NCBI GenBank assembly: GCA_030430245.1
Contig: JAUIFY010000005.1
Coordinates: 1 to 56,465, forward strand
Reading direction: 5' to 3'
Source: a bacterium
GTDB lineage: Bacteria; Desulfobacterota; Binatia; UBA12015
DNA: 56,465 bases
This document shows positions 1 to 56,465 of the stretch, piece by piece (position 1 is the first letter of the stretch; each line of letters starts with the position of its first letter). A program made the translations under genes and the position numbers. The notes under the pieces were generated by a model. The model ran no database searches. It saw only the letters and a program-made list of their open reading frames with translations, and was not told the origin of the DNA.

Positions 1-110
1 AAGTGATAATCGCGCCAGCTCGACGAGGGCTGCGCCGCGGCGGGCCAGGCGGTCGCACAGACCACGCCGACCATCGCTGCCGCTGCCAAAGCCCCCCGCA
101 AGAGCCGCAT
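1..110 (-). CDS. Exported protein, N-terminal part (runs off left edge)
   Basis: Beginning of a minus-strand gene that leaves the window at its left edge. The 36 visible codons read as a Sec signal peptide: Met-Arg-Leu-Leu-Arg, an Ala/Val-rich hydrophobic core, then an Ala-Ala-Ala cleavage context before Gln-Pro at about residue 26. Only some ten mature residues (Ser-rich, then Trp-Arg-Asp-Tyr-His) are visible, so no family can be named. A GGGGAG stretch lies about 15 bases before the ATG, rather far for a ribosome-binding site. The gene is divergent from the NTR-like gene at 629. Export is the only function that can be inferred. Confidence 0.6.
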   Translation of the reverse strand, partial: MRLLRGALAAAAMVGVVCATAWPAAAQPSSSWRDYH

Positions 111-314
111 CGACGCCGAGTCGTTCTCCCCAATCCGCTTCATCTATCGCCCTTCTCGTGGTTCGCCGTGCCGGATCCTATCGGTTTCCCATCGGCATGA
201 TTCGTGAGCCTCGACTATGCGGGTCGTCTCCGGGAACGATCAACCCGATTTCCGCCCCTGGCATCAGAACGTCTAATGCCAGCGCCTCCGCTCAAGAGAT
301 CCCCATCTCACCCG

Positions 315-326
315 CTTGGTACCAAG
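315..326. promoter_or_regulatory. Perfect 12-bp palindrome, possible operator
   Basis: CTTGGTACCAAG is a perfect palindrome in the divergent region, about 200 bases before the TTGACG promoter of the NTR-like gene. It could be a dimeric regulator site, but there is one copy and no regulator gene nearby, so support is weak. Confidence 0.25.
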
Positions 327-510
327 GATGGTGCCGGGACTCTAGCCTCGGCGGCGGACACACGCCGTGCGCACCGGCCAAACCACCGTCCCAACTCGGG
401 AAAACGCAACCGGGGGCGCCCGTTGGGCAGGTGCCGTCAGGTCCAAATTTTCATACGGACACCCGGCAATCCCCAACACCCTTCGGGAAATCCCGACATG
501 CGTCTTTGAC

Positions 511-540
511 TTGACGGTCCCGAAGCGGCGGGGGTACACC
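511..540 (+). promoter_or_regulatory. Candidate sigma70-type promoter of the NTR-like gene
   Basis: TTGACG (511-516), an 18-base spacer and TACACC (535-540). The start codon at 629 lies about 80 bases further on, behind a purine-rich GAGAGGAG ribosome-binding site, so this mRNA would have a normal leader. Confidence 0.4.
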
Positions 541-628
541 GACCCCTTCCGCGGACACCTCGTCCACCGTTCGTCCCCATCACAATCTGCAGGCCTCCCG
601 GCCACTGATCCGAGAGAGGAGAGTTCCG

Positions 629-1534
629 ATGTCCAGGCTCGCTCCGATCGCTCTTGCGTGCGCCCTCGTGGGCGCGACGTTCGTCGCTCCGGCCGCCGAG
701 GCGTGCACCTGCTTGCCGAACCCCGGCATCGAGCACGTGTACGCCGACGCCACGCACGTCGTTCGCGTCAGCATCCGCAAAGAAGTTCGCCGTATTCACC
801 GGATTCCGGGGGTGCCCACGATGGACGGCACGATCCGGGTCTACCGGGCGAAGGTGAAGCAGAGCTACAAGGGCTGCATCCGGCGAGGCCGCATCCTGAA
901 GCTCGTGACGGCAAAGGACAGCGGCCTCTGCGGCGTCGACCTCGACCGCCGCGAAGAGTACGTCCTCGCGCTCGGCGAAGGCGAACGCAACGCCTTCCAG
1001 ATCGGCTCGTGCAGCTTCATCCGCACGACCGCGTCGCTCTCCACCGAGGAGCGGGAGTTCCTCGACACGCGCTACCAGTGCTGCGGCAATCGATGCGGCT
1101 GCACCGGCAGCGACCCCGTGTCGTGTCTCGTCGACCCCTGCCAGGTGGAGTTCTGCGGCGACGCTGCCTGCGCACCCAACTACTGCGGCGGCTGCACGGC
1201 GGAGTTCTTCGACACCTCGGGACAGCCCGTGTGCACCACCTGTGAGAGGGATCTCGATTGCGGCCGGGGGCAGATTTGCGACGGCGGACGATGCATCCCC
1301 GAGGCCTCCTGCGGCGAGGACGGCGACTGCCCCTCCGGCCAGTGGTGCCGCCCCACGGAGTCCGATGGGACGACCTGCGTCCCGTTCGTCGGAGAAGGCG
1401 AAGCGTGCCTCGGGCTCGTCCCGCCGTGGACGGTCGAGCGCTGCGCCCCGGACCTGGAGTGTCTCCCCGCCCTCGGCCTTCCCAATAGCCCGGACCTGCC
1501 CGGCGTGTGCGGGCCGGGGAGCGACGGCCACTGA
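629..1534 (+). CDS. Secreted NTR/TIMP-like domain protein with Cys-rich C-terminus
   Basis: 301-residue exported protein. A signal peptide (about residues 1-25) ends just before Cys-Thr-Cys, so the mature protein would start with or next to C-x-C. This is the arrangement that lets tissue inhibitors of metalloproteinases chelate the protease zinc. The next 120 residues, with alternating Val/Ile strands and Cys residues, resemble a netrin/TIMP (NTR) beta-barrel. The rest (about 150-300) is very Cys-rich, with short C-x2-C and C-x5-C loops like small extracellular disulfide modules. The ribosome-binding site GAGAGGAG supports the ATG. NTR assignment rests on pattern and position; actual protease inhibition is speculative. 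It stands alone between intergenic stretches. Confidence 0.65.
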   Translation: MSRLAPIALACALVGATFVAPAAEACTCLPNPGIEHVYADATHVVRVSIRKEVRRIHRIPGVPTMDGTIRVYRAKVKQSYKGCIRRGRILKLVTAKDSGLCGVDLDRREEYVLALGEGERNAFQIGSCSFIRTTASLSTEEREFLDTRYQCCGNRCGCTGSDPVSCLVDPCQVEFCGDAACAPNYCGGCTAEFFDTSGQPVCTTCERDLDCGRGQICDGGRCIPEASCGEDGDCPSGQWCRPTESDGTTCVPFVGEGEACLGLVPPWTVERCAPDLECLPALGLPNSPDLPGVCGPGSDGH

Positions 1535-1755
1535 TCGCGCGACCGAGGCTCGCGCGCGCCCTGCCCTGGCTCCTTCGGTCCGGATCGGCTGGCGGCGGAA
1601 CGTAGACGTTCGAAGAATCGGCCGAGATGTCGGGCACCTCCCTTCTGTGGTAGCCCTTCCTTCGCCGTCGCGGCGCTGCGGCCGCTCCCGAGGCTCGGAT
1701 TCGCTTCGCCCACGTTCCAGGGGATCGTCTGGCGCCGACGACGGTCGAGGCCGGA

Positions 1756-2523
1756 ATGATCGACATCGCACCGACGGAGCGAGAGCCACTCGCACGCGTA
1801 TTCCCGGACCGCCCGGGGCCGATGGCCGGGCAGCACGCCGTCGCGACGGGCCTGGGCCGCTGCATCGTCGACCGGTGGCCGGAACCGCGCGTCGCGATCG
1901 CCCGCGCCGGCTACGACGTACAGCTCACGGGGGCGCCGGAGCGCCTGGACGAAGACGAGCTTCGCGAGCTGGTCCCCGTCGGCTTCATCGACGCCGCGCC
2001 CGAGTTCGAGCCGACCATCGCGCGGGTGTTCCCCGCCGCGGTTCGGTGGAGCCGCGTCATCGCGACACTCGAGTCCGCGGCGCCGCCGCCGAGAGCACCG
2101 GCGACGATCCGACGACTGACGGCCGACGACGCCGACGCCCTCGGCGAGCTCGAGGACGACATCGACTGGATCAGCGCCTCGCACGGCGGACATCGGAAGG
2201 CCGCCCGGTCGACCCTCGCCTTCGGGGCGTTCGTCGGAACGGAGCTCGCGTCCGTGGCCATTCCCTTTCATCTCGGACCGAGCTTCGAAGACGTCGGCGT
2301 CGTCACTCGAGCGGACTTCCGTGGTCGGGGCCTCAGCCCCGCGTGCGCGGCGCACGTCGCCGCCGACGTTCGAGCCCGCGGACGCACCCCCAGCTGGTCG
2401 ACGTCACCGGACAATCTGGCGAGCCTGGCGGTGGCGAAGAAGCTCGGGGCGCGCAAGCATCGCGACGACGTTCTCTGGGTGACCGGCACGGAGGTTCCCG
2501 AGGTGGCGCGTCCCGAGGACTGA
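1756..2523 (+). CDS. GNAT-family N-acetyltransferase
   Basis: 255 residues. The C-terminal half carries the GNAT acetyl-CoA site: a beta4 strand (GVVTRADF) leading into RGRGL, which fits the Q/RxxGxG/A pyrophosphate loop, then a helix and the late motif with Ser-Pro-Asp-Asn followed by KKLGA. The N-terminal half is a poorly conserved alpha/beta region, as in the larger two-part GNAT_acetyltr_2-type proteins. Cytoplasmic; the acceptor is unknown. The stop codon is separated by three bases from the ATG of the M20 peptidase, so the two are almost certainly co-transcribed and may act on the same amine or amino acid. No recognisable promoter is visible in the 220 bases upstream. Confidence 0.8.
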   Translation: MIDIAPTEREPLARVFPDRPGPMAGQHAVATGLGRCIVDRWPEPRVAIARAGYDVQLTGAPERLDEDELRELVPVGFIDAAPEFEPTIARVFPAAVRWSRVIATLESAAPPPRAPATIRRLTADDADALGELEDDIDWISASHGGHRKAARSTLAFGAFVGTELASVAIPFHLGPSFEDVGVVTRADFRGRGLSPACAAHVAADVRARGRTPSWSTSPDNLASLAVAKKLGARKHRDDVLWVTGTEVPEVARPED

Positions 2524-2526
2524 GTG

Positions 2527-3675
2527 ATGACCAAGACCTACCCCGAGTGCATCCGCCACTTGCGCGACTACGTCGCGATCCCGTCGGTGAACCCGATGCG
2601 AGGCCACCGCGTACCAGCCGAGATCGTCGGCGAACGCCGCTACGCCGAGCACCTCGAGGCCCAGCTTCGTCGCATGGGTCTCGACGCGGCGGTCATCGGC
2701 GAGGGCTCGCGTGCCAGCGTGGTGGCGGAGGCGCGCGTCGGCGGGGCGGCCGACACCGTGCTGATCGCCTCCCATCTCGACACCGTTCCGATCGAAGGCA
2801 TGGAGATCGACCCCTTCGATCCGAAGATCGATGGGGACCGCCTCTACGGCCGCGGCTCCTGCGACACGAAGGCCGGCATGGCCGCGGCGATCGTCGCTCT
2901 CGAGAAGCTCCTACGTGAGGGACGCCTCGGGCGGAACGTGATCCTCGTGGGCGAAGCCGACGAAGAGTGCGGAAGCCTCGGAGTCGACGACGTCCTCGAA
3001 CATCTCGGAGCGCGACGTCCGAACTGGACGCTCGCCACCGAGCCCACGTCGCTCGCCCTCGTGACGCACCACAAAGGCGTGGGGCGCGCCGAGCTGCATG
3101 CCACGGGCATCGCGTGCCACAGCTCCGACCCCAGGCTCGGCCACAGCGCCATCCTCGACATCGCGAAGACCGTGCTGGCCCTCGACGAGCTCGGCGGGCG
3201 CTTGCGAGAGCACGTCGATCCGCGGCTGGGCCCGGCGACCCTCTCGGTCGGCCTCGTGGGCGGAGGACAAGCCGCGAACGTCGTCCCGCCGGACGCCTGG
3301 ATTCAGATCGACCGACGGCTTCTTCCGGGGGAGACCCTCGAATCCTTCCAGGCGGAGCTGCGAGACGTCCTGAACGTCGCCGGCCTCGACCGGGTCCGCG
3401 TGACCGAGGCGTCCGTCGAGAAGCCGGCCCTCGCCACCGACGCCGATGCCCCGGCCGTCCGAACGTGTCAGGCCGCGATGGCCGCGACCGGGATGTCGAC
3501 GGACCTCGCCATCGCCGCCTTCGGCACCGACGCCGGAGTCTTCGCGACCCACGGCCTTCCCGGCGTCGTCTTCGGGCCGGGCAGCATCGATCGCGCGCAC
3601 ACCGCTCGCGAGTACGTCGAGATCTCGGAGGTCGAGGCGGCGACCGAGTTCTACCTGGCGCTGCTCGGCGCCTGA
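2527..3675 (+). CDS. M20-family metallopeptidase/deacylase (ArgE/DapE type)
   Basis: 382 residues from ATG 2527; a GTG directly before it is also possible. The dinuclear zinc M20 signature is complete. It has SHLDTVP (ligand His at about residue 83), GRGSCDTKAG (bridging Asp), EADEECGS (catalytic Glu and ligand Glu) and a C-terminal RAHTAREYV with the last ligand His. The central dimerisation lid is present, so the length fits ArgE/DapE/CPG2 enzymes, which hydrolyse N-acyl amino acids or small peptides. The exact substrate cannot be read. It directly follows the GNAT gene, giving an acetylate/deacylate pair. Its 3' end overlaps the convergent symporter gene by 25 bases. Confidence 0.85.
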   Translation: MTKTYPECIRHLRDYVAIPSVNPMRGHRVPAEIVGERRYAEHLEAQLRRMGLDAAVIGEGSRASVVAEARVGGAADTVLIASHLDTVPIEGMEIDPFDPKIDGDRLYGRGSCDTKAGMAAAIVALEKLLREGRLGRNVILVGEADEECGSLGVDDVLEHLGARRPNWTLATEPTSLALVTHHKGVGRAELHATGIACHSSDPRLGHSAILDIAKTVLALDELGGRLREHVDPRLGPATLSVGLVGGGQAANVVPPDAWIQIDRRLLPGETLESFQAELRDVLNVAGLDRVRVTEASVEKPALATDADAPAVRTCQAAMAATGMSTDLAIAAFGTDAGVFATHGLPGVVFGPGSIDRAHTAREYVEISEVEAATEFYLALLGA

Positions 3676-4991
3676 GTCCGCGACGCCCGCGATTCCTCGG
3701 TGAACCCGACCACGGCGGCGACCATGCAGTCGCCCGTGACGTTGCAGGCGGTTCGACACATGTCGAGGAGCCGATCGACTCCGAAGATGATGGCGATGCC
3801 GCTCGCCATGATCTCGGGCGACATGCCGACGCTTTGCAGGACGATGATGAGCATCACGATTCCCACCCCGGGCACGCCGGCCGTCCCGATCGATGCGAGC
3901 GTCGCCGTCAGGATGATCGTGAGCTGCTGGCCGAAGCTCAGGTCCACGCCGTAGAGCTGCGCGATGAAGAGCGCGGCCACTCCCTGGTAGAGCGCCGTGC
4001 CATCCATGTTGATCGTCGCGCCGAGGGGAACGACGAAGCTCGAGATCTCCTCCTTCACGCCGAGCCGCTCCTCGACGCATTCGAGCGTGACCGGCAACGT
4101 CGCGGACGAGCTCGAGCTCGAGAACGCGAGAAGCTGCGCGGGGGCGATCGCGGGGAAGAACGTCGTGGGAGAGACACCTGCGAGCAGCCGAAGGATCGCC
4201 GGGTACACACCGAACATCATCACGCCGAGCCCACCGATCACGACGAAGCTGTAGACGATGAGCGCCCCCAGGACGTCCAGTCCCATCGTCGCGAGGACCT
4301 CGACCAGGAGACAGAAGACGGCGTACGGTGCGATCCGCATGATCGCGTGCACGATCTGCAGAATGACGTCCGTCATGCCGTCGAAGAACGCGATGATGGG
4401 CTTCGACTTCTCCGGAGCGATTCGTGTGAGACCGATCCCGATCGCCAGCGAGAGGAAGACGATCTGCAGCATCTTGCCGTCGGCGAGCGCCCGGGCCGGG
4501 TTTCGAGGAACGATGTCCAGCAACGTCTCCCACAGATCGGGAGCCGACGCCTCTTCCATCATCACGAGCGCCTCGGCCGTCCCCTGGCTCGCCATCTGGT
4601 TGCGCACCGCTTCGCTGACGAAGTGCCCCGGCTGCACCAGGTTGGCCAGCAGAAGCCCGGTACTGATCGCAAGCGCGGTCGTCGCCAGGTAGATCCCGAC
4701 CGTCTTGCCGCCGATGCGACCGAGCTTGGAGAGATCGCTCAAGCTGCTCGCTCCTACGATGAGCGAGAAGAGGACGATCGGCACCGCGATGAACCGCAAG
4801 GCGCGCAGGAACAAATCGCCGACGAAGCCGTTCGCGGCGACGATGACGTCGATCACCCACCGGTCGACCCCGTCGGGGCCCACCGCGCCGTGCAGGGACG
4901 CTCCGACGACGTTCAGGGCGAGCCCGACGACGAGGCCCGCGCCCAGGCCGATCAGGATCTTCCAGTGAAGCGCGAGCGGCTGCCTCTCCAT
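3651..4991 (-). CDS. Dicarboxylate/amino acid:cation symporter (DAACS family)
   Basis: 446-residue inner-membrane transporter of the GltP/DctA type, eight transmembrane segments plus two re-entrant hairpins. Hairpin 1 shows the serine-rich SSSSSATLPVT motif, TM7 carries NMDGTALY (cation-binding NMDGT), and hairpin 2 plus TM8 contain the Gly/Val-rich loop and a DRLLDMCRTACNVTGD stretch, where the Asp, Arg and Asn residues normally bind substrate and Na+. The Arg in TM8 suits acidic substrates such as glutamate, aspartate or C4-dicarboxylates. The start is supported by a TTGTGG/TAGCGT promoter that ends 10 bases before the ATG. It is convergent with the M20 gene and overlaps its last codons. 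Confidence 0.88.
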   Translation of the reverse strand: MERQPLALHWKILIGLGAGLVVGLALNVVGASLHGAVGPDGVDRWVIDVIVAANGFVGDLFLRALRFIAVPIVLFSLIVGASSLSDLSKLGRIGGKTVGIYLATTALAISTGLLLANLVQPGHFVSEAVRNQMASQGTAEALVMMEEASAPDLWETLLDIVPRNPARALADGKMLQIVFLSLAIGIGLTRIAPEKSKPIIAFFDGMTDVILQIVHAIMRIAPYAVFCLLVEVLATMGLDVLGALIVYSFVVIGGLGVMMFGVYPAILRLLAGVSPTTFFPAIAPAQLLAFSSSSSSATLPVTLECVEERLGVKEEISSFVVPLGATINMDGTALYQGVAALFIAQLYGVDLSFGQQLTIILTATLASIGTAGVPGVGIVMLIIVLQSVGMSPEIMASGIAIIFGVDRLLDMCRTACNVTGDCMVAAVVGFTEESRASRTQAPSSAR

Positions 4992-5001
4992 GACCGGGCC
5001 G

Positions 5002-5030
5002 ACGCTACGTCATGGCGCGGGCGGCCACAA
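5002..5030 (-). promoter_or_regulatory. Near-leaderless promoter of the symporter
   Basis: On the minus strand: TTGTGG (5030-5025), 17-base spacer, TAGCGT (5007-5002), then only 10 bases to the ATG at 4991. Transcription starting 6-7 bases after the -10 would leave a leader of three or four bases, and no Shine-Dalgarno sequence is present. Confidence 0.45.
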
Positions 5031-5071
5031 ACCGGCTCGACCCGCGTGGCGGCACGTGCCAGAAGCTCGGG

Positions 5072-5362
5072 ATGGCGCTCTACTGGCGCGTCCGCTCGAT
5101 CCCGGAGCTGCGGGACCTCCCCGAACGCGAGCGCGAGAGACTGTGGCGACGAGGCTACCTCTACAGCCTCCGCCGTCGACGTACGAGGATCGCCCTCGTC
5201 GCCGCCATCGGTTTCGCGCTGACCGGCTACCTGACCGGCGGCACCTGGACCACGGGCGTGGGCGCGCTGGCGGGCGCGGCTCTCCTGTTCCAGGTGGCCG
5301 TGGCGGAAGCCCGCCCCTTCTGGCGCAAGGAGCGGGACGGGGACGGGGCCCCGGAGCTCTAG
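5072..5362 (+). CDS. Small membrane protein of unknown function
   Basis: 96 residues if the ATG at 5072 is used. It starts with an amphipathic, charged stretch (ALYWRVRSIPELRDLPE, then Arg/Glu-rich), followed by two hydrophobic segments (about residues 45-62 and 64-80) separated by a short Gly-Thr loop, and a charged tail. An in-frame ATG at 5012 would add 20 residues, but these lie in the symporter promoter and lack protein-like character, so I prefer 5072. I do not recognise the family. It lies between the divergent symporter and the convergent ferredoxin gene. Confidence 0.55.
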   Translation: MALYWRVRSIPELRDLPERERERLWRRGYLYSLRRRRTRIALVAAIGFALTGYLTGGTWTTGVGALAGAALLFQVAVAEARPFWRKERDGDGAPEL

Positions 5363-5365
5363 GGC

Positions 5366-5560
5366 TCAGGTCTCCTCGAGGGCGATCGCCTGCCGCGGGC
5401 AACGGCGGACGGCCTCTTCGACCTTCGTGCGGAGGCTCTCGTCCGGAGTTTCGGTCGACAGGTAGAGGCAGTCGTCCTCCTTCACCTCGAACACTTCAGG
5501 GCAAACCTGCATGCAGACCGCATTGGCTTCGCAGCGGTCGTAGTCGACGACGATCTTCAT
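5366..5560 (-). CDS. Small ferredoxin of the P450-associated type
   Basis: 64 residues from the ATG at 5560, which lies 8 bases after AGGAAGG; an ATG at 5566 is possible. One cluster motif is present: C-x2-N-x2-C-x3-C-P near the N-terminus and a distal C-P close to the end (RRCPRQAIAL). The second ligand position of a [4Fe-4S] site is Asn, as in mycobacterial and actinobacterial ferredoxins that carry [3Fe-4S] or atypical clusters and serve cytochromes P450. It is a soluble one-electron carrier. No P450 or ferredoxin reductase gene is adjacent. A TTGACA element lies upstream at 5602-5597. Confidence 0.8.
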   Translation of the reverse strand: MKIVVDYDRCEANAVCMQVCPEVFEVKEDDCLYLSTETPDESLRTKVEEAVRRCPRQAIALEET

Positions 5561-5655
5561 TCCCATGGCCTTCCTATTCGAATGCAGCGGTGCCGGTGTC
5601 AAGGTCCCGCCGCCGCTGCTTGCCCGTATTCCGGACCTCTGCTTGTGATGGAGGG

Positions 5656-6972
5656 ATGAGAATCGCTCACATCGCTCGAAACGTGCTCCTCGCCGCCGCG
5701 GCCGTCGGCTTCGTCGCAGCCTGCCAGAGCGAGGCTCCGAAGTCCGCGAAGACCGAGGCCGAGGCGCCCCTCGCGACGGCGAAGCCGGCGCCCGAGCCGA
5801 AGCCGGTCGCGACCGAGCCTCCGCCCCCGCCGCCCGCCCCCGAGGCTCGGCGCGAAGCGCTCGAAGGCGGCCCCTACCCGACCCTGCTCGTGTCGCAAGC
5901 GCAGTTCATCGACGGGCCGAAGGGACCGATTCCGGGACCGGCCAAGCTCACCATCGTGCGGGAAACACCCGACGGCTGGGTCGCGACCGTCCTCGAAGAC
6001 CCGGACAGCAACGTGTTTCACAAGGCGATCCAAATCGGCGATGGGATCCTCACGATCGGCGCCAACAAGGCCATGCTCAAGACGTGGCGCTTCGCCGACG
6101 GCGCGTGGAGCGAGGAAACGCACTGGAACCCGACCTTCGGCGGGAAGTTCGACCGACTCCGCGACATCGAGATCGCCGACGTCGACGGCGACGGCCAGGA
6201 CGAGATGGTCATCGCGACGCACGATCAAGGTGAGATCGTCATCGTCCACCCCGACGAGAACCACCGCATCGAGAAGATCGACGCGCAGAAGAACACGTTC
6301 GTGCACGAGATCGAGATCGGCGACGTCGACGGCGACGGAGCTCTCGAGATCTTCGCCACTCCGTCGAAGCCCAACAAGCTCGACCAGGAGCAGCCGGGCG
6401 AGGTCAGCATGTACCAGCGCGACGAAACGGGCGCGTGGGTCAAGTCCATCGTCGACGCTCCGGGCGACACGCACGCGAAGGAGATCCTCGCCGCGAACCC
6501 CTACGGAGAGGGCAACGCCCGTGTGTACATCGTGTGGGAAGGCGCGATGAAGAACGGCCAGCTGGTGCGACCCGTCACGATCAAGGAGTACACGTGGAAG
6601 GACGGCGCGTGGGAGAGCACGGTCGTGACGACCGTGCCCGACCGCCAGATGCGCGCCATCGCGGCGGGTGACGTGAACGCCGACGGCAAGACGGATCTCG
6701 TCGCCGGTGGTCTCGGCTCGGGACTCTGGCTGTTCGAGCAGGGCGACGACGGCTGGACCAAGACGCTCGTCGACGAGAACTCGTCCGGCTTCGAGCAGCC
6801 CGTCCTCGTCGCCGACCTGGACGAGGACGGCAATCTCGAGATCTACGTGGGCTCGGAAGACCAGGGCGAGCTGCGGCGCTACACCTGGGACGGCGAGAAG
6901 TTCGAGAAGACCGCCGTCGGCAAGCTCGGCTCCGGCGACATCACCTGGAACGTACAAGACGGCAAGCTGTAG
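5656..6972 (+). CDS. VCBS/FG-GAP-repeat lipoprotein
   Basis: 438 residues. The N-terminus is a lipoprotein signal (hydrophobic core, then FVAAC), followed by a low-complexity Ala/Pro/Lys/Glu linker to about residue 70, a typical membrane tether. The body is a predicted beta-propeller with at least four calcium-binding loops of VCBS/integrin type: ADVDGDGQDE, GDVDGDGALE, GDVNADGKTD and ADLDEDGNLE. Such propellers sit at the cell surface and bind other proteins or glycans; no enzymatic residues are seen. GGAGGG abuts the ATG. It is monocistronic as far as can be seen, with a gap of 160 bases to the next gene. Confidence 0.75.
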   Translation: MRIAHIARNVLLAAAAVGFVAACQSEAPKSAKTEAEAPLATAKPAPEPKPVATEPPPPPPAPEARREALEGGPYPTLLVSQAQFIDGPKGPIPGPAKLTIVRETPDGWVATVLEDPDSNVFHKAIQIGDGILTIGANKAMLKTWRFADGAWSEETHWNPTFGGKFDRLRDIEIADVDGDGQDEMVIATHDQGEIVIVHPDENHRIEKIDAQKNTFVHEIEIGDVDGDGALEIFATPSKPNKLDQEQPGEVSMYQRDETGAWVKSIVDAPGDTHAKEILAANPYGEGNARVYIVWEGAMKNGQLVRPVTIKEYTWKDGAWESTVVTTVPDRQMRAIAAGDVNADGKTDLVAGGLGSGLWLFEQGDDGWTKTLVDENSSGFEQPVLVADLDEDGNLEIYVGSEDQGELRRYTWDGEKFEKTAVGKLGSGDITWNVQDGKL

Positions 6973-7136
6973 ACCTCCCGTCGAGCTCGGGTCGAGAGTG
7001 CCGGCGATGGCCACGAGCCCACGTTCGTGGGGCGCGGCCCGCGCAGGGGAGAGACGACGCGGACGTGCCCCCTCGACGCCGCGAAATCCGCGAGAGCGTG
7101 GCGGCATCGGCCCGAAGCCATGCGCCCCGGTGAGAC

Positions 7137-8642
7137 GTGCCGGCTAGTCGCGTGCGGCGTCGCAGGCGCGACGCCGCACCGGCGCGGAGCGAGTGGCTCC
7201 TCGCGCTGCTGCTCGCCGCCGCGAGCTTCGCGTGGAGCACCACCGGTCTGGCCCTGCCCACGCTCCATCCAGACGAGACGCGACTCGTGCGCGAGGTCGC
7301 CACGGGCGCCGTCGACCCGCGCCACCCGACGCTCCTGACGCACCTCGCCCGCGGAGCGACCGCCTCGGCGGGTGCGAGCTCCCCGGCGGAGATCGCAGCC
7401 GCGGGACGCGTCGTCTGCGCGGCGTTCGGCGCACTCGCGCTCGTAGCCTGCTGGCGAGCGCTCCGTGCCACGCTGCGGCCGCGCGGGGCGGCGCTCGGCG
7501 TCGCCGTCGTCGCCGCGAGCCCACTCTTCGTGCTCGACGCCCGCACTCTCGCTCCGGACACCGCCTCCCTCGCCCTGGGGCTCGCGGCCCTTCTCTCACT
7601 GGCTCGGCTCGTCGAACGACCAACCGCCTCGAAGAGCGTCGTGCTCGGGGCCGCGATCGGGCTGGCGACCTCCGTCCACTACGGAGGCGTCCTCCTCGTC
7701 GTGCTCTGTCTCTCGACTCCGCTCGTCCTCTCCGTCGGCGATCCCCGGGGCTTCTACCGCCGCCTGGCACCGGCGATCGCCATCGCGGCGCTCGTCTTCG
7801 CCGTCGTGAACGTCCCTCTCGTCGTTCGGCCGGCGGAGCTCCTCTCGGGTTGGTGGACCGAGCTGCGCAGCCTCGTCGAGGGCGACCACCTCCACGTGAG
7901 CGTCTTCTCGAGTGCTGGCGTGTTCCATCTCCGATCGAGTCTCGTTCCCGGCGTCACCCTCCCCGTTCTGGTCGCGGCGTCGATCGGATGGGGCCTCGCG
8001 CTGCGTTCGCGCCAGAAGCTCTCGGCGACGGGGCGGCTCGTCATGCTGTACGGCGGACTCGCCCTGGCGATCGCCGAGCTCTCCCCCCTGAAGCCTCTCC
8101 CGGGCGCCGCCCGATACGTACTCCCCACACTTCCCGCCGTCGGCCTCGGCTGCGGATTCGTCCTGCAGGCGCTCGAAGACGTCTTCCGGCCACGCGCGCC
8201 ACGTTGGATTCCGACGGCCGCGGCGCTCGTCCTTCTCGCGGTACCGCTCTGGTCGTCGGTTCGCCTCTCCCGGGGACTCGAGCACGACACCCGAACGCGC
8301 GCCGACGCGTGGCTCGCCACGCGTGCCGGACGCGTCCTTCGGGGCCCGCTCTCGTCGACACGGCCCGCGGACGTACCATCCATCGCGACGGTCGATCTCG
8401 ACGCCGCCCGGCGCGCCGGGGTAACCCACGTCGCGACGAGCAGCTTCGTGTACGGCACGTTCGCGCGGGGGAGTCGCCTCGCGGGCCAGGCCGACTACGT
8501 CTACGCGCGCCACGCGCGCTACCAGGAACTCTTCGAGTACCCGTTCGAGGAATTCGCGCCCGGCGCTCCGGGCCTCGGCTGGAGCCAGCCGACCATCCGG
8601 GTCCTCGACATTCGCACGCCGCGGCCACCGGGCCGGCCGTGA
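7137..8642 (+). CDS. GT39/ArnT-like polytopic glycosyltransferase
   Basis: 501 residues with about 10-12 hydrophobic segments. The first periplasmic loop carries HPDE (residues 44-47), the position of the catalytic Asp/Glu in GT-C fold protein-mannosyltransferase and ArnT-type enzymes, which transfer sugars from polyprenyl-phosphate donors on the periplasmic side. Starts at GTG 7137, because an in-frame stop lies six bases upstream. The last 124 bases overlap the 3' end of the convergent GDSL hydrolase gene. The C-terminal soluble part (from about residue 385) is a small domain often found behind the membrane region in this superfamily. Acceptor and donor are unknown. Confidence 0.7.
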   Translation: MPASRVRRRRRDAAPARSEWLLALLLAAASFAWSTTGLALPTLHPDETRLVREVATGAVDPRHPTLLTHLARGATASAGASSPAEIAAAGRVVCAAFGALALVACWRALRATLRPRGAALGVAVVAASPLFVLDARTLAPDTASLALGLAALLSLARLVERPTASKSVVLGAAIGLATSVHYGGVLLVVLCLSTPLVLSVGDPRGFYRRLAPAIAIAALVFAVVNVPLVVRPAELLSGWWTELRSLVEGDHLHVSVFSSAGVFHLRSSLVPGVTLPVLVAASIGWGLALRSRQKLSATGRLVMLYGGLALAIAELSPLKPLPGAARYVLPTLPAVGLGCGFVLQALEDVFRPRAPRWIPTAAALVLLAVPLWSSVRLSRGLEHDTRTRADAWLATRAGRVLRGPLSSTRPADVPSIATVDLDAARRAGVTHVATSSFVYGTFARGSRLAGQADYVYARHARYQELFEYPFEEFAPGAPGLGWSQPTIRVLDIRTPRPPGRP

Positions 8643-9850
8643 TCTCTGCTACTCGAGCCCCCCATCGACGGAGTGCGGAGCTGGAGCGACCGACTCGCTC
8701 GAGGGCTCCCAGCCGCGACGGGTGCGACCATCCGCGCGACGTCCGCGTTGCGCTCCGGCGTGTAGTGTCCACCGGGTCGGAACACGCGGTCCTCGACGTC
8801 GCGCACGCCGACCTCGGACCGAACGACCTCGTGGCGATCCTGGACCGCGTCCAGCCAATCCGCGTACCAGGTGGGTTGCCCCACGACGATTCGAGCGAGA
8901 TCGTCGCGGCGGGGAAGGTGGAGGACGACGAGACGCCCTCCGGCCGCTTCCACGGCGGCGTCGAGGCGCTCGAGCGCCACGTTCGCGACGCGGGCGACCT
9001 GCGGCGTCATCACGAAAGGGTCACTCCGCGCGCCGCTCGCGAAGAAGGTCTGGACGAGTGAATACAGCGCGCTCGCGTGCAGCGGGGTCGCGACGTACCT
9101 CGTGTCCAGCCAACCCTCGTCCCGCAGGAGCGGCGACGCCAACGGATCCGTGAGGGCCTCGAGAACGTCGTCCACCGGCGCCGCGGGCCGATTCACGACA
9201 CGAACCCCATCGGCGTCGACGACGAACCGCGGCTTGGAGAAGGGCAAGGAGGTCCCCGGGAAGTAGATCGCCCGGACGACGTTCAGGCTGCGGAGCAGAT
9301 TCTCCGGCTGGAGACCGAGCACGACCAGATCGGGAGAGAGCGATGCTCCATCGCGCTCGAACCGCAGAACCGCCTGGTCCAGACCGTACCCGTTCACGCC
9401 GAGATTCACGACGTCGACCGAGCGCTCCGGGTTCTCCTCCGCCAGGATCCGTTCGAGGTGTGCGGGCCAGGTCTCTTCGTCGCCGACCTCGTCGCCGAAG
9501 GTGAACGAGTCCCCGAGGGCCACGACGCGGAGCGAGTCCCCGGCCGTCGCGACCCCACCCGTGGTCCGGGCGCCGCTCGCATCGATCGAAACGCGGCCGT
9601 CCCGGCTTCGTGCGCCCGCCCGCGGCGCCCACCCGAGATCCGGGTCGTAGGCGAAGAGGCTCGTCGGGGTCTCGATCTCGAGAGCGCGCTGCCGGAGCTG
9701 ACGGAGCGGGAGCCGGTAGGGGCGAAGTCGCGTCTCCCCCAGCCACCGTTGACCATCGGCGTCCGTGCGGACGGTCAGTCGCACGATGCCCTCCGCCGCG
9801 ACGAGCGCGAGACCGAAGCTCAGCGCCGCGACGATCAGGCGCTTCATCAC
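8519..9850 (-). CDS. SGNH/GDSL-type hydrolase with N-terminal membrane anchor
   Basis: 443 residues. One N-terminal hydrophobic helix (residues 3-20) suggests a periplasmic, membrane-anchored protein. GDSFTFGDE carries the SGNH nucleophile Ser, VNLGVNGYG gives the Gly/Asn oxyanion blocks, and GGHYTPE supplies the block V His. Members are esterases or acyl/acetyl hydrolases acting on lipids or polysaccharides. The ATG overlaps the stop of the upstream FAH gene by four bases, so translation is coupled. The last 40 or so residues, rich in Arg/Ser/Gly, are antisense to the GT39-like gene and do not look like conserved domain, so the 3' end may be recently extended. Confidence 0.7.
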   Translation of the reverse strand: MMKRLIVAALSFGLALVAAEGIVRLTVRTDADGQRWLGETRLRPYRLPLRQLRQRALEIETPTSLFAYDPDLGWAPRAGARSRDGRVSIDASGARTTGGVATAGDSLRVVALGDSFTFGDEVGDEETWPAHLERILAEENPERSVDVVNLGVNGYGLDQAVLRFERDGASLSPDLVVLGLQPENLLRSLNVVRAIYFPGTSLPFSKPRFVVDADGVRVVNRPAAPVDDVLEALTDPLASPLLRDEGWLDTRYVATPLHASALYSLVQTFFASGARSDPFVMTPQVARVANVALERLDAAVEAAGGRLVVLHLPRRDDLARIVVGQPTWYADWLDAVQDRHEVVRSEVGVRDVEDRVFRPGGHYTPERNADVARMVAPVAAGSPRASRSLQLRTPSMGGSSSRDHGRPGGRGVRMSRTRMVGWLQPRPGAPGANSSNGYSKSSW

Positions 9851-10806
9851 GCCTCGTCGACGACGTGGTTCTCGAGCGCGCCCAGACCGGAGATCTCGAT
9901 GCGCACGACGTCGCCGGCGCGCAGGAACTCCGGAGGCCGACGCGAGCCCCCGATCCCGCTGGGCGTCCCCGTGAAGACGACGTCCCCCGGATGAAGGGTG
10001 AACGCCTGCGTCACGTACGCCAACACCTCCTCCACGCCGAAGATCATGTGCCTGGTATTCGAGTCCTGCTTGACCTCACCGTTCACGAGCGTGCGGAGAT
10101 CCAGGCTGCGGTAGTCGGGGACCTCGTCCCGCGTCACGAGTGCGGGCCCGATCGGGCCGTGCGTATCGAAGCTCTTCCCCATCATCATCGTCTGCGAGTG
10201 GAACTGCCAGTCGCGCACCGAGACGTCGTGACCGATGGTGAAGCCCGCGACGTGGTCGAGTGCCTCTTCGGCCGTGACGTGGCGCGCCCGCTTCCCGATG
10301 ACGAAGCAGAGCTCGCCCTCCCAATCGAGGAGATCGCTGACCCGAGGCCGGACGATCGGCTCCTCCGTTGCGATGATGCACGTCGAAACCTTGCTGAAGA
10401 GGAGTGGGTACTCCGGAACCTGGAAGCCGGCCTCGGCCGCGTGGTCCTTGTAGTTCACGCCGACCGCGAGAACCGTGCGCGGGCGGGGCACGGGCGCTCG
10501 GAGTCGGAACCCCGGCTCCGAGCGATCCACGACGATCCCGTCGCCCACCGCGCGCTCGGGCTCGGTCGCGGCGACCTCCTCGGCGTGGGCGATCGCGTGC
10601 CGGGCCGCGTCCATCGCCTCGTCGCCGGCCTCGAGGAACGCGATCACCTCGCCAGGGACCCGCACGTCCGCCAGGGACTCCGCGCGGGGTTCCCCCCGAT
10701 GTCCGAGGCGGTCGCGATACGCGGCGTTGAGATCGATGACCTCGCCCTCGCCACGGAGTGCGCCGAGCCGCGTTCTCCCCCGTGTGGTGAATGTGCAGAG
10801 CCGCAT
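9847..10806 (-). CDS. Fumarylacetoacetate hydrolase (FAH) family protein
   Basis: 319 residues. The C-terminal two-thirds is the FAH fold: AVGVNYKDHAAE, DWEGELCFVIG (metal-ligand Glu residues), GHDVSVRDWQ, GKSFDTHGPIGP with the catalytic Lys/Asp, and FTGTPSGIG. The metal-dependent family hydrolyses or decarboxylates C-C bonds of 3-oxo acids (acylpyruvases, catechol meta-cleavage hydratases). The N-terminal 80 residues form the usual variable cap. GAGG lies six bases before the ATG. It is followed by the GDSL hydrolase with a four-base overlap. Its upstream region is shared with the divergent diiron gene, so the palindrome at 10905 could control both sides. Confidence 0.85.
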   Translation of the reverse strand: MRLCTFTTRGRTRLGALRGEGEVIDLNAAYRDRLGHRGEPRAESLADVRVPGEVIAFLEAGDEAMDAARHAIAHAEEVAATEPERAVGDGIVVDRSEPGFRLRAPVPRPRTVLAVGVNYKDHAAEAGFQVPEYPLLFSKVSTCIIATEEPIVRPRVSDLLDWEGELCFVIGKRARHVTAEEALDHVAGFTIGHDVSVRDWQFHSQTMMMGKSFDTHGPIGPALVTRDEVPDYRSLDLRTLVNGEVKQDSNTRHMIFGVEEVLAYVTQAFTLHPGDVVFTGTPSGIGGSRRPPEFLRAGDVVRIEISGLGALENHVVDEA

Positions 10807-10904
10807 CTCGTTCCTCGACCTCCGGGCCTCGACGTCCGGCCGCTTCGACTACCACGCCTGGCCGCCCGTTCCACGCCCCGGCCGTCCGCGGAGGGGCTTG
10901 CGTG

Positions 10905-10921
10905 ACTGAGGAACCCTCAGT
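10905..10921. promoter_or_regulatory. Perfect inverted repeat, candidate TetR operator
   Basis: ACTGAGG-AAC-CCTCAGT is a perfect 7-bp inverted repeat with a 3-base centre, 41 bases before the GTG of the diiron gene and about 100 bases before the divergent FAH gene. Size and symmetry fit a TetR-dimer operator. The TetR gene at 12086 is the second gene of the downstream transcript, so autoregulation is the simplest reading. Confidence 0.5.
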
Positions 10922-10962
10922 AATGAGAGATCCTCGGTTCTAGAGCGAAGAGGAGACCCCCC

Positions 10963-12060
10963 GTGAAGATGGACCCCGCTTACCAGACGGTTGCCCCCGA
11001 CGACTTCCCCGCGATGCTCGAGAACGACCGGTACTTCCGCCGCTCGTCCGAGTTCGAGGAGATCATCGCGCGGACCGAGGAGCACTTCTGGAACCCCGAG
11101 GATCCGGACTACATCGACTTCTCGACCCCGCTCGACCCGGAGACCCCGATCCTTCCCTTCGACTTCAACGCCGAAGCCCACACGGCGATCTGGGACAAGC
11201 TCGACGACCAGCAGCGCGTCGACTTCACCAACGACGCAGCACGTTGGTTCGTATCGAACCTCCTGCACGGAGAGCAGGGAGCGCTGAGCCTCTCGGCGAG
11301 CCTGTGCGACATCTTCCTCGATCCCGGCGCACAGGAGTACGCCGCGAACCAGGTCCGCGAGGAGGCTCGCCACGTCCACGGCTTCACGCGCTACGTCGAG
11401 TCGCGCTTCGGCAGCCAGATCTTCCCCGTCGGCGACACCATCGGGAACCTGTTGCGCGACATCGTCGCCTCGCCCGTGGTCTACAAGAAGATCGTCGGCA
11501 TGCAGATGCTCGTCGAGGGCGTGGCCATGGGCGCGTTCACGACCCTGCACAAGGTCGCCCTCGATCCCGTCCTGCGGCGACTCTGCCAGCTCATCATGAC
11601 GGACGAGGCGTTCCACCATAAGTTCGGCAAGATCTGGGCGCACAAGACCATGCCCGACCTCCAGCCCGAAGAGCACGACGCTGTCGAGGACTGGGCCCAG
11701 GAGTGCTTCAATCTGCTCCTCTTCAATCTGGTGAACGCCGAGCAGAAGCGGCTCATCTACCCGCGCTACGGCATCGAGTGGGAGTGGGCTCGCGACGCGA
11801 TCGCCGAGGCCTTCACGGACGACACCCGGCGCGACACGATGAAGGAGTCGACCAACGTCTTCCGCGTGCTGACGAAGACGCTCGACAAGGCCGGCATCAT
11901 CACGGAGAGGACGCGCGACAGCTACTCGATGTGGGTCGACATGGACGAGCTCCAGAGCGAGGGGGACCAGATGGTCGGCTACGATCTCGCCGAGGAAGGG
12001 ATCCGCGACCTCACCGAGATCAACTCGACGAAGCGCAAGATCGTCCGTAAGCTCACCTGA
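10963..12060 (+). CDS. Ferritin-like diiron protein, probable oxygenase
   Basis: 365 residues, soluble, helical. The carboxylate-bridged diiron ligand set of the ferritin/R2 superfamily is complete: E104 (LLHGEQGAL), E134 with H137 (EEARH), E185 (LVEGVAMG) and E215 with H218 (DEAFHH). This is the E...ExxH...E...ExxH order of R2, acyl-ACP desaturases and AurF-like N-oxygenases. Spacing between ligands 1 and 2 is about 30 residues, typical for the superfamily. GTG 10963 is preferred because GAGGAG lies seven bases upstream; ATG 10969 is an alternative. The TetR gene follows after 25 bases and a perfect palindrome precedes it, suggesting substrate-induced control. The substrate is not readable. 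Confidence 0.75.
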   Translation: MKMDPAYQTVAPDDFPAMLENDRYFRRSSEFEEIIARTEEHFWNPEDPDYIDFSTPLDPETPILPFDFNAEAHTAIWDKLDDQQRVDFTNDAARWFVSNLLHGEQGALSLSASLCDIFLDPGAQEYAANQVREEARHVHGFTRYVESRFGSQIFPVGDTIGNLLRDIVASPVVYKKIVGMQMLVEGVAMGAFTTLHKVALDPVLRRLCQLIMTDEAFHHKFGKIWAHKTMPDLQPEEHDAVEDWAQECFNLLLFNLVNAEQKRLIYPRYGIEWEWARDAIAEAFTDDTRRDTMKESTNVFRVLTKTLDKAGIITERTRDSYSMWVDMDELQSEGDQMVGYDLAEEGIRDLTEINSTKRKIVRKLT

Positions 12061-12085
12061 GCGGCACGGCGCCGCCCGACGACCC

Positions 12086-12724
12086 ATGCCCGCCCTCGCC
12101 AAAGCTCGCCCCGCACCGCCGACCGGGCCGGTGCCCGAAGTCGCGGAGTCCCGCTCCGCGCGGCGGAAGCGAGAGACCGAGGCCCGGCTCCTCGGCGCCG
12201 GACTCCGCGTGTTCTGTGAGCGCGGCTACGACGCCGCGACCACGGGAGAAATCGCGCGCGTGGCCGACGTGGCGGCGGGGACGTTCTACGTACACTTCCG
12301 CGACAAGCGGGCGATCTACGAGCGGCTCGCGGGACGCACTGCCCACGACATGCTCGAGCGCGCTCTCGCGGCGCTCGAGCCGACGATGACCAGCATCGAG
12401 CGCGTGTCGACCGCTCTCCGGATCGTGGCGGAGTACTGGCGCTCCGACCTCCAACGAGCGAGGCTCCTCCTGGAAGGAGGGCCTTCCCTGGGCAGCGATG
12501 GGCACGTTCGGTTCGTCGGAGAGATCGCCCAGATTCTCGCGGACGCCCCCGACCTGGGCGATCGCCCGGACTCCACCCCGCACTCCCTCGCGCTCCTGGC
12601 CGCGGGGATGGGGATCGAGCTCGGACGGCTGATCGTGGCTCGCCCCGAGGCGACCGACGAAGCCGAAGACCTGATCCGCCTCGTCGAGAGCTTCGACCAG
12701 AGCGGACGGCGTCGGGGCCCCTGA
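12086..12724 (+). CDS. TetR-family transcriptional regulator
   Basis: 212 residues. An unusually long, Ala/Pro-rich N-terminal tail of about 25 residues precedes the TetR DNA-binding domain (about residues 26-75). The helix-turn-helix reads TTGEIARVADVAAGTFYVHF followed by DKRAIYE, the classical end of the motif. The C-terminal ligand/dimerisation domain is divergent. It lies 25 bases after the diiron gene with no promoter of its own and probably represses that transcript by binding the palindrome at 10905-10921. Effector unknown. Confidence 0.88.
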   Translation: MPALAKARPAPPTGPVPEVAESRSARRKRETEARLLGAGLRVFCERGYDAATTGEIARVADVAAGTFYVHFRDKRAIYERLAGRTAHDMLERALAALEPTMTSIERVSTALRIVAEYWRSDLQRARLLLEGGPSLGSDGHVRFVGEIAQILADAPDLGDRPDSTPHSLALLAAGMGIELGRLIVARPEATDEAEDLIRLVESFDQSGRRRGP

Positions 12725-12745
12725 CCCCGCGCGGGCGCCCCGGTC

Positions 12746-13294
12746 TCAGTCGCAGCGGGGGTCGGCGTTCTGGATCGCGGTGATGGCCGCGTCGTCGAGC
12801 GGGAGCTCCACGCAACCGCGCCCCTTCTCGCAGATGAAGTCGAAGTCGCGCGCATCCGCGTGACAGCCAAAACACTGCCCGCCGAACTGGTTCACGACGT
12901 CGTCGCGACCGCGCACCCGGATCGACGTCCCGTCGGCCGTCGGCGTCAGCTCGAAGTACTCCCAGTTGTTGTTGTCGGGGTCGAAGTCCGGACCGCGCTT
13001 GACCATCGCCTCTCCCGGCACGAGCTGGATGATGGTGCCGACCGGGTACTGCTCTCCGGCACGTGGCTCACGGGCGAGGTCGAGCGCCTCGTCGAGGAAT
13101 CCGAGGGCGTTGGTGACCCGGATGTTCCGCACGCGGTCCCAATCGAGCAGACACTCGAAGTCCTCCGCCGTCGCCTCGAAGTCGAGCGGCGGTGGGGGAT
13201 CGATGGACGTGGTCGCATCGGTCGCGGAATCCCCGCAGCCGAGAGTCAGGAAGGCGACCGAGACCGCCACCACCGTCGCACGAAGTCGCTCCAT
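12746..13294 (-). CDS. Cytochrome P460-like c-type haem lipoprotein
   Basis: 182 residues from ATG 13294; in-frame ATGs at 13306 and further upstream exist, and none has a clear ribosome-binding site. The N-terminus is a lipoprotein signal ending in LTLGC. A single haem c site CFGCH sits near the C-terminus, followed by DARDFDFIC. The preceding region (YPVGTIIQLVPGEAMVKRG, later WEYFELTP) follows the cytochrome P460 pattern of a GT-hydrophobic strand with a Lys, a W-x-F/Y strand and then CxxCH plus an Asp-rich end. P460 proteins oxidise hydroxylamine or bind NO, but many relatives are uncharacterised. Periplasmic or surface; no partner cytochrome nearby. Confidence 0.65.
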   Translation of the reverse strand: MERLRATVVAVSVAFLTLGCGDSATDATTSIDPPPPLDFEATAEDFECLLDWDRVRNIRVTNALGFLDEALDLAREPRAGEQYPVGTIIQLVPGEAMVKRGPDFDPDNNNWEYFELTPTADGTSIRVRGRDDVVNQFGGQCFGCHADARDFDFICEKGRGCVELPLDDAAITAIQNADPRCD

Positions 13295-13394
13295 GCCTCT
13301 TGCCATCGCCCGCCGCCGAGCCTGCGTCAACCGGGTCCCGACGAACGGTCGGTGGGCGGCTCCGAGACGACGTTCTCCACGGCCCCGAAACGAC

Positions 13395-13429
13395 GACGGC
13401 CCCGCCGGCTGGATGCCGACGGGGCCGTC
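13395..13429 (-). terminator. Hairpin terminator after the secreted-protein gene
   Basis: GACGGCCCCG (13395-13404) pairs perfectly with CGGGGCCGTC (13420-13429). A second short CGGC/GCCG stem lies inside the loop. On the minus strand the hairpin is followed by GTCGTCGTTT, a weak T-rich run. It lies 25 bases beyond the stop codon at 13454. Confidence 0.6.
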
Positions 13430-13453
13430 TCGATCGTCTCGGCTAGAGACCGA

Positions 13454-14230
13454 TCAGCTGCACTGATCCACGCCCGGTGCCGGGAGCGGGTCGCCGGAGT
13501 TGCGGGCGCCCTCGCGCAGCTTCTCGCTGCGGCAGACCCCGTTCTCGTCGCGGATGATCGCGTACGTGTCGAGCTCGAACGGATCGCCCGCGGTGCCGAA
13601 GTCGGCGACGTCACCACAGCAGACCTCGAACCAGACGTTCAACGTGGCCTGCTTCGAGTGGTCGAAGGTGATTCCGTCCCGCACGACCGGGATGCCACGG
13701 GTCAGATCGTCGACCGCGTCCCAGTCCGAGAAGACCTTGAGGCTCTTCTGGTTCTTGGACGAGCAGTTCAGCGTCTGGTCCACGCAGACCTTCGGCGTCA
13801 CGTACTTGACCTTGAACTCCGGGGTGGCGCACGGCGGGAAGGGCGTGGCCGCGGCGACACGGGCGTCGAGGACCGGGTCGATCGTCGCGAGGTCGGTGCA
13901 CGTGAAGTCCGTCACGCGGTTCATCACCTTCGCGTACTCGATCCCCGTGTTCACGTTCTTCTCGAACGTGAGGATGCTCTGAACCGAGGCGTCACCGTCG
14001 CCCTTCTTGACGATGAGGCGACCCTTGCCCGGGTCCTGCTCGCCCGCGATCTTGAACGGGCATCCGCTCCAACAGAGCGAAGCGTTCGGCGGGGGCACGA
14101 CCGGCGTACCGAGGGGGCCTCGGATTCGCTTCAGGTGGATGAGCTCACAGGCCGGAGCGGCACTCGGCATGGCGAGCATCGCGGCGGCGACGACGAATGC
14201 AGCCAGAGTCAACATGATCCGCTTGAGCAC
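13454..14230 (-). CDS. Secreted protein of unknown function
   Basis: 258 residues with a clear Sec signal peptide (MLKRIMLTLAAFVVAAAM, cleavage near SAAPA before Cys). The mature protein has about ten Cys residues, several in pairs, Lys-rich beta-type segments and no recognised domain, so it is probably a disulfide-stabilised extracellular or periplasmic protein. Translation begins at GTG 14230 with AGGAG seven bases upstream. It follows the 75-codon small ORF by only 21 bases and a strong hairpin lies behind it, so the pair appears to form a defined two-gene transcript driven by the promoter at 14534-14564. I do not recognise homologues. Confidence 0.65.
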   Translation of the reverse strand: MLKRIMLTLAAFVVAAAMLAMPSAAPACELIHLKRIRGPLGTPVVPPPNASLCWSGCPFKIAGEQDPGKGRLIVKKGDGDASVQSILTFEKNVNTGIEYAKVMNRVTDFTCTDLATIDPVLDARVAAATPFPPCATPEFKVKYVTPKVCVDQTLNCSSKNQKSLKVFSDWDAVDDLTRGIPVVRDGITFDHSKQATLNVWFEVCCGDVADFGTAGDPFELDTYAIIRDENGVCRSEKLREGARNSGDPLPAPGVDQCS

Positions 14231-14251
14231 GACTTCTCTCCTCTTGGTCTT

Positions 14252-14479
14252 CTAAGATGGGGGGTTCGGGTTCTGTCGGGGGCTCGGGACCATTCCCGCA
14301 CTCCCTCTGGTGTGACCACGCCTCCGCCCGAAGTCGCAGTCCTGTGACGAAATTGTATGACGAGATGAGTCAACGTCCATGGGTAGACGAGTCGTATCCG
14401 CTGGGCCTTTCACCCACGCACCGGACACACCACGAGAGGCGGGGCGCGACTCGCCACCGACGCTCACGGTGTTCGACAT
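14252..14479 (-). CDS. Small ORF with strong expression signals (possible leader peptide)
   Basis: 75 codons. Its initiation signals are among the best in the window: TAGGAGG five bases before the ATG, and a TTGACA/TAGCGT promoter about 55-85 bases upstream. It ends 21 bases before the GTG of the secreted-protein gene, so it is the first gene of that transcript. The product is hydrophilic, rich in Ser, Arg, Gly and Pro, with one Cys and no signal peptide or domain. After the first dozen codons the third-position GC preference fades (many T- or A-ending codons), unlike all neighbours. It may be a regulatory leader, a young gene, or non-coding sequence with a chance frame. Confidence 0.4.
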   Translation of the reverse strand: MSNTVSVGGESRPASRGVSGAWVKGPADTTRLPMDVDSSRHTISSQDCDFGRRRGHTRGSAGMVPSPRQNPNPPS

Positions 14480-14533
14480 GTTTTCCTCCTAACGAGTGTC
14501 CGAAGTGGACGACCAGGGAATTGCTCTGAGTCG

Positions 14534-14564
14534 ACGCTAGCATCGTTGGAGGCATCGGTGTCAA
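14534..14564 (-). promoter_or_regulatory. Candidate sigma70 promoter of the small ORF/secreted-protein pair
   Basis: On the minus strand: consensus TTGACA (14564-14559), 19-base spacer, and extended -10 TGC-TAGCGT (hexamer 14539-14534). It is followed by a leader of roughly 45-50 bases with TAGGAGG. I see nothing else in the remaining sequence up to the reductase stop at 14700. Confidence 0.55.
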
Positions 14565-14699
14565 CAGGAAATTCACGCGTTTCCCATTAGCGCGCGGAAT
14601 ACCATGCACACGCCATCGGGTTTTCCCTAGCACGAACGGGTGGCGTCCGACCACCGGAAGCGGCCCGTGCACGCGCGATTTCGCGTTCTGCCCGAGCGG

Positions 14700-15857
14700 T
14701 CAGGAGATGGCGGCGACCGCGGCGGGCAGATCCTTCGCGACGCGGATGATCGGGATGCCCGTCTGGACGTTCTCCTGCATCTCGACGAAGGACCGAGGAA
14801 GATCCTCGAACGCGTAGATCTCCTTGTGAACGGTCGGCTTGAACACCCGGCCGTAGAGCTCCGTGGCGGCGTTGCAGCCGATCGGGGTCTCGTAGTGGGT
14901 GTGATCGAGCGTGAGCTGCTTCACCGAAGCGCCCGCCGAGTCGTAATCGATCGCCTTCGAGAGCTGCCAGCCCGCACTGACGTTGACCCCTTGCCGGGCC
15001 GCGCAGGCGATGCCCGCCGGGAACACCGGGCCGCGGAGCATGTCGCACACGATGTGCATGCCCACACCCGCCGTCAGGTTCTTCACCTCGGCGTTGAACG
15101 CCTTGATGTCGTCGCGACCAGCGAAGCGGTTGAACGCCTTCTGATCGATCCCGACGATCCCCTGCTCCTCGAGCGCTGCACGTCTTTCGGGGCTCCCTGA
15201 GCAGAAATACGCGTTGTGCCCCTCGTGCTTCGCCAGCATCAGGAAGAGCTCCGAGACGCCGCCGCCGAAGCCGAGCACGTTCAGGGTGGGCTGCTGCTCG
15301 TACGTGACCTTGACGCGGTAGATGCCGAGGCCTCGTCGCCACAGATGATACGCCGTGGGGGCGCGCAGAGGCAGGGCCGCGATCTCCCAGAAGTTGAGAC
15401 CGCAGTCGAGGGGGGCGTGGATCAGCTGCCACTCGCCGACGACCGCCTCCTCGGCGTACCAACCGACCGAGTCGGCCTTGTCGTACGCCCAGATCCGCCT
15501 CGGGAAGCCGAACTGATCCGGCTCGCCATTGCAGTGGGTGAGCGCGATGTCGCCGGGCTTGAACTTGGTCACCTGGTCGCCGACGGCGACGACCTCGCCC
15601 ACGGCCGAGTTGCCGGGGTAGATCTTCCCGCCCCGCGCGTGGGCGATGTTGACCGTGTCCGCGAGCGCCGCGTGGTTGATGTTGTGCTCGCCCGAGACGG
15701 CGAGGATTCGGAGATGGACGTCCGTGGGCCCGACCTCGGGAAGCTCGAGCGTGTCGAGGGCGACGACCCGTGAGATGTCGACCTTGTCGAGATCGTCGTT
15801 CACACGGGCGCGCTCTGCAGCGACGGCATCGGCGGTAATCGCGTAGGCTTTGACCAT
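14700..15857 (-). CDS. MDR-superfamily reductase (crotonyl-CoA reductase-like)
   Basis: 385 residues, medium-chain dehydrogenase/reductase fold. The N-terminal GroES-like domain contains GEHNINHAAL and a proline/glycine-rich PGNSAVGEVVAVGD loop. The nucleotide-binding Rossmann region follows around VLGFGGGVSELF. The pattern resembles the crotonyl-CoA carboxylase/reductase branch (which has GINYNN at the equivalent place) rather than zinc alcohol dehydrogenases; the catalytic-zinc Cys/His set is not evident. Probable NAD(P)H-dependent enoyl-thioester or related reductase, cytoplasmic. The start lies six bases after a TAGGCA -10 element, with no Shine-Dalgarno sequence. The next gene on this strand (TVP38) is upstream, 72 bases away. 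Confidence 0.7.
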   Translation of the reverse strand: MVKAYAITADAVAAERARVNDDLDKVDISRVVALDTLELPEVGPTDVHLRILAVSGEHNINHAALADTVNIAHARGGKIYPGNSAVGEVVAVGDQVTKFKPGDIALTHCNGEPDQFGFPRRIWAYDKADSVGWYAEEAVVGEWQLIHAPLDCGLNFWEIAALPLRAPTAYHLWRRGLGIYRVKVTYEQQPTLNVLGFGGGVSELFLMLAKHEGHNAYFCSGSPERRAALEEQGIVGIDQKAFNRFAGRDDIKAFNAEVKNLTAGVGMHIVCDMLRGPVFPAGIACAARQGVNVSAGWQLSKAIDYDSAGASVKQLTLDHTHYETPIGCNAATELYGRVFKPTVHKEIYAFEDLPRSFVEMQENVQTGIPIIRVAKDLPAAVAAIS

Positions 15858-15863
15858 GTCGGG

Positions 15864-15893
15864 TGCCTACCATCCACGCCGAAGCGGCTTCAA
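15864..15893 (-). promoter_or_regulatory. Leaderless-type promoter of the MDR reductase
   Basis: On the minus strand: TTGAAG (15893-15888), 18-base spacer, TAGGCA (15869-15864), then six bases to the ATG at 15857. No ribosome-binding site. It lies inside the short gap after the TVP38 gene. Confidence 0.45.
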
Positions 15894-15929
15894 CGGGGCC
15901 CTCGTGGGGCGGGGGGGCGCCCCCGCGCG

Positions 15930-16637
15930 TCAGACGCCGGCCTCCCGGATCGCGCGAGTCGCGAGTCGGGCGACGAAGATCGTCACCACGAGGGCGGCGA
16001 TGGCGCCCAGGATCTGGACGAGGGTCTGGGCCTGGTCGGCTCCTCCAGCCGTCGCGGCCCCCGCCGCCGCGGTGCCGAGATAGACGTACGCGAAGGTGCC
16101 CGGGATCATGCCGACGACGGTCGCCACCACGTACCCGGGCGTCCCGATCCCGGTCAGCCCGAATGCGTAGTTGATGTAGGTGAAGGGAAAGACCGGTGCG
16201 AGGCGAACGAGAAAGACGATCTTGGCCCCTTCTTTGGCGATGGCCCGATCGAGGGCTCCGAAGCGGGCGTTCCCCTCCGTCATCTTCTCGACCCGGGATC
16301 GGGCCAACGTCCGCGCCAGGAGAAACGCCAGCGTCGCCCCGACCGAGGCACCGACGAGGACCACCCCGACGCCGATCGTCAATCCGTAGATCGCGCCCGC
16401 ACCGAGCGTGAGAACCGATGCCGGAACGAACAGCACGACGCAGACGGCGTACATCCCCGCGTAGAGCGCCCAGCCGACCGGCCCCAGGTCGCGCACGTAG
16501 TCCTGGAACGAGGCGAGCCAGTCTCCGACCGGCAGCGTACGAAACAGGAGGACCAGCCCGGCGATGGCGACGACGCCGATCAGGAGCGGCTTTGCCCGTG
16601 CCAGGACGCTTTGCGAGCGATTCGACGCTTCTTCCAT
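15930..16637 (-). CDS. TVP38/TMEM64-family membrane protein (DedA superfamily)
   Basis: 235 residues from ATG 16637, supported by GGAAGGA. Five or six hydrophobic segments. The hallmark region is present: a glycine-rich loop (TLGAGAIYGLTIGVGVV), VGASVGATLAFLLAR with the conserved Arg, an amphipathic linker, then FLVRLAPVFPFTYINYAFGLT, matching the R-x3-P-x-P-x3-N-Y-x2-G signature, and a Pro-Gly re-entrant loop. DedA/TVP38 proteins are inner-membrane proteins linked to lipid scrambling or flipping and proton-dependent transport; the exact cargo is unknown. Divergent from the acyltransferase operon, with 58 bases between the start codons. Confidence 0.85.
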   Translation of the reverse strand: MEEASNRSQSVLARAKPLLIGVVAIAGLVLLFRTLPVGDWLASFQDYVRDLGPVGWALYAGMYAVCVVLFVPASVLTLGAGAIYGLTIGVGVVLVGASVGATLAFLLARTLARSRVEKMTEGNARFGALDRAIAKEGAKIVFLVRLAPVFPFTYINYAFGLTGIGTPGYVVATVVGMIPGTFAYVYLGTAAAGAATAGGADQAQTLVQILGAIAALVVTIFVARLATRAIREAGV

Positions 16638-16695
16638 GATTCCTTCCGATTCCCCCCCGCTTACCCTGAATCGAGCATCCAGGGTACAACGAGGC

Positions 16696-17670
16696 ATGCC
16701 CACGAGGGGTACCTTCGTCGAGACGGACGAGAAGTTTCGTCCGCCCGACGCAGATCGGCCGAACGCGGGCCCGGGCGCGGCGGACGAGGCGGCGGAGCCG
16801 CGGGCCTCATCCTGGCGGAAGAGCCTGGTGGACCTCGGCGCTGCCGCGCTCCACGGGCTCGCCCCGGACGTCGTCCTCCGAGCCGAAGCGGACGTCCGCG
16901 CCCGACTCGCGCGCGCGCCCGTGCGTCTGAACGCGTTCGGCTACGATCCGTGGGGCTTTCATCCCGAGCGGGCGGTTCAAGGGCTCGTCGTGACGACCCT
17001 CCTCTACCGCTACTACTTCCGGGTCCACACCCGGGGCATCGAGAACCTCCCTCGCGGGCGGATGCTCCTCATCGCCAACCATGCCGGGCAGATCGCGCTC
17101 GACGCCGCGATGATCGGCACGGCGACGGTACTCGAAGCCGAGCCGCCCCGCATCGTCCGGGGCATGGGAGAGTATTGGCTTCCCCGCCTCCCGTTCCTCA
17201 ACGTCGCGATGGTGCGGGCCGGCAGCGTGGTGGGCACTCCGAAGAACTGCGTCGACCTCTTGGAGAACGACGAGGCGGTCATCGCCTTCCCCGAGGGCGT
17301 CCGGGGGATGAACAAGGCCTTCAGCCAGCGGTACGTGCTGCAGGAGTTCGGCCTCGGATTCCTCCGACTCGCGCTGGAGACCGACACGCCGATCGTCCCG
17401 GTGGCCGTGGTGGGCTCGGAGGAGCAGGCGCCGTCTCTCGGCAATTTCCGGCCGCTGGCGAAGATCCTGGGGATGCCGGCCTTCCCCCTCGTCCTGACGC
17501 CCATCCCCCTGCCCACGCGATACTCGATCGAGTTCGGCGAGCCGATGCTCTTTCACGGCAACCCGCACGACGAAGACCGGATCGTCGAGGCGCAGGTCGA
17601 GCAGGTCAAGCAGCGAATCCGGAAGATGATCTCCAGCGGGCTCGAACGTCGATCGGGTATCTTCTGGTGA
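16696..17670 (+). CDS. Lysophospholipid acyltransferase-like protein (PlsC superfamily)
   Basis: 324 residues. An N-terminal 100-residue variable region precedes the acyltransferase core. Motif I is NHAGQIALD, the His with Asp seven residues on, as in the DGAT-like branch rather than the plain Hx4D of PlsC. Motif III is FPEGVRG, followed by a VPVAVVGSEE strand. Such enzymes transfer acyl groups from CoA or ACP to a lipid hydroxyl at the membrane. The first of four coupled genes: its stop codon overlaps the GTG of the GT-C gene by four bases. The start ATG has no strong Shine-Dalgarno; TACAAC five bases before it could be a -10 element. Confidence 0.8.
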   Translation: MPTRGTFVETDEKFRPPDADRPNAGPGAADEAAEPRASSWRKSLVDLGAAALHGLAPDVVLRAEADVRARLARAPVRLNAFGYDPWGFHPERAVQGLVVTTLLYRYYFRVHTRGIENLPRGRMLLIANHAGQIALDAAMIGTATVLEAEPPRIVRGMGEYWLPRLPFLNVAMVRAGSVVGTPKNCVDLLENDEAVIAFPEGVRGMNKAFSQRYVLQEFGLGFLRLALETDTPIVPVAVVGSEEQAPSLGNFRPLAKILGMPAFPLVLTPIPLPTRYSIEFGEPMLFHGNPHDEDRIVEAQVEQVKQRIRKMISSGLERRSGIFW

Positions 17671-19226
17671 GCGCTCTTCACCGCTCGCTCCTCGCGGCGC
17701 TGATCGTCGCCGCGGCGGTCGCGTATCTGTGGAGCGTCGACCGCGATCTCCCCTTCGCGCCGGAGAGCGACGAGGTCGACTTTCTGACGGTCGTCGGCCC
17801 CATGGTGACCGAGGGGGATCCGAACCCGCATTGGTTCGGTCATCCCGGCTCTCCGTTCATCTACGCGTACGCGGCGGCGCTGTGGGCATGGAGCGAAACG
17901 GGAGAGGCGGGTGCGTGGCTCCGAGGGCGACCGGTCCCCGAGGAGGACGCGGCGTCCTACCAGGAGATGTCGATTCTCATCGGTCGACTCGTTTCGGTGG
18001 GGTTCGCGGTGCTCGCGGTTTGGATGGCCTGCCTCGTGGGCGACCGCGCGTTCGGCCCGCCCGTCGGCCTGATCGGAGCCTGGCTCGCGCTACTCTCGCC
18101 GTTGACCCTCGATCACGTCGACCTGGCCCGCACCGATTCGGCCGGGCTGTTCTTCGGACTGCTCGGCACCTGGGCGTTGCTGCGCCTTTGGCAGGAACCC
18201 TCGCGCGCCGGACACGTCGCCGCCGGACTCGCCATCGGCGTCGCGATCGCGACCCGCTACTTCCTGCTCGCGCTCGTCCCGCTCCTCTTCGTCGTCGACG
18301 TCGTTCTCTGGCGAGCGGCCGACCCCGACGCGCGACGGGAGACGCTGTCGGGGGCGACGCTCGCGGGCGTGTGCGTGCTCGTCGGCTTCGCGGCGTGCGC
18401 GCCCTTCGTCGTGCTCGACCTCGGCGAGGTCCTGGCGAACCTCGCGCACGAAGCCCGAGCCGAGCATCCCGGCGCCGACGGCCTGGGCTACCTCGGAAAC
18501 CTCTCCTTCTACCTGAGGATCGCGTTCCCGCGGTCGGTCCCGGCACCGATTCTCGCGCTGTCCGTCGTCGGCGCTCTCCTGGCGTGTCGCGACCGGCGCC
18601 TGGAGCCGCTTCTCCTTCTCGGCTTCGTCGCGATCTTTCTCGGCGGCATCAGTCTCGCCACTCTTCACTGGGGGCGCTGGCTGATTCAGATCCTTCCACT
18701 CGTCGCACTCTTCGCCGCAGCCGCCCTGGTGCGGGGTGTCCGCGCGCTGTCCGCGCGATGGGCGCTCGGTGAGGCCGCGGCCTCCCTTCTCCTCGTGATC
18801 GCCGTTCTCGGCGTGAGCGCCGGCCCCGCCGCGAGTTTCGTTCGACACGTCCGCCTCCAGGCGGCTCCGAGCACCCGTGACATCGCCCGCGCGTGGATCG
18901 TCGCGCACCTCTCGCCCGACGAGAAGCTCACCGCGGACCTCTACACGGCGCCACTTCAACGCACGCCGTTCGCCGACACCGACTACGTGTTCTCGCTCGC
19001 ACAGGTCGCGGATCGACCGGCCGACCTCGCCCGGCGGGGCTACGACGTCGCCATGGTCTCGAGCGCCGTCTACCGACGATTCTTCGCCGCGCCCGAGCGC
19101 TACCCCCGCGAAACCGCCTTCTACCGGACTCTCTTCCGGAAGCACGAGCGTCTGGCGGAGTTCCGTCCGGGCGAGGGCGGGCGCGGCCCCGTCATCCGGC
19201 TCTATCGACTCACACCCGGGCCCTGA
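17667..19226 (+). CDS. GT-C-type polytopic glycosyltransferase-like protein
   Basis: 519 residues, GTG start overlapping the acyltransferase stop (GTGA). About ten hydrophobic segments follow an N-terminal helix. The first external loop holds PESDEVDFL (residues 32-40), matching the catalytic acidic pair of GT39/PMT-like enzymes. A second loop DLARTDSAG resembles the external aromatic/acidic loop of GT-C proteins. The C-terminal ~130 residues are soluble. It probably uses a polyprenyl-phosphate sugar on the periplasmic face. Coupling to an acyltransferase suggests a glycolipid or lipid-linked glycan product. Confidence 0.7.
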   Translation: MSALHRSLLAALIVAAAVAYLWSVDRDLPFAPESDEVDFLTVVGPMVTEGDPNPHWFGHPGSPFIYAYAAALWAWSETGEAGAWLRGRPVPEEDAASYQEMSILIGRLVSVGFAVLAVWMACLVGDRAFGPPVGLIGAWLALLSPLTLDHVDLARTDSAGLFFGLLGTWALLRLWQEPSRAGHVAAGLAIGVAIATRYFLLALVPLLFVVDVVLWRAADPDARRETLSGATLAGVCVLVGFAACAPFVVLDLGEVLANLAHEARAEHPGADGLGYLGNLSFYLRIAFPRSVPAPILALSVVGALLACRDRRLEPLLLLGFVAIFLGGISLATLHWGRWLIQILPLVALFAAAALVRGVRALSARWALGEAAASLLLVIAVLGVSAGPAASFVRHVRLQAAPSTRDIARAWIVAHLSPDEKLTADLYTAPLQRTPFADTDYVFSLAQVADRPADLARRGYDVAMVSSAVYRRFFAAPERYPRETAFYRTLFRKHERLAEFRPGEGGRGPVIRLYRLTPGP

Positions 19227-19270
19227 TGCACTTGCGGGGACGCCCGGGCGCCTCCATGATCCCGCCTCCC

Positions 19271-20437
19271 ATGTCCGACGAGTTCACGCTGTCCCAGAGG
19301 ACGGACCACCTCCGCCAGGCGAGCGTGCTGCGAACGCTGACCGAGCGAGTGAACGCGTTCCCGGACGGCATCAACCTGGGCCAGGGCGTGTGCGACCTCG
19401 ACCTGCCCGACGAGTTGGCACGGGCGACCATCGCCGCCATCCGCGAGAGCCGCGCGACCTACACCCCGTTCGCGGGAGTCGAGCCGCTTCGTCGGCAGAT
19501 CGCGGCCCGCATGCAGCGACGGTACGACCTCTCCTACGAGCTCGACGAGATCGTCGTCACGATCGGTGCCTCGGCCGCGATCGCCTCGACGCTCCTCACC
19601 CTTCTGAACCCCGGCGAAGGCGTCGTCCTCTTCGAGCCCTTCTACCCGTACCACCGGAGCGCCGCGCTGCTTGCCGGCGCCCACGTGACGACGGTTCCCG
19701 AGCGAACCCTCTCGGGAGGCCTCGACTGGGCGGCACTCGAAGCGGCCATCGCCACGGCCCCGCGACTCCTCGTTCTCAACACCCCGGCGAACCCCGGGGG
19801 ACGGGTCTGGACGCACGGTGAGCTGGAGCGGCTCGCGGCCCTTCTGGACGGGACCGACGTGGTCCTGGTGACCGACGAGATCTACGAAGACCTGGTGTTC
19901 GGCGACGCGACGCACGTCCCCCCGGCGACGCTGCCGGCACTTCGCAGGCGTACCGTCACCATCTCCGGCCTGAGCAAGGCCTACTCGATCACGGGCTGGC
20001 GACTCGGCTGGCTCGCCGCGCCACGACCGCTCGCGGCGGCGATCGGGCCGGTCTTCGACACCCTGTGCGTCTGCGCACCCCGCCCCCTGCAGGAAGGCGC
20101 CGCGGTCGCGCTCGAGACGGTTCCCGAGAGCTACCATCGAGACCTTCGTGACGCGTACGAGCGACGCCGCGATCTCCTCGCACGCGCCCTGGAGGCCGGC
20201 GGGCTTCGTCCGAGGATTCCCGATGGTGCGTACTACATGCTGGCGGACTACCGGGAACGCTACGGCGACGTTCCGACGCGTGAGGCGTGCTTTCGTCTCC
20301 TCGACGAGCTCCACATCGCGGCCATCCCGGGCGAGATCTTCTATGCGAGCGGGGGACCCTCCGTCCTCCGATTCCACTTCGCCGTCGAGGAGCGGGTGCT
20401 GGCCGAGGTCGAGCACCGACTCGGAGGAGCCCGATGA
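19271..20437 (+). CDS. Class I PLP aminotransferase
   Basis: 388 residues from ATG 19271; ATG 19226, which forms TGATG with the previous stop, would add 15 residues and may be the coupled start. Fold type I aminotransferase signatures are complete: NLGQGVCDLDLP at the N-terminus, the TIGASAAI loop, NTPANPGG (N174), TDEIYEDLVF (D202 and Y205), and SGLSKAYSITGWRLGW with Schiff-base Lys236. The C-terminal VLRFHFA provides the carboxylate-binding Arg. The pattern is that of AspC-like/kynurenine/methionine aminotransferases. It is the third gene of the operon; its stop overlaps the lipoprotein ATG. Confidence 0.88.
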   Translation: MSDEFTLSQRTDHLRQASVLRTLTERVNAFPDGINLGQGVCDLDLPDELARATIAAIRESRATYTPFAGVEPLRRQIAARMQRRYDLSYELDEIVVTIGASAAIASTLLTLLNPGEGVVLFEPFYPYHRSAALLAGAHVTTVPERTLSGGLDWAALEAAIATAPRLLVLNTPANPGGRVWTHGELERLAALLDGTDVVLVTDEIYEDLVFGDATHVPPATLPALRRRTVTISGLSKAYSITGWRLGWLAAPRPLAAAIGPVFDTLCVCAPRPLQEGAAVALETVPESYHRDLRDAYERRRDLLARALEAGGLRPRIPDGAYYMLADYRERYGDVPTREACFRLLDELHIAAIPGEIFYASGGPSVLRFHFAVEERVLAEVEHRLGGAR

Positions 20438-21777
20438 CACGAACGAAGCGGCTCCCGGCCCGCGTCGCCGTCGCGCTTCTCGTCCTCGGCGGGCTCGGGG
20501 CGTGCACCGCCACCTCCCCCGCGTCGCGCGCACCGGTCTGGTCCGGACCTGCCGCGGAGATCCCGAAGAGCGAGCGCGGGGGCCACTTCGGCCCATCCCC
20601 CGCCCTCCAGTTCCTGGTCGATCCCTATCCGGCCGCGGAGGGCCCCAGCTGGCTCGGTGCCGACGTCGGCACGTCGATCGCCGTCGACGACGATCGCTAC
20701 CTGTGGATCTTCGGCGACACACTCCTCGGGCGCGTGAAGAGCGCGTGCCCCGGCGACCAGATCTACTGCGATCGCGCGGTCACCCACGGAGACGAAGCGA
20801 TTGGAATGGTTCGCAACACCGTCGGGGTGACCGAACGCGCCGGGGACGGCTCCTTCCGCCGCATCGTGAAGTACTGGCCGACCCGTGAAGGAGATCCCCA
20901 CGATGCATTCGCCTCCGGGGTCGACGGACAGTTCCTCTGGCCGCTCGCCGGGGTGCGTGCGGGTGCACCGGTCCTGATCGCCGCGAACCGTCACACGCCC
21001 GAGAGCGGGCTCGCGCCCGTGGGCAACGTCATCGTCCGCATCGCCAACCCGGACGACGAGCCAGCGGACTGGCGGCTGACGCGGCACGAGCTTCCGCACT
21101 TCCGCTCCTTCGACGGAGCGGAGCCCTCCCTCGTGTGGACCATGGCGATGGCCCTCGTCGGCCGCCACGTCTACGTCTTCGGCGAGCTGGGCTCGGCGTT
21201 CGACGCGAGGACCGTGCTCGCGCGACTCGATCTCGAGGACGTGTCCCGCCCCGAGTGGAGCCCGACGCCGGAGTACCTGATGCGCGACGCGAACGGCGAC
21301 CTGCACTGGAGCCGCGCGTTCGACGTCTCCCGATTGCACGTGCTCCGGGGGCTCCCCGGCACCTCCGAGACGACCGTGTTCCACGACCCCGCGCTCGGTT
21401 GGTACAGCTACCAGCTTCCGCCGCTCGGCTTCGACATCCACCTGTACACCGCTCCGGACCTCGAAGGCCCGTGGCGAGATTCGGGCATCGTCTACCGATT
21501 GCCGCCGCCCTGGAGCACGGAGGAGAATCCGAGCTGCGACGAGGGGGCGTTCACGTGCAAGGAGTACGTGGCCTACGCGGTGAAGGCGCATCCGGAGCTC
21601 GGCCCGCACGGTTCGCGGGTGCTGACCTACAACGTGAACCTCGCGTCCGGCAGCCTGCGCGGAGCCGAGCTCGCCGCGGAGCGCGTCCCCGGCTTCTACG
21701 TTCCGCAGATGGTCGTGGGCCCCAACGGCGCGCCGAGATCACCCGGCCGCGTCCCCGCGCGACGCCCGGACGAGTGA
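20434..21777 (+). CDS. Lipoprotein with predicted beta-propeller (DUF4185/DUF5005-like)
   Basis: 447 residues. Strong ribosome-binding site GGAGGAG and ATGA overlap with the aminotransferase. The N-terminus is a lipoprotein signal ending in GLGAC. Repeated strands such as LWIFGDTLLG, YVFGELGSAF, TTVFHDPALGWY and LYTAPDLEGPWR look like blades of the five-bladed propellers of DUF4185/DUF5005 and glycoside hydrolase clans; Asp residues in the IFGD and DPALG loops could be functional. Surface or periplasmic. Being last in an acyltransferase/GT-C/aminotransferase operon, it may bind or trim the product. Overlaps the convergent antiporter gene by 39 bases. Confidence 0.65.
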   Translation: MTRTKRLPARVAVALLVLGGLGACTATSPASRAPVWSGPAAEIPKSERGGHFGPSPALQFLVDPYPAAEGPSWLGADVGTSIAVDDDRYLWIFGDTLLGRVKSACPGDQIYCDRAVTHGDEAIGMVRNTVGVTERAGDGSFRRIVKYWPTREGDPHDAFASGVDGQFLWPLAGVRAGAPVLIAANRHTPESGLAPVGNVIVRIANPDDEPADWRLTRHELPHFRSFDGAEPSLVWTMAMALVGRHVYVFGELGSAFDARTVLARLDLEDVSRPEWSPTPEYLMRDANGDLHWSRAFDVSRLHVLRGLPGTSETTVFHDPALGWYSYQLPPLGFDIHLYTAPDLEGPWRDSGIVYRLPPPWSTEENPSCDEGAFTCKEYVAYAVKAHPELGPHGSRVLTYNVNLASGSLRGAELAAERVPGFYVPQMVVGPNGAPRSPGRVPARRPDE

Positions 21778-22818
21778 GAAGAGGATCGAGAGCGCGGTGA
21801 GCGGCGCGACCACGAAATACAGAGTGTCGCGGGCGACCTCGGCTCCCGAGTGCCCCGTGGCGGCCAGGACCAGGTCCACGAGATAGACGGCGTAGGCGAG
21901 GAGAAAGAGCGCGCCCTCGCTGCGCTCCATCCGATGTCCCGTCCAGAAGATCGGCAGGCACGCGACGGCCGCCGCGAGACAGAACGGTAGATCGAAGTCG
22001 GTCACCGGGCGGGCGACCTCGAGCCCACCACGCGCAAAGAGCGCGGAGACGCCCAGAATGAGGAGCAGGTTCATGATGTTGCTCCCCACGACGTTGCCCA
22101 CCGCGATGTCGTTCTCCCCCCGGAGCGCGGCCACGACGGCCGTCACGAGCTCGGGCAACGACGTCCCGATCGCGACGACCGTCAGCGATACCACCAGCTC
22201 GCTCACACCGAAGGCCAGAGCCATCCCCGATGCCGCGGCGACGAACCAATCCGCTCCGAGGATGAGGAGCACGAGACCTCCGGCCACGAGGAGGAGGCTC
22301 TTCGGCAACGACGTCGAGCCGTCACCCTCGAACTCGCGCTCGTACTGCGCCTCGACGGCGGCGCTCTCGCGCCGGCTGAACACGACCGCCATCGCGAGGT
22401 ACGCGACGAGAAGGCCGAGCAGAATCGACCCGTCCGTCACCGTGAGGTGACCGTCGACGCCCAGCACCAGAACGAGGGCGGTCGCGGCGATCATGATCGG
22501 CACGTCCCACCACACGAGCCGCTGCGCGACGACGAGCGGCACGATCAGCGCGGAGACTCCGAGCACGACGAGGGTGTTCAGGAGATTGCTGCCCACGACG
22601 TTGCCGACCGACACCTCGGCCTTGCCCTGAACCGCCGCTTGCAGCGAGACGGCGAGCTCCGGGGCCGACGTCCCGAGAGACACGATCGTCACGCCGATCA
22701 GGAGGGGCGTGAGACCCAGGCTACGCGCGAGCTGAACCGCCCCCCGCACGACCAGCTCGCCGCCGATCCCGAGCGCACCGAGCCCGGTGATCGCGAGGCC
22801 GAAGTGCCACCACGTCAC
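21739..22818 (-). CDS. Calcium/cation antiporter (CaCA family, YrbG-like)
   Basis: 359 residues from GTG 22818, where AAGG lies seven bases upstream; a GTG at 22881 would add a charged 21-residue tail. Ten transmembrane segments in two inverted halves. The two alpha repeats are obvious: GTSAPELAVSLQ with VGNVVGSNLLN, and GTSLPELVTAVV with VGNVVGSNIMN, carrying the Glu and Asn/Ser ion ligands. A charged cytoplasmic loop of about 40 residues separates the halves. Bacterial members exchange Na+ or H+ for Ca2+ or other cations across the inner membrane. Confidence 0.9.
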   Translation of the reverse strand: MTWWHFGLAITGLGALGIGGELVVRGAVQLARSLGLTPLLIGVTIVSLGTSAPELAVSLQAAVQGKAEVSVGNVVGSNLLNTLVVLGVSALIVPLVVAQRLVWWDVPIMIAATALVLVLGVDGHLTVTDGSILLGLLVAYLAMAVVFSRRESAAVEAQYEREFEGDGSTSLPKSLLLVAGGLVLLILGADWFVAAASGMALAFGVSELVVSLTVVAIGTSLPELVTAVVAALRGENDIAVGNVVGSNIMNLLLILGVSALFARGGLEVARPVTDFDLPFCLAAAVACLPIFWTGHRMERSEGALFLLAYAVYLVDLVLAATGHSGAEVARDTLYFVVAPLTALSILFSLVRASRGDAAG

Positions 22819-22939
22819 GACCCGGCCTTGTTCCTCTCGCGATTGCTCCGCTTCGGCTTCGCCACGCCCGGTTGCTGCCACGGGGCGGGCTCCGTCGCAA
22901 CGGGCCGCACGCGCCGGGCGAGCCGGCGGAGCGCGCGAA

Positions 22940-23599
22940 TCAATCGCCGAAGAGGAGACGTTCGACGCACGAGAGGCCTCGCGGCGCCCCGGGGGCCACC
23001 TGGGGCAGGATCAACGTCGGCACACCCGCGGCCACCGCGCCGCCGTCGGTCGTCGGGTTGTCCCCCACCATGAGCGACTCGTCGGGCGGCACACCGAGCT
23101 CGCGGCAGGCGGCCTCGAAGAGACCCGCGGCGGGCTTCACCGCCTCGTGCTCGTACGACAGCACCCAGGCGCGAACGAAGCGGTCGAGTCCGCGAGTCGA
23201 GAAGACGGAGCGTATGTCCCACCCCGTGTCGCTCACCACCGCGACTGGAACGTCGCGCGCCGCCAAGCGCTCCAGGCACTCGACCGTGTCGGGGTATGGC
23301 ACCCACTTCTCTGGGTCGGTCTCGCGGTCGTAGAGCGCCCGGCCCATCCCGGGGACGAGGACGTCGGCCATCGAGAAGAGACGCGTCCACTCCCGGCGGT
23401 GCGCCTCGGGCGACAGATCGCGGGCGCGCGCGATCTCCTCCGGGCTCTTGGCCCGCTCGTGGATCCGCCGCCAGATCGCCTCCGCGGCGTCCGGGTCGAT
23501 CGGGCAGTCCATCTCGGCGCCGAGCTCGACGATCGCCCGAGCCTCACCGGCTCGACGGAACAACGTGTCGCCGAAATCGAACAGTGCGGCCCGCAGCAT
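22940..23599 (-). CDS. HAD-superfamily hydrolase (phosphatase)
   Basis: 219 residues. All HAD motifs are present: FDFGDTL (nucleophile region; the second acidic residue sits two further on, with Gly between the hydrophobics), AVVSDTGW (motif II Ser/Thr), EAVKPAAG (motif III Lys) and MVGDNPTTD (motif IV Asp pair). A helical cap (about 15-95) places it in subfamily I, like phosphoglycolate phosphatase or haloacid dehalogenase. GGAGGGGGG precedes the ATG. Soluble, Mg2+ dependent; substrate unknown. Divergent from the radical SAM gene. Confidence 0.88.
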   Translation of the reverse strand: MLRAALFDFGDTLFRRAGEARAIVELGAEMDCPIDPDAAEAIWRRIHERAKSPEEIARARDLSPEAHRREWTRLFSMADVLVPGMGRALYDRETDPEKWVPYPDTVECLERLAARDVPVAVVSDTGWDIRSVFSTRGLDRFVRAWVLSYEHEAVKPAAGLFEAACRELGVPPDESLMVGDNPTTDGGAVAAGVPTLILPQVAPGAPRGLSCVERLLFGD

Positions 23600-23726
23600 C
23601 CCCCCTCCAGCCGACCATCATGGCCGGGTGGCATCGCCACGTCCATCGCCCCGCTGCGCCCCGCTGCGTTTCCCCTGCCGGCGCGCCACATTGCGCCAGC
23701 CGCTGCCGTCTGGCACCCACCTCTGG

Positions 23727-25610
23727 ATGCGCCGCCCGGTCTGGCTCCTCAGCATGGACACCGAGCAGTTCTGCGCGCCTCCTCTGACCACGGGAGCGCT
23801 GCTCGCCTACTTCCGCGCCCACGGCGCAACCCAGCACGACACCGACGTGTCACTCGTCCACTTCCTCGCGGTCGAAGAGGTCGCGGCCTGGGTCGAGCGG
23901 ACGTGGTCGAACGAGCTTCGAGCCGAAGCGCGAGCCGCCGCGGCCGCGGGGATCCAACCCGTGCTCGGGCTCAGCTGCTACACGTGGAACGTCGCGGAGT
24001 TCATCGACGTCGCTCGACGAGTGAAGGCCGACGTGCCCGGGGTCCTGGTCGTCGCGGGCGGACCGCACGTGCAACGGGCCGAAGACTTCCTCGATGGCGA
24101 TGGCATCGACGTGATCGCGCTCGGCGAAGCCGAAGAGACGTTCGCCGAGCTGCTCGATGCACCGGACCGCGGGGCGTGGCGCGACGTCGCCGGGCTCGCT
24201 TATCGGGACGACGAGGGAGAGATCGTCCGGACCGCCCCCCGCGGGCGCTCGACCGAGCTCGACGGATTCCCATCGGCGATCCCGTGGATCCCGCTGCGCG
24301 ACCAGAACGGCCAGCCCCGGTACGAGCAGGTCGCGTACGAGACGAGCCGTGGCTGCCCGTACCGATGCGCGTTCTGCGAGTGGGGAACCGGAGCCATCGG
24401 CACGAAGATGTACCAATTCTCGCTGGACCGGATCCGCAGCGACCTCGAGCTCCTCGTCGAGGGCGGCATCAAGGACGTGTGGCTGTGCGACTCCAACTTC
24501 GGGGCGCTCCGCGAAGACCCGGCCAAGGCCGAGATCGTGATCGACCTCCGGAACAGGACGGGTCTGCCGCAGACCTTCGCGACCTCCTGGTCGAAGAATC
24601 ACAACCAGCGCGTACAGGGCATCGTCCGCCTCCTGCACCGAAACGACCTGCTCTCACACTACCACCTCGCCCTACAGACGCTCACTCCCAAGGCGCTCGA
24701 GCTCAGCAACCGCAAGAACATGCGGGCGAACGACTACGAGCCCGTCGTCAAGGGACTCGCGGCCGACGGAATCCCGGTGGCGGCGGAGCTGATCTGGGGG
24801 CTGCCGGGCGATACGCTCGCGGAGTTCGAGGAGAACCTCGATCACCTCCTGACGGTGTTCCCGAACATTAACATCTTCGGCTACACCCTGCTGCCCGGCA
24901 CCGAGTTCTACGACCGCCGGGAGGAGTACCGGCTCGAGACCCGCCCGGTCGCCGGCTACGGCAAGGCCAAGGGCGAGTACGTCGTCGGGTGTCACACCTT
25001 CTCGAGCGCCGACGGCGAGGAAGGCTACTTCCTGATCGCCGCGTACATCACGCTCGCACGCGGGCAGATCATGCCGCTCACGACCCAGCTCCTGGCGCAG
25101 AGCCGTCAGGTCCCCGTCGCACCGATGCTTCGCGCGGTCCTGCGCGCTCTGATCGACGACCATGCGGCGGAGCTGTCGAGCGAGATCCGGAGCGACCAGA
25201 TCGCAGCGTACGAGCGCCGCTCCGAGCTCTTCCTTCGCTTCCTCTCGGAGCCCGGGCGCACGTACGCGACGATCCGCAGCACCGTCGAGAGCTGGCTCGT
25301 CGCGAACGACGTGGCGGACCTGGCCCCCCGCGCCCTGCGCGTTCTCGAGCTCGACCGCGCGCTGTGCCCGCGCTTCGGGCAGTCGACCCGGTCGACGCAC
25401 GCCTTCGACTTCGCGGCGGATCGCACGCTCGAGACGCTGTCCCGCATGGAAGCGCCCGACGTTGCGCTTCTCGACTCCTCGTGCGCAACCGAGCTGGACA
25501 TCCGGCACCCGGGAGGTCTGGGCGAGATTCTGCGCGACCCGGACGGAGGATCGTGGGTGCGCGGCCAGATCGAATCCATCGAGTCGACGCAGGTCCCGCC
25601 ATCGGCATGA
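23727..25610 (+). CDS. B12-binding-domain type radical SAM protein
   Basis: 627 residues from ATG 23727, which places the first Rossmann strand (RPVWLLSMD) at the N-terminus. Residues 1-135 form a cobalamin-binding-like domain with LGLSCYTWN and VVAGGPHV, but the DxHxxG cobalt-ligand motif is absent, as in many relatives. The radical SAM core follows with C210-x3-C214-x2-C217 (CPYRCAFCEWG), AELIWGLPGDT and a C-terminal alpha-rich extension of about 230 residues. This is the class of uncharacterised enzymes used in lipid, pigment and natural product methylation or rearrangement. Substrate unknown; no obvious partner gene. Confidence 0.85.
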   Translation: MRRPVWLLSMDTEQFCAPPLTTGALLAYFRAHGATQHDTDVSLVHFLAVEEVAAWVERTWSNELRAEARAAAAAGIQPVLGLSCYTWNVAEFIDVARRVKADVPGVLVVAGGPHVQRAEDFLDGDGIDVIALGEAEETFAELLDAPDRGAWRDVAGLAYRDDEGEIVRTAPRGRSTELDGFPSAIPWIPLRDQNGQPRYEQVAYETSRGCPYRCAFCEWGTGAIGTKMYQFSLDRIRSDLELLVEGGIKDVWLCDSNFGALREDPAKAEIVIDLRNRTGLPQTFATSWSKNHNQRVQGIVRLLHRNDLLSHYHLALQTLTPKALELSNRKNMRANDYEPVVKGLAADGIPVAAELIWGLPGDTLAEFEENLDHLLTVFPNINIFGYTLLPGTEFYDRREEYRLETRPVAGYGKAKGEYVVGCHTFSSADGEEGYFLIAAYITLARGQIMPLTTQLLAQSRQVPVAPMLRAVLRALIDDHAAELSSEIRSDQIAAYERRSELFLRFLSEPGRTYATIRSTVESWLVANDVADLAPRALRVLELDRALCPRFGQSTRSTHAFDFAADRTLETLSRMEAPDVALLDSSCATELDIRHPGGLGEILRDPDGGSWVRGQIESIESTQVPPSA

Positions 25611-25672
25611 GCCCGGCACGGACGCACCCCGAGGAGCTCCGCACCGGCGAGAACGAGCTCTGAGGACCGAAC

Positions 25673-26086
25673 GTGCCGACGGGCGTCCCGCGCATTCTCG
25701 CGTTCCTTCACCCCCTCATCGCGTTGGCCGCGATCGCGCTACTGTACCACGTGGCGACCCTCGGCTTGCGGTCGCGTCAGCGAAGGGGCGAGGAGGCCCG
25801 CCCCCTCCACATGCGCCGCGCTCCGTACGCCCTCGCGATGGTGTGGCTCAGTGCCCTCACCGGCGTCACCGCGACCTGGCTCTGGCGCGACGACCTCGAG
25901 CTGGCCGGGGGCTGGCACTTCTGGATCGGCCTCGGTGTCGTCGCCGTGCTCTCGACCGGTGCACTGCTCTCGCGTCGCGTCCAGACGGACGACACCGCAC
26001 GGAAGATCCATCCCGCTCTGGGCCTGCTCGCTCTCCTCTTCGCGGCCCTTCAGATCTTCTTCGGCATGCCGCTCCTGCCGTTCTGA
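25673..26086 (+). CDS. Four-helix membrane protein (DUF4079/cytochrome b561-like)
   Basis: 137 residues, GTG start with TGAGGA six bases upstream. Four hydrophobic segments. Conserved-looking His residues sit at helix ends: FLHP in helix 1, HMRR before helix 2, HFWIG before helix 3 and KIHPALG before helix 4. This spacing resembles DUF4079 and small b561-type haem proteins, so haem binding is possible but unproven. It follows the radical SAM gene by about 60 bases and may be co-transcribed. Confidence 0.6.
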   Translation: MPTGVPRILAFLHPLIALAAIALLYHVATLGLRSRQRRGEEARPLHMRRAPYALAMVWLSALTGVTATWLWRDDLELAGGWHFWIGLGVVAVLSTGALLSRRVQTDDTARKIHPALGLLALLFAALQIFFGMPLLPF

Positions 26087-26103
26087 GGACCGGCCGGGCG
26101 GCG

Positions 26104-26559
26104 TCAGCCGAGCCGCTCGATGGCCTCGTTCGCGAGCCGATCGCAGCGCTCGTTCTGGGGATGCCCGTCGTGCCCCTTCACCCAGTTCCAGGTCACGCGA
26201 TGGCGCGACGCCTCCTCGTCCAGGGCCCGCCACAGCTCCTCGTTCTTCACGGGCTGCCTGCTCGCCGTCTTCCAGCCACGCTTCTTCCACCCGGCGAGCC
26301 ACGACGTCATTCCGTCGACGACGTACCTCGAGTCGGTCCACACCTCGACGTCGCACGGCTCCTTGAGCGCACGAAGCCCTTCGAGGACCGCCATCATCTC
26401 CATGCGGTTGTTCGTCGTGGCCGGATCGTTGCCCGTCAGCTCCCGCGACTTCGAACCGTACTCGAGGAGGGCCGCCCATCCGCCGGGGCCGGGGTTCCCG
26501 TGACAGGAACCGTCCGTGTAGAGGCGAACCCGCTTGGAGCCGCCCGAGGAATCCGCCAT
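26104..26559 (-). CDS. rnhA: Ribonuclease HI
   Basis: 151 residues, standard length. The catalytic carboxylates of E. coli RNase HI are all present: D16 ([11 protein letters not shown]), E54 (NNRMEMMA), D76 (WTDSRYV) and D140 (NERCDRLAN), along with the flexible-loop His (KGHDGHPQN). The basic protrusion is present (GWKKRGWKT). It cleaves the RNA strand of RNA-DNA hybrids. The ATG lies five bases after the hemQ stop, so both genes share a transcript. Convergent with the DUF4079-like gene. Confidence 0.95.
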
Positions 26560-26564
26560 CCCGA

Positions 26565-27407
26565 TCAGAGCTGGAGCATCTTGCGCAGCTGGCCGTTCTC
26601 GACCCGCACTCCCACGTAGAACGGGCCGAACAACCCGTAGAGGGCGCTTCCTTCGTCGTACCGCATCTCGTAGACGATGTCGCGAATCGCCTTCAGATCT
26701 CGCGTGAACAGGGTGACGCCCCACTCCCAATCATCGAGTCCCGTCGAGCTCGTGATGAGCTGGGTGACACGGCCGGCATAGCGACGCCCGGCGTTCGCGT
26801 GCGATCCCATCAAGCGCTTCCGCTCGTCGAACGAGAGCGCGTACCAGTTGTTGCCGTCCTCCCGCTTCTTGCTCATCGGGTAGAAGCAGATCACCGGGTA
26901 TTCGTCTCCACCCGGCAGCTGCGGATGCACCCGCATGTCCGCGTAGTGCGACATGCGCTCGGCCATCGCGGTGACCTTCTGCTGGAACTCCGCCGACGTG
27001 GGCTCGAGCCCCTCCACGTCGATCAACTTTCGAGCATGGTCACCGGTGGTCGAGATGTACTCGCTCTTCTCCGAGATCGAGAGGAACGAGTACGTCGTCT
27101 CCAGGCAGGATCCGAGAGCCGTCGCGGCGAACTCCTGCCCCAGGCGCTGGATGCGCTCGAGGCTCGGGTGGATCGCCAGGATGCCCAGGTCCGCCTTTCC
27201 GATCACTCCGGTGACGATGAGCTGGAGTCCCTCTTCGGAATCGCAGCGTTGGACGACCTCCTCGAACTCCTCCACCGCGGCCGCGCGCTCCGGCGGGGTG
27301 AGGTGCCGCCAGGCCGCCCGATCGAGGCGCTGGAAGAGATGCAGCACCGGCCAGCCGCCTGCACCGGGGCCCGAGCTCGAATCCGATTTTTCCGTGGGGT
27401 CCGCCAT
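26565..27407 (-). CDS. hemQ: HemQ-type coproheme decarboxylase (chlorite dismutase family)
   Basis: 280 residues from ATG 27407 with AGGAG six bases upstream. Two ferredoxin-like halves of the chlorite dismutase family. Proximal haem ligand His203 lies in [14 protein letters not shown]; Tyr176 in FYPMSKKR matches the catalytic Tyr that carries the radical in coproheme decarboxylation. The distal Arg of true chlorite dismutases is not evident. The C-terminus GLFGPFYVG is typical. It would make protohaem from coprohaem III in the coproporphyrin-dependent pathway. A charged N-terminal 20 residues is extra. Followed by rnhA after five bases. Confidence 0.88.
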
Positions 27408-27644
27408 GATCGTCTCCTGCCAGCGATGTAAGCCCCCGTCACGACGCCGCGCAAGCAAGGGGGCTCCGGCGATCTCCGCGAAGAGCGCGGAACCGCGCCC
27501 GCCGCGAACGGCGACCCGCAGCCGAAGGCCCATTCGAGCCTTGCGCCCGGGGGGAACGGCTTATATCTGTGGCGATCGCACTCACAGAAACCATGATTGA
27601 CGCCGGGACCGGTCCCCCGGCCGACACGCGACGGGAACCTACGC

Positions 27645-28100
27645 ATGGCAACCAAGAAGAACTCGAAGAAGAAGAAAACGGCAAAGAAGAGCACCGTAAA
27701 GAAGAAGGCGGCGCCGCGCGGAGCCCCCACCCTGGCCGACCTCCGGCGAATCGCTCGCGCGATCGTCACGTCGACGTCCGTCATGGACGAGCGTCGGATG
27801 ATGAGTCTCTATGGAGACGACGTGGAGTCCGAGGAGGTGACGGCGGGCAGCCGCCCGATCTATGGCATCGAAGCGATCCAGGACAAGAGCGAAGCGTGGA
27901 ACAAGCGCGTCTCGGACGCTCGTTGGCACGCGCGCAATCTCTGGTGTGACGGACAGACCGTCATCATCGAGTGGGAAGCGCAGCTCGCGATGAAGCCGGG
28001 CGGTCGCAAGGTCCTGCATCGTGAGATCGCGATCCACGAGGTGCGTGCGGGCAAGATCGTTCGCGAACGCTTCTACTACGATCCGACGCCGCTCGGCTGA
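27645..28100 (+). CDS. NTF2/SnoaL-like protein with lysine-rich N-terminal tail
   Basis: 151 residues. The first 25 are almost only Lys, Ala, Ser and Thr (KKNSKKKKTAKKSTVKKK), a histone H1-like, intrinsically disordered tail able to bind nucleic acid or other polyanions. Residues 30-150 follow the NTF2/SnoaL cone fold: a helical start, SLYGDDVESEE, a YGIEAIQDK segment, then strands WHARNLW, VIIEWEAQLAM and HEVRAGKIVRERFYYD. Such domains bind small hydrophobic ligands or dimerise; some are isomerases. There is no clear ribosome-binding site. It is followed after eight bases by the LplA-like gene. Confidence 0.65.
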   Translation: MATKKNSKKKKTAKKSTVKKKAAPRGAPTLADLRRIARAIVTSTSVMDERRMMSLYGDDVESEEVTAGSRPIYGIEAIQDKSEAWNKRVSDARWHARNLWCDGQTVIIEWEAQLAMKPGGRKVLHREIAIHEVRAGKIVRERFYYDPTPLG

Positions 28101-28108
28101 GCCGCCGG

Positions 28109-29149
28109 GTGGCGTCCCGCACGCTTCACGTCAGCCGAGCGCTGAACGTCGAGCCGTCGACTCAGCTCGCGCACGAGCGAGGGCTGCTCGCGGCCGCCGC
28201 GCGCGGAGAGAGCCACCTCCACGTGAGCACACTCGCGCCCGCGAAGAGCATCGCGCTGGGCGCGTTCCACCGACGCCCCGAAAGCTCCCGCGACGTCGCC
28301 GTGTGGGCCCGCCACACCGGCGGACGGGCCCTGCCCACGGGGAGCGGCTTCGTCCTCGCGACGCTCGCCTTGCCACACCGGTCCGCCCTGACGAGCGACG
28401 ACCGACTCGAGCTCGCCCCCGAGCAGGTGATGAACCGCTGCGTTCGAGGCGTCCTGCGCGCGCTGCGCGGGGCCGGCGTCGACGTGAGCTACCCCGGCCT
28501 CGACCTGATCACGCACGAGCGCCGTGCGATCGGCGCGCTCGCCTTCGCCGAGATCGGAGAGCCGACGCTCTTCCAGGCCGTCCTGGCCGCCGAGCGAACG
28601 TTGGCCGACGGCGCCCTGCTCCTGGACCGCGTCGATCCCGAGGGCGTGGTCCCCATGGCGATGATCCCGCCGACGGAGGCCACCTCGCTGGCGGAGGTCC
28701 TCGAGCCGCGCGGATCCGCGGAGATCGCGCCCGACGTCCTCGTCCGACGGCTCGCCGCGGGCTATGCCGAGACCTTCGGGATGCAGGCCCGAGATCCGGA
28801 CGAGACCGCCGTCGAAGCTCTCGCCGACGCGCAATCCGCGGCGGAGGAGCCGCCCTCGCCCTCTCCGGCGAGCACCGGCGCCCGCGCCGTGGGGCTGCTC
28901 GGCACGGTCGAGGCCTGGACGACGTTGGACGCGGGCCGCATCGACCGGATCGTCCTCGCCGGCGACTTCCTCTCGCCGCCGGACCTGCCGGGTCGATTGT
29001 CCGACGCCCTGCACGGACTGCCGCCGCAGGCCGCCGAGATCGAGCGAAGCGTCCGGGGATTTCTCGACCGCGATCACCGCTACCTCCTCGGGCTCCGTCC
29101 CGCCGACCTGATCGACCTCCTCCAACGGTCCGCTACAGTCGCGACGTGA
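28109..29149 (+). CDS. Lipoate/biotin protein ligase A-like protein, altered active site
   Basis: 346 residues, GTG start. The N-terminal ~230 residues follow the LplA/BirA-like catalytic fold: RHTGGRALPTGSGF corresponds to the R-x-TGGGAVxH loop, and YPGLDLITHERRAIGALA to the NGRNDI...KKxSG segment. At the position of the catalytic Lys the sequence has Arg139 (HERRAIGA), so normal adenylate chemistry may be lost or changed. A low-complexity Ala/Ser/Pro linker leads to a C-terminal ~80-residue domain. It lies in a run with HEAT and bioB genes, hinting at a role around biotin or lipoyl cofactors. The family call is moderate. Ends in a GTGA overlap with the HEAT gene. Confidence 0.6.
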   Translation: MASRTLHVSRALNVEPSTQLAHERGLLAAAARGESHLHVSTLAPAKSIALGAFHRRPESSRDVAVWARHTGGRALPTGSGFVLATLALPHRSALTSDDRLELAPEQVMNRCVRGVLRALRGAGVDVSYPGLDLITHERRAIGALAFAEIGEPTLFQAVLAAERTLADGALLLDRVDPEGVVPMAMIPPTEATSLAEVLEPRGSAEIAPDVLVRRLAAGYAETFGMQARDPDETAVEALADAQSAAEEPPSPSPASTGARAVGLLGTVEAWTTLDAGRIDRIVLAGDFLSPPDLPGRLSDALHGLPPQAAEIERSVRGFLDRDHRYLLGLRPADLIDLLQRSATVAT

Positions 29150-29955
29150 CCTCTCCCCCCGAATGGCGCGATGCCCTGCTCGCCACGCTCCGCGACGACG
29201 CCGGGTGGGAACGCGCGCTGGCCACGCTCCACGCACTCGACCCCGCCGAGAGCGCCGAGCGGATCGACGCCCGACTCGCCGGCACCCTCGTCCTCCTGCT
29301 CGGAGATCCGAGCCGCACCCGCCAGCGACATGCGGCCGACGCACTGCGCAGGCTCGTCGCGCATGCGCCCGAGCTCGCCGCCGCGCTGCGTGCGGGACTT
29401 CGGGCTCTCGAGCCGCGCCTGCGATGGGGCGCCGCGTACACGCTCGGACACTCGGGCGAGCCACCCGCGGCCGAGCTGTGGCCCGCGGTGCGAGAAACGC
29501 TCGCCCGGGAGGACGGCGACCAACGCTGGGCGGCCGCCGAGCTCACCTGCGAGCTCGCCCGCCACCATCGCCGCGTCCTCGACGACGTACGCTCGACGGC
29601 CGAGTCGGGCTCGCCGACGATGCGACGCATGCTGCTCTACTGCCTGCGCGACCTGGAGGATCCGGAGATGGACCGCGTCGCACTCGGCCGGCTCGACGAC
29701 GAGGACGTCGGAGTCCGTCTGGCCGCCCTCGCCGCACTGGCGACGGTCCCGGCCGCCGCCCCTCCGCTGGCGGCGCGCATCGCCCGCCTGGTCGCTGCGG
29801 ACCCCGATCCGGGCGTCCGACGCGCGGCCGCGGCGACGCTCGGGCGACTCGGACTCGCCTCGGACGAGGTCCTGGAGGCGCTCCGCCGGGCCGCCGAGGG
29901 GCCCGATGCGAGCCTCGCGCGAGCCGCGAAGGGCGCCCTCGGCCGCCTTTGTTGA
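29146..29955 (+). CDS. HEAT-repeat protein
   Basis: 269 residues made almost entirely of Ala/Leu/Arg-rich helix pairs. At least six repeats show the HEAT/PBS-lyase pattern, for example RLRWGAAYTLGHSG, DQRWAAAELTCELA, DVGVRLAALAALATV and DPGVRRAAAATLGRLG. It forms an alpha solenoid, a protein-protein scaffold. GTG start overlaps the LplA-like stop by four bases, so the two are translationally coupled and probably interact or share a process. TACAGT lies six bases before the GTG, but no -35 accompanies it. Confidence 0.8.
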   Translation: MTSPPEWRDALLATLRDDAGWERALATLHALDPAESAERIDARLAGTLVLLLGDPSRTRQRHAADALRRLVAHAPELAAALRAGLRALEPRLRWGAAYTLGHSGEPPAAELWPAVRETLAREDGDQRWAAAELTCELARHHRRVLDDVRSTAESGSPTMRRMLLYCLRDLEDPEMDRVALGRLDDEDVGVRLAALAALATVPAAAPPLAARIARLVAADPDPGVRRAAAATLGRLGLASDEVLEALRRAAEGPDASLARAAKGALGRLC

Positions 29956-29978
29956 ACGGGGCCGCGGGTTGCTAGAGA
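29949..29978 (+). promoter_or_regulatory. Leaderless-type promoter of bioB
   Basis: TTGTTG (29949-29954), 18-base spacer, extended -10 TGC-TAGAGA (hexamer 29973-29978), eight bases to the bioB ATG. No Shine-Dalgarno. TTGAAC at 29952 is an alternative -35 with a short 15-base spacer. I see no BirA-type operator. Confidence 0.4.
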
Positions 29979-29986
29979 CCCCGAGC

Positions 29987-31012
29987 ATGAGCATCGAGGT
30001 TCCGAGCGGCCCGCCCACCCATCCCACGTTCGGCCCGCTCGCCCAGCGAGCGCTGGCCGGAGAGGCCCCGGACCGCGACGAGGCGCGAGCGATCCTCGCC
30101 GCATCGGACGAAGACCTCCCGGGACTACTGCAAGCCGCGTATGCGGTCCGCCGTCGGCGCTGGGGCGCCAGCGTCAAGATCTGCGTTCTGCAGAACGCCC
30201 GCTCGGGGCTTTGCCCCGAGGACTGCAACTACTGCTCGCAGTCGAGCATCTCGAAGGCCGACATCGACACGTATCAGATGATGTCGCGCAGCGAGCTGAT
30301 CGCCGGCGCGAAGCGGGCGGCCGCCGAAGGGGCTCGGCGGTACTGCATGGTGACGAGCGGCCGCGGGCCGGCCGACCGGGACATCGACCACCTCTGCCAG
30401 ACGACGCAGGAGATCAAGAGCGAGTTCCCCGACATGGAGATCTGCGTGTCGCTGGGGATCATGGACGAAGCCAAGGCGCAGCGACTCGCCGACGCCGGCG
30501 TCGGCTGGGTCAATCACAACCTGAACACGTCCGAGCGGTTTCATCCCGAGATCTGCACGACGCACACGTACGCCGATCGGGTCTCGACGATCCTCGCCGC
30601 CAAGAAGGCCGGCCTGAACACGTGCTGCGGCGGCATCATGGGCATGGGCGAGCAGGACGAGGACATCATCGAGCTCGGCTTCGCCCTCCGCGAGCTCCAG
30701 GTGGACTCGTTGCCGCTGAACTTCCTCCACCCGATCGAAGGCACTCCGCTCGGTGATCGGGAGACGACCGCGCGAGGCCGCGCCCTCCGGGCGCTCTGCC
30801 TCATGCGCTTCCTGAACCCCGACGCCGACATCCGCGCCGCCGGAGGGCGGGAGCGCACGTTGGGCGAGGAGCAGACGCTCGCGCTGTATCCGGCCAACTC
30901 GATCTTCGTGAACGGCTACTTGACGACGCCCGGCCAGGCGAACGCGGAAGCACGCGAGATGGTCGAGCGACTGGGCTTCACCCTCGAAGATCCCATGTCG
31001 GTCTCCGCCTGA
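29987..31012 (+). CDS. bioB: Biotin synthase
   Basis: 341 residues, usual length. The radical SAM cluster motif is C76-x3-C80-x2-C83 in GLCPEDCNYCSQSS, diagnostic for BioB. Downstream are YCMVTSGRG, the conserved NHNLNTS, CCGGIMGMGE and LNFLHPIEGTPL; the Arg-containing stretch DIRAAGGRE supplies a ligand of the auxiliary [2Fe-2S] cluster. It inserts sulfur into dethiobiotin to form biotin. No other biotin genes are in the window, so the pathway is scattered. Three bases separate its stop codon from the convergent pseudokinase-like gene. Confidence 0.95.
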   Translation: MSIEVPSGPPTHPTFGPLAQRALAGEAPDRDEARAILAASDEDLPGLLQAAYAVRRRRWGASVKICVLQNARSGLCPEDCNYCSQSSISKADIDTYQMMSRSELIAGAKRAAAEGARRYCMVTSGRGPADRDIDHLCQTTQEIKSEFPDMEICVSLGIMDEAKAQRLADAGVGWVNHNLNTSERFHPEICTTHTYADRVSTILAAKKAGLNTCCGGIMGMGEQDEDIIELGFALRELQVDSLPLNFLHPIEGTPLGDRETTARGRALRALCLMRFLNPDADIRAAGGRERTLGEEQTLALYPANSIFVNGYLTTPGQANAEAREMVERLGFTLEDPMSVSA

Positions 31013-31015
31013 CCC

Positions 31016-33922
31016 CTACTCCAGGGACCAGACGCGCGTCTGCTCGGGGCGCATCCCGTCGCCGACGGTGACGCGGACGAAGTCCGAGCCGCCCCACACG
31101 ACGTCCGGGATGCGTGCAACGGAGAGCGTGTGGCTTCCCCGATGGATCACGCGATCGTCCGCCCACCAGACGACGGCGGGCTCCTCTCCGGAGGACGGTC
31201 GCGCGACCACGACCTCGAGCTCGCGGGGGAGCCTCGCGCGAGGCAACGACGTGGCCGCGGGCGCCGACGCGGCGATGTGGGGGAAGAGCCCCGTCGGGAC
31301 CAGCGTCACGCGCACGACGTCGCCGACCAGGGCGCCGGCGGACGGTCCCGAGACCCGCGGCGGCGTCCACCAACCCGCCGCCGGCCAGGTCGACCACGCG
31401 ACCCCGACGAGCAGGAGAGTGAGCCCGAGCCACGCACGGCGATCGACGGTCGCGAGCGCCTGGGCCCAGGCGGGCAACGTGCGTCGCGATTGCGCCCCAT
31501 GGGTGTGCCCGGCGTCACCCGCGGGATCCGCGTCCCCTCCGACCTCGGCCGGTCCTGGGCGGGTGCGTTCCGACACCGTGGCGACGGGGGCGGCGCCCGA
31601 GCCGGGACGATCGCCGACGGCGGCCGGCTCCGACCCCACGGCGACGACGGGTCGCTCCGGACCGGGCGTCGGAGGCACCGCGCCCGTCGCTCCGAGAAGC
31701 TCCGCCAGGACCCGGTTCGCAGCCTCGAGCTCGCGCGCCGCCCGGTCGTGCTCGCCGCGGCGCTCCGCGTCCGCCGCCGCGGCACAGTGCTCGACCAGCT
31801 CGTCCACCAGATCCGGTCGTTCCTCGCGCGCGCGATCCGCGTCGAGCCGCGCGAGCATCTCCTCACCGCGCTCACGGATCGACGCGAGCCGGGCGGCGGC
31901 GGAGGCAGACGGCGTCGGGGCGTCCCGCTCCGCCTCCGCCAGGATCCGCAAGACCTCCGCGAGCTCGGGGGACGGGTGGAATTCGACGCCGCCCGCGGAC
32001 GCGGCGGCCGCCAGGATCTGCTCGCGGAGATCCCCGAGGGCGCGTCCGAGGAGGTCCCATGCCGAGCGATCGACGATCCCGCGCAGCCGCGCGATCGCAT
32101 CCGTCCACGCTCCGTGCGTCGCGCGCTCGAGCGACTCGAGGCGCCGAAGGAGCTCCGAACGGGAGCCCCGGCCCCGCTCCCCGCGCGCGCGCGCCGCCAC
32201 GGCCTGCCGAAGCTCGTCGATCTCCCGGATGCCATCGACCGCCCCCGGCTCCGTCGCGGCCAGCTCGCGCTCCCAATCGAGACGCCGAAGCGACTTCTCC
32301 GCCTCTTCACTTGCGACGCGCGCCCCGTCCAGATCGCCCCGGCCCAGGAGGGCCACCGCGTCGGAGAGCGTGCGCTCGACGCCGTCGAGAAGCGTCGCGT
32401 CCGATCCGGCGCCTTCGTTTCGCCGGAGCGTGACGACTCGTTCCGCGAGATGCCGCACCGTCGCACGGAGAGCCGATGCCTCGCGCTCCGTGCTTTGGCG
32501 CTCGACCTCCGCCACGGCCGCGTCCACTCGCTCCAGCGCCTCCGCGAACCGCCCCTCGTCGACGAGCACTTGCACGTCGGCACGCACCCGGAGCGGCTCG
32601 AGCGCCGGATCCACCGGAGTCCCCGGGGACGCCCCTTCGAGGGCGTCCAGGCGACGCGCGAGACGATCGACACCATCTCGGGCTCGTTGCATCGCTGCGG
32701 AGCGCGCGACGTCGCGCGCGGACTCGAGCCTCGCCCGCGCTCGGGCGAGTGCCCGCTGCGCCTCCGCGAATCGAGCGCCGTCCGACTCCTCCCGTGCGAC
32801 ACGGAGCTCGTGCGAGAACTCCTCCGGAGCCTCGGCCTCGACGAGCGCGCGCCCTTGCGTCTCGAGCCCGGCCCACTCCGCTTCGAGCGCCTCCGCGCGC
32901 TCCTCGACCGCGCGCGCCAACGCGCCCCCGAGACTCTCGCGAGCCCGACGAAGAGAGCCGTCGAGCTCCGAGCACTGCACGGCTCCGGGCTCGGATTCGG
33001 CTCGCTCGAGGAGGTCGGGCAGAGCGAGAGCTGCGTCGACCTCTTCTCGGGGCGCGACGCCGAGCTCCTCCGACACCGCGAGCATGTCGCGAAGCTCGGC
33101 GGCACGAGCGCGGCGCTCCGCCCCGAGATCTTCATCCTTCCCGCCAGGGGCGAGCTGAATGCCTTCGAGACGACGGGCCAGATCACTCGGCGACGGCACA
33201 TCGGCGTCGGCGCCGCGGCCGACACAGATCTCGACGATCTCGCCCAGCTCCGGCGGCACGTCGTCGGGCCCATCCCCGGTCCGACGCGCCTGGACCACCT
33301 CGACGCGCGCGCGGGCGCGCGCGTGGGGCTCCCCCGGCAGTCTTCCGCGCAAGCAACCGATCACGACGTCCGCGACCAGCTGTGCCGAAGCGCGGTTCCG
33401 CATGCGGAGCGTCGCGTCGGTGGGCATCGCACTCACGACGACCAGGCGACCGGTCCCATCCTCGATCCACACGTCCTCCGGCTCCAGGCAAGCGGTGCTG
33501 CCGGCACGGTCGAGCGCACGGAGCGCCTTGGCCAGCGAGAGGGCGACGTCGCGCGCGCGCTCGGGCGAGTACGGACCCGATCGCCGCAGGGCGTCGCGGA
33601 GATCGACCCCGTCGACACGTTCGCGGATCAGATACGCGCCGACCGAGTCCTGCTCCCCGACCTCGTAGCCCTTCGCGACGTTCGGATGATCCACCCGCCG
33701 CAGAAGCTCCCCTTCGAGCCGGAGCGCCTCGCGCAGCTCCCGGCGCGCGCCTGCCCGCGCGATGCGTGCGACCGCGGCGCGTGTGTCGTCGTGCCGTGGA
33801 ACCGCCTCGTGGAGCCGCGTCCGCCGATCGGCGGACAGGACCGCGCCCATGCGATACCGCGTGCCGAGCGCACGCTCGTCCCCCCCGGGGTCGTGTCCAG
33901 GAGCCGTTTCCCGATCGCGCAC
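31016..33922 (-). CDS. Pseudokinase-like coiled-coil membrane protein
   Basis: About 968 residues if GTG 33922 is used (944 from ATG 33850; no clear ribosome-binding site for either). Residues 20-260 follow a eukaryotic-type protein kinase: ALGTRYRMGAVL at the start, LEGELLRRVDHPNVAKGYE (C-helix and following), YLIRERVDGVDL (hinge). But the catalytic HRDLKPEN is replaced by ACLEPEDVWI (144-153), the Gly loop is lost and no DFG is seen. Residues 300-800 are Glu/Arg/Ala-rich coiled coil, then a charged linker, one transmembrane helix (about 828-846, WLGLTLLLVGVAW) and a C-terminal ~120-residue beta-rich domain, presumably periplasmic. Probably a non-catalytic signalling or scaffold protein. Confidence 0.7.
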   Translation of the reverse strand: MRDRETAPGHDPGGDERALGTRYRMGAVLSADRRTRLHEAVPRHDDTRAAVARIARAGARRELREALRLEGELLRRVDHPNVAKGYEVGEQDSVGAYLIRERVDGVDLRDALRRSGPYSPERARDVALSLAKALRALDRAGSTACLEPEDVWIEDGTGRLVVVSAMPTDATLRMRNRASAQLVADVVIGCLRGRLPGEPHARARARVEVVQARRTGDGPDDVPPELGEIVEICVGRGADADVPSPSDLARRLEGIQLAPGGKDEDLGAERRARAAELRDMLAVSEELGVAPREEVDAALALPDLLERAESEPGAVQCSELDGSLRRARESLGGALARAVEERAEALEAEWAGLETQGRALVEAEAPEEFSHELRVAREESDGARFAEAQRALARARARLESARDVARSAAMQRARDGVDRLARRLDALEGASPGTPVDPALEPLRVRADVQVLVDEGRFAEALERVDAAVAEVERQSTEREASALRATVRHLAERVVTLRRNEGAGSDATLLDGVERTLSDAVALLGRGDLDGARVASEEAEKSLRRLDWERELAATEPGAVDGIREIDELRQAVAARARGERGRGSRSELLRRLESLERATHGAWTDAIARLRGIVDRSAWDLLGRALGDLREQILAAAASAGGVEFHPSPELAEVLRILAEAERDAPTPSASAAARLASIRERGEEMLARLDADRAREERPDLVDELVEHCAAAADAERRGEHDRAARELEAANRVLAELLGATGAVPPTPGPERPVVAVGSEPAAVGDRPGSGAAPVATVSERTRPGPAEVGGDADPAGDAGHTHGAQSRRTLPAWAQALATVDRRAWLGLTLLLVGVAWSTWPAAGWWTPPRVSGPSAGALVGDVVRVTLVPTGLFPHIAASAPAATSLPRARLPRELEVVVARPSSGEEPAVVWWADDRVIHRGSHTLSVARIPDVVWGGSDFVRVTVGDGMRPEQTRVWSLE

Positions 33923-33986
33923 GTGCCATATACATCGACCGCTCGCCTTCGCAGCATCAGGGTCGGACTTCGAAGGCCCGCGCGTG

Positions 33987-33992
33987 TATAGT
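33987..33992 (+). promoter_or_regulatory. -10 element directly before the DJ-1/PfpI gene
   Basis: TATAGT, the best -10 hexamer in the window, ends six bases before the ATG at 33999. There is no convincing -35 and no Shine-Dalgarno, so a leaderless transcript is likely. Confidence 0.4.
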
Positions 33993-33998
33993 GGCGCG

Positions 33999-34640
33999 AT
34001 GCCCGCTCCCAAGAAGAGCCTCGGGGTCGTGCTCTTCCCGCGGTTCGAGCTTCTCGACGTCTTCGGGCCGCTGGAGATGTTCGGCTACGTGCCGGACCTC
34101 GAGATCGTGATGCTCGCCGACGAGGCGGGCGCCGTGAGGAGCACCCAGGGTCCGTCGGCCATGGCCGAGCACCGCCTCGCGGACGGCCCGCAGACCGACA
34201 TCCTCCTCGTGCCCGGCGGCCTCGGCACGCGCGCTCTCGTGGACGATGCGGCTTTCCTGGATCGGCTCCGCGACCGGGCCGACCGGGCCGATCTCGTCCT
34301 GAGCGTCTGCACGGGCTCGGGCCTCCTCGCCCGCGCCGGACTCCTCGACGGCCACCGCGCCACCAGCAACAAACGCGCGTTCGCGTGGGCGAGCGCGCAA
34401 GGGAGCGACGTCACGTGGGTGAAAGAGGCCCGCTGGGTGTGGGACGAGAAGTTCGTCACGTCGTCGGGAGTCGCCGCGGGCATCGACATGGCGCTCGCCG
34501 TCGTCGGACGACTCGCCGGCGACGAGTTCGCCCGCTCGCTCGCCGATCAGACCGAGTACGCGTGGCAGAGCGACGCGAGCCGCGACCCCTTCGCACGCAT
34601 CCACGGGCTTCTGGGCGACGAGCCGGACGATCCCCGATGA
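33999..34640 (+). CDS. DJ-1/PfpI-family protein (isonitrile hydratase-like)
   Basis: 213 residues. Flavodoxin-like DJ-1/PfpI fold: LFPRFELLDVFGPLEMFG at the N-terminus (with the conserved Glu), LLVPGGLGTRAL, the nucleophile elbow SVCTGSGLLARAGLLDG with the catalytic Cys, HRATSNKRAF and TSSGVAAGIDMAL. This set matches isonitrile hydratase and the sensor domain of GlxA-type AraC regulators, but no helix-turn-helix domain follows. Cytoplasmic; function uncertain between hydratase, glyoxalase III-like and amidase. Followed after seven bases by the GT-C gene, probably one transcript. Confidence 0.82.
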   Translation: MPAPKKSLGVVLFPRFELLDVFGPLEMFGYVPDLEIVMLADEAGAVRSTQGPSAMAEHRLADGPQTDILLVPGGLGTRALVDDAAFLDRLRDRADRADLVLSVCTGSGLLARAGLLDGHRATSNKRAFAWASAQGSDVTWVKEARWVWDEKFVTSSGVAAGIDMALAVVGRLAGDEFARSLADQTEYAWQSDASRDPFARIHGLLGDEPDDPR

Positions 34641-34647
34641 GGAGCGC

Positions 34648-36450
34648 GTGAAGAAGGGCGCGGCAGCTCTCCTTCTCTTCTGGCTCGCTCTCTCCGCCCT
34701 CTACGGAGGCACCAGGCCGAGCCTCGGTGGAGATCTGTGGTGGAGCATGAACGCGGGGAGGTACATCTACGAGCTGGGATCCGTGCCGAGCGCCGACGTA
34801 TTCTCGCACGCGGCCGAAGGCGAGCCCTGGTACAACCAGGAGTGGCTGGCTCAGGTCTTCTACTGGAAGTGCTTCGACGGCCTCGGTCCCGACGGGCTCA
34901 TCTACGTCAAGCTCGGCTTGAACCTCCTGTTCGCGGCGATCCTCGCGTGGCTGTGCATGCAGCGGAGCGGATCGGCGTTCCTGGGCGTGGCGAGCAGCGC
35001 CTCCGTCCTTCTCCTCTGGGGCTACCACATCGACCTGCGCGCCCAGTTCTTCACGTTCCTGGGCACGGTGACCCTACTCTCCACACTCGATGCCTATCGT
35101 CGCGGCGTCCGGTTCGCCGGCTTCGGCCCCCCGCTCGTGCTGCTCCTCTGGGTGGACCTGCACTACGGCTTCATCTTCGGCCTCGCCATCGTCTTCGGGA
35201 CGTTTCTGGCAGAGACCACCAAGTCGCTGCTCCAGCTTCCGGCGGACCCGCTTCCGATCGCGCGAGCTCGTCGTCTCGGCTGGGTCTTCCTCGCCTCGAC
35301 GGTCGCCTGCACGATGAATCCCCAGGGGATCGACGCACTCGTCTTCCCCTTCGACATCCTCGACACCACGTCCCCCTGGAATCAGGTGATCGAATGGCGT
35401 CCTCCGCGCATCCTCCAGGGGCGCGCGAGCGGGTTCGTCGTGGTCCTGGCACTGCAGATCGGCGTCGCCGGTCTCGCGTTCTGGCGAGTCCCACGGCGCT
35501 TCGATCTGACCGACTTCGGCCTCGTCGTCGTCACCGCGATCATGGCATTGACGTCCCGACGCTTCATTCCCCTCTTCGGCGTCGTCGGGGCTCCTTTCTT
35601 CGCGCGCAACGTCGCGACTCTCGCTCGGGACGTCACCGCGCGAAAGTCCGCCGTGTATGAGCTCTACCGACAACGCGGCGTCGCAGCCGCGGCGATCGTC
35701 GGACTCGTCGGGTCCGTCTGGGTCGGATCCCTGTTTTTGAGCAGCTACCGCGAGCTCCGCGCGGGCGGACTCTTCGATCGAATGACCCACGCCGAGCGCT
35801 TCCCCGAGGCCGCGGCACGCTTCCTCACGGACAACCCGATCCCGGGGAGAATCTACAACTTCTATCCTTGGGGCGGGTACCTCGCGTACCACTTGAAGAG
35901 GCAGATCTACGTCGACGGGCGTGCTCACGCGGTCTACCCGGACGAGATCTTCCACGAAGTCCGTCGCACCGACGGAACGCGAGCGGGATGGAGAAAGATC
36001 CTGGCGCGTCGACGGATCGATCTGGTCGTCCATCAATCGAACTACCCGGTGACGTTGAAGCTTCGGCGGAACCCGAACTGGCTTCGTGTGTACGACGACG
36101 GCCTCACGGCCATTCTCGTGCGGAGAAACGACGCGACCGCCCCCTACCTCGACCGCTTCGAGCGCGGAGATCTCTCCTACCCCGAGACGCCGGGCACGCG
36201 GATGTTCCTGGCCGAGCTCCAGAGTCGGGCCGGAGCGCGAGAGTCGGCGATCGACGCCATGGTCGACGTGCTCGAGACGTATGGTGAGCCGGCCGAGCTC
36301 GAGCTCGTCCGGAGGCTGGAGCTGGAAGCGGCCATCGCGGCCGACACCTCCGATCCCCGAGCCGCGGCCACGGCCGCGGCGCTCGAAACCGCCCTGGAAC
36401 GCTACTACGACACCCATCCGGAAGCGGCATTTCCCTCGTCGACGCAGTGA
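34648..36450 (+). CDS. Large polytopic membrane protein, GT-C-like
   Basis: 600 residues, GTG start with GAGGAG. About ten transmembrane segments (to residue ~370) followed by a soluble C-terminal half. The first external loop has GGDLWWSMNAGRYI (Asp29) and NQEWLAQ, the arrangement of a possible catalytic acid in GT-C glycosyltransferase relatives. The soluble domain begins with YNFYPWGGYLAYHL and VDGRAHAVYP, a pair of motifs I associate with uncharacterised GT-C-like proteins, and ends with a helical, TPR-like region. No confirmed substrate. It probably shares a transcript with the DJ-1/PfpI gene. Confidence 0.6.
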   Translation: MKKGAAALLLFWLALSALYGGTRPSLGGDLWWSMNAGRYIYELGSVPSADVFSHAAEGEPWYNQEWLAQVFYWKCFDGLGPDGLIYVKLGLNLLFAAILAWLCMQRSGSAFLGVASSASVLLLWGYHIDLRAQFFTFLGTVTLLSTLDAYRRGVRFAGFGPPLVLLLWVDLHYGFIFGLAIVFGTFLAETTKSLLQLPADPLPIARARRLGWVFLASTVACTMNPQGIDALVFPFDILDTTSPWNQVIEWRPPRILQGRASGFVVVLALQIGVAGLAFWRVPRRFDLTDFGLVVVTAIMALTSRRFIPLFGVVGAPFFARNVATLARDVTARKSAVYELYRQRGVAAAAIVGLVGSVWVGSLFLSSYRELRAGGLFDRMTHAERFPEAAARFLTDNPIPGRIYNFYPWGGYLAYHLKRQIYVDGRAHAVYPDEIFHEVRRTDGTRAGWRKILARRRIDLVVHQSNYPVTLKLRRNPNWLRVYDDGLTAILVRRNDATAPYLDRFERGDLSYPETPGTRMFLAELQSRAGARESAIDAMVDVLETYGEPAELELVRRLELEAAIAADTSDPRAAATAAALETALERYYDTHPEAAFPSSTQ

Positions 36451-36479
36451 TTTCCGGCTCGCCTGGCCTCTGATAGAGA
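36451..36479 (+). promoter_or_regulatory. Candidate promoter of the acyl-CoA synthetase
   Basis: TTTCCG (36451-36456), 17-base spacer, TAGAGA (36474-36479). It is followed by a ~28-base leader with TGAGG seven bases before the TTG start codon. Confidence 0.3.
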
Positions 36480-36507
36480 TTTCGCTTCGACCGCCTGAGG
36501 TTCCACC

Positions 36508-38079
36508 TTGCTTCTTCTCGGAGAGATCGTCCGCCACCACGCCCGCTACCGGGGGGACCAGCCCGCGTACGTCATCGACCACGCCGATGGACGGGCGGAC
36601 CGGGTGACGTACGCCGAGATGGATCGCGGAACGAATCGCCTCGCGCACGTCCTGATGGGTGCGGGCATCGGGCGCGGCGATCGGGTCGCGATTCTCGCGC
36701 ACAACTGCGTGGAATACCCGTGGCTCTATTTCGCCTGCTGCAAGCTCGGCGCGATCGTGGTTCCGGTGAACACGCGCTACCAACGCGGAGAGATCCGACA
36801 CGCGATCGACTTCGCCGAGGCGACGGTGGTGATCGTCGGTTCCGAGTTCGCACGAGACGTCGAGGCGCTCGTCGAGGACGGGGAGCTTCGCGGAGTCGAT
36901 CGCGTTCTCGTGCTCGGCGCGACGCCTGCGGCCAAGCCCTCACGGGCGGTCTCCATCGAGGCACTCGATCCGCTTCTCGCCGTGGCGTCCGACGAGGAGC
37001 CCGAGCCCGACGACCCACCGAAGGAGTACGACGCGCACGTCATGCTCTACACGAGCGGAACGACCGGAAGCCCGAAGGGGGCACTGGTGTCGCAGCGCAC
37101 CTACATCCTGCAGGCCGGCACGGTGCACGCCCTCGGCGGTCTGACGGAGCGCGACGTCGGCCTCAGCATGTTCCCGATGTTCCACATGGGAGGCTGGGCG
37201 ACCCCGCTGGGATACTGGGTGAGCGGTGGGACGGTCGTGATCATGCGCAAGGCGGACCCGGCCGCGATGCTCCGCGCGGTCGCACGCGACGGGGTCACGT
37301 ACCTCTACGCGGTACCGACGGTCTACGAGTCGATGCTCGCCCTGCCGGACTTCGACGACCACGACCTGACGACGCTCCGACTGCTCGGCGGCGGGACAGC
37401 CTACATGCCGCGCGAGCAGATCGAGCGCATCATGAGCGCGTTTCAGGTCGACCAGATGCTGATCCTGTACGGGCAGACGGAGGCCGGACCGGTCACCTGC
37501 CTCCGCGCACACGATGTCACGACCAAGGCGGGGTCGGTCGGAAAGCCCGTGAATCACGCCCACGTCCGGATCGTCGACCAGGACGGCAACGACGTTCCGC
37601 GCGGGACCCCGGGGGAGATCGTCGTGTCGAGCGAGTATACGATGCTCGGCTACTGGAAGATGCCGGAGGAGACCGCCGAGGCGTTCGCGGGCGGCCATCT
37701 CCACACGGGAGACCAAGCGGTCGAAGACGAAGACGGCTTCCTGTTCATCGTCGGGCGCATCAAGGAGATGATCAAGAGTGGCGGCGAGAGCATCTTCCCC
37801 GCCGAGATCGAGAAGCTGCTGGCCGGGCATCCCGACGTGGCGGAATGTAGCGTGCTCGGCGTGCCGGATGCTCACTGGGGCGAGTCCGTGCTCGCGGTCG
37901 TCGTTCCCCGGACCGGTGCGACCCTCGACGAGGAGACCGTGATCGGCTGGGTGAAGGATCGCGTCGCCTCCTACAAGAAGCCTCGCCACGTACGATTCCT
38001 CGACGATCTTCCGCGCACCGCTTCCACGCGGCAGGTCCAGAAGACCGTCCTCCGCGAGCGCTTCCTCGCCGGCTGGTAG
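36508..38079 (+). CDS. Acyl-CoA synthetase (ANL superfamily)
   Basis: 523 residues, TTG start with TGAGG at good distance. Adenylate-forming motifs: A3 YTSGTTGSPKGA, A5 LYGQTEAGP, A7 HTGDQAVEDEDGF, A8 GRIKEMIKSGGESIFPAEIE. It makes acyl-CoA from a fatty or other carboxylic acid with ATP and CoA. The C-terminal A10 motif is unusual: instead of PRTATGKVQK it reads PRTASTRQVQK, one residue longer and with no Lys at the Gly-Lys position, although the later Lys is kept. A10 Lys is needed for adenylation, so activity should be tested. It is monocistronic; 18 bases separate it from the next gene. Confidence 0.85.
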   Translation: MLLLGEIVRHHARYRGDQPAYVIDHADGRADRVTYAEMDRGTNRLAHVLMGAGIGRGDRVAILAHNCVEYPWLYFACCKLGAIVVPVNTRYQRGEIRHAIDFAEATVVIVGSEFARDVEALVEDGELRGVDRVLVLGATPAAKPSRAVSIEALDPLLAVASDEEPEPDDPPKEYDAHVMLYTSGTTGSPKGALVSQRTYILQAGTVHALGGLTERDVGLSMFPMFHMGGWATPLGYWVSGGTVVIMRKADPAAMLRAVARDGVTYLYAVPTVYESMLALPDFDDHDLTTLRLLGGGTAYMPREQIERIMSAFQVDQMLILYGQTEAGPVTCLRAHDVTTKAGSVGKPVNHAHVRIVDQDGNDVPRGTPGEIVVSSEYTMLGYWKMPEETAEAFAGGHLHTGDQAVEDEDGFLFIVGRIKEMIKSGGESIFPAEIEKLLAGHPDVAECSVLGVPDAHWGESVLAVVVPRTGATLDEETVIGWVKDRVASYKKPRHVRFLDDLPRTASTRQVQKTVLRERFLAGW

Positions 38080-38097
38080 TCGTCTCCGGATTCCGCC

Positions 38098-39468
38098 GTG
38101 GCTTTGAAGCTCCGCCCCGCCCGCCCGCGACGCCGCAACTTCCTGCGCGTCTCGATCCCGGTCTTCGCCCTGCCGATGCTCGGGCTGCTCGTCTTGATCC
38201 AGGCAGCGTCTCTGCGGAGCCCGCTCTCCGAGAGCGAGGCACCCCTGGCGATCGCGGTTCGCTACCCGACGCGAGGACTCGAGGCCACGACGCCTTCCTC
38301 GACGAGCGCCGCCGCGACCGCGGTCGCGAGTGTCGGCACGAAGATCATCGGCACGAGCGAGTTTCGCCTCCGCGCGCTCGGCGTCATCGTCGGCTGCGCG
38401 GCTCTCGGCCTGCTCGTCTGGCTCGGGGAGAGGCTCTTCTCGTCGCGCGCCGGCGTGCTGGCGGCGGTCATCCTGATGGCAACGGAGGCAGGACGGTCCC
38501 TCCTGGGCACGGAGTTCGGGATCGAGCCGTTCTATCTGCTGGCGATGCTGATGGCGCTCGGCGCGATCCGCAATCTGAGCTTCGACAAGCGCAGTCTCGT
38601 CCGCGCGGGCGTCGCTGCGGGCACGGCCATCGCGTTCGTCGGCCCGAGTGCCACCTGGATTCCCGTCATGGCGATCGCCTGGCTCAAGCGACTTCACGGG
38701 CTCACGTGGCGGAGCTTCTCGATCGCCGTGGGGACGACGGCCGCGACCGCCGTGGTCGTGACTCTCGCGTCTGCCCTCGCGCTGGGGCTGGCGCCGTTGC
38801 CCATCGCCGTGTCGTTCCCCTCCCCCGAGGAATCCCTCGGGCGGTTCGCGAAAGAGGCGGTCCAGCTCGTCCCGATCCTGCCACTGGTCGCACTCGGGAT
38901 CTGGCACGTCCCCAAGGCCTGGCGCTCGCAAGGATCCCCCAACTTCCTCTGGATCTGGCTCGTGCTCGCGAGCTTGTCGACGCTCGCGTTCGGCGCCTTC
39001 GCGCCCCTCTGGATCGCCGTGGTGATGATCCTCGGAGTCGCGTCGAGCTGGGCCGTCTCCCGGGCTCCGCGCACGCCGCTCGCCACCGGGGTCGCCGCGT
39101 GCGTTGCCCTCGGGATCTGGTTCGGCTCGTTCGAGTCGGCCACGGGCCGATTCGACATCGACCGCTGGGCCGTCCGCGAGACCGGGAAGTTCCTCCGCAG
39201 GAACCTCGCGTCCGACACCGTCGTCGGCGCCCCCGACTCCGCCCGAGGCCGCCTGTCGTACTACGCGACCCGCACCATCGCCCCGGCCTCCCCCGACGCG
39301 TCCGGCCTCGGCGGCCTCGACTACGTCGTCCTCGACCGCCGCGACCTCGCGGGCACCGCGACCGCCACCGACGAACCGGGCCCCCGCGAAGTTGCGCTCG
39401 CCGGCCACCGCCTCCAGATCATCGCCGAGTTCGGCACCTGGATGCTGGCCCGCGTAGACCCAGCCTAG
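38098..39468 (+). CDS. GT39/ArnT-like membrane protein
   Basis: 456 residues, GTG start, about nine or ten hydrophobic segments. The N-terminus is basic (RPARPRRR) as in inside-positive first helices. The first outside loop carries SESEAP, a possible acidic catalytic site, and ERLFSSRAGVLAAVILM resembles the second conserved helix of PMT-like proteins. The C-terminal ~100 residues are soluble (DIDRWAVRE, RLSYYATRT). Weaker match to GT-C transferases than the genes at 7137 and 17667. It follows the acyl-CoA synthetase closely, perhaps in one operon. Confidence 0.6.
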   Translation: MALKLRPARPRRRNFLRVSIPVFALPMLGLLVLIQAASLRSPLSESEAPLAIAVRYPTRGLEATTPSSTSAAATAVASVGTKIIGTSEFRLRALGVIVGCAALGLLVWLGERLFSSRAGVLAAVILMATEAGRSLLGTEFGIEPFYLLAMLMALGAIRNLSFDKRSLVRAGVAAGTAIAFVGPSATWIPVMAIAWLKRLHGLTWRSFSIAVGTTAATAVVVTLASALALGLAPLPIAVSFPSPEESLGRFAKEAVQLVPILPLVALGIWHVPKAWRSQGSPNFLWIWLVLASLSTLAFGAFAPLWIAVVMILGVASSWAVSRAPRTPLATGVAACVALGIWFGSFESATGRFDIDRWAVRETGKFLRRNLASDTVVGAPDSARGRLSYYATRTIAPASPDASGLGGLDYVVLDRRDLAGTATATDEPGPREVALAGHRLQIIAEFGTWMLARVDPA

Positions 39469-39484
39469 AAGCACCCCCAGGAAA

Positions 39485-39725
39485 GGGGACGTTCGTTACC
39501 TTCTCCCAAACGTTACCTTTTCGCGGGCGAGCGGGCCATCGAAAGGTGGCGCACGTCCCCGCGTCGGCCGTGAACGGTGGCGCCGTTCGGCCGTCGCGGC
39601 CTGCCCCGCCCGGGACTGGGCTCCGAGAGTGAATCGGGCTTCGGAGGGGCCTCCGTCCGCTTTCGCCAGAGGTTACCTTTTCGCCGCCTAAAGGTAACAA
39701 CCGCAGAAAGGTAACGAACGTCCCC
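39485..39725. repeat. MITE/REPIN-like palindromic element
   Basis: The 299-base gap between two genes is largely filled by an element with perfect 18-base terminal inverted repeats: GGGGACGTTCGTTACCTT (39485-39502) and its complement (39708-39725). Inside, GTTACCTTTTCGC occurs twice in direct orientation (39512-39524 and 39672-39684). The second copy forms a perfect 9-bp hairpin with AAAGGTAAC (39690-39698). No reading frame or transposase is inside. GGGGAC-ended palindromes of this kind are typical of REP elements moved by IS200-like (RAYT) transposases, so it is probably a non-autonomous mobile repeat. Confidence 0.7.
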
Positions 39726-39732
39726 CTTACCC

Positions 39733-39761
39733 TTGGCGCGGACGTCGGGATCACCTAAATC
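39733..39761 (+). promoter_or_regulatory. Leaderless-type promoter beside the repeat element
   Basis: TTGGCG (39733-39738), 17-base spacer, TAAATC (39756-39761), six bases to ATG 39768. It starts just outside the right end of the palindromic element. Confidence 0.35.
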
Positions 39762-39767
39762 GATCGC

Positions 39768-40343
39768 ATGCCGAGCGACCCTGAAGGGGACGAGGCGCCG
39801 GAGCAGGCGCCGGCCGGGGACGAGGCGAAGCCGGCCGTCGAGAATCGGTGGTGGGTCGACACCGGGACGAACAAGGAGCGGCGGAGCCCTGCGCGGGCGG
39901 AAGCGACGGAAGGGGGCCCGATCGTCGGGCAGCGGTTCTTCGACGTGGGGCGGGGCTTCGACCAGGATCGCGCACAGAAGCAGCTCACGGACTCGAACTT
40001 GAACCTCATCCGTGAGGCGAACCCCAGCGAGGGACAGTGGGCCTACATGTCCCTCATCGACGACACGTCCTCCCCCGAGCGGGTCGCCAAAGTGAAGCGG
40101 ATGCTTCGGCTGCCCAAGTGGGCCCGGGGAGTGCTCGTCGATTCGGGCAACTCGATTCGCGCGATCGCGACGGGCGAGCCCGTGGGAGAGAACGTGGTCG
40201 AGTTGACGATCGCGAGCCAGTCTTCATTCGACGCCTGGTCGGGCGGCGAGTGGGTCCGCGAGAAGGTCTTCCGAAACCGGGAGCGGGCGCTGCGGGAGGG
40301 CTCCCGGCTGATCGTTCGCTACCTGAAGAACCGCAATCGCTGA
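39768..40343 (+). CDS. Conserved-looking hypothetical protein
   Basis: 191 residues, soluble, no signal peptide. The first 50 residues are acidic, Pro/Ala/Glu-rich and probably disordered; the rest is a mixed alpha/beta domain with several Trp (NRWWVD, GQWAYM, DAWSGGEWV) and a basic C-terminus (LIVRYLKNRNR). I do not recognise the family. Codon use matches neighbouring genes, supporting a real gene. It stands in front of the TPR-LuxE-LuxC operon but is separated by the operon promoter in the 37-base gap. Confidence 0.55.
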   Translation: MPSDPEGDEAPEQAPAGDEAKPAVENRWWVDTGTNKERRSPARAEATEGGPIVGQRFFDVGRGFDQDRAQKQLTDSNLNLIREANPSEGQWAYMSLIDDTSSPERVAKVKRMLRLPKWARGVLVDSGNSIRAIATGEPVGENVVELTIASQSSFDAWSGGEWVREKVFRNRERALREGSRLIVRYLKNRNR

Positions 40344-40344
40344 C

Positions 40345-40373
40345 TTGCCTGCACCCGCTGTCGCGGGTACCTG
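40345..40373 (+). promoter_or_regulatory. Leaderless-type promoter of the LuxE/LuxC-aminotransferase operon
   Basis: TTGCCT (40345-40350), 17-base spacer, TACCTG (40368-40373), then seven bases to ATG 40381. No Shine-Dalgarno. It would drive the TPR, small-protein, LuxE-like and LuxC-aminotransferase genes as one message. Confidence 0.45.
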
Positions 40374-40380
40374 AACCGAC

Positions 40381-40722
40381 ATGGCCGGCAAGGAAGAGCT
40401 CTACGACGAAGGTCTCGATCTGGCGTTCGACGAGAACTACGAGGGCGCCATCGAGAAGTACGAGGCCGCTCTCGAGATCGACCCGGGGTACACCGACGCT
40501 CTGCACGCTCTAGCGATGGCACACGCCGAGACCGGCAACCTCGACGCCGCGATCGAGGTGGGAAAGAAGCTCTGCGAGATCGCGCCGGACGACATCCTCG
40601 CCCACACGAGCCTATCGACCTTCTACATGAACGCGAACATGATTCCGGAAGCCGAGGCCGAATCCGCCAAAGCCCGGATGCTCGATTGGAAGCGACAGCT
40701 CAAGGAAGGTGGAGACGCGTGA
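40381..40722 (+). CDS. TPR-repeat protein
   Basis: 113 residues with about three tetratricopeptide repeats: the first around YDEGLDLAFDENYEGAIEKY, the second around DALHALAMAHAETGNLDAAI, the third around AHTSLSTFYMNANMIPEAEA. The C-terminus has a short basic helix (KRQLKEGG). A cytoplasmic protein-protein interaction module, first gene of the LuxE/LuxC-aminotransferase operon. Its stop overlaps the GTG of the next gene by four bases. It may hold the small partner or the acyl enzymes together. Confidence 0.85.
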   Translation: MAGKEELYDEGLDLAFDENYEGAIEKYEAALEIDPGYTDALHALAMAHAETGNLDAAIEVGKKLCEIAPDDILAHTSLSTFYMNANMIPEAEAESAKARMLDWKRQLKEGGDA

Positions 40723-40991
40723 GCGAAGAGCGGCCGGACGAGTACTACGTCGAGAGACTGCTCACACGCGTGAAGCTGGTCATCGCCACCGACGACGACA
40801 TTCCCGTCGAGACGAAGCTCGAGACCCAGCCGATGCTCAAAGAGTTCGTGCGAACCCTGAGCGCACCGCCCGATCAGCAAGACCGAGAACGTGCAATCGG
40901 TCAACACCAGTTTTTACTCGACGCGCTCGACGACTTCCCGAACTGCACCGCGCTCCTCACAGCCCTGCGGAACTTCGTTCCCTACCTTTGA
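40719..40991 (+). CDS. Small hypothetical protein in the LuxE/LuxC operon
   Basis: 90 residues, GTG start with GGTGGAG upstream. Predicted mostly helical and acidic; ends in a hydrophobic stretch (LLTALRNFVPYL). It lacks the Asp-Ser-Leu phosphopantetheine site of acyl carrier proteins, so it is not an obvious carrier. Coupled on both sides: GTGA overlap with the TPR gene and TGATG junction with the LuxE-like gene. The conserved position suggests an accessory subunit. No family recognised. Confidence 0.65.
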   Translation: MSEERPDEYYVERLLTRVKLVIATDDDIPVETKLETQPMLKEFVRTLSAPPDQQDRERAIGQHQFLLDALDDFPNCTALLTALRNFVPYL

Positions 40992-42112
40992 TGTCTAGGA
41001 GCGCCGACCTCGACCGGGTCGCGGCGAACGTTCTCGACTTCATCGAGCGCCACACCGACGCGCCTCTCGAGCCCGACCCCGACGTCGACGCGGAGTTCGA
41101 TCGCCTCGCCCGCGACGTGTTCGCCTTCCAATACGAAGCATCCGACCTCTACCGTTCCTTCTGCGATCGCCGAGGCCTTCCCCCCGAGAAGCTGACGCAC
41201 TGGACGGAAATCCCCGCGGTCCCGACGGCGGCCTTCAAGACGCTCACGCTCGCATGCGGCCCCGCGGAGAAGACGTTTCTCACGAGCGGAACGACCCGGG
41301 GCCGCGAGACGCGTGGGCGACACCACGTCCCCCGCCTCGAGATCTACCGACGCTCGGCGCTCGCGCACTTCCGCCGCATGGTCCTGCCCGACGGCGTCCG
41401 CCCGGTGATGGTCGGTCTGTTGGGCGGTCCGGATCTCCTTCCGGACTCGTCGCTCGCGCAGATGGCCGAATGGATCCGGACCGACGTGTGCGAGGGTGCG
41501 GGCGAGTACCTCATCACCGAGGAAGCGTTCGACCCGGCCGCCGCCGCCAGGCGCGTCGCCGAACTCGCCACGTCCGGATCGTCCCTGCTCCTGATCGGGG
41601 TCCGCGTCGCCTTCACGACACTGCTCGAGTTCCTCCGCGCCGAAGAGCGGACGATCGAGCTGCCCCCGGACTCGCGCATCGTCGACACGGGCGGCCCCAA
41701 GGGGGGCCGGGCACTCTCCGATGCCGGATTCCTGTCGGCGTGCTGGCACCGACTGGGCGTGGCAGGGTACTACTGCGTGAACGAGTACGGCATGACCGAG
41801 CTCTGCTCGCAGTACTACGACGACGTGCTGGTCGAGCGCTTCTCCGGAACCAACCGGAAGCGACGAAAGGTCGGCCCGGCCTGGCTTCGAACCCGGGTGG
41901 CGGACCCGGTGAACCTCGCGCCCCTGGCCGACGGCAAGACCGGTCTCTTGTGCCATGTCGATCTCGCGAACGCTCTCTCGGTCCTCGCGGTTCAGACCGA
42001 AGACCTCGGCGTGAAGGAGGGCCGCCGCTTCCTACTCGAAGGACGCACGCCGGGCGCCGAGCCTCGCGGATGCGCGCTGGCCCTCCAGGACCTGCTCGCC
42101 GGGCCACGGTGA
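40991..42112 (+). CDS. LuxE-like acyl-protein synthetase
   Basis: 373 residues, the usual LuxE length. ATP-dependent acyl activation motif FLTSGTTRGRETRG (about 100-113), an aromatic/Gly segment GYYCVNEYGMTELCSQYY (ANL-like A5 region), and a C-terminal RGCALAL with Cys361, the place where LuxE carries the acyl group as a thioester. LuxE activates a free carboxylic acid as acyl-AMP, moves it to this Cys and hands it to the LuxC reductase. The start ATG is formed by TGATG with the preceding stop, and its own stop forms TGATG with the LuxC-aminotransferase gene. No luxAB is present, so the role is not light production. Confidence 0.85.
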   Translation: MSRSADLDRVAANVLDFIERHTDAPLEPDPDVDAEFDRLARDVFAFQYEASDLYRSFCDRRGLPPEKLTHWTEIPAVPTAAFKTLTLACGPAEKTFLTSGTTRGRETRGRHHVPRLEIYRRSALAHFRRMVLPDGVRPVMVGLLGGPDLLPDSSLAQMAEWIRTDVCEGAGEYLITEEAFDPAAAARRVAELATSGSSLLLIGVRVAFTTLLEFLRAEERTIELPPDSRIVDTGGPKGGRALSDAGFLSACWHRLGVAGYYCVNEYGMTELCSQYYDDVLVERFSGTNRKRRKVGPAWLRTRVADPVNLAPLADGKTGLLCHVDLANALSVLAVQTEDLGVKEGRRFLLEGRTPGAEPRGCALALQDLLAGPR

Positions 42113-44553
42113 TGCCGTCGTCCCCCCTCACGGCTCCGGAGATCGCGACACTCGTCGCTCGGCTGGAGGGCGGACGCCGGCGCCTGCGCCTCCGCTCCGA
42201 GCGAGACCGGATCGATCTCCTGGGCCGGGTCGCAGCGACCTGGCTCGACGATGGTCTGGCCGACGCCGCCGCCGAGGTGGGACGCACGACCGGCTACGCG
42301 CCCGCCATGATCGAGACGTGCCTCCAGCGCACGCTGCGTGCCTGGAGCGCGCGTGCGCTCCACGACCTCGTCCCCCGAGCAACAACCGCCGCCCCCGGAT
42401 CCGTCGCGACCCCTCCCGACCTCGTCGTGGCGGTGCTCGCGCAGAACACCCCCGGCCTCGCGATCGCGCCCACGTTCACGGCGCTCGCTCTCGGATCGGC
42501 CGTTCTCCTGAAGTCGTCGCGCGGCGAGCCCTCCTTCGCCCCCGAGCTGGTCGAACGCCTCGCGGCGGTCGATCCCGTGCTCGGCGAAGCCGCCGCGGCC
42601 ACGGTCTGGGCCGGCGGAGACCCGATCGAGTCGGAGCTGTTCGCTCGCGCCTCGCGTGTCGTCGTCTACGGAGGGCAGGACGCCATCGACCGAGCACGCT
42701 CCCTGGCCGGCGAACGCGTTCTCGCGTTCGGTCCACGCGTCAGCGTCGCCGTCGTGGGCCCGGGGGCACGCGTCTCCGAGACGGCGGCGGCACTCGCGCG
42801 GGATGTGGCGTTTCTCGACCAGCGCGGCTGCCTCTCTCCGCAGTGCGTCTTCGTCCACGAGTCGGTCGATCGAACCGCGCTGGCGCGCGCGCTCGCCGAC
42901 GAGCTGACGTCGGTCGAGGCCGAGTGGCCTCGTCGCGCGCTCGACGCCTTCGCGGCCCGGGAGTTCCGCGCCGCAGTCGAGGACGCCGAAGCGCGGTCTC
43001 TGGCCGGCGCCGAGGTCGAGCTGTTCGGCGGCGTTCGCGACCCTTGGGCGGTCGTCGTGGAGCCGGAGCGAGCGATCCTCCCGTCGCCGCTCGACCGCTT
43101 CGTGCGACTGCATCCCTTCCTCGGCGAAGAAACCCTTCGGACGAGTCTCGAGCCGATCCGGGGCCTCCTCGAATGCGTCGGCGTGTCCGGCGGCACGACC
43201 GAGCTCGTCGACGGCGTGCGCACCCTCGGTGCGGCACGCGTCTGCGCGATCGGCGAGATGCAGGATCCCCCCGCCGATTGGCATGCGGGCGGCCGACGGC
43301 CGATCGCGGCCTACCTCTCGTGGAGCAACCCGCTCCTCGGGGAAGCCGGGGAAGAACCGGATCGACGCGCGCGATTTCTCGCCCACGTCGCACAGACCTC
43401 CGACGCACCGCGAGGCATCGACGTCGATCGCGCACACGGATCCTGGGTGGTCGACCGCAGTGGCCGCCGCCATCTCGACCTGCTGGCCGGCATCGGAGTC
43501 GCTGCGATCGGCCACGCACACCCGCGCGTCGCCGCCGCGGTCGCGCGGCAGGCGACGCAGTACACGCACCTCATGGTGTACGGCGAGGACGTACTCGCGC
43601 CCCAGGTCGATCTCGCGGCCCGACTCGCATCGAAGCTGCCCCCGCACCTCTCGATGACGTACTTCACGAACAGCGGCGCGGAGGCCATCGAAGGAGCACT
43701 CAAGCTCGTCCGCAAGGCCACCGGGCGGAAGCGCGTTCTCGCCTTCGAAGGCTCGTACCACGGCGACACGACCGGGGCGCTGGCGCTCGGTGGCAACGCG
43801 TTCTATCGCGAGCCGTTCCGGCCCCTCCTCGAGCCGGTGGAGCACCTTCCCTGGAACGATCCGTCGGCCCTCGTCCGCATCGACGACGCGACGGCGGCGG
43901 TCTTCGCCGAGCCCGTACAGGCCGAGGGCGGCGTGCGGATTCCCTCCCCCGACTTCCTCCCGCGGCTGGCCGCACGGTGTCGCGAGGTCGGAGCGCTCCT
44001 GGTGCTCGACGAGGTGGTGACCGGGCTCGGGCGGACGGGGCGCTGGTTCGGTTTCGAGAACTGGCCCGGCTCCGAGCCGGACGTGCTCGTGCTCGCCAAA
44101 TCCCTCGGCGGCGGGCTACCCCTCGGCGCCTTCGTCTCCTCGCCGAACCTGCTCCGGGCTCTCTCCGAGGACCCGCCACTCGGGCACGTCACGACCTTCG
44201 GCGGAAACCCCGTCTGCTGTGCGGCCGCCCTCGCCTCGCTCGACGTCCTCGAGTCCGACGGCCTGCCCGATCGGGCCGCACGGGTCGGCGACCGCTTCCG
44301 CGCGCGACTCTCGGCCCTCGTCGGCCGTGGCGTCGTCGACGTGCGGGGCATCGGGATGCTGATCGGCATCGAGCTCGAGAGCCCCGAGCGAACCGTCGCC
44401 TTCGTCGACGCCTGCCGCCGCGCGGGAGTGCTCCTCGGCTGGACGCTCCACCACGACCGGGTCGTTCGTCTCGCACCGCCACTCACGCTCGAGGACGGCG
44501 AGATGGACATCGCCCTTCGCGTGATCGAGCGCGCGCTCAGTTCGTCGCCTTGA
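42112..44553 (+). CDS. LuxC-like acyl reductase fused to class III aminotransferase
   Basis: 813 residues in one frame without stop. Residues 1 to about 415 are a LuxC-type acyl reductase: LAQNTPGLAIAP near the NAD(P)H site and catalytic Cys240 in FLDQRGCLSPQCVF. From about residue 420 a complete class III aminotransferase follows: GHAHPRV, NSGAEAIEGALKLVRKATG, SYHGDTTGA, LVLDEVVTGLGRTG (PLP Asp) and Schiff-base Lys663 in LAKSLGGGLPLG, then TTFGGNP. The reductase would make an aldehyde from the LuxE-bound acyl group; the aminotransferase would turn aldehydes into primary amines. ATG overlaps the LuxE stop by one base. It overlaps the convergent sulfatase by 17 bases. Confidence 0.88.
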   Translation: MPSSPLTAPEIATLVARLEGGRRRLRLRSERDRIDLLGRVAATWLDDGLADAAAEVGRTTGYAPAMIETCLQRTLRAWSARALHDLVPRATTAAPGSVATPPDLVVAVLAQNTPGLAIAPTFTALALGSAVLLKSSRGEPSFAPELVERLAAVDPVLGEAAAATVWAGGDPIESELFARASRVVVYGGQDAIDRARSLAGERVLAFGPRVSVAVVGPGARVSETAAALARDVAFLDQRGCLSPQCVFVHESVDRTALARALADELTSVEAEWPRRALDAFAAREFRAAVEDAEARSLAGAEVELFGGVRDPWAVVVEPERAILPSPLDRFVRLHPFLGEETLRTSLEPIRGLLECVGVSGGTTELVDGVRTLGAARVCAIGEMQDPPADWHAGGRRPIAAYLSWSNPLLGEAGEEPDRRARFLAHVAQTSDAPRGIDVDRAHGSWVVDRSGRRHLDLLAGIGVAAIGHAHPRVAAAVARQATQYTHLMVYGEDVLAPQVDLAARLASKLPPHLSMTYFTNSGAEAIEGALKLVRKATGRKRVLAFEGSYHGDTTGALALGGNAFYREPFRPLLEPVEHLPWNDPSALVRIDDATAAVFAEPVQAEGGVRIPSPDFLPRLAARCREVGALLVLDEVVTGLGRTGRWFGFENWPGSEPDVLVLAKSLGGGLPLGAFVSSPNLLRALSEDPPLGHVTTFGGNPVCCAAALASLDVLESDGLPDRAARVGDRFRARLSALVGRGVVDVRGIGMLIGIELESPERTVAFVDACRRAGVLLGWTLHHDRVVRLAPPLTLEDGEMDIALRVIERALSSSP

Positions 44554-46423
44554 AGCGGTCCGTCTCCTGCTTCGTGATGGCTCCGACCGTCGCGGCGAAA
44601 CACTGGGCGATCTCGCTCCCGCGCACCTGCACCGTCGCGGAGGTCGAAGAGGCGAGAGCCTCCGTCACTCCGTCCGGAAGCTCGAGGCCGCGGCCGCCGA
44701 AGATCACCTTCGACTTTCCGACGTCACCGCCGATCAGCTGCATCTTGAGCGCGCCACTCGCCGACCCGAGCTTGTCCTTGTACTTGTAGCCCTTGCCCTC
44801 CGGCGCCTCGCCGCCCGCCGCCTTCCAGCATTCCCTACCGTCGCAACGGGCGCCGCCCCGAACGACGCGCATCTCGCCGACCAGCACGTCCACGTCGCCG
44901 TACAGGCAAACGGAGTAGGCCGTTCCGTCGGCCTCGGCGGGGTTCCCGAAATCGCTCTGGACGAGCGCAGGGCCTCTCGTGAGCTTGACGGTGACCTTGT
45001 CCCCGAGACCGCGGTTCTCCTTCCAGTCGAGCTTCGCCTTCCCATAGCCCGTGGTGCACCCATGATCGGCGCGCGTCGGGCAGGCCACGAGCCCGGACGC
45101 CTCCACGCCCTCCATGTGCTGCACGAGCGCGTCGTAGGCGGCCTTCTGCGCCTCCGTCATCCCGGAGTACGGCAGGAGGTTCGAATCCTCGAACGGACTC
45201 GCGGTCAGATCGAAGAACTCCTCGAACACTCCGTTGCGCCAGATCAGCTTGTACTGGCCGTCGCGAATCCCCTTCCGATGGTCGGTATACGGCCCGGAGA
45301 GACCGTTCGGCTCGAACTGCTCCGCATAGGCGTAGGGGCGCGCGGGATGCGTCCCGCGCGTGGGGTCCTGAACGTGCGGAAGCAGGCTCAACGAATCCTC
45401 CGCCGTCGACTCGAGGCCGAGGATGTCGGCGATCGTGGCGAACACGTCGGTCGACTGAACGAACGCCATGCTCTCGGTACCGGGGACGGCGTGCGGGCTC
45501 TTCACGATCAGCGGTACGTTGATGCCCCCTTCGTAGACCGTCGATTTGGCGTGCGACGAGACGAACGGAGACTCGGTGACTCCCGACGGAGTTCCGTTGT
45601 CGCCGAGGAACACGATCGTCGTGTCCGCGAGGATGCTCGCGGGGATCGAGTCGATGACGTTGCCGATCTCTCGGTCCATCGCCTCGACGGCCGCCTCGTA
45701 CTTCGAACGGTTGCTCGACCCCGCGTCGACGATCGTCGTCAGGGGAGGCGTCGGCACGTGAAACGGGCCATGCGGAGCGCTGAAGGCCAGGTAGACCAGC
45801 CACGGATCCTCGCCGAACTCGGCGATCTTCGCGATCGCCTCGGCCGAGTTGTCGTCGGTGGCGTACACCGAATGGCTCGTGATGATCGTCGGACTCCCCC
45901 CGTCCGTGTTCGTCGTCTTGGTCCAGTCGTAGTAGTCGTCGATGTTTCCGTTCAACGCGCCGGAGAAGGAGTCGAACCCCTGCTCGATGGGATGATCGGC
46001 GTCGTCTTCGGGTCCGACGTGCCACTTTCCGATCGCGGCGGTCGCGTGCGTGGCGCGCACCAACTCGGCGATCGTCGTCTCGGCGAGATCGAGCACCGCC
46101 GCGCCCGGGACACCGATGCCGGTCCGAAGTGCATGTCGACCGGTGAGGATCTGGGCCCTCGAGGGTGCGCACTTCGAGTTCGTGTAGGCGTTCCGGAAGA
46201 GCACGCCACCCGCCGCGAGGGCGTCGATCCGCGGGGTCGGTGGGGGGTCCGCACCCTCGCCGGGATGACCGTACGCCAGATCGTCCGAGTAGACGGCGAC
46301 CCCGTCCACCCCGAGGTCGTCGGCGACGATGATGAGGAAGTTGTCGCGGGCTTCGACTCGTTCCGCGCCGACCGCGAGCAACGAGAACAGACCGACGAGG
46401 AGGGACAGGCGCCGCAAGGTCAT
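44537..46423 (-). CDS. Secreted arylsulfatase-type sulfatase with C-terminal beta domain
   Basis: 628 residues with a Sec signal peptide (about 1-25). The sulfatase core runs to about residue 450: metal ligands IIVADDLG (D35, D36), formylglycine motif C85-A-P-S-R (SKCAPSRAQILTGRH), GKWHVG, APHGPFH and FLGDNGTPS. Cys-type maturation by formylglycine-generating enzyme is needed. The last ~170 residues are an extra domain with repeated Lys-rich beta strands (KAKLDWKENRG, GKGYKYKDKLG, KSKVIFGGRG, ATVQVRGSE), ending in KQETDRFKATN; it may bind glycan or the cell surface. The TTGACA/TAGTTT promoter ends seven bases before the ATG. Confidence 0.88.
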   Translation of the reverse strand: MTLRRLSLLVGLFSLLAVGAERVEARDNFLIIVADDLGVDGVAVYSDDLAYGHPGEGADPPPTPRIDALAAGGVLFRNAYTNSKCAPSRAQILTGRHALRTGIGVPGAAVLDLAETTIAELVRATHATAAIGKWHVGPEDDADHPIEQGFDSFSGALNGNIDDYYDWTKTTNTDGGSPTIITSHSVYATDDNSAEAIAKIAEFGEDPWLVYLAFSAPHGPFHVPTPPLTTIVDAGSSNRSKYEAAVEAMDREIGNVIDSIPASILADTTIVFLGDNGTPSGVTESPFVSSHAKSTVYEGGINVPLIVKSPHAVPGTESMAFVQSTDVFATIADILGLESTAEDSLSLLPHVQDPTRGTHPARPYAYAEQFEPNGLSGPYTDHRKGIRDGQYKLIWRNGVFEEFFDLTASPFEDSNLLPYSGMTEAQKAAYDALVQHMEGVEASGLVACPTRADHGCTTGYGKAKLDWKENRGLGDKVTVKLTRGPALVQSDFGNPAEADGTAYSVCLYGDVDVLVGEMRVVRGGARCDGRECWKAAGGEAPEGKGYKYKDKLGSASGALKMQLIGGDVGKSKVIFGGRGLELPDGVTEALASSTSATVQVRGSEIAQCFAATVGAITKQETDRFKATN

Positions 46424-46430
46424 CGCGTCG

Positions 46431-46460
46431 AAACTACGGGGCGCCGATTTCCGGTGTCAA
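46431..46460 (-). promoter_or_regulatory. Leaderless promoter of the sulfatase
   Basis: On the minus strand: consensus TTGACA (46460-46455), 18-base spacer, TAGTTT (46436-46431), seven bases to ATG 46423. The clearest leaderless arrangement in the window. Confidence 0.6.
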
Positions 46461-46502
46461 CGGGACCTGTCGGCCGACCGCATGGCGTCTGCGCCCCCGT
46501 CG

Positions 46503-46868
46503 TCAGACCCAGCGCCCCGAAATCCACACCCCGCCGTTCCAACGACCCGCGATCCAGGAACGCTTTCCCGCGGGCGGGAGGACCCACCCTCCGGCCACCC
46601 AGACGTACGCCCCGCCCGTCCGTACGTAGTGTCCCGCGCGCCACACGTACGCCTTGCCCGGGCGGGCCGGCCGCGCGAGGACGACGGCCGGGGCCGGCGG
46701 CGGAGGCCTCACGGTCGCGACCCGCACGGGGACCGTGCGAAGGACCCCGGGCGCGGGACGGGCCCGTACGGCGGGCCGCACCACCACGCGGGCGGGCGCC
46801 GGGCCGGCAGCACAGCCGAGAGCCAGGACGGTCGACACGAGGCCGAGGACGATGGCGCGGTTCTTCAT
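46503..46868 (-). CDS. Lipoprotein with WxxGxW repeats
   Basis: 121 residues. GGAGGAG five bases before the ATG. The N-terminus is a lipoprotein signal (LVSTVLALGC), followed by an Arg/Pro/Val-rich linker and three or four copies of the WxxGxW/Y motif: YVWRAGHYV, YVWVAGGWV, SWIAGRWNG and WISGRWV. The YXWGxW/BcpO-related repeat proteins are small outer-membrane or surface lipoproteins of unknown role. Monocistronic; upstream 180 bases hold the start of the ProA-like gene region. Confidence 0.75.
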   Translation of the reverse strand: MKNRAIVLGLVSTVLALGCAAGPAPARVVVRPAVRARPAPGVLRTVPVRVATVRPPPPAPAVVLARPARPGKAYVWRAGHYVRTGGAYVWVAGGWVLPPAGKRSWIAGRWNGGVWISGRWV

Positions 46869-47012
46869 GGCGTCTCCTCCGGGGCGATCTGCTCGCTTTC
46901 GATGCCCGTTGAACCCGGGAGCCCGCAGAACCCGTCGATCCTCGTGAAGACGCCGCGGGTGCCATGGCGATCGCCCCCTCCACGTTCGTCGAGGCCCGCG
47001 TCGGCCTCACGC

Positions 47013-47041
47013 TTGACTCCCTCAGCACCGTCCGCTGACCT
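47013..47041 (+). promoter_or_regulatory. Leaderless-type promoter of the ProA-like gene
   Basis: TTGACT (47013-47018), 17-base spacer, TGACCT (47036-47041; a poor -10), seven bases to ATG 47049. No Shine-Dalgarno. Same geometry as other leaderless candidates. Confidence 0.35.
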
Positions 47042-47048
47042 TCGGGAC

Positions 47049-48557
47049 ATGCCCGCGTGGTCACAGCTGGAGAAGATTCGACCCGGGACGTGCATCGTCC
47101 TCGGCGGAGACCGGGTCGTCGAAGTTCCCGAGGAGATCGTCGCGAAGTTCGCGCCGGGCGACGCGATTCTCCCGATCGAAGCGACCGGCGAGATCCTCCA
47201 CGTCCCGGCGGCCGAGCGGCGGGTGGCGAAGGAGACGGTCGGGCGGGCCGCCGCGGCGTTCGCGAAGATGGGTGCGGTCACCGATGCCCAGATCTCGACG
47301 TTCTTCGAGGAGTTCGCCACGCGCCTCGAGAACGACTCGATCTGGACACGGATCCAAAGGGTCAACGACGACGACGTCACCGAGGCGAAGTCCCGCGGTC
47401 GATCGACGACGCGCCTCGTGGCCGACGAGAAGCTACGGCGCGGGATGGTCGACGGACTTCGCGGTTGGATCGAGGCCCCCTCCCGCCGAGGCTCGATCGT
47501 CGAGACCATCGAGCACGACGGATGGCGCGTGGACCTGGTGGGCGCGGAGCTCGGAATCGTCGCGTTCGTCTTCGAAGGCCGGCCGAACGTACTCGCGGAC
47601 GCCACGGGCGTCCTTCGCGGTGGGAACACCGTCGTCTTTCGCATCGGCCGCGACGCCCTCGGCACGGCGCGGGCGGTCATGAACCTGGCCCTCGATCCGG
47701 CACTCGAGGCGGCCGGCCTGCCCGCGGGCGCCGCATGCCTCGTCGACAGCCCATCGCACGCCGCTGGTTGGGCCCTCTTCTCCGACGCACGCGTGTCGCT
47801 CGCGGTCGCGCGCGGCTCCGGTCCCGCGGTCGCGACGCTCGGCGGCCTCGCCCGTCAGGCCGGGATCGCAGCGAGCCTCCACGGCACGGGAGGCGCGTGG
47901 ATCGTCGCGAGCGAGCGCGCCGACGAGAGAGCGTTCCGCTCGGCGGTCGTCCACTCCCTCGATCGCAAGGTCTGCAACACGCTGAACGTCTGCTGCGTTC
48001 CCCGCGCGCGGGCGGCCGACCTCGTCCCGGCGCTCCTGGAGAGCCTCGCAACGGCGGGCGAACGCCGCGGCCAGTCCTTCAAGCTCCACGTCGTGCAAGG
48101 AGACGAGTCACACGTCCCGGCCGACCTCTTCTCGAAGGAGATCTCCGTGCGACGGGCCGAGGGCGACGTGGCCGAACGACAAGCGGAGCCGCTCCCCGAG
48201 AGCGATCTCGGGGTCGAGTGGGAGTGGGAGGAGACGCCCGAGATCACTCTCAAGATCGTCGACGACGTCGACCACGCGGTCGTGCTCTTCAACCGCCACA
48301 GCCCGCAATTCATCGCGAGCCTCGTGAGCGAGGACGGCGCGGAGCATGAACGTTTCTACTCCGCCGTGAACGCACCCTTCGTCGGCAACGGGTTCACCCG
48401 CTGGGTCGACGGCCAGTACGCCCTCGAGCGCCCCGAGCTCGGGCTCTCGAACTGGCAGAGCGGCCGTCTCTTCGGTCGCGGCGCGGTCCTGTCGGGGGAC
48501 AGCGTCTACACGGTTCGCGGGCGGGTCACGCAGACGAACCCCGACGTCGGGAGATGA
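47049..48557 (+). CDS. Glutamate-5-semialdehyde dehydrogenase-like (ProA family)
   Basis: 502 residues, about 80 longer than typical ProA. The aldehyde dehydrogenase-like fold is evident: FVFEGRPNVLADATGVLRGGNTVVFRI as the cofactor region, catalytic Cys in DRKVCNTLNVC, then KIVDDVDHAV and FTRWVDGQYAL plus the glycine-rich RLFGRGAVLSGDSVYTV near the end, which correspond to the ProA C-terminal signature but deviate from NASTRF and HARGPMGL. Extra N-terminal ~90 residues. No proB is adjacent and the key signatures are diverged, so it may act on another gamma-phosphate or aldehyde. NADPH-dependent reductase is the most likely class. Confidence 0.7.
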   Translation: MPAWSQLEKIRPGTCIVLGGDRVVEVPEEIVAKFAPGDAILPIEATGEILHVPAAERRVAKETVGRAAAAFAKMGAVTDAQISTFFEEFATRLENDSIWTRIQRVNDDDVTEAKSRGRSTTRLVADEKLRRGMVDGLRGWIEAPSRRGSIVETIEHDGWRVDLVGAELGIVAFVFEGRPNVLADATGVLRGGNTVVFRIGRDALGTARAVMNLALDPALEAAGLPAGAACLVDSPSHAAGWALFSDARVSLAVARGSGPAVATLGGLARQAGIAASLHGTGGAWIVASERADERAFRSAVVHSLDRKVCNTLNVCCVPRARAADLVPALLESLATAGERRGQSFKLHVVQGDESHVPADLFSKEISVRRAEGDVAERQAEPLPESDLGVEWEWEETPEITLKIVDDVDHAVVLFNRHSPQFIASLVSEDGAEHERFYSAVNAPFVGNGFTRWVDGQYALERPELGLSNWQSGRLFGRGAVLSGDSVYTVRGRVTQTNPDVGR

Positions 48558-48569
48558 TCGAGGGCGGCT

Positions 48570-49775
48570 TCACGGGAACGTGACGACGTCGAAGTTCAGC
48601 GGCAGCTGATGCTCGTGCCGCTCGGACGTTCCCGACGAGGTCGGAAGCGCCACCCCCTCGAACAGGGCCGCATCGAACTCGTCGTCGTCGATTCGCTGCG
48701 TCGTCGTGAAGGCATCGTTCACGAACGGAATGCCGTCCGAGCCGAGTGGGATCGGCCCGGTCATCGCCTGAAAGTGCAGATGCGGCGCAGACGTGTTGCC
48801 ACTGTTGCCGAGCAACCCGAGCGGCTGCCCCGCGTGCACCTGCTCGCCGAGGCCGACCCCCACCGAGCCCTTCTGGAAGTGGGCGTAGAACGTGTAGACG
48901 CCGTTGCCGTGGTCCAGAACGACGTGGTTCCCGTCGACCGTTTCGAGCGTGATCGTCCTCGGATCCGGAAGCCGCCCCGGCACCTGATCGTCGAGCCCAT
49001 CGAGAACCCGGACGACCGTTCCCGCCGCCGCGGCGTAGACGGGCGCGCCGTATCCCGAGTAGCTCTCGACGTCCTCCGGGTCCCCCGCGAAGAGTCGCCG
49101 CTCGTCGTCGACCCGCATCCAATCGATCGCGAACCTCTGCGAATCCCAGAGCGCACCATTCACGGTCTGGATCGCCCCCCGGTGCGCACCCGTCCCGTCG
49201 CAGCACCCATTGATCGCGATCCAGCCCGCGCCGCGAAGCGGCGACTGGAGCAGCGGGGCCGTGCGACGAGACACGTCGAGCGGCGCGAGATCGTACTCCA
49301 CGAGCGAGGGCATCCGAGCGCCCGGGTTCGACGCGGCACGCGCGCTCAGGTGATGCCGGATCCGCGACGGCGCATCGCGCGCGGAGTCGAAGCCGAGGGA
49401 CAGGAGCACGACTCGGGACTCGCTACTTGCGAGCGACGCATCGTCCACCGGATCGACGTTCAGGTTGCGGAGAGCCGCGACGAGACGGTCGCCTTCGAGC
49501 GTCTCGACGACCCGATCGGTATCCTGGTCGCGAATCTCGAGCCGGAGCAGCTCGGCCGGGACGCGCTTGGCGTTCGTGAGCAGGAGCTCGTAGACGACGT
49601 AGTGTCGCCCATCGGAGCCCTCGACCGGGGCGGTCTCGCCGCCGAGAACCGATCCGACGATCGGTGTGAACGCCGGCGGCGGCGACGCCTGCGCGACACT
49701 CGCCGGAGACCAACCGGCCCAGAAACCCGTGCCCGAGACGGCCACCGCCGTCAGCACCGCCACGAGAGCTCGCAT
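48570..49775 (-). CDS. Secreted M23-family metallopeptidase
   Basis: 401 residues with a signal peptide (about 1-30). An N-terminal ~150-residue beta domain precedes the LytM/M23 domain. Zinc ligands: His198 (GAHRGAI) and Asp218 (FAIDWM), with a longer insertion than the usual HxxxD, and HLH in the SAPHLHFQ stretch near residue 330, preceded by FYAHFQKGS. Gly-rich GYGAPVYAAAAGTVVRV is the standard M23 core. Such enzymes cut peptidoglycan cross-bridges or Gly-rich peptides in the periplasm. Two consecutive Cys residues (GCCDGTG) lie just ahead of the ligand His. Confidence 0.85.
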   Translation of the reverse strand: MRALVAVLTAVAVSGTGFWAGWSPASVAQASPPPAFTPIVGSVLGGETAPVEGSDGRHYVVYELLLTNAKRVPAELLRLEIRDQDTDRVVETLEGDRLVAALRNLNVDPVDDASLASSESRVVLLSLGFDSARDAPSRIRHHLSARAASNPGARMPSLVEYDLAPLDVSRRTAPLLQSPLRGAGWIAINGCCDGTGAHRGAIQTVNGALWDSQRFAIDWMRVDDERRLFAGDPEDVESYSGYGAPVYAAAAGTVVRVLDGLDDQVPGRLPDPRTITLETVDGNHVVLDHGNGVYTFYAHFQKGSVGVGLGEQVHAGQPLGLLGNSGNTSAPHLHFQAMTGPIPLGSDGIPFVNDAFTTTQRIDDDEFDAALFEGVALPTSSGTSERHEHQLPLNFDVVTFP

Positions 49776-49837
49776 CTCGTCCGTTCATCGTCACGGACGG
49801 GCCAAAGCGTTAGCCCGCGGTACGCGTCATCGAGCGT

Positions 49838-50969
49838 CTACTCGGCGCCGGCTTCGGCTTCGACCGGCTCACCGGCGCGCCGCAGGAGCTCCGCCTCGAT
49901 GAACTTGTCGAGGTCGCCGTCGAGCACGGCGTCCGTGTTCCCGACCTCGACTCCGGTCCGGTGGTCCTTCACCATGCGGTACGGCTGCAGAACGTACGAG
50001 CGGATCTGACTGCCGAAGTCGATGTCGCGCTTCGCTCCGGTCAGCTCTTCCTTCTGCTGCCTCTGCTTCTCGAGCTCGAGCTCATAGAGGCGCGACTTCA
50101 GGATCTTCATCGCCATCGCCCGATTCTTGTGCTGCGAGCGCTCGTTCTGGCAGGCGACGACGATCCCGGTCGGGATGTGGGTGAAGCGCACGGCGGAGTC
50201 CGTCTTGTTGACGTGCTGACCACCGGCACCGGACGAGCGATACGTATCGATGCGTAGGTCGTCCTCGTCGACCTCGATGTCGATGTCCTCGTCGATCTCG
50301 GGCGTGACCAACACGGACGCGAAGGAGGTATGGCGGCGCGCCTGACCGTCGAACGGTGAAATGCGGACGAGCCGGTGGATCCCGGCCTCGGCCCGCAGGT
50401 ATCCGTAGGCGTACTCGCCGTCGATCGCGACGGTCGAGCTCTTGATGCCCGCGCCTTCACCCGGCGTGTGCTCGATGACCTGGGTCTTGTAGCCGCGACG
50501 TTCGGCCCAACGCAGGATCATCCGGAGGAGCATCTCGGCCCAATCCTGGGCCTCGAGCCCACCCGCTCCCGGATTGACCGTGATGATCGCCCCCGAGGAG
50601 TCGTGCTCCCCACCCAGCATCCGCTGGAACTCGAGATCGCGCACGCGCGCCTCGACCTCGCCGAGTCGCTGCTCGGCCTCCCCGAGGGCGTCCTCGCCGT
50701 CCTCCTCGGCGGCCATCTCCAGATAGACGCCGATCTCCTCGACGCCCTCGGTGATCGCCTTGAAGGCGTCGAGGCGACCGTTCACGCTCGCACGCTCGCG
50801 CAGCACCTCCTGCGCACGATCCTGGTTCTCCCAGAGATCTTCGCTGGAGCTCAGGGTGTCGAGCTCGGAGACCCGCTTCTCGAGCGCGGGGACGTCAAAG
50901 ATACCTCCCGAGAGCGGCCACCCGCTCCTCGAGCTTGGTCAAACGATCACGTCCCTCGGTCAGCACCAT
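49838..50969 (-). CDS. prfB: Peptide chain release factor 2, with programmed +1 frameshift
   Basis: 376 residues if the frameshift is used. The 0-frame starts at ATG 50969 (24 codons) and ends at an in-frame TGA (50897-50895). Reading continues in the +1 frame from GAC (50896) to the stop at 49838. The junction is CTT-TGA-C, preceded by GGGAGG two codons upstream, the textbook RF2 autoregulation site. Domain signs: coiled-coil N-terminus (DVPALEKRVSEL...), GAGGQHVNKTDS with the catalytic GGQ, and SPFDGQARRHTSF with SPF, the RF2 stop-codon specificity tripeptide for UGA/UAA. It terminates translation at UAA and UGA. Confidence 0.95.
50894..50909 (-). promoter_or_regulatory. RF2 programmed frameshift site
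   Basis: On the minus strand GGGAGG-TAT-CTT-TGA-C: an internal Shine-Dalgarno-like GGGAGG three bases before the slippery CTT, then the poorly read TGA followed by C. When RF2 is scarce the ribosome slips +1 on CTT (Leu) and makes full-length RF2. Confidence 0.95.
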
Positions 50970-51107
50970 TTCGACTTCCCCATCCCGGCGGCCCGGACTC
51001 ACGCGGATTCACCGCATGCGGCCACGCACCTCGAGTCGTAGCGTCCGGCCGGGCGCGGACGCAACTCGGCCGAGCGGCACGGCGCACCGCGGGATCGGAG
51101 GACGACC

Positions 51108-52268
51108 TCAGGGAGCGGACTCCCGGGTGGCATCGGGCTCGTCCCACCCGTACCGCTCGAACAGGGGAGCGAGGCGCGTGCGGATCTCGTCCGCCTGGAG
51201 CCCGAACTCCTCGAGGCTGTACGTGTGACCGGAGCGGTGCTTCCCCTCGCGCTTGCCCTGCGCCTCGAGAAACTCTCGATACTCGACGCTCATCTCGAGG
51301 CCCAGGTCCGCGTAGACCCTCTGGATCGCCGCTGCGGCATCCGTCGTCGCCTCGCGGTAGTCGACGATGGCGCGCGGAGTCTTCGGAGAGCGATCCAGGA
51401 CCTCGAGTGGATGCATGTAGGTGTCGAAGGACTGATCGGCCAGAACGCGCAAGCACTCCGTCATCCGGTCTTCGTGCCAGCCGAGACGGCGCCAGCTGCT
51501 CTGCATCAACTTGAGCAAGCTCGGGATCGTCTCGTTCGGATTGCGCATCGTGGTCACGATCCGCGCGTCGGGGAAGGTCTCGATCAGAGCGGCGACGCGT
51601 CCCGCGAAGACCGGGTTCTTGGACAGGTGCGTCTTCTCCGGCCCGTTCAGGTGGAGCTGCCGACGCACGCACTCCTTGTAGAACTGCATCACACGCCGGC
51701 GCTTCTTCTCCGGCCACCGATCCACGTAGTAGAAGTCGAGATCGCCCATGTAGGGCATCTTCGTGATCCAGAATCCGGACGCCATCGAGTAGTAGAGGAC
51801 GATGTCGTCCTCCTCCGCCTCGGTGAGGCCCATCATGTGGACCTTGCGCACGGCCGCGTAGTGGCGATCCTCCCAGGCCTTCACGCACCTCTCGAGCACG
51901 CCCCCGAGCACCGCACGGTCGAAGCGAGCGAGGGCCCGGATGATCTTCTTCTGTAGAAGCGAGGGAAAGTACATCTCGTAGAGCAGGAACACGCTGAACC
52001 GTCCCTCGTCCGCACTCAGCAACCGGTGCACGAGCGTCGTCCCGCTTCTAGCGTGTCCTACGACGAACACGGGCGCCTTCACCTCGACCTTCCACAGTCC
52101 AGGGAAGAGGATCCCGTCGAGGAAGAAGCAGATGGCATGAAACGTCGAGACCAGCGGAACGGCCACGAGCAGCACCGAAAGGAAGTAGAGGCGCACCGCC
52201 GGCTGCTTCTCGCGCCACGCCAGCGCGATCATCCGGCGCCAGTTCGCGAAGTCGAAGTGGAAGAGCAC
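51108..52268 (-). CDS. Sulfotransferase family protein (membrane-anchored)
   Basis: 386 residues, GTG start. A hydrophobic segment at about 28-52 (YFLSVLLVAVPLVSTF) may anchor it. The PAPS 5'-phosphosulfate loop reads VVGHARSGTTLVHRLL (P-loop-like, about 69-84) and the 3'-phosphate site TTMRNPNETIPSLLKLM carries the conserved Arg and Ser. It transfers sulfate from PAPS to a hydroxyl or amine. The substrate-binding C-terminal half is unrecognised. Divergent from another sulfotransferase gene with 84 bases between start codons. Confidence 0.85.
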   Translation of the reverse strand: MLFHFDFANWRRMIALAWREKQPAVRLYFLSVLLVAVPLVSTFHAICFFLDGILFPGLWKVEVKAPVFVVGHARSGTTLVHRLLSADEGRFSVFLLYEMYFPSLLQKKIIRALARFDRAVLGGVLERCVKAWEDRHYAAVRKVHMMGLTEAEEDDIVLYYSMASGFWITKMPYMGDLDFYYVDRWPEKKRRRVMQFYKECVRRQLHLNGPEKTHLSKNPVFAGRVAALIETFPDARIVTTMRNPNETIPSLLKLMQSSWRRLGWHEDRMTECLRVLADQSFDTYMHPLEVLDRSPKTPRAIVDYREATTDAAAAIQRVYADLGLEMSVEYREFLEAQGKREGKHRSGHTYSLEEFGLQADEIRTRLAPLFERYGWDEPDATRESAP

Positions 52269-52314
52269 CGCGGTGCTTTAGCGCGAAGCGTGACACGCCG
52301 GAAGGGCCGAACGA

Positions 52315-52343
52315 TTGCCCCGGAGCACGTCCGCCGCTACCGT
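52315..52343 (+). promoter_or_regulatory. Near-leaderless promoter of the second sulfotransferase
   Basis: TTGCCC (52315-52320), 17-base spacer, TACCGT (52338-52343), nine bases to ATG 52353. A -10 like TAAAGC (52280-52275, minus strand) lies six bases before the divergent GTG start, with only a weak -35. Confidence 0.4.
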
Positions 52344-52352
52344 GCGGCGGCC

Positions 52353-53048
52353 ATGGCCGAGCTGCTTCGAAACGGCGCCGTGTTCATCCACGTCCCCAAG
52401 TGCGGAGGCAACTGGGTCCGCGCGGCGCTTCGCGACCAACGTCTCTGGCGCTGTCGGATCGGATACAAGCACTCGACGCCGGAGCGCATCGACGACGTGT
52501 GGCGATTCCATCGCTGGCAGTTCGTGAAACACCTCCCCACGCGCCCCGACGTGACTCCGGGAAAGCTCCGGCGTGCCTACAAGTTCTGCTTCGTGCGCAA
52601 TCCCGTCACGTGGTACGAGTCGTGGTGGAAGTTCATGGCCGGAGATTGGCACCCGTGGGAGGTCGGGCGCTGGCACCCGCAGCGCCCCATCGACGACTGC
52701 GGCGACGACGACTTCAACCGCTTCGTCGAGAACGTCCTGCGCGAGCGCCCGGGCTACGTGAGCGAGATGTACGACTGGTACGCTCGGGGGGTCGACTTCG
52801 TCGGGCGCACCGAGAGCCTCACCGACGACCTCCGTCGCGCGCTCGCGGGATGCGGACTCGACGTCGACATCGAGGCGTTGCGCCGGGTCCCGGCCGAGAA
52901 CGTCAGCGAACCGCGCTGCGGTCTACCGCGATGGGACGCGACCGTACTGGAGCGGCTCGTCGCGTCGGAACGCGACGCGATCGAAGCGTACGGGTACGAG
53001 CGGCAAGTCGCGGCCCTCCGCGAGGAGCGAGCCGTGACCTCCGACTGA
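52353..53048 (+). CDS. Sulfotransferase 2-family protein (heparan-type)
   Basis: 231 residues, soluble. The PAPS site is FIHVPKCGGNWVRAAL (about 9-24), whose HxPKxGG form is typical of heparan/chondroitin sulfotransferase-like (sulfotransfer_2) proteins; the 3'-phosphate loop is FCFVRNPVTWYESWW. The middle is rich in Trp and acidic residues (DDCGDDDFNRFVENV). It probably sulfates a surface glycan or lipid headgroup. Together with the divergent membrane-anchored sulfotransferase it makes a pair, suggesting sulfated cell-surface material. Confidence 0.85.
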   Translation: MAELLRNGAVFIHVPKCGGNWVRAALRDQRLWRCRIGYKHSTPERIDDVWRFHRWQFVKHLPTRPDVTPGKLRRAYKFCFVRNPVTWYESWWKFMAGDWHPWEVGRWHPQRPIDDCGDDDFNRFVENVLRERPGYVSEMYDWYARGVDFVGRTESLTDDLRRALAGCGLDVDIEALRRVPAENVSEPRCGLPRWDATVLERLVASERDAIEAYGYERQVAALREERAVTSD

Positions 53049-53059
53049 ACGCCGTGGCC

Positions 53060-53076
53060 GGCGGCTACCAGCCGCC
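53060..53076. terminator. Bidirectional hairpin between convergent genes
   Basis: GGCGGCT-ACC-AGCCGCC, a perfect 7-bp stem with a 3-base loop. It lies 12 bases after the sulfotransferase stop and covers the last codons of the convergent Cys-rich gene. On the plus strand it is followed by TTCGTCTTCC. Confidence 0.5.
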
Positions 53077-53604
53077 TTCGTCTTCCTCCACCACTGCTTG
53101 CGGGTCGACGTTGCCTTCCTTGCCGACGCCCCCATCGACGCACTTCGCAGCGAGCCGCATGTACCGGCTGCAGAAGCACTGACAGCTCATCGGCGCGTGA
53201 CACGGGTCGACGCCCGGATCGGTCTCCTCGCAAACGCAGCCTTCGGGCCGCTTCAGCTTCTCGAGCGTCTCGCGATCGCGGTCGAGACACTCGGCACACT
53301 TGCGGCAGTCGGGCGGACACGCTTTCCCGAGCGCCTTCTGCGCGTTGTACCAGGGGACCGTCTTGCTGCTGCCGCCGCCGGTCCAGCTGAGCTGCGTGCA
53401 CATCCCGCCCTCGAGTGGCCGACAGCACGTGGCGCAGCCGTCCTGCGAGGGCGACGTACACGGCGGAGCCGAGGAGGCCTCCGCGGCCGCCTCGGCCGCG
53501 GCTTCCGCCGCCTGCGCCTTGGCGTCCTCCGCCTGGCCGAGCGACGGCGCGACGAGAGCAAACGACGACGACAACGTCAGAATCGCGAGAATTCGAATGA
53601 GCAT
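53065..53604 (-). CDS. Secreted Cys-rich protein
   Basis: 179 residues. Signal peptide about 1-25 (ILAILTLSSSFALVAPSLG). Then an Ala/Glu-rich stretch (AEAAAEAAAEA, about 27-43) and a Cys-rich domain with about 17 Cys in tight patterns: CATCCR, CPPDCRKCAEC, GCVCEE, CQCFC. This looks like a disulfide-rich or metal-binding extracellular domain. Acidic C-terminus (VVEEDEGGW). Function unknown. AAGGA sits ten bases before the ATG. Confidence 0.65.
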   Translation of the reverse strand: MLIRILAILTLSSSFALVAPSLGQAEDAKAQAAEAAAEAAAEASSAPPCTSPSQDGCATCCRPLEGGMCTQLSWTGGGSSKTVPWYNAQKALGKACPPDCRKCAECLDRDRETLEKLKRPEGCVCEETDPGVDPCHAPMSCQCFCSRYMRLAAKCVDGGVGKEGNVDPQAVVEEDEGGW

Positions 53605-53659
53605 GACGCCGTATTCCTTATGGGACGAGGTGTGGCAAGCGCCACCCGGGGCGATTCGC

Positions 53660-53665
53660 TAGCGT
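53660..53665 (+). promoter_or_regulatory. -10 element directly before the AcoX-like gene
   Basis: TAGCGT ends seven bases before ATG 53673. No convincing -35, no Shine-Dalgarno. An alternative GTG at 53664 overlaps the hexamer, making 53673 the more likely start. Confidence 0.35.
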
Positions 53666-53672
53666 GGGCCCG

Positions 53673-54734
53673 ATGTCGGACGCGTCGCACACGCCGCCTC
53701 TTCGGGGGGCCGTCGGAATCCTCGCGAATCCGCGGGCCGGCGGCGACGTGCGTCGCCTCGCCGCGCGCGCCTCCTCCTCCACCCTCGAGAGCAAGCGAAA
53801 TCAGGTCACCCGTGTCGCGGTCGGCGCCCGGGCGGCGGGCGTCCGGAAGGTCTACATCGCTCGCGACCCGATGCGGGTGGCCGTCGGCGCGCTGGAGAAC
53901 CTGGCTCTCGACCTCGAGGTCGAGGTCCTGGACGTGGGTGCCGAGCACACCGCCGAAGACACCCACCGGGCCACCCTGGCGATGCGCTCCGCGGGCTGCG
54001 GCGCGCTGGCCGTTCTGGGGGGCGACGGCACCAACCGGATCGTCGCTCGCGCCTGGCCCGAAGCCTTCGTCGTCCCGATCTCGACGGGTACGAACAACGT
54101 CTTCCCCCGCATGGTCGAGGCGACGATCGCCGGCGCGGCCGCGGGACTCGTCGCCGCGGACCGCCTCGACGGGGCGGAGGTCTCTCGCCCCGCGAAGCAG
54201 ATCCAGCTCGATCGTGCCGATGGCGCTCGCGACATCGCCCTCATCGACGCCGGCCTCTTCGTCGACGACATCGTCGGAAACCTCATGCCGGTCGAGCCGT
54301 CGAAGATCCGATCCGTCGTCCTCGCTCGGGCCGAGCCCGCGGCCGTCGGTCTCTCGCCGATCGGTGGCCTTCTCGAGCCGTCGGGGGAAGACGACGACTT
54401 CGGCGTCGTCGTGACGTGCACGGCCCACGACGGCGGGGGAAGACCGCTGCTCGTTCCGATTTCCCCGGGGCTCTACCGCACCGTCCACGTCGCGGCCGCT
54501 CGTCGCGTCGCGCTCGACGAACCGATCACGCTCGACGGCCCCGGTGTGCTCGCGTTCGACGGCGACCGCGAGATCGCGCTCGCGCCGGGGGAGAAAGCCG
54601 TCCTGCGCGTCACTCGCGGCGGACCGAACGTGATCTCCGTCGAACGCGCGCTTCGCCTCGCGGCCGAGCGCGGGCTCTACCTCGACCGCGGACCGTTCCA
54701 CGACGGGCACGGTATCCTTCCCGAGTGCTGCTGA
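53673..54734 (+). CDS. ATP-NAD/AcoX kinase-like protein
   Basis: 353 residues from ATG 53673 (356 from GTG 53664). NAD-kinase/diacylglycerol kinase superfamily signs: GILANPRAGGD at the N-terminus, LAVLGGDGTNRI (the GGDG nucleotide-binding motif) and ISTGTNNVFP as the second conserved motif. Overall length and the order match AcoX, an uncharacterised member of acetoin-catabolism loci, rather than true NAD kinases. No acetoin dehydrogenase genes are nearby, so it is an orphan. The C-terminal half (from about 260) is beta-rich with DGPGVLAFDGDRE. Cytoplasmic; substrate unknown. Confidence 0.75.
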   Translation: MSDASHTPPLRGAVGILANPRAGGDVRRLAARASSSTLESKRNQVTRVAVGARAAGVRKVYIARDPMRVAVGALENLALDLEVEVLDVGAEHTAEDTHRATLAMRSAGCGALAVLGGDGTNRIVARAWPEAFVVPISTGTNNVFPRMVEATIAGAAAGLVAADRLDGAEVSRPAKQIQLDRADGARDIALIDAGLFVDDIVGNLMPVEPSKIRSVVLARAEPAAVGLSPIGGLLEPSGEDDDFGVVVTCTAHDGGGRPLLVPISPGLYRTVHVAAARRVALDEPITLDGPGVLAFDGDREIALAPGEKAVLRVTRGGPNVISVERALRLAAERGLYLDRGPFHDGHGILPECC

Positions 54735-54755
54735 CGCGCCGGCGGCCACGGCGCG
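54735..54755 (+). terminator. Hairpin directly after the AcoX-like stop codon
   Basis: CGCGCCG (54735-54741) and CGGCGCG (54749-54755) form a 7-bp stem with a 7-base loop starting on the base after the stop. No T-tract, so factor-independent termination is uncertain. The following 230 bases up to 54984 show no gene. Confidence 0.35.
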
Positions 54756-54983
54756 CCGAGCCGCGACCCGCACCTCGCCACTGGTAGCGAGGCGGGCCAC
54801 GCCCCTCGCTGTCCTCCGCAGCCGCCACCTGCCGACCTGCACGGCGGACACGGGGGACCCCCACGACCCGCAACCCCTGCCCTCCGAGACGGCACGTCGC
54901 TTGCCAAGCATCGACGCAAGCGCCCCGTGCGCATCCACTTCATCCGGTGAGAGGGACCCACCACAGCCGAGGAATGACCTCGT

Positions 54984-55706
54984 TCAAGGGAACGAACTGA
55001 GTCGCGGCCGCTTGCCGGGCGACGCACGGAGCATCTCCCGCGCGTCGCCCGCGGACGCGTCCGTCGTCCCCCCGGCACCCCGCGCGAGGAGAATCGCGTT
55101 CGTCGCCGATACGCAACATCCGACCAGCACGAGGTAGACGATCGCGTCGAGCGGCCCGACGGACGCGGCGAGCAAAGGGGGACCGGCGGTATCGAGAAGT
55201 CCGACGAGCAGCCGAAACCCGATCAACACGAGCGCGAAGGACGCTGCACCCGTAGGCTCGCGCTCCGCTTGCATGCGCGCAAGAAACGCGAAGAGCGGTC
55301 CCCAGAACACGACCCAGCCTCCCCAGTTCAGCAGAGTCGAGAGCGCGTTCGCCCGCGGCGGCTCCGAGGGGAGCACGAGGCGTCCCTGCTCGAGGGCGTT
55401 CCAGAAGGCGACGTGCCCCTCGGGGTCGGTCAGGACCGGCGCGACTCCCGCCAACAGCGCCAGGACCGCGACGAACTGGATGCCGAGACCCGCGGTCACG
55501 CACCACCTGGTCGCGCGCACGGCACGCCGTTCGGGCGCCCCCGGGGCGGTCTCGTCGAGGCGACCGAGGACTCCGTAGAGATACCAGTAGAAGTAGGCCG
55601 ACAGGCTGACGAGGGCGAGAACGATCACGGCGGCGACCGAGCGCGTGTGGGCAGCGCGCGAATCGTCGTCGGCGCGATGGACGGTGGCGACGCTCACCAC
55701 ACGCAT
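54984..55706 (-). CDS. Polytopic membrane protein of unknown function
   Basis: 240 residues with about five or six hydrophobic segments (around 25-45, 70-92, 122-143, 155-172, 180-203). The N-terminal 22 residues and a C-terminal ~25-residue basic tail are soluble. Trp-rich loop NWGGWVVFWGP in the middle. No family recognised. It lies downstream of ybeY on the same strand (34-base gap) and may be the end of the phoH-ybeY operon. Confidence 0.6.
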   Translation of the reverse strand: MRVVSVATVHRADDDSRAAHTRSVAAVIVLALVSLSAYFYWYLYGVLGRLDETAPGAPERRAVRATRWCVTAGLGIQFVAVLALLAGVAPVLTDPEGHVAFWNALEQGRLVLPSEPPRANALSTLLNWGGWVVFWGPLFAFLARMQAEREPTGAASFALVLIGFRLLVGLLDTAGPPLLAASVGPLDAIVYLVLVGCCVSATNAILLARGAGGTTDASAGDAREMLRASPGKRPRLSSFP

Positions 55707-55740
55707 TCTGCCGACCTCGCCGAGCCGAAGCGATGCGGGT

Positions 55741-56190
55741 CTATCTGCGGGACTCCCCGCTCTCGATCGCGGCGACGACCTCCCGCTGGCGCGCGAACAT
55801 CCGGTCGGCCTCCGCCGGAGACTCCTCGTGGTCGTACCCCAGCAGGTGGAGGATGCCGTGCACCAGGAGCTCGCGGATCTCGTGCTCGATCGCGTGGCCG
55901 CGCTCCCCGGCCTGCCGCGCGGCCGTCGGAATCGAGATCACGACGTCACCGAGCAGCCCCGGCGCCTCCGGCCCGTCGCCCTCTCTCTGGGCGAATGCGA
56001 GGACGTCCGTCGGTGAGTTCTCGTCCCGCCACGTCGCGTTCAGCTCCCGGATCGCCTCGTCGTCCACGAGCACGATCGACAGCTCCGACCCGTCCTCGCC
56101 GAGCAACCGCAGCGCCGACTCGGCGACCTTCGCGGCCAACGGCGCGTAGCGCGCCAGCGTCCCCTCGGCCGTAACGTCGACACTCGCCAT
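55741..56190 (-). CDS. ybeY: Endoribonuclease YbeY (rRNA maturation factor)
   Basis: 149 residues, usual length. Signature zinc site H-G-x-L-H-L-x-G-Y-D-H (HGILHLLGYDH) near residue 115 with the acidic residue Asp after it, and NATWRDENSPTDVLAFA with the conserved Arg and TDVLSF-like region. It acts in 16S rRNA 3'-end maturation and ribosome quality control. Directly follows phoH (six-base gap), the conserved phoH-ybeY order of many bacteria. Confidence 0.95.
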   Translation of the reverse strand: MASVDVTAEGTLARYAPLAAKVAESALRLLGEDGSELSIVLVDDEAIRELNATWRDENSPTDVLAFAQREGDGPEAPGLLGDVVISIPTAARQAGERGHAIEHEIRELLVHGILHLLGYDHEESPAEADRMFARQREVVAAIESGESRR

Positions 56191-56196
56191 GGTGGG

Positions 56197-56465
56197 TCAG
56201 CCCAGGTTGTCGTACGCCCGGATGATCGCCGACACGAGGCGGTGGCGGACCACGTCGCGTTCGGTGAACTCGACGAACCGTATGCCCTGCACGTCGCGCA
56301 GGATCTCTCGGGCCTCGATCAATCCCGAATCTCGACCCGCCGGCAAATCGATCTGCGTCACGTCACCGGTGATCACGGCCTGAGAGCCGAAGCCGAGGCG
56401 CGTCAAGAACATCTTCATCTGCTCCCGCGTCGTGTTCTGCGCCTCGTCGAGGATCACGAACGAGT
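56197..56465 (-). CDS. phoH: PhoH-family ATPase, C-terminal part (runs off right edge)
   Basis: Visible C-terminal 88 residues of a PhoH-like P-loop ATPase that enters from the right edge. Walker B region [10 protein letters not shown], then [27 protein letters not shown] and a terminal domain ([18 protein letters not shown]). The order phoH then ybeY on the minus strand is the conserved arrangement. Function is linked to RNA metabolism and ribosome maturation. Confidence 0.93.

Follow-up and report, generated by a model that had tools for sequence, protein, structure and literature searches.

A LuxE-like acyl-activating enzyme, a LuxC-type thioester reductase and a class III aminotransferase (AT) of Binatia probably form one metabolic module, which would convert a free carboxylic acid to the corresponding primary amine. 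In the window, the whole stretch of 56,465 nucleotides that was analysed, the reductase and the AT are encoded as a single fusion protein, within a four-gene locus at 40381-44553 that also holds a small TPR-repeat gene and a gene for a 90-aa protein (Table 1). The initial annotation began the locus at 40345, which is 36 bases 5' of the first start codon; the four genes and the GTGA and TGATG junctions that it described are confirmed by the reading frames and coordinates. In the proposed mechanism, LuxE would adenylate the acid with ATP, and its C-terminal Cys361 would take the acyl group and hand it to Cys240 of LuxC. With NAD(P)H as reductant, LuxC would then convert the thioester into an aldehyde, and the PLP domain (Lys663) would transaminate the aldehyde to the primary amine, probably with glutamate as the donor. 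In the Binatota family that carries the fusion, the reduction and transamination steps would take place in one protein. We infer every chemical step and its direction from the enzyme families. The route from acid through aldehyde to amine is favoured because the three components are linked across the class, diverge in a correlated way, retain their catalytic residues and include two, LuxC and the AT, that merged once. The same conversion had been proposed from the window, and it is the best inference from this evidence; the substrate is not readable from sequence.

Table 1. Coordinates of the genes, domains and key codons of the four-gene locus in the window.
Feature	Position	Strand	Remarks
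Small TPR-repeat protein, 113 aa	40381..40722	+	ATG start; TPR models, TPR_2 3.5e-12
90-aa protein	40719..40991	+	GTG start; GTGA overlap with TPR stop
LuxE-like enzyme of 373 aa, acyl-activating (PF04443, acyl-protein synthetase family)	40991..42112	+	ATG; TGATG overlap
Codon of LuxE catalytic Cys361 (ATG numbering; 362 in P0003)	42071..42073	+	PRGC motif
Gene of the 813-aa fusion (LuxC-type thioester reductase, class III aminotransferase)	42112..44553	+	ATG; TGATG overlap with LuxE stop
LuxC domain PF05893, residues 34-392	42211..43287	+	E=1.7e-44
Codon of LuxC catalytic Cys240	42829..42831	+	GCLSP motif; aligned with QQAC motif of LuxC 7xc6_A
Inter-domain linker, residues 393-434	43288..43413	+	Length variable among fused relatives
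Class III aminotransferase domain PF00202 (Aminotran_3), residues 435-809	43414..44538	+	E=1.5e-96
Codon of Asp552 (HGD)	43765..43767	+	Arg in T. thermophilus ArgD, Lys in PatA; D in 61/61 relatives
Codon of PLP Lys663	44098..44100	+	Shared by at least 95% of 61 relatives

The three catalytic residues reported as intact in the initial annotation, Cys361, Cys240 and Lys663, were found at their positions and are conserved among 61 relatives. LuxE matches PF04443 at E=6.8e-11 (42.1 bits, cut-off 24.9), carries the motifs SGTT and NEYGMTE and the C-terminal catalytic Cys, and is related to the LuxE chain 7xc6_E (8.9e-15). The Cys is invariant in the 16-sequence alignment A1 and present in at least 95% of the 61 relatives. 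The LuxC domain, a member of the ALDH superfamily, scores 152.8 bits against PF05893 (cut-off 21), matches the LuxC chain 7xc6_A at 7.4e-10 in a PDB search, and has Cys240 in 61/61 relatives. The locus thus has both domains and both catalytic cysteines of a LuxC/LuxE acid reductase. The 7xc6 structure is a solved LuxC-LuxE complex, which counts for the module. In bioluminescence these homologous domains likewise activate the acid (LuxE) and reduce it to the aldehyde (LuxC), but that system includes the LuxD thioesterase, lacks an aminotransferase and delivers the aldehyde to luciferase. The window LuxE, encoded at the only PF04443 place in the genome, is a distant relative of the bioluminescence enzyme, with 57 bits against the equivalog model NF052244 (cut-off 550), and its activity may therefore differ. 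The earlier reading that luciferase is absent agrees with a Pfam scan of the neighbours, which revealed no luciferase-like gene in the examined part of the window.

The AT domain scores 324.1 bits against PF00202 with Lys663 in place, as in a class III aminotransferase, and its closest solved folds are ArgD (1vef) and putrescine aminotransferase (4uox). At the HGD position Asp552 is shared by all 61 relatives, without the Arg of ArgD, and Arg786, the expected 2-oxoglutarate/glutamate-binding Arg, is kept in 60/61. The score against the curated argD model (322-325 bits) falls below its cut-off of 410.05. A separate ArgD elsewhere in the genome is above that cut-off with 451.9 bits, which rules out the fusion AT as the arginine enzyme of this genome. 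The AT also matches the PigE model NF053554 at 8.4e-82 (275.8 bits, equivalog cut-off 850) in the AT part only (439-757), and the PigE structure 4ppm at 8.4e-55. Its best plasmid match, an Aureibacter aminotransferase (44%), adjoins a GNAT acetyltransferase and has no LuxE or LuxC beside it.

The source of the window is a draft MAG (87.5% complete, 445 contigs), in which sequencing error could have joined two genes. Such an artefact is extremely improbable, since nine further genomes of the family, from different projects, encode the fusion in a single open frame; the missed stop or frameshift between the domains that the initial annotation named as its refutation is ruled out by the same frames. 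The fusion proteins form one clade in the tree with support of 100/100; LuxC and the aminotransferase merged once. In the predicted model of the fusion the individual domains are confident, whereas the linker is of low confidence (low pLDDT at 407-414). With a pTM of 0.63 in addition, the relative placement of the domains is not fixed by the model, which was therefore not used for channelling. The fusion would hold the reactive intermediate, the aldehyde, close to the active site that uses it next; true channelling, as inferred in the initial annotation, is possible.

Across the class, LuxE is present in 105 of 148 genomes (75 of the 95 good ones). In 64 of the 75 Binatia genomes having both LuxE and AT, the AT follows LuxE on the same strand at a distance of no more than 5 kb. 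In seven of the remaining 11 LuxE and AT are split between contigs, and in a few (G068, G019, G096, G053) they are far apart on one contig. In the Binatia families without the fusion, LuxE, LuxC and AT are usually three consecutive genes. Fused in one clade and separate neighbours elsewhere, LuxC and AT follow a Rosetta-stone pattern. The pairwise distances are correlated, with Mantel r of 0.90 for LuxE-LuxC, 0.87 for LuxE-AT and 0.84 for LuxC-AT and none of 999 permutations as high, although shared ancestry alone also raises r.

The two domains could instead share a protein while serving separate pathways, the LuxE-LuxC aldehyde being used elsewhere, for example reduced to an alcohol, and the AT acting on another substrate. 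LuxE-LuxC does occur without a nearby AT in Gemmatimonadota, in Chloroflexota and on plasmids, and nine representative loci have a Zn-alcohol dehydrogenase-like gene next to the operon. The class-wide adjacency, the correlated divergence and the single fusion argue against this explanation, as does the absence of a close AT (best matches about 41%) from the sampled Gemmatimonadota and Chloroflexota genomes having LuxE-LuxC alone, and we consider it quite improbable.

The acid-to-amine module did not extend to all four genes. The initial annotation had treated the operon as the unit and suggested a check of co-occurrence: LuxE, LuxC and AT are constant, but the two small genes vary in strand and presence. 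Among 119 loci (some duplicates), the TPR and 90-aa genes are on the same strand in 16 and both opposite in 28, the TPR gene only is found, opposite, in 10, and in 65 they are absent or beyond the stretch examined. The four-gene order is kept only in most genera of the fusion family; at the window locus the TPR gene is probably cotranscribed with the enzyme genes. The 90-aa protein is conserved in many Binatia and has no Pfam or NCBIfam match. It is predicted to be a four-helix bundle (AlphaFold2 mean pLDDT 95.2), a fold that gave no PDB match at E<=0.001 from which a function could be taken.

The initial annotation knew of no described system with this fusion. That statement has to be revised: pigment-making bacteria have known reductase-aminotransferase fusions, although the reductase in them is unrelated to LuxC. 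In the tambjamine YP1 pathway of Pseudoalteromonas tunicata, TamA and TamH together make amines from fatty acids in vitro, L-Glu being the donor (PMC9594044). Like the proposed module, this system activates the acid with ATP, reduces a thioester and ends with a class III transamination, the last two steps in one protein, TamH. However, in TamH the aminotransferase precedes the reductase, which is of the AAR type (Rossmann, Cys887) and not LuxC, activation is by the adenylation-ACP protein TamA instead of LuxE, and the pair belongs to a pigment cluster (PMC9594044). PigE of Serratia prodigiosin synthesis, for which the same overall logic was shown in lysate (PMC9594044, PMC8341465), has the domain order of the window fusion (PMC8341465, PDB 4ppm), but its N-terminal domain is AAR/GluTR-like, and its substrate comes as a thioester, without LuxE. 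Both the paper text and the PDB search rule out a LuxC domain in PigE: the LuxC domain alone matched 7xc6 LuxC and, marginally, an ALDH (E=0.68), with no 4ppm or AAR at E<=10. The open-access literature on LuxE/LuxC with aminotransferases gave one further relevant case, the flagellin glycosylation islands (PMC7874193, PMC4875605). These encode non-luminous LuxE and LuxC together, accompanied by ACP, FabG and glycosyltransferase genes, whereas in Aeromonas the class III aminotransferase belongs to another island (group I) and is uncoupled from luxC-luxE (PMC7874193, PMC4875605).

Two further readings keep the acid-to-amine chemistry and differ in the substrate. Pfam and NCBIfam searches of the genes around the window locus and of recurrent neighbours identified prfB, a ProA-like protein that stays below its cut-off, a sulfatase, a sulfotransferase, an AMP-ligase, an SDR and a Zn-ADH, and no cluster that names the product. 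The founding LuxE and LuxC members act on tetradecanoate. A tambjamine-like conversion of a long-chain acid to a long-chain amine for a lipid or secondary metabolite would be consistent with this, with the same chemistry performed by TamA and TamH (PMC9594044), and with an enoyl-ACP-reductase-like SDR that recurs as a neighbour in 19 representative loci (149.7 bits for FabL and 106.8 for FabI, neither reaching its cut-off). However, the SDR does not adjoin the window's own operon, next to which no acyl carrier protein, pigment or lipid biosynthetic cluster was identified, and housekeeping genes (prfB, Lnt-, YbeY- and PhoH-like) lie nearby; we give a fatty substrate somewhat less than an even chance.

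The nearest cultured LuxE-LuxC relatives found (plasmid records) lack an AT and pair with a short-chain dehydrogenase, mostly behind TPP riboswitches. The amine step would therefore be lineage-specific, and it is not to be taken for granted that the substrate is a fatty acid. The natural acid might instead be a small (hetero)cyclic carboxylate in cofactor- or vitamin-type salvage: in the cultured relatives, LuxE-LuxC with the dehydrogenase (and a transporter) would turn a thiamin-related carboxylate into the alcohol, and in Binatota a similar small molecule would be taken to its amine by the aminotransferase. TPP riboswitches stand 5' of LuxE-LuxC operons in Azospirillum lipoferum (L177), A. 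brasilense (L182), Pantoea dispersa (L178), Lactiplantibacillus plantarum (L180) and an NC10 MAG (L159). Of the operons with annotation (L182 has none), that of L177 includes an NMT1/THI5-type ABC importer and that of L180 a nucleobase-type permease; a short-chain dehydrogenase occurs in these operons in addition or instead. Against salvage, no TPP riboswitch was found in any of 15 AT-bearing loci scanned, the window included, but the host genome has none anywhere, so this absence says little. The two riboswitch relatives that were placed in the LuxE tree group with the NC10 sequence in a LuxE clade of their own, and no importer is a constant neighbour in Binatia. We consider the salvage substrate unlikely.

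For the module as a whole, we see an even chance that LuxE, LuxC and AT constitute an undescribed acid-to-amine pathway, with a reductase independent of TamA/TamH and PigE, that is near-universal in many Binatota families, is also carried by part of the Methylomirabilota, Nitrospirota and Armatimonadota, and supplies an amine for ordinary cell physiology instead of a secondary-metabolite cluster. If this is true, the fusion proteins would be ready-made acid-to-amine biocatalysts with a LuxC-type reductase. The link of the dehydrogenase version to TPP riboswitches makes a role in thiamin salvage directly testable in culturable bacteria. LuxE-LuxC would be a general acid-reducing pair whose partner, be it luciferase, dehydrogenase or aminotransferase, sets the product, and a whole uncultured phylum, Binatota, would have a conserved acid-to-amine route with an undescribed product.

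The initial annotation had described four genes joined by GTGA and TGATG junctions, and both the coordinates and the Pfam domains agree with that description. The TPR gene is as it was reported, the 90-residue protein had no family match in Pfam or NCBIfam, and the LuxE protein matched PF04443 (6.8e-11). In the fusion protein, a LuxC domain (PF05893, 1.7e-44, residues 34-392) is followed by an Aminotran_3 domain (PF00202, 1.5e-96, residues 435-809). The 191-residue protein near the operon had no Pfam or NCBIfam match and is kept there in nine representative loci (neighbour cluster c4). The glutamate-5-semialdehyde dehydrogenase-like protein, whose open frame has a long N-terminal extension, scored 120.8 bits, well under the ProA cut-off of 289. 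Between the sulfatase and the sulfotransferase-family gene, no more than about 5 kb apart, lie prfB and an M23 peptidase gene.

Coordinates of genes in the window and of TPP riboswitches (RF00059) at related loci
Feature	Location	Strand	Remark
191-residue protein	window 39768-40340
TPR gene	window 40381-40722	+
90-residue protein gene	window 40719-40991	+	overlaps TPR gene, GTGA
LuxE gene	window 40991-42112	+	overlaps 90-residue protein gene, TGATG
Fusion gene	window 42112-44553	+	overlaps LuxE gene, TGATG
Sulfatase	window 44537-46423
Dehydrogenase-like protein	window 46713-48554
Sulfotransferase-family gene	window 51108-52268
TPP riboswitch	L177 8728-8860		Azospirillum lipoferum
TPP riboswitch	L178 8761-8890		Pantoea dispersa
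TPP riboswitch	L182 7728-7857		A. brasilense
TPP riboswitch	L180 1390-1497		Lactiplantibacillus plantarum
TPP riboswitch	L159 6467-6580		NC10 MAG

Among Binatia, 105 of 148 genomes carry a LuxE gene (75/95 among those of good quality). LuxC and the aminotransferase form one frame in ten genomes checked of the window's family, its own included, the family's remaining loci being truncated at contig ends or only partially matched; in the other Binatia families sampled they are separate frames, usually in the order LuxE-LuxC-aminotransferase. LuxE occurs together with an aminotransferase closely related to that of the fusion in 75 genomes of the class. In 64 of them the aminotransferase gene follows LuxE on the same strand at a distance of up to 5 kb, in seven it is on a different contig and in four it is further away. 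In a maximum-likelihood tree of 61 aminotransferase domains, the ten fused domains form a single clade (100/100) and the fused/unfused label changes once. Pairwise distances among LuxE, LuxC and aminotransferase correlate (Mantel 0.90, 0.87 and 0.84), which supports joint function but falls short of proof because common descent adds to these values. A single LuxE-LuxC frame of 830-853 residues, the other fusion that the gene set allows, occurs in some loci of family f9 (L083 and L157) and in L085. The surroundings of the Binatia loci are not like a mobile biosynthetic cluster, since prfB and Lnt-, YbeY- and PhoH-like genes recur there (names other than prfB were read from the sequences). Two Binatia-type loci, L097 and L104, lie on contigs titled Klebsiella pneumoniae MAGs (CAMBZJ01, CAMBFS01), evidently wrongly. 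The LuxE/LuxC/aminotransferase set is also present in Methylomirabilota, Nitrospirota and Armatimonadota MAGs; Methylomirabilota, with LuxE in just 11 of 95 genomes, have the order aminotransferase-LuxE-LuxC. In Gemmatimonadota and Chloroflexota the LuxE-LuxC loci lack a close aminotransferase, as do the loci with LuxE in Herpetosiphon.

Across 61 loci, LuxC Cys240 is invariant, and Lys663 of the aminotransferase and LuxE Cys361 are kept in at least 95%. In class III enzymes, an Arg aligned with Asp552 of the fusion binds the substrate carboxylate, and an Arg at position 786 is expected to bind glutamate or 2-oxoglutarate. Asp552 is present in 61/61 loci, the aligned residue being Arg in T. 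thermophilus ArgD (1vef) and Lys in putrescine aminotransferase; its replacement of the carboxylate-binding Arg suggests that an amino acid resembling acetylornithine is an improbable acceptor. The retention of Arg786 (60/61) points to glutamate as the probable donor. The true ArgD of the host genome is encoded elsewhere.

What carboxylic acid is supplied? The closest cultured relatives of the window's LuxE found in plasmid records (29-40% identity) belong, where annotated, to LuxE-LuxC operons that also encode a short-chain dehydrogenase and, in many cases, an importer. Five LuxE-LuxC operons, from Azospirillum, Pantoea, Lactiplantibacillus and an NC10 MAG, lie downstream of a TPP riboswitch and lack an aminotransferase; those annotated also encode a short-chain dehydrogenase, commonly together with a transporter. 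Such dehydrogenase-type operons probably reduce a thiamin-related carboxylate, and the combination suggests its salvage by reduction to the alcohol, a reaction of LuxE-LuxC for which we found no description in the open-access literature. Priestia L179 has no TPP riboswitch. None was found in the aminotransferase-bearing loci scanned or anywhere in the host genome, so the thiamin link is not directly transferable to the aminotransferase loci. The cultured relatives are nevertheless a clue against taking a fatty acid as the substrate for granted.

The initial annotation knew of no described system with this fusion, yet its design, a thioester reductase and an aminotransferase in one protein, is already known. 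In PigE (reductase, then aminotransferase) the aldehyde formed by reduction of a thioester is transaminated, as seen in cell lysate rather than with pure enzyme (PMC8341465), and TamH (aminotransferase, then reductase) converts fatty acids to amines together with TamA (PMC9594044). Both papers place these reductases in the AAR family, whereas the LuxC domain of the fusion matched the LuxC chain of 7xc6, a solved LuxC-LuxE complex, with no PigE or AAR match in the PDB at E<=10. Compared with these systems, and as far as open-access papers show, the fusion has a different reductase, and LuxE takes the place of the adenylation-ACP protein TamA.

AlphaFold2 modelled the fusion with a mean pLDDT of 92.4 and a pTM of 0.63, confidence being low at 407-414, and the best PDB matches for the aminotransferase part of the model were ArgD and putrescine aminotransferase. 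Because this model leaves the relation of the two domains unfixed, the proposed channelling of the aldehyde between them is still hypothetical. Of the initial annotation, the observation holds and the interpretation is supported in part: the LuxC-aminotransferase fusion is real, conserved and of single origin, and belongs to a class-wide module that would convert an acid to an amine.
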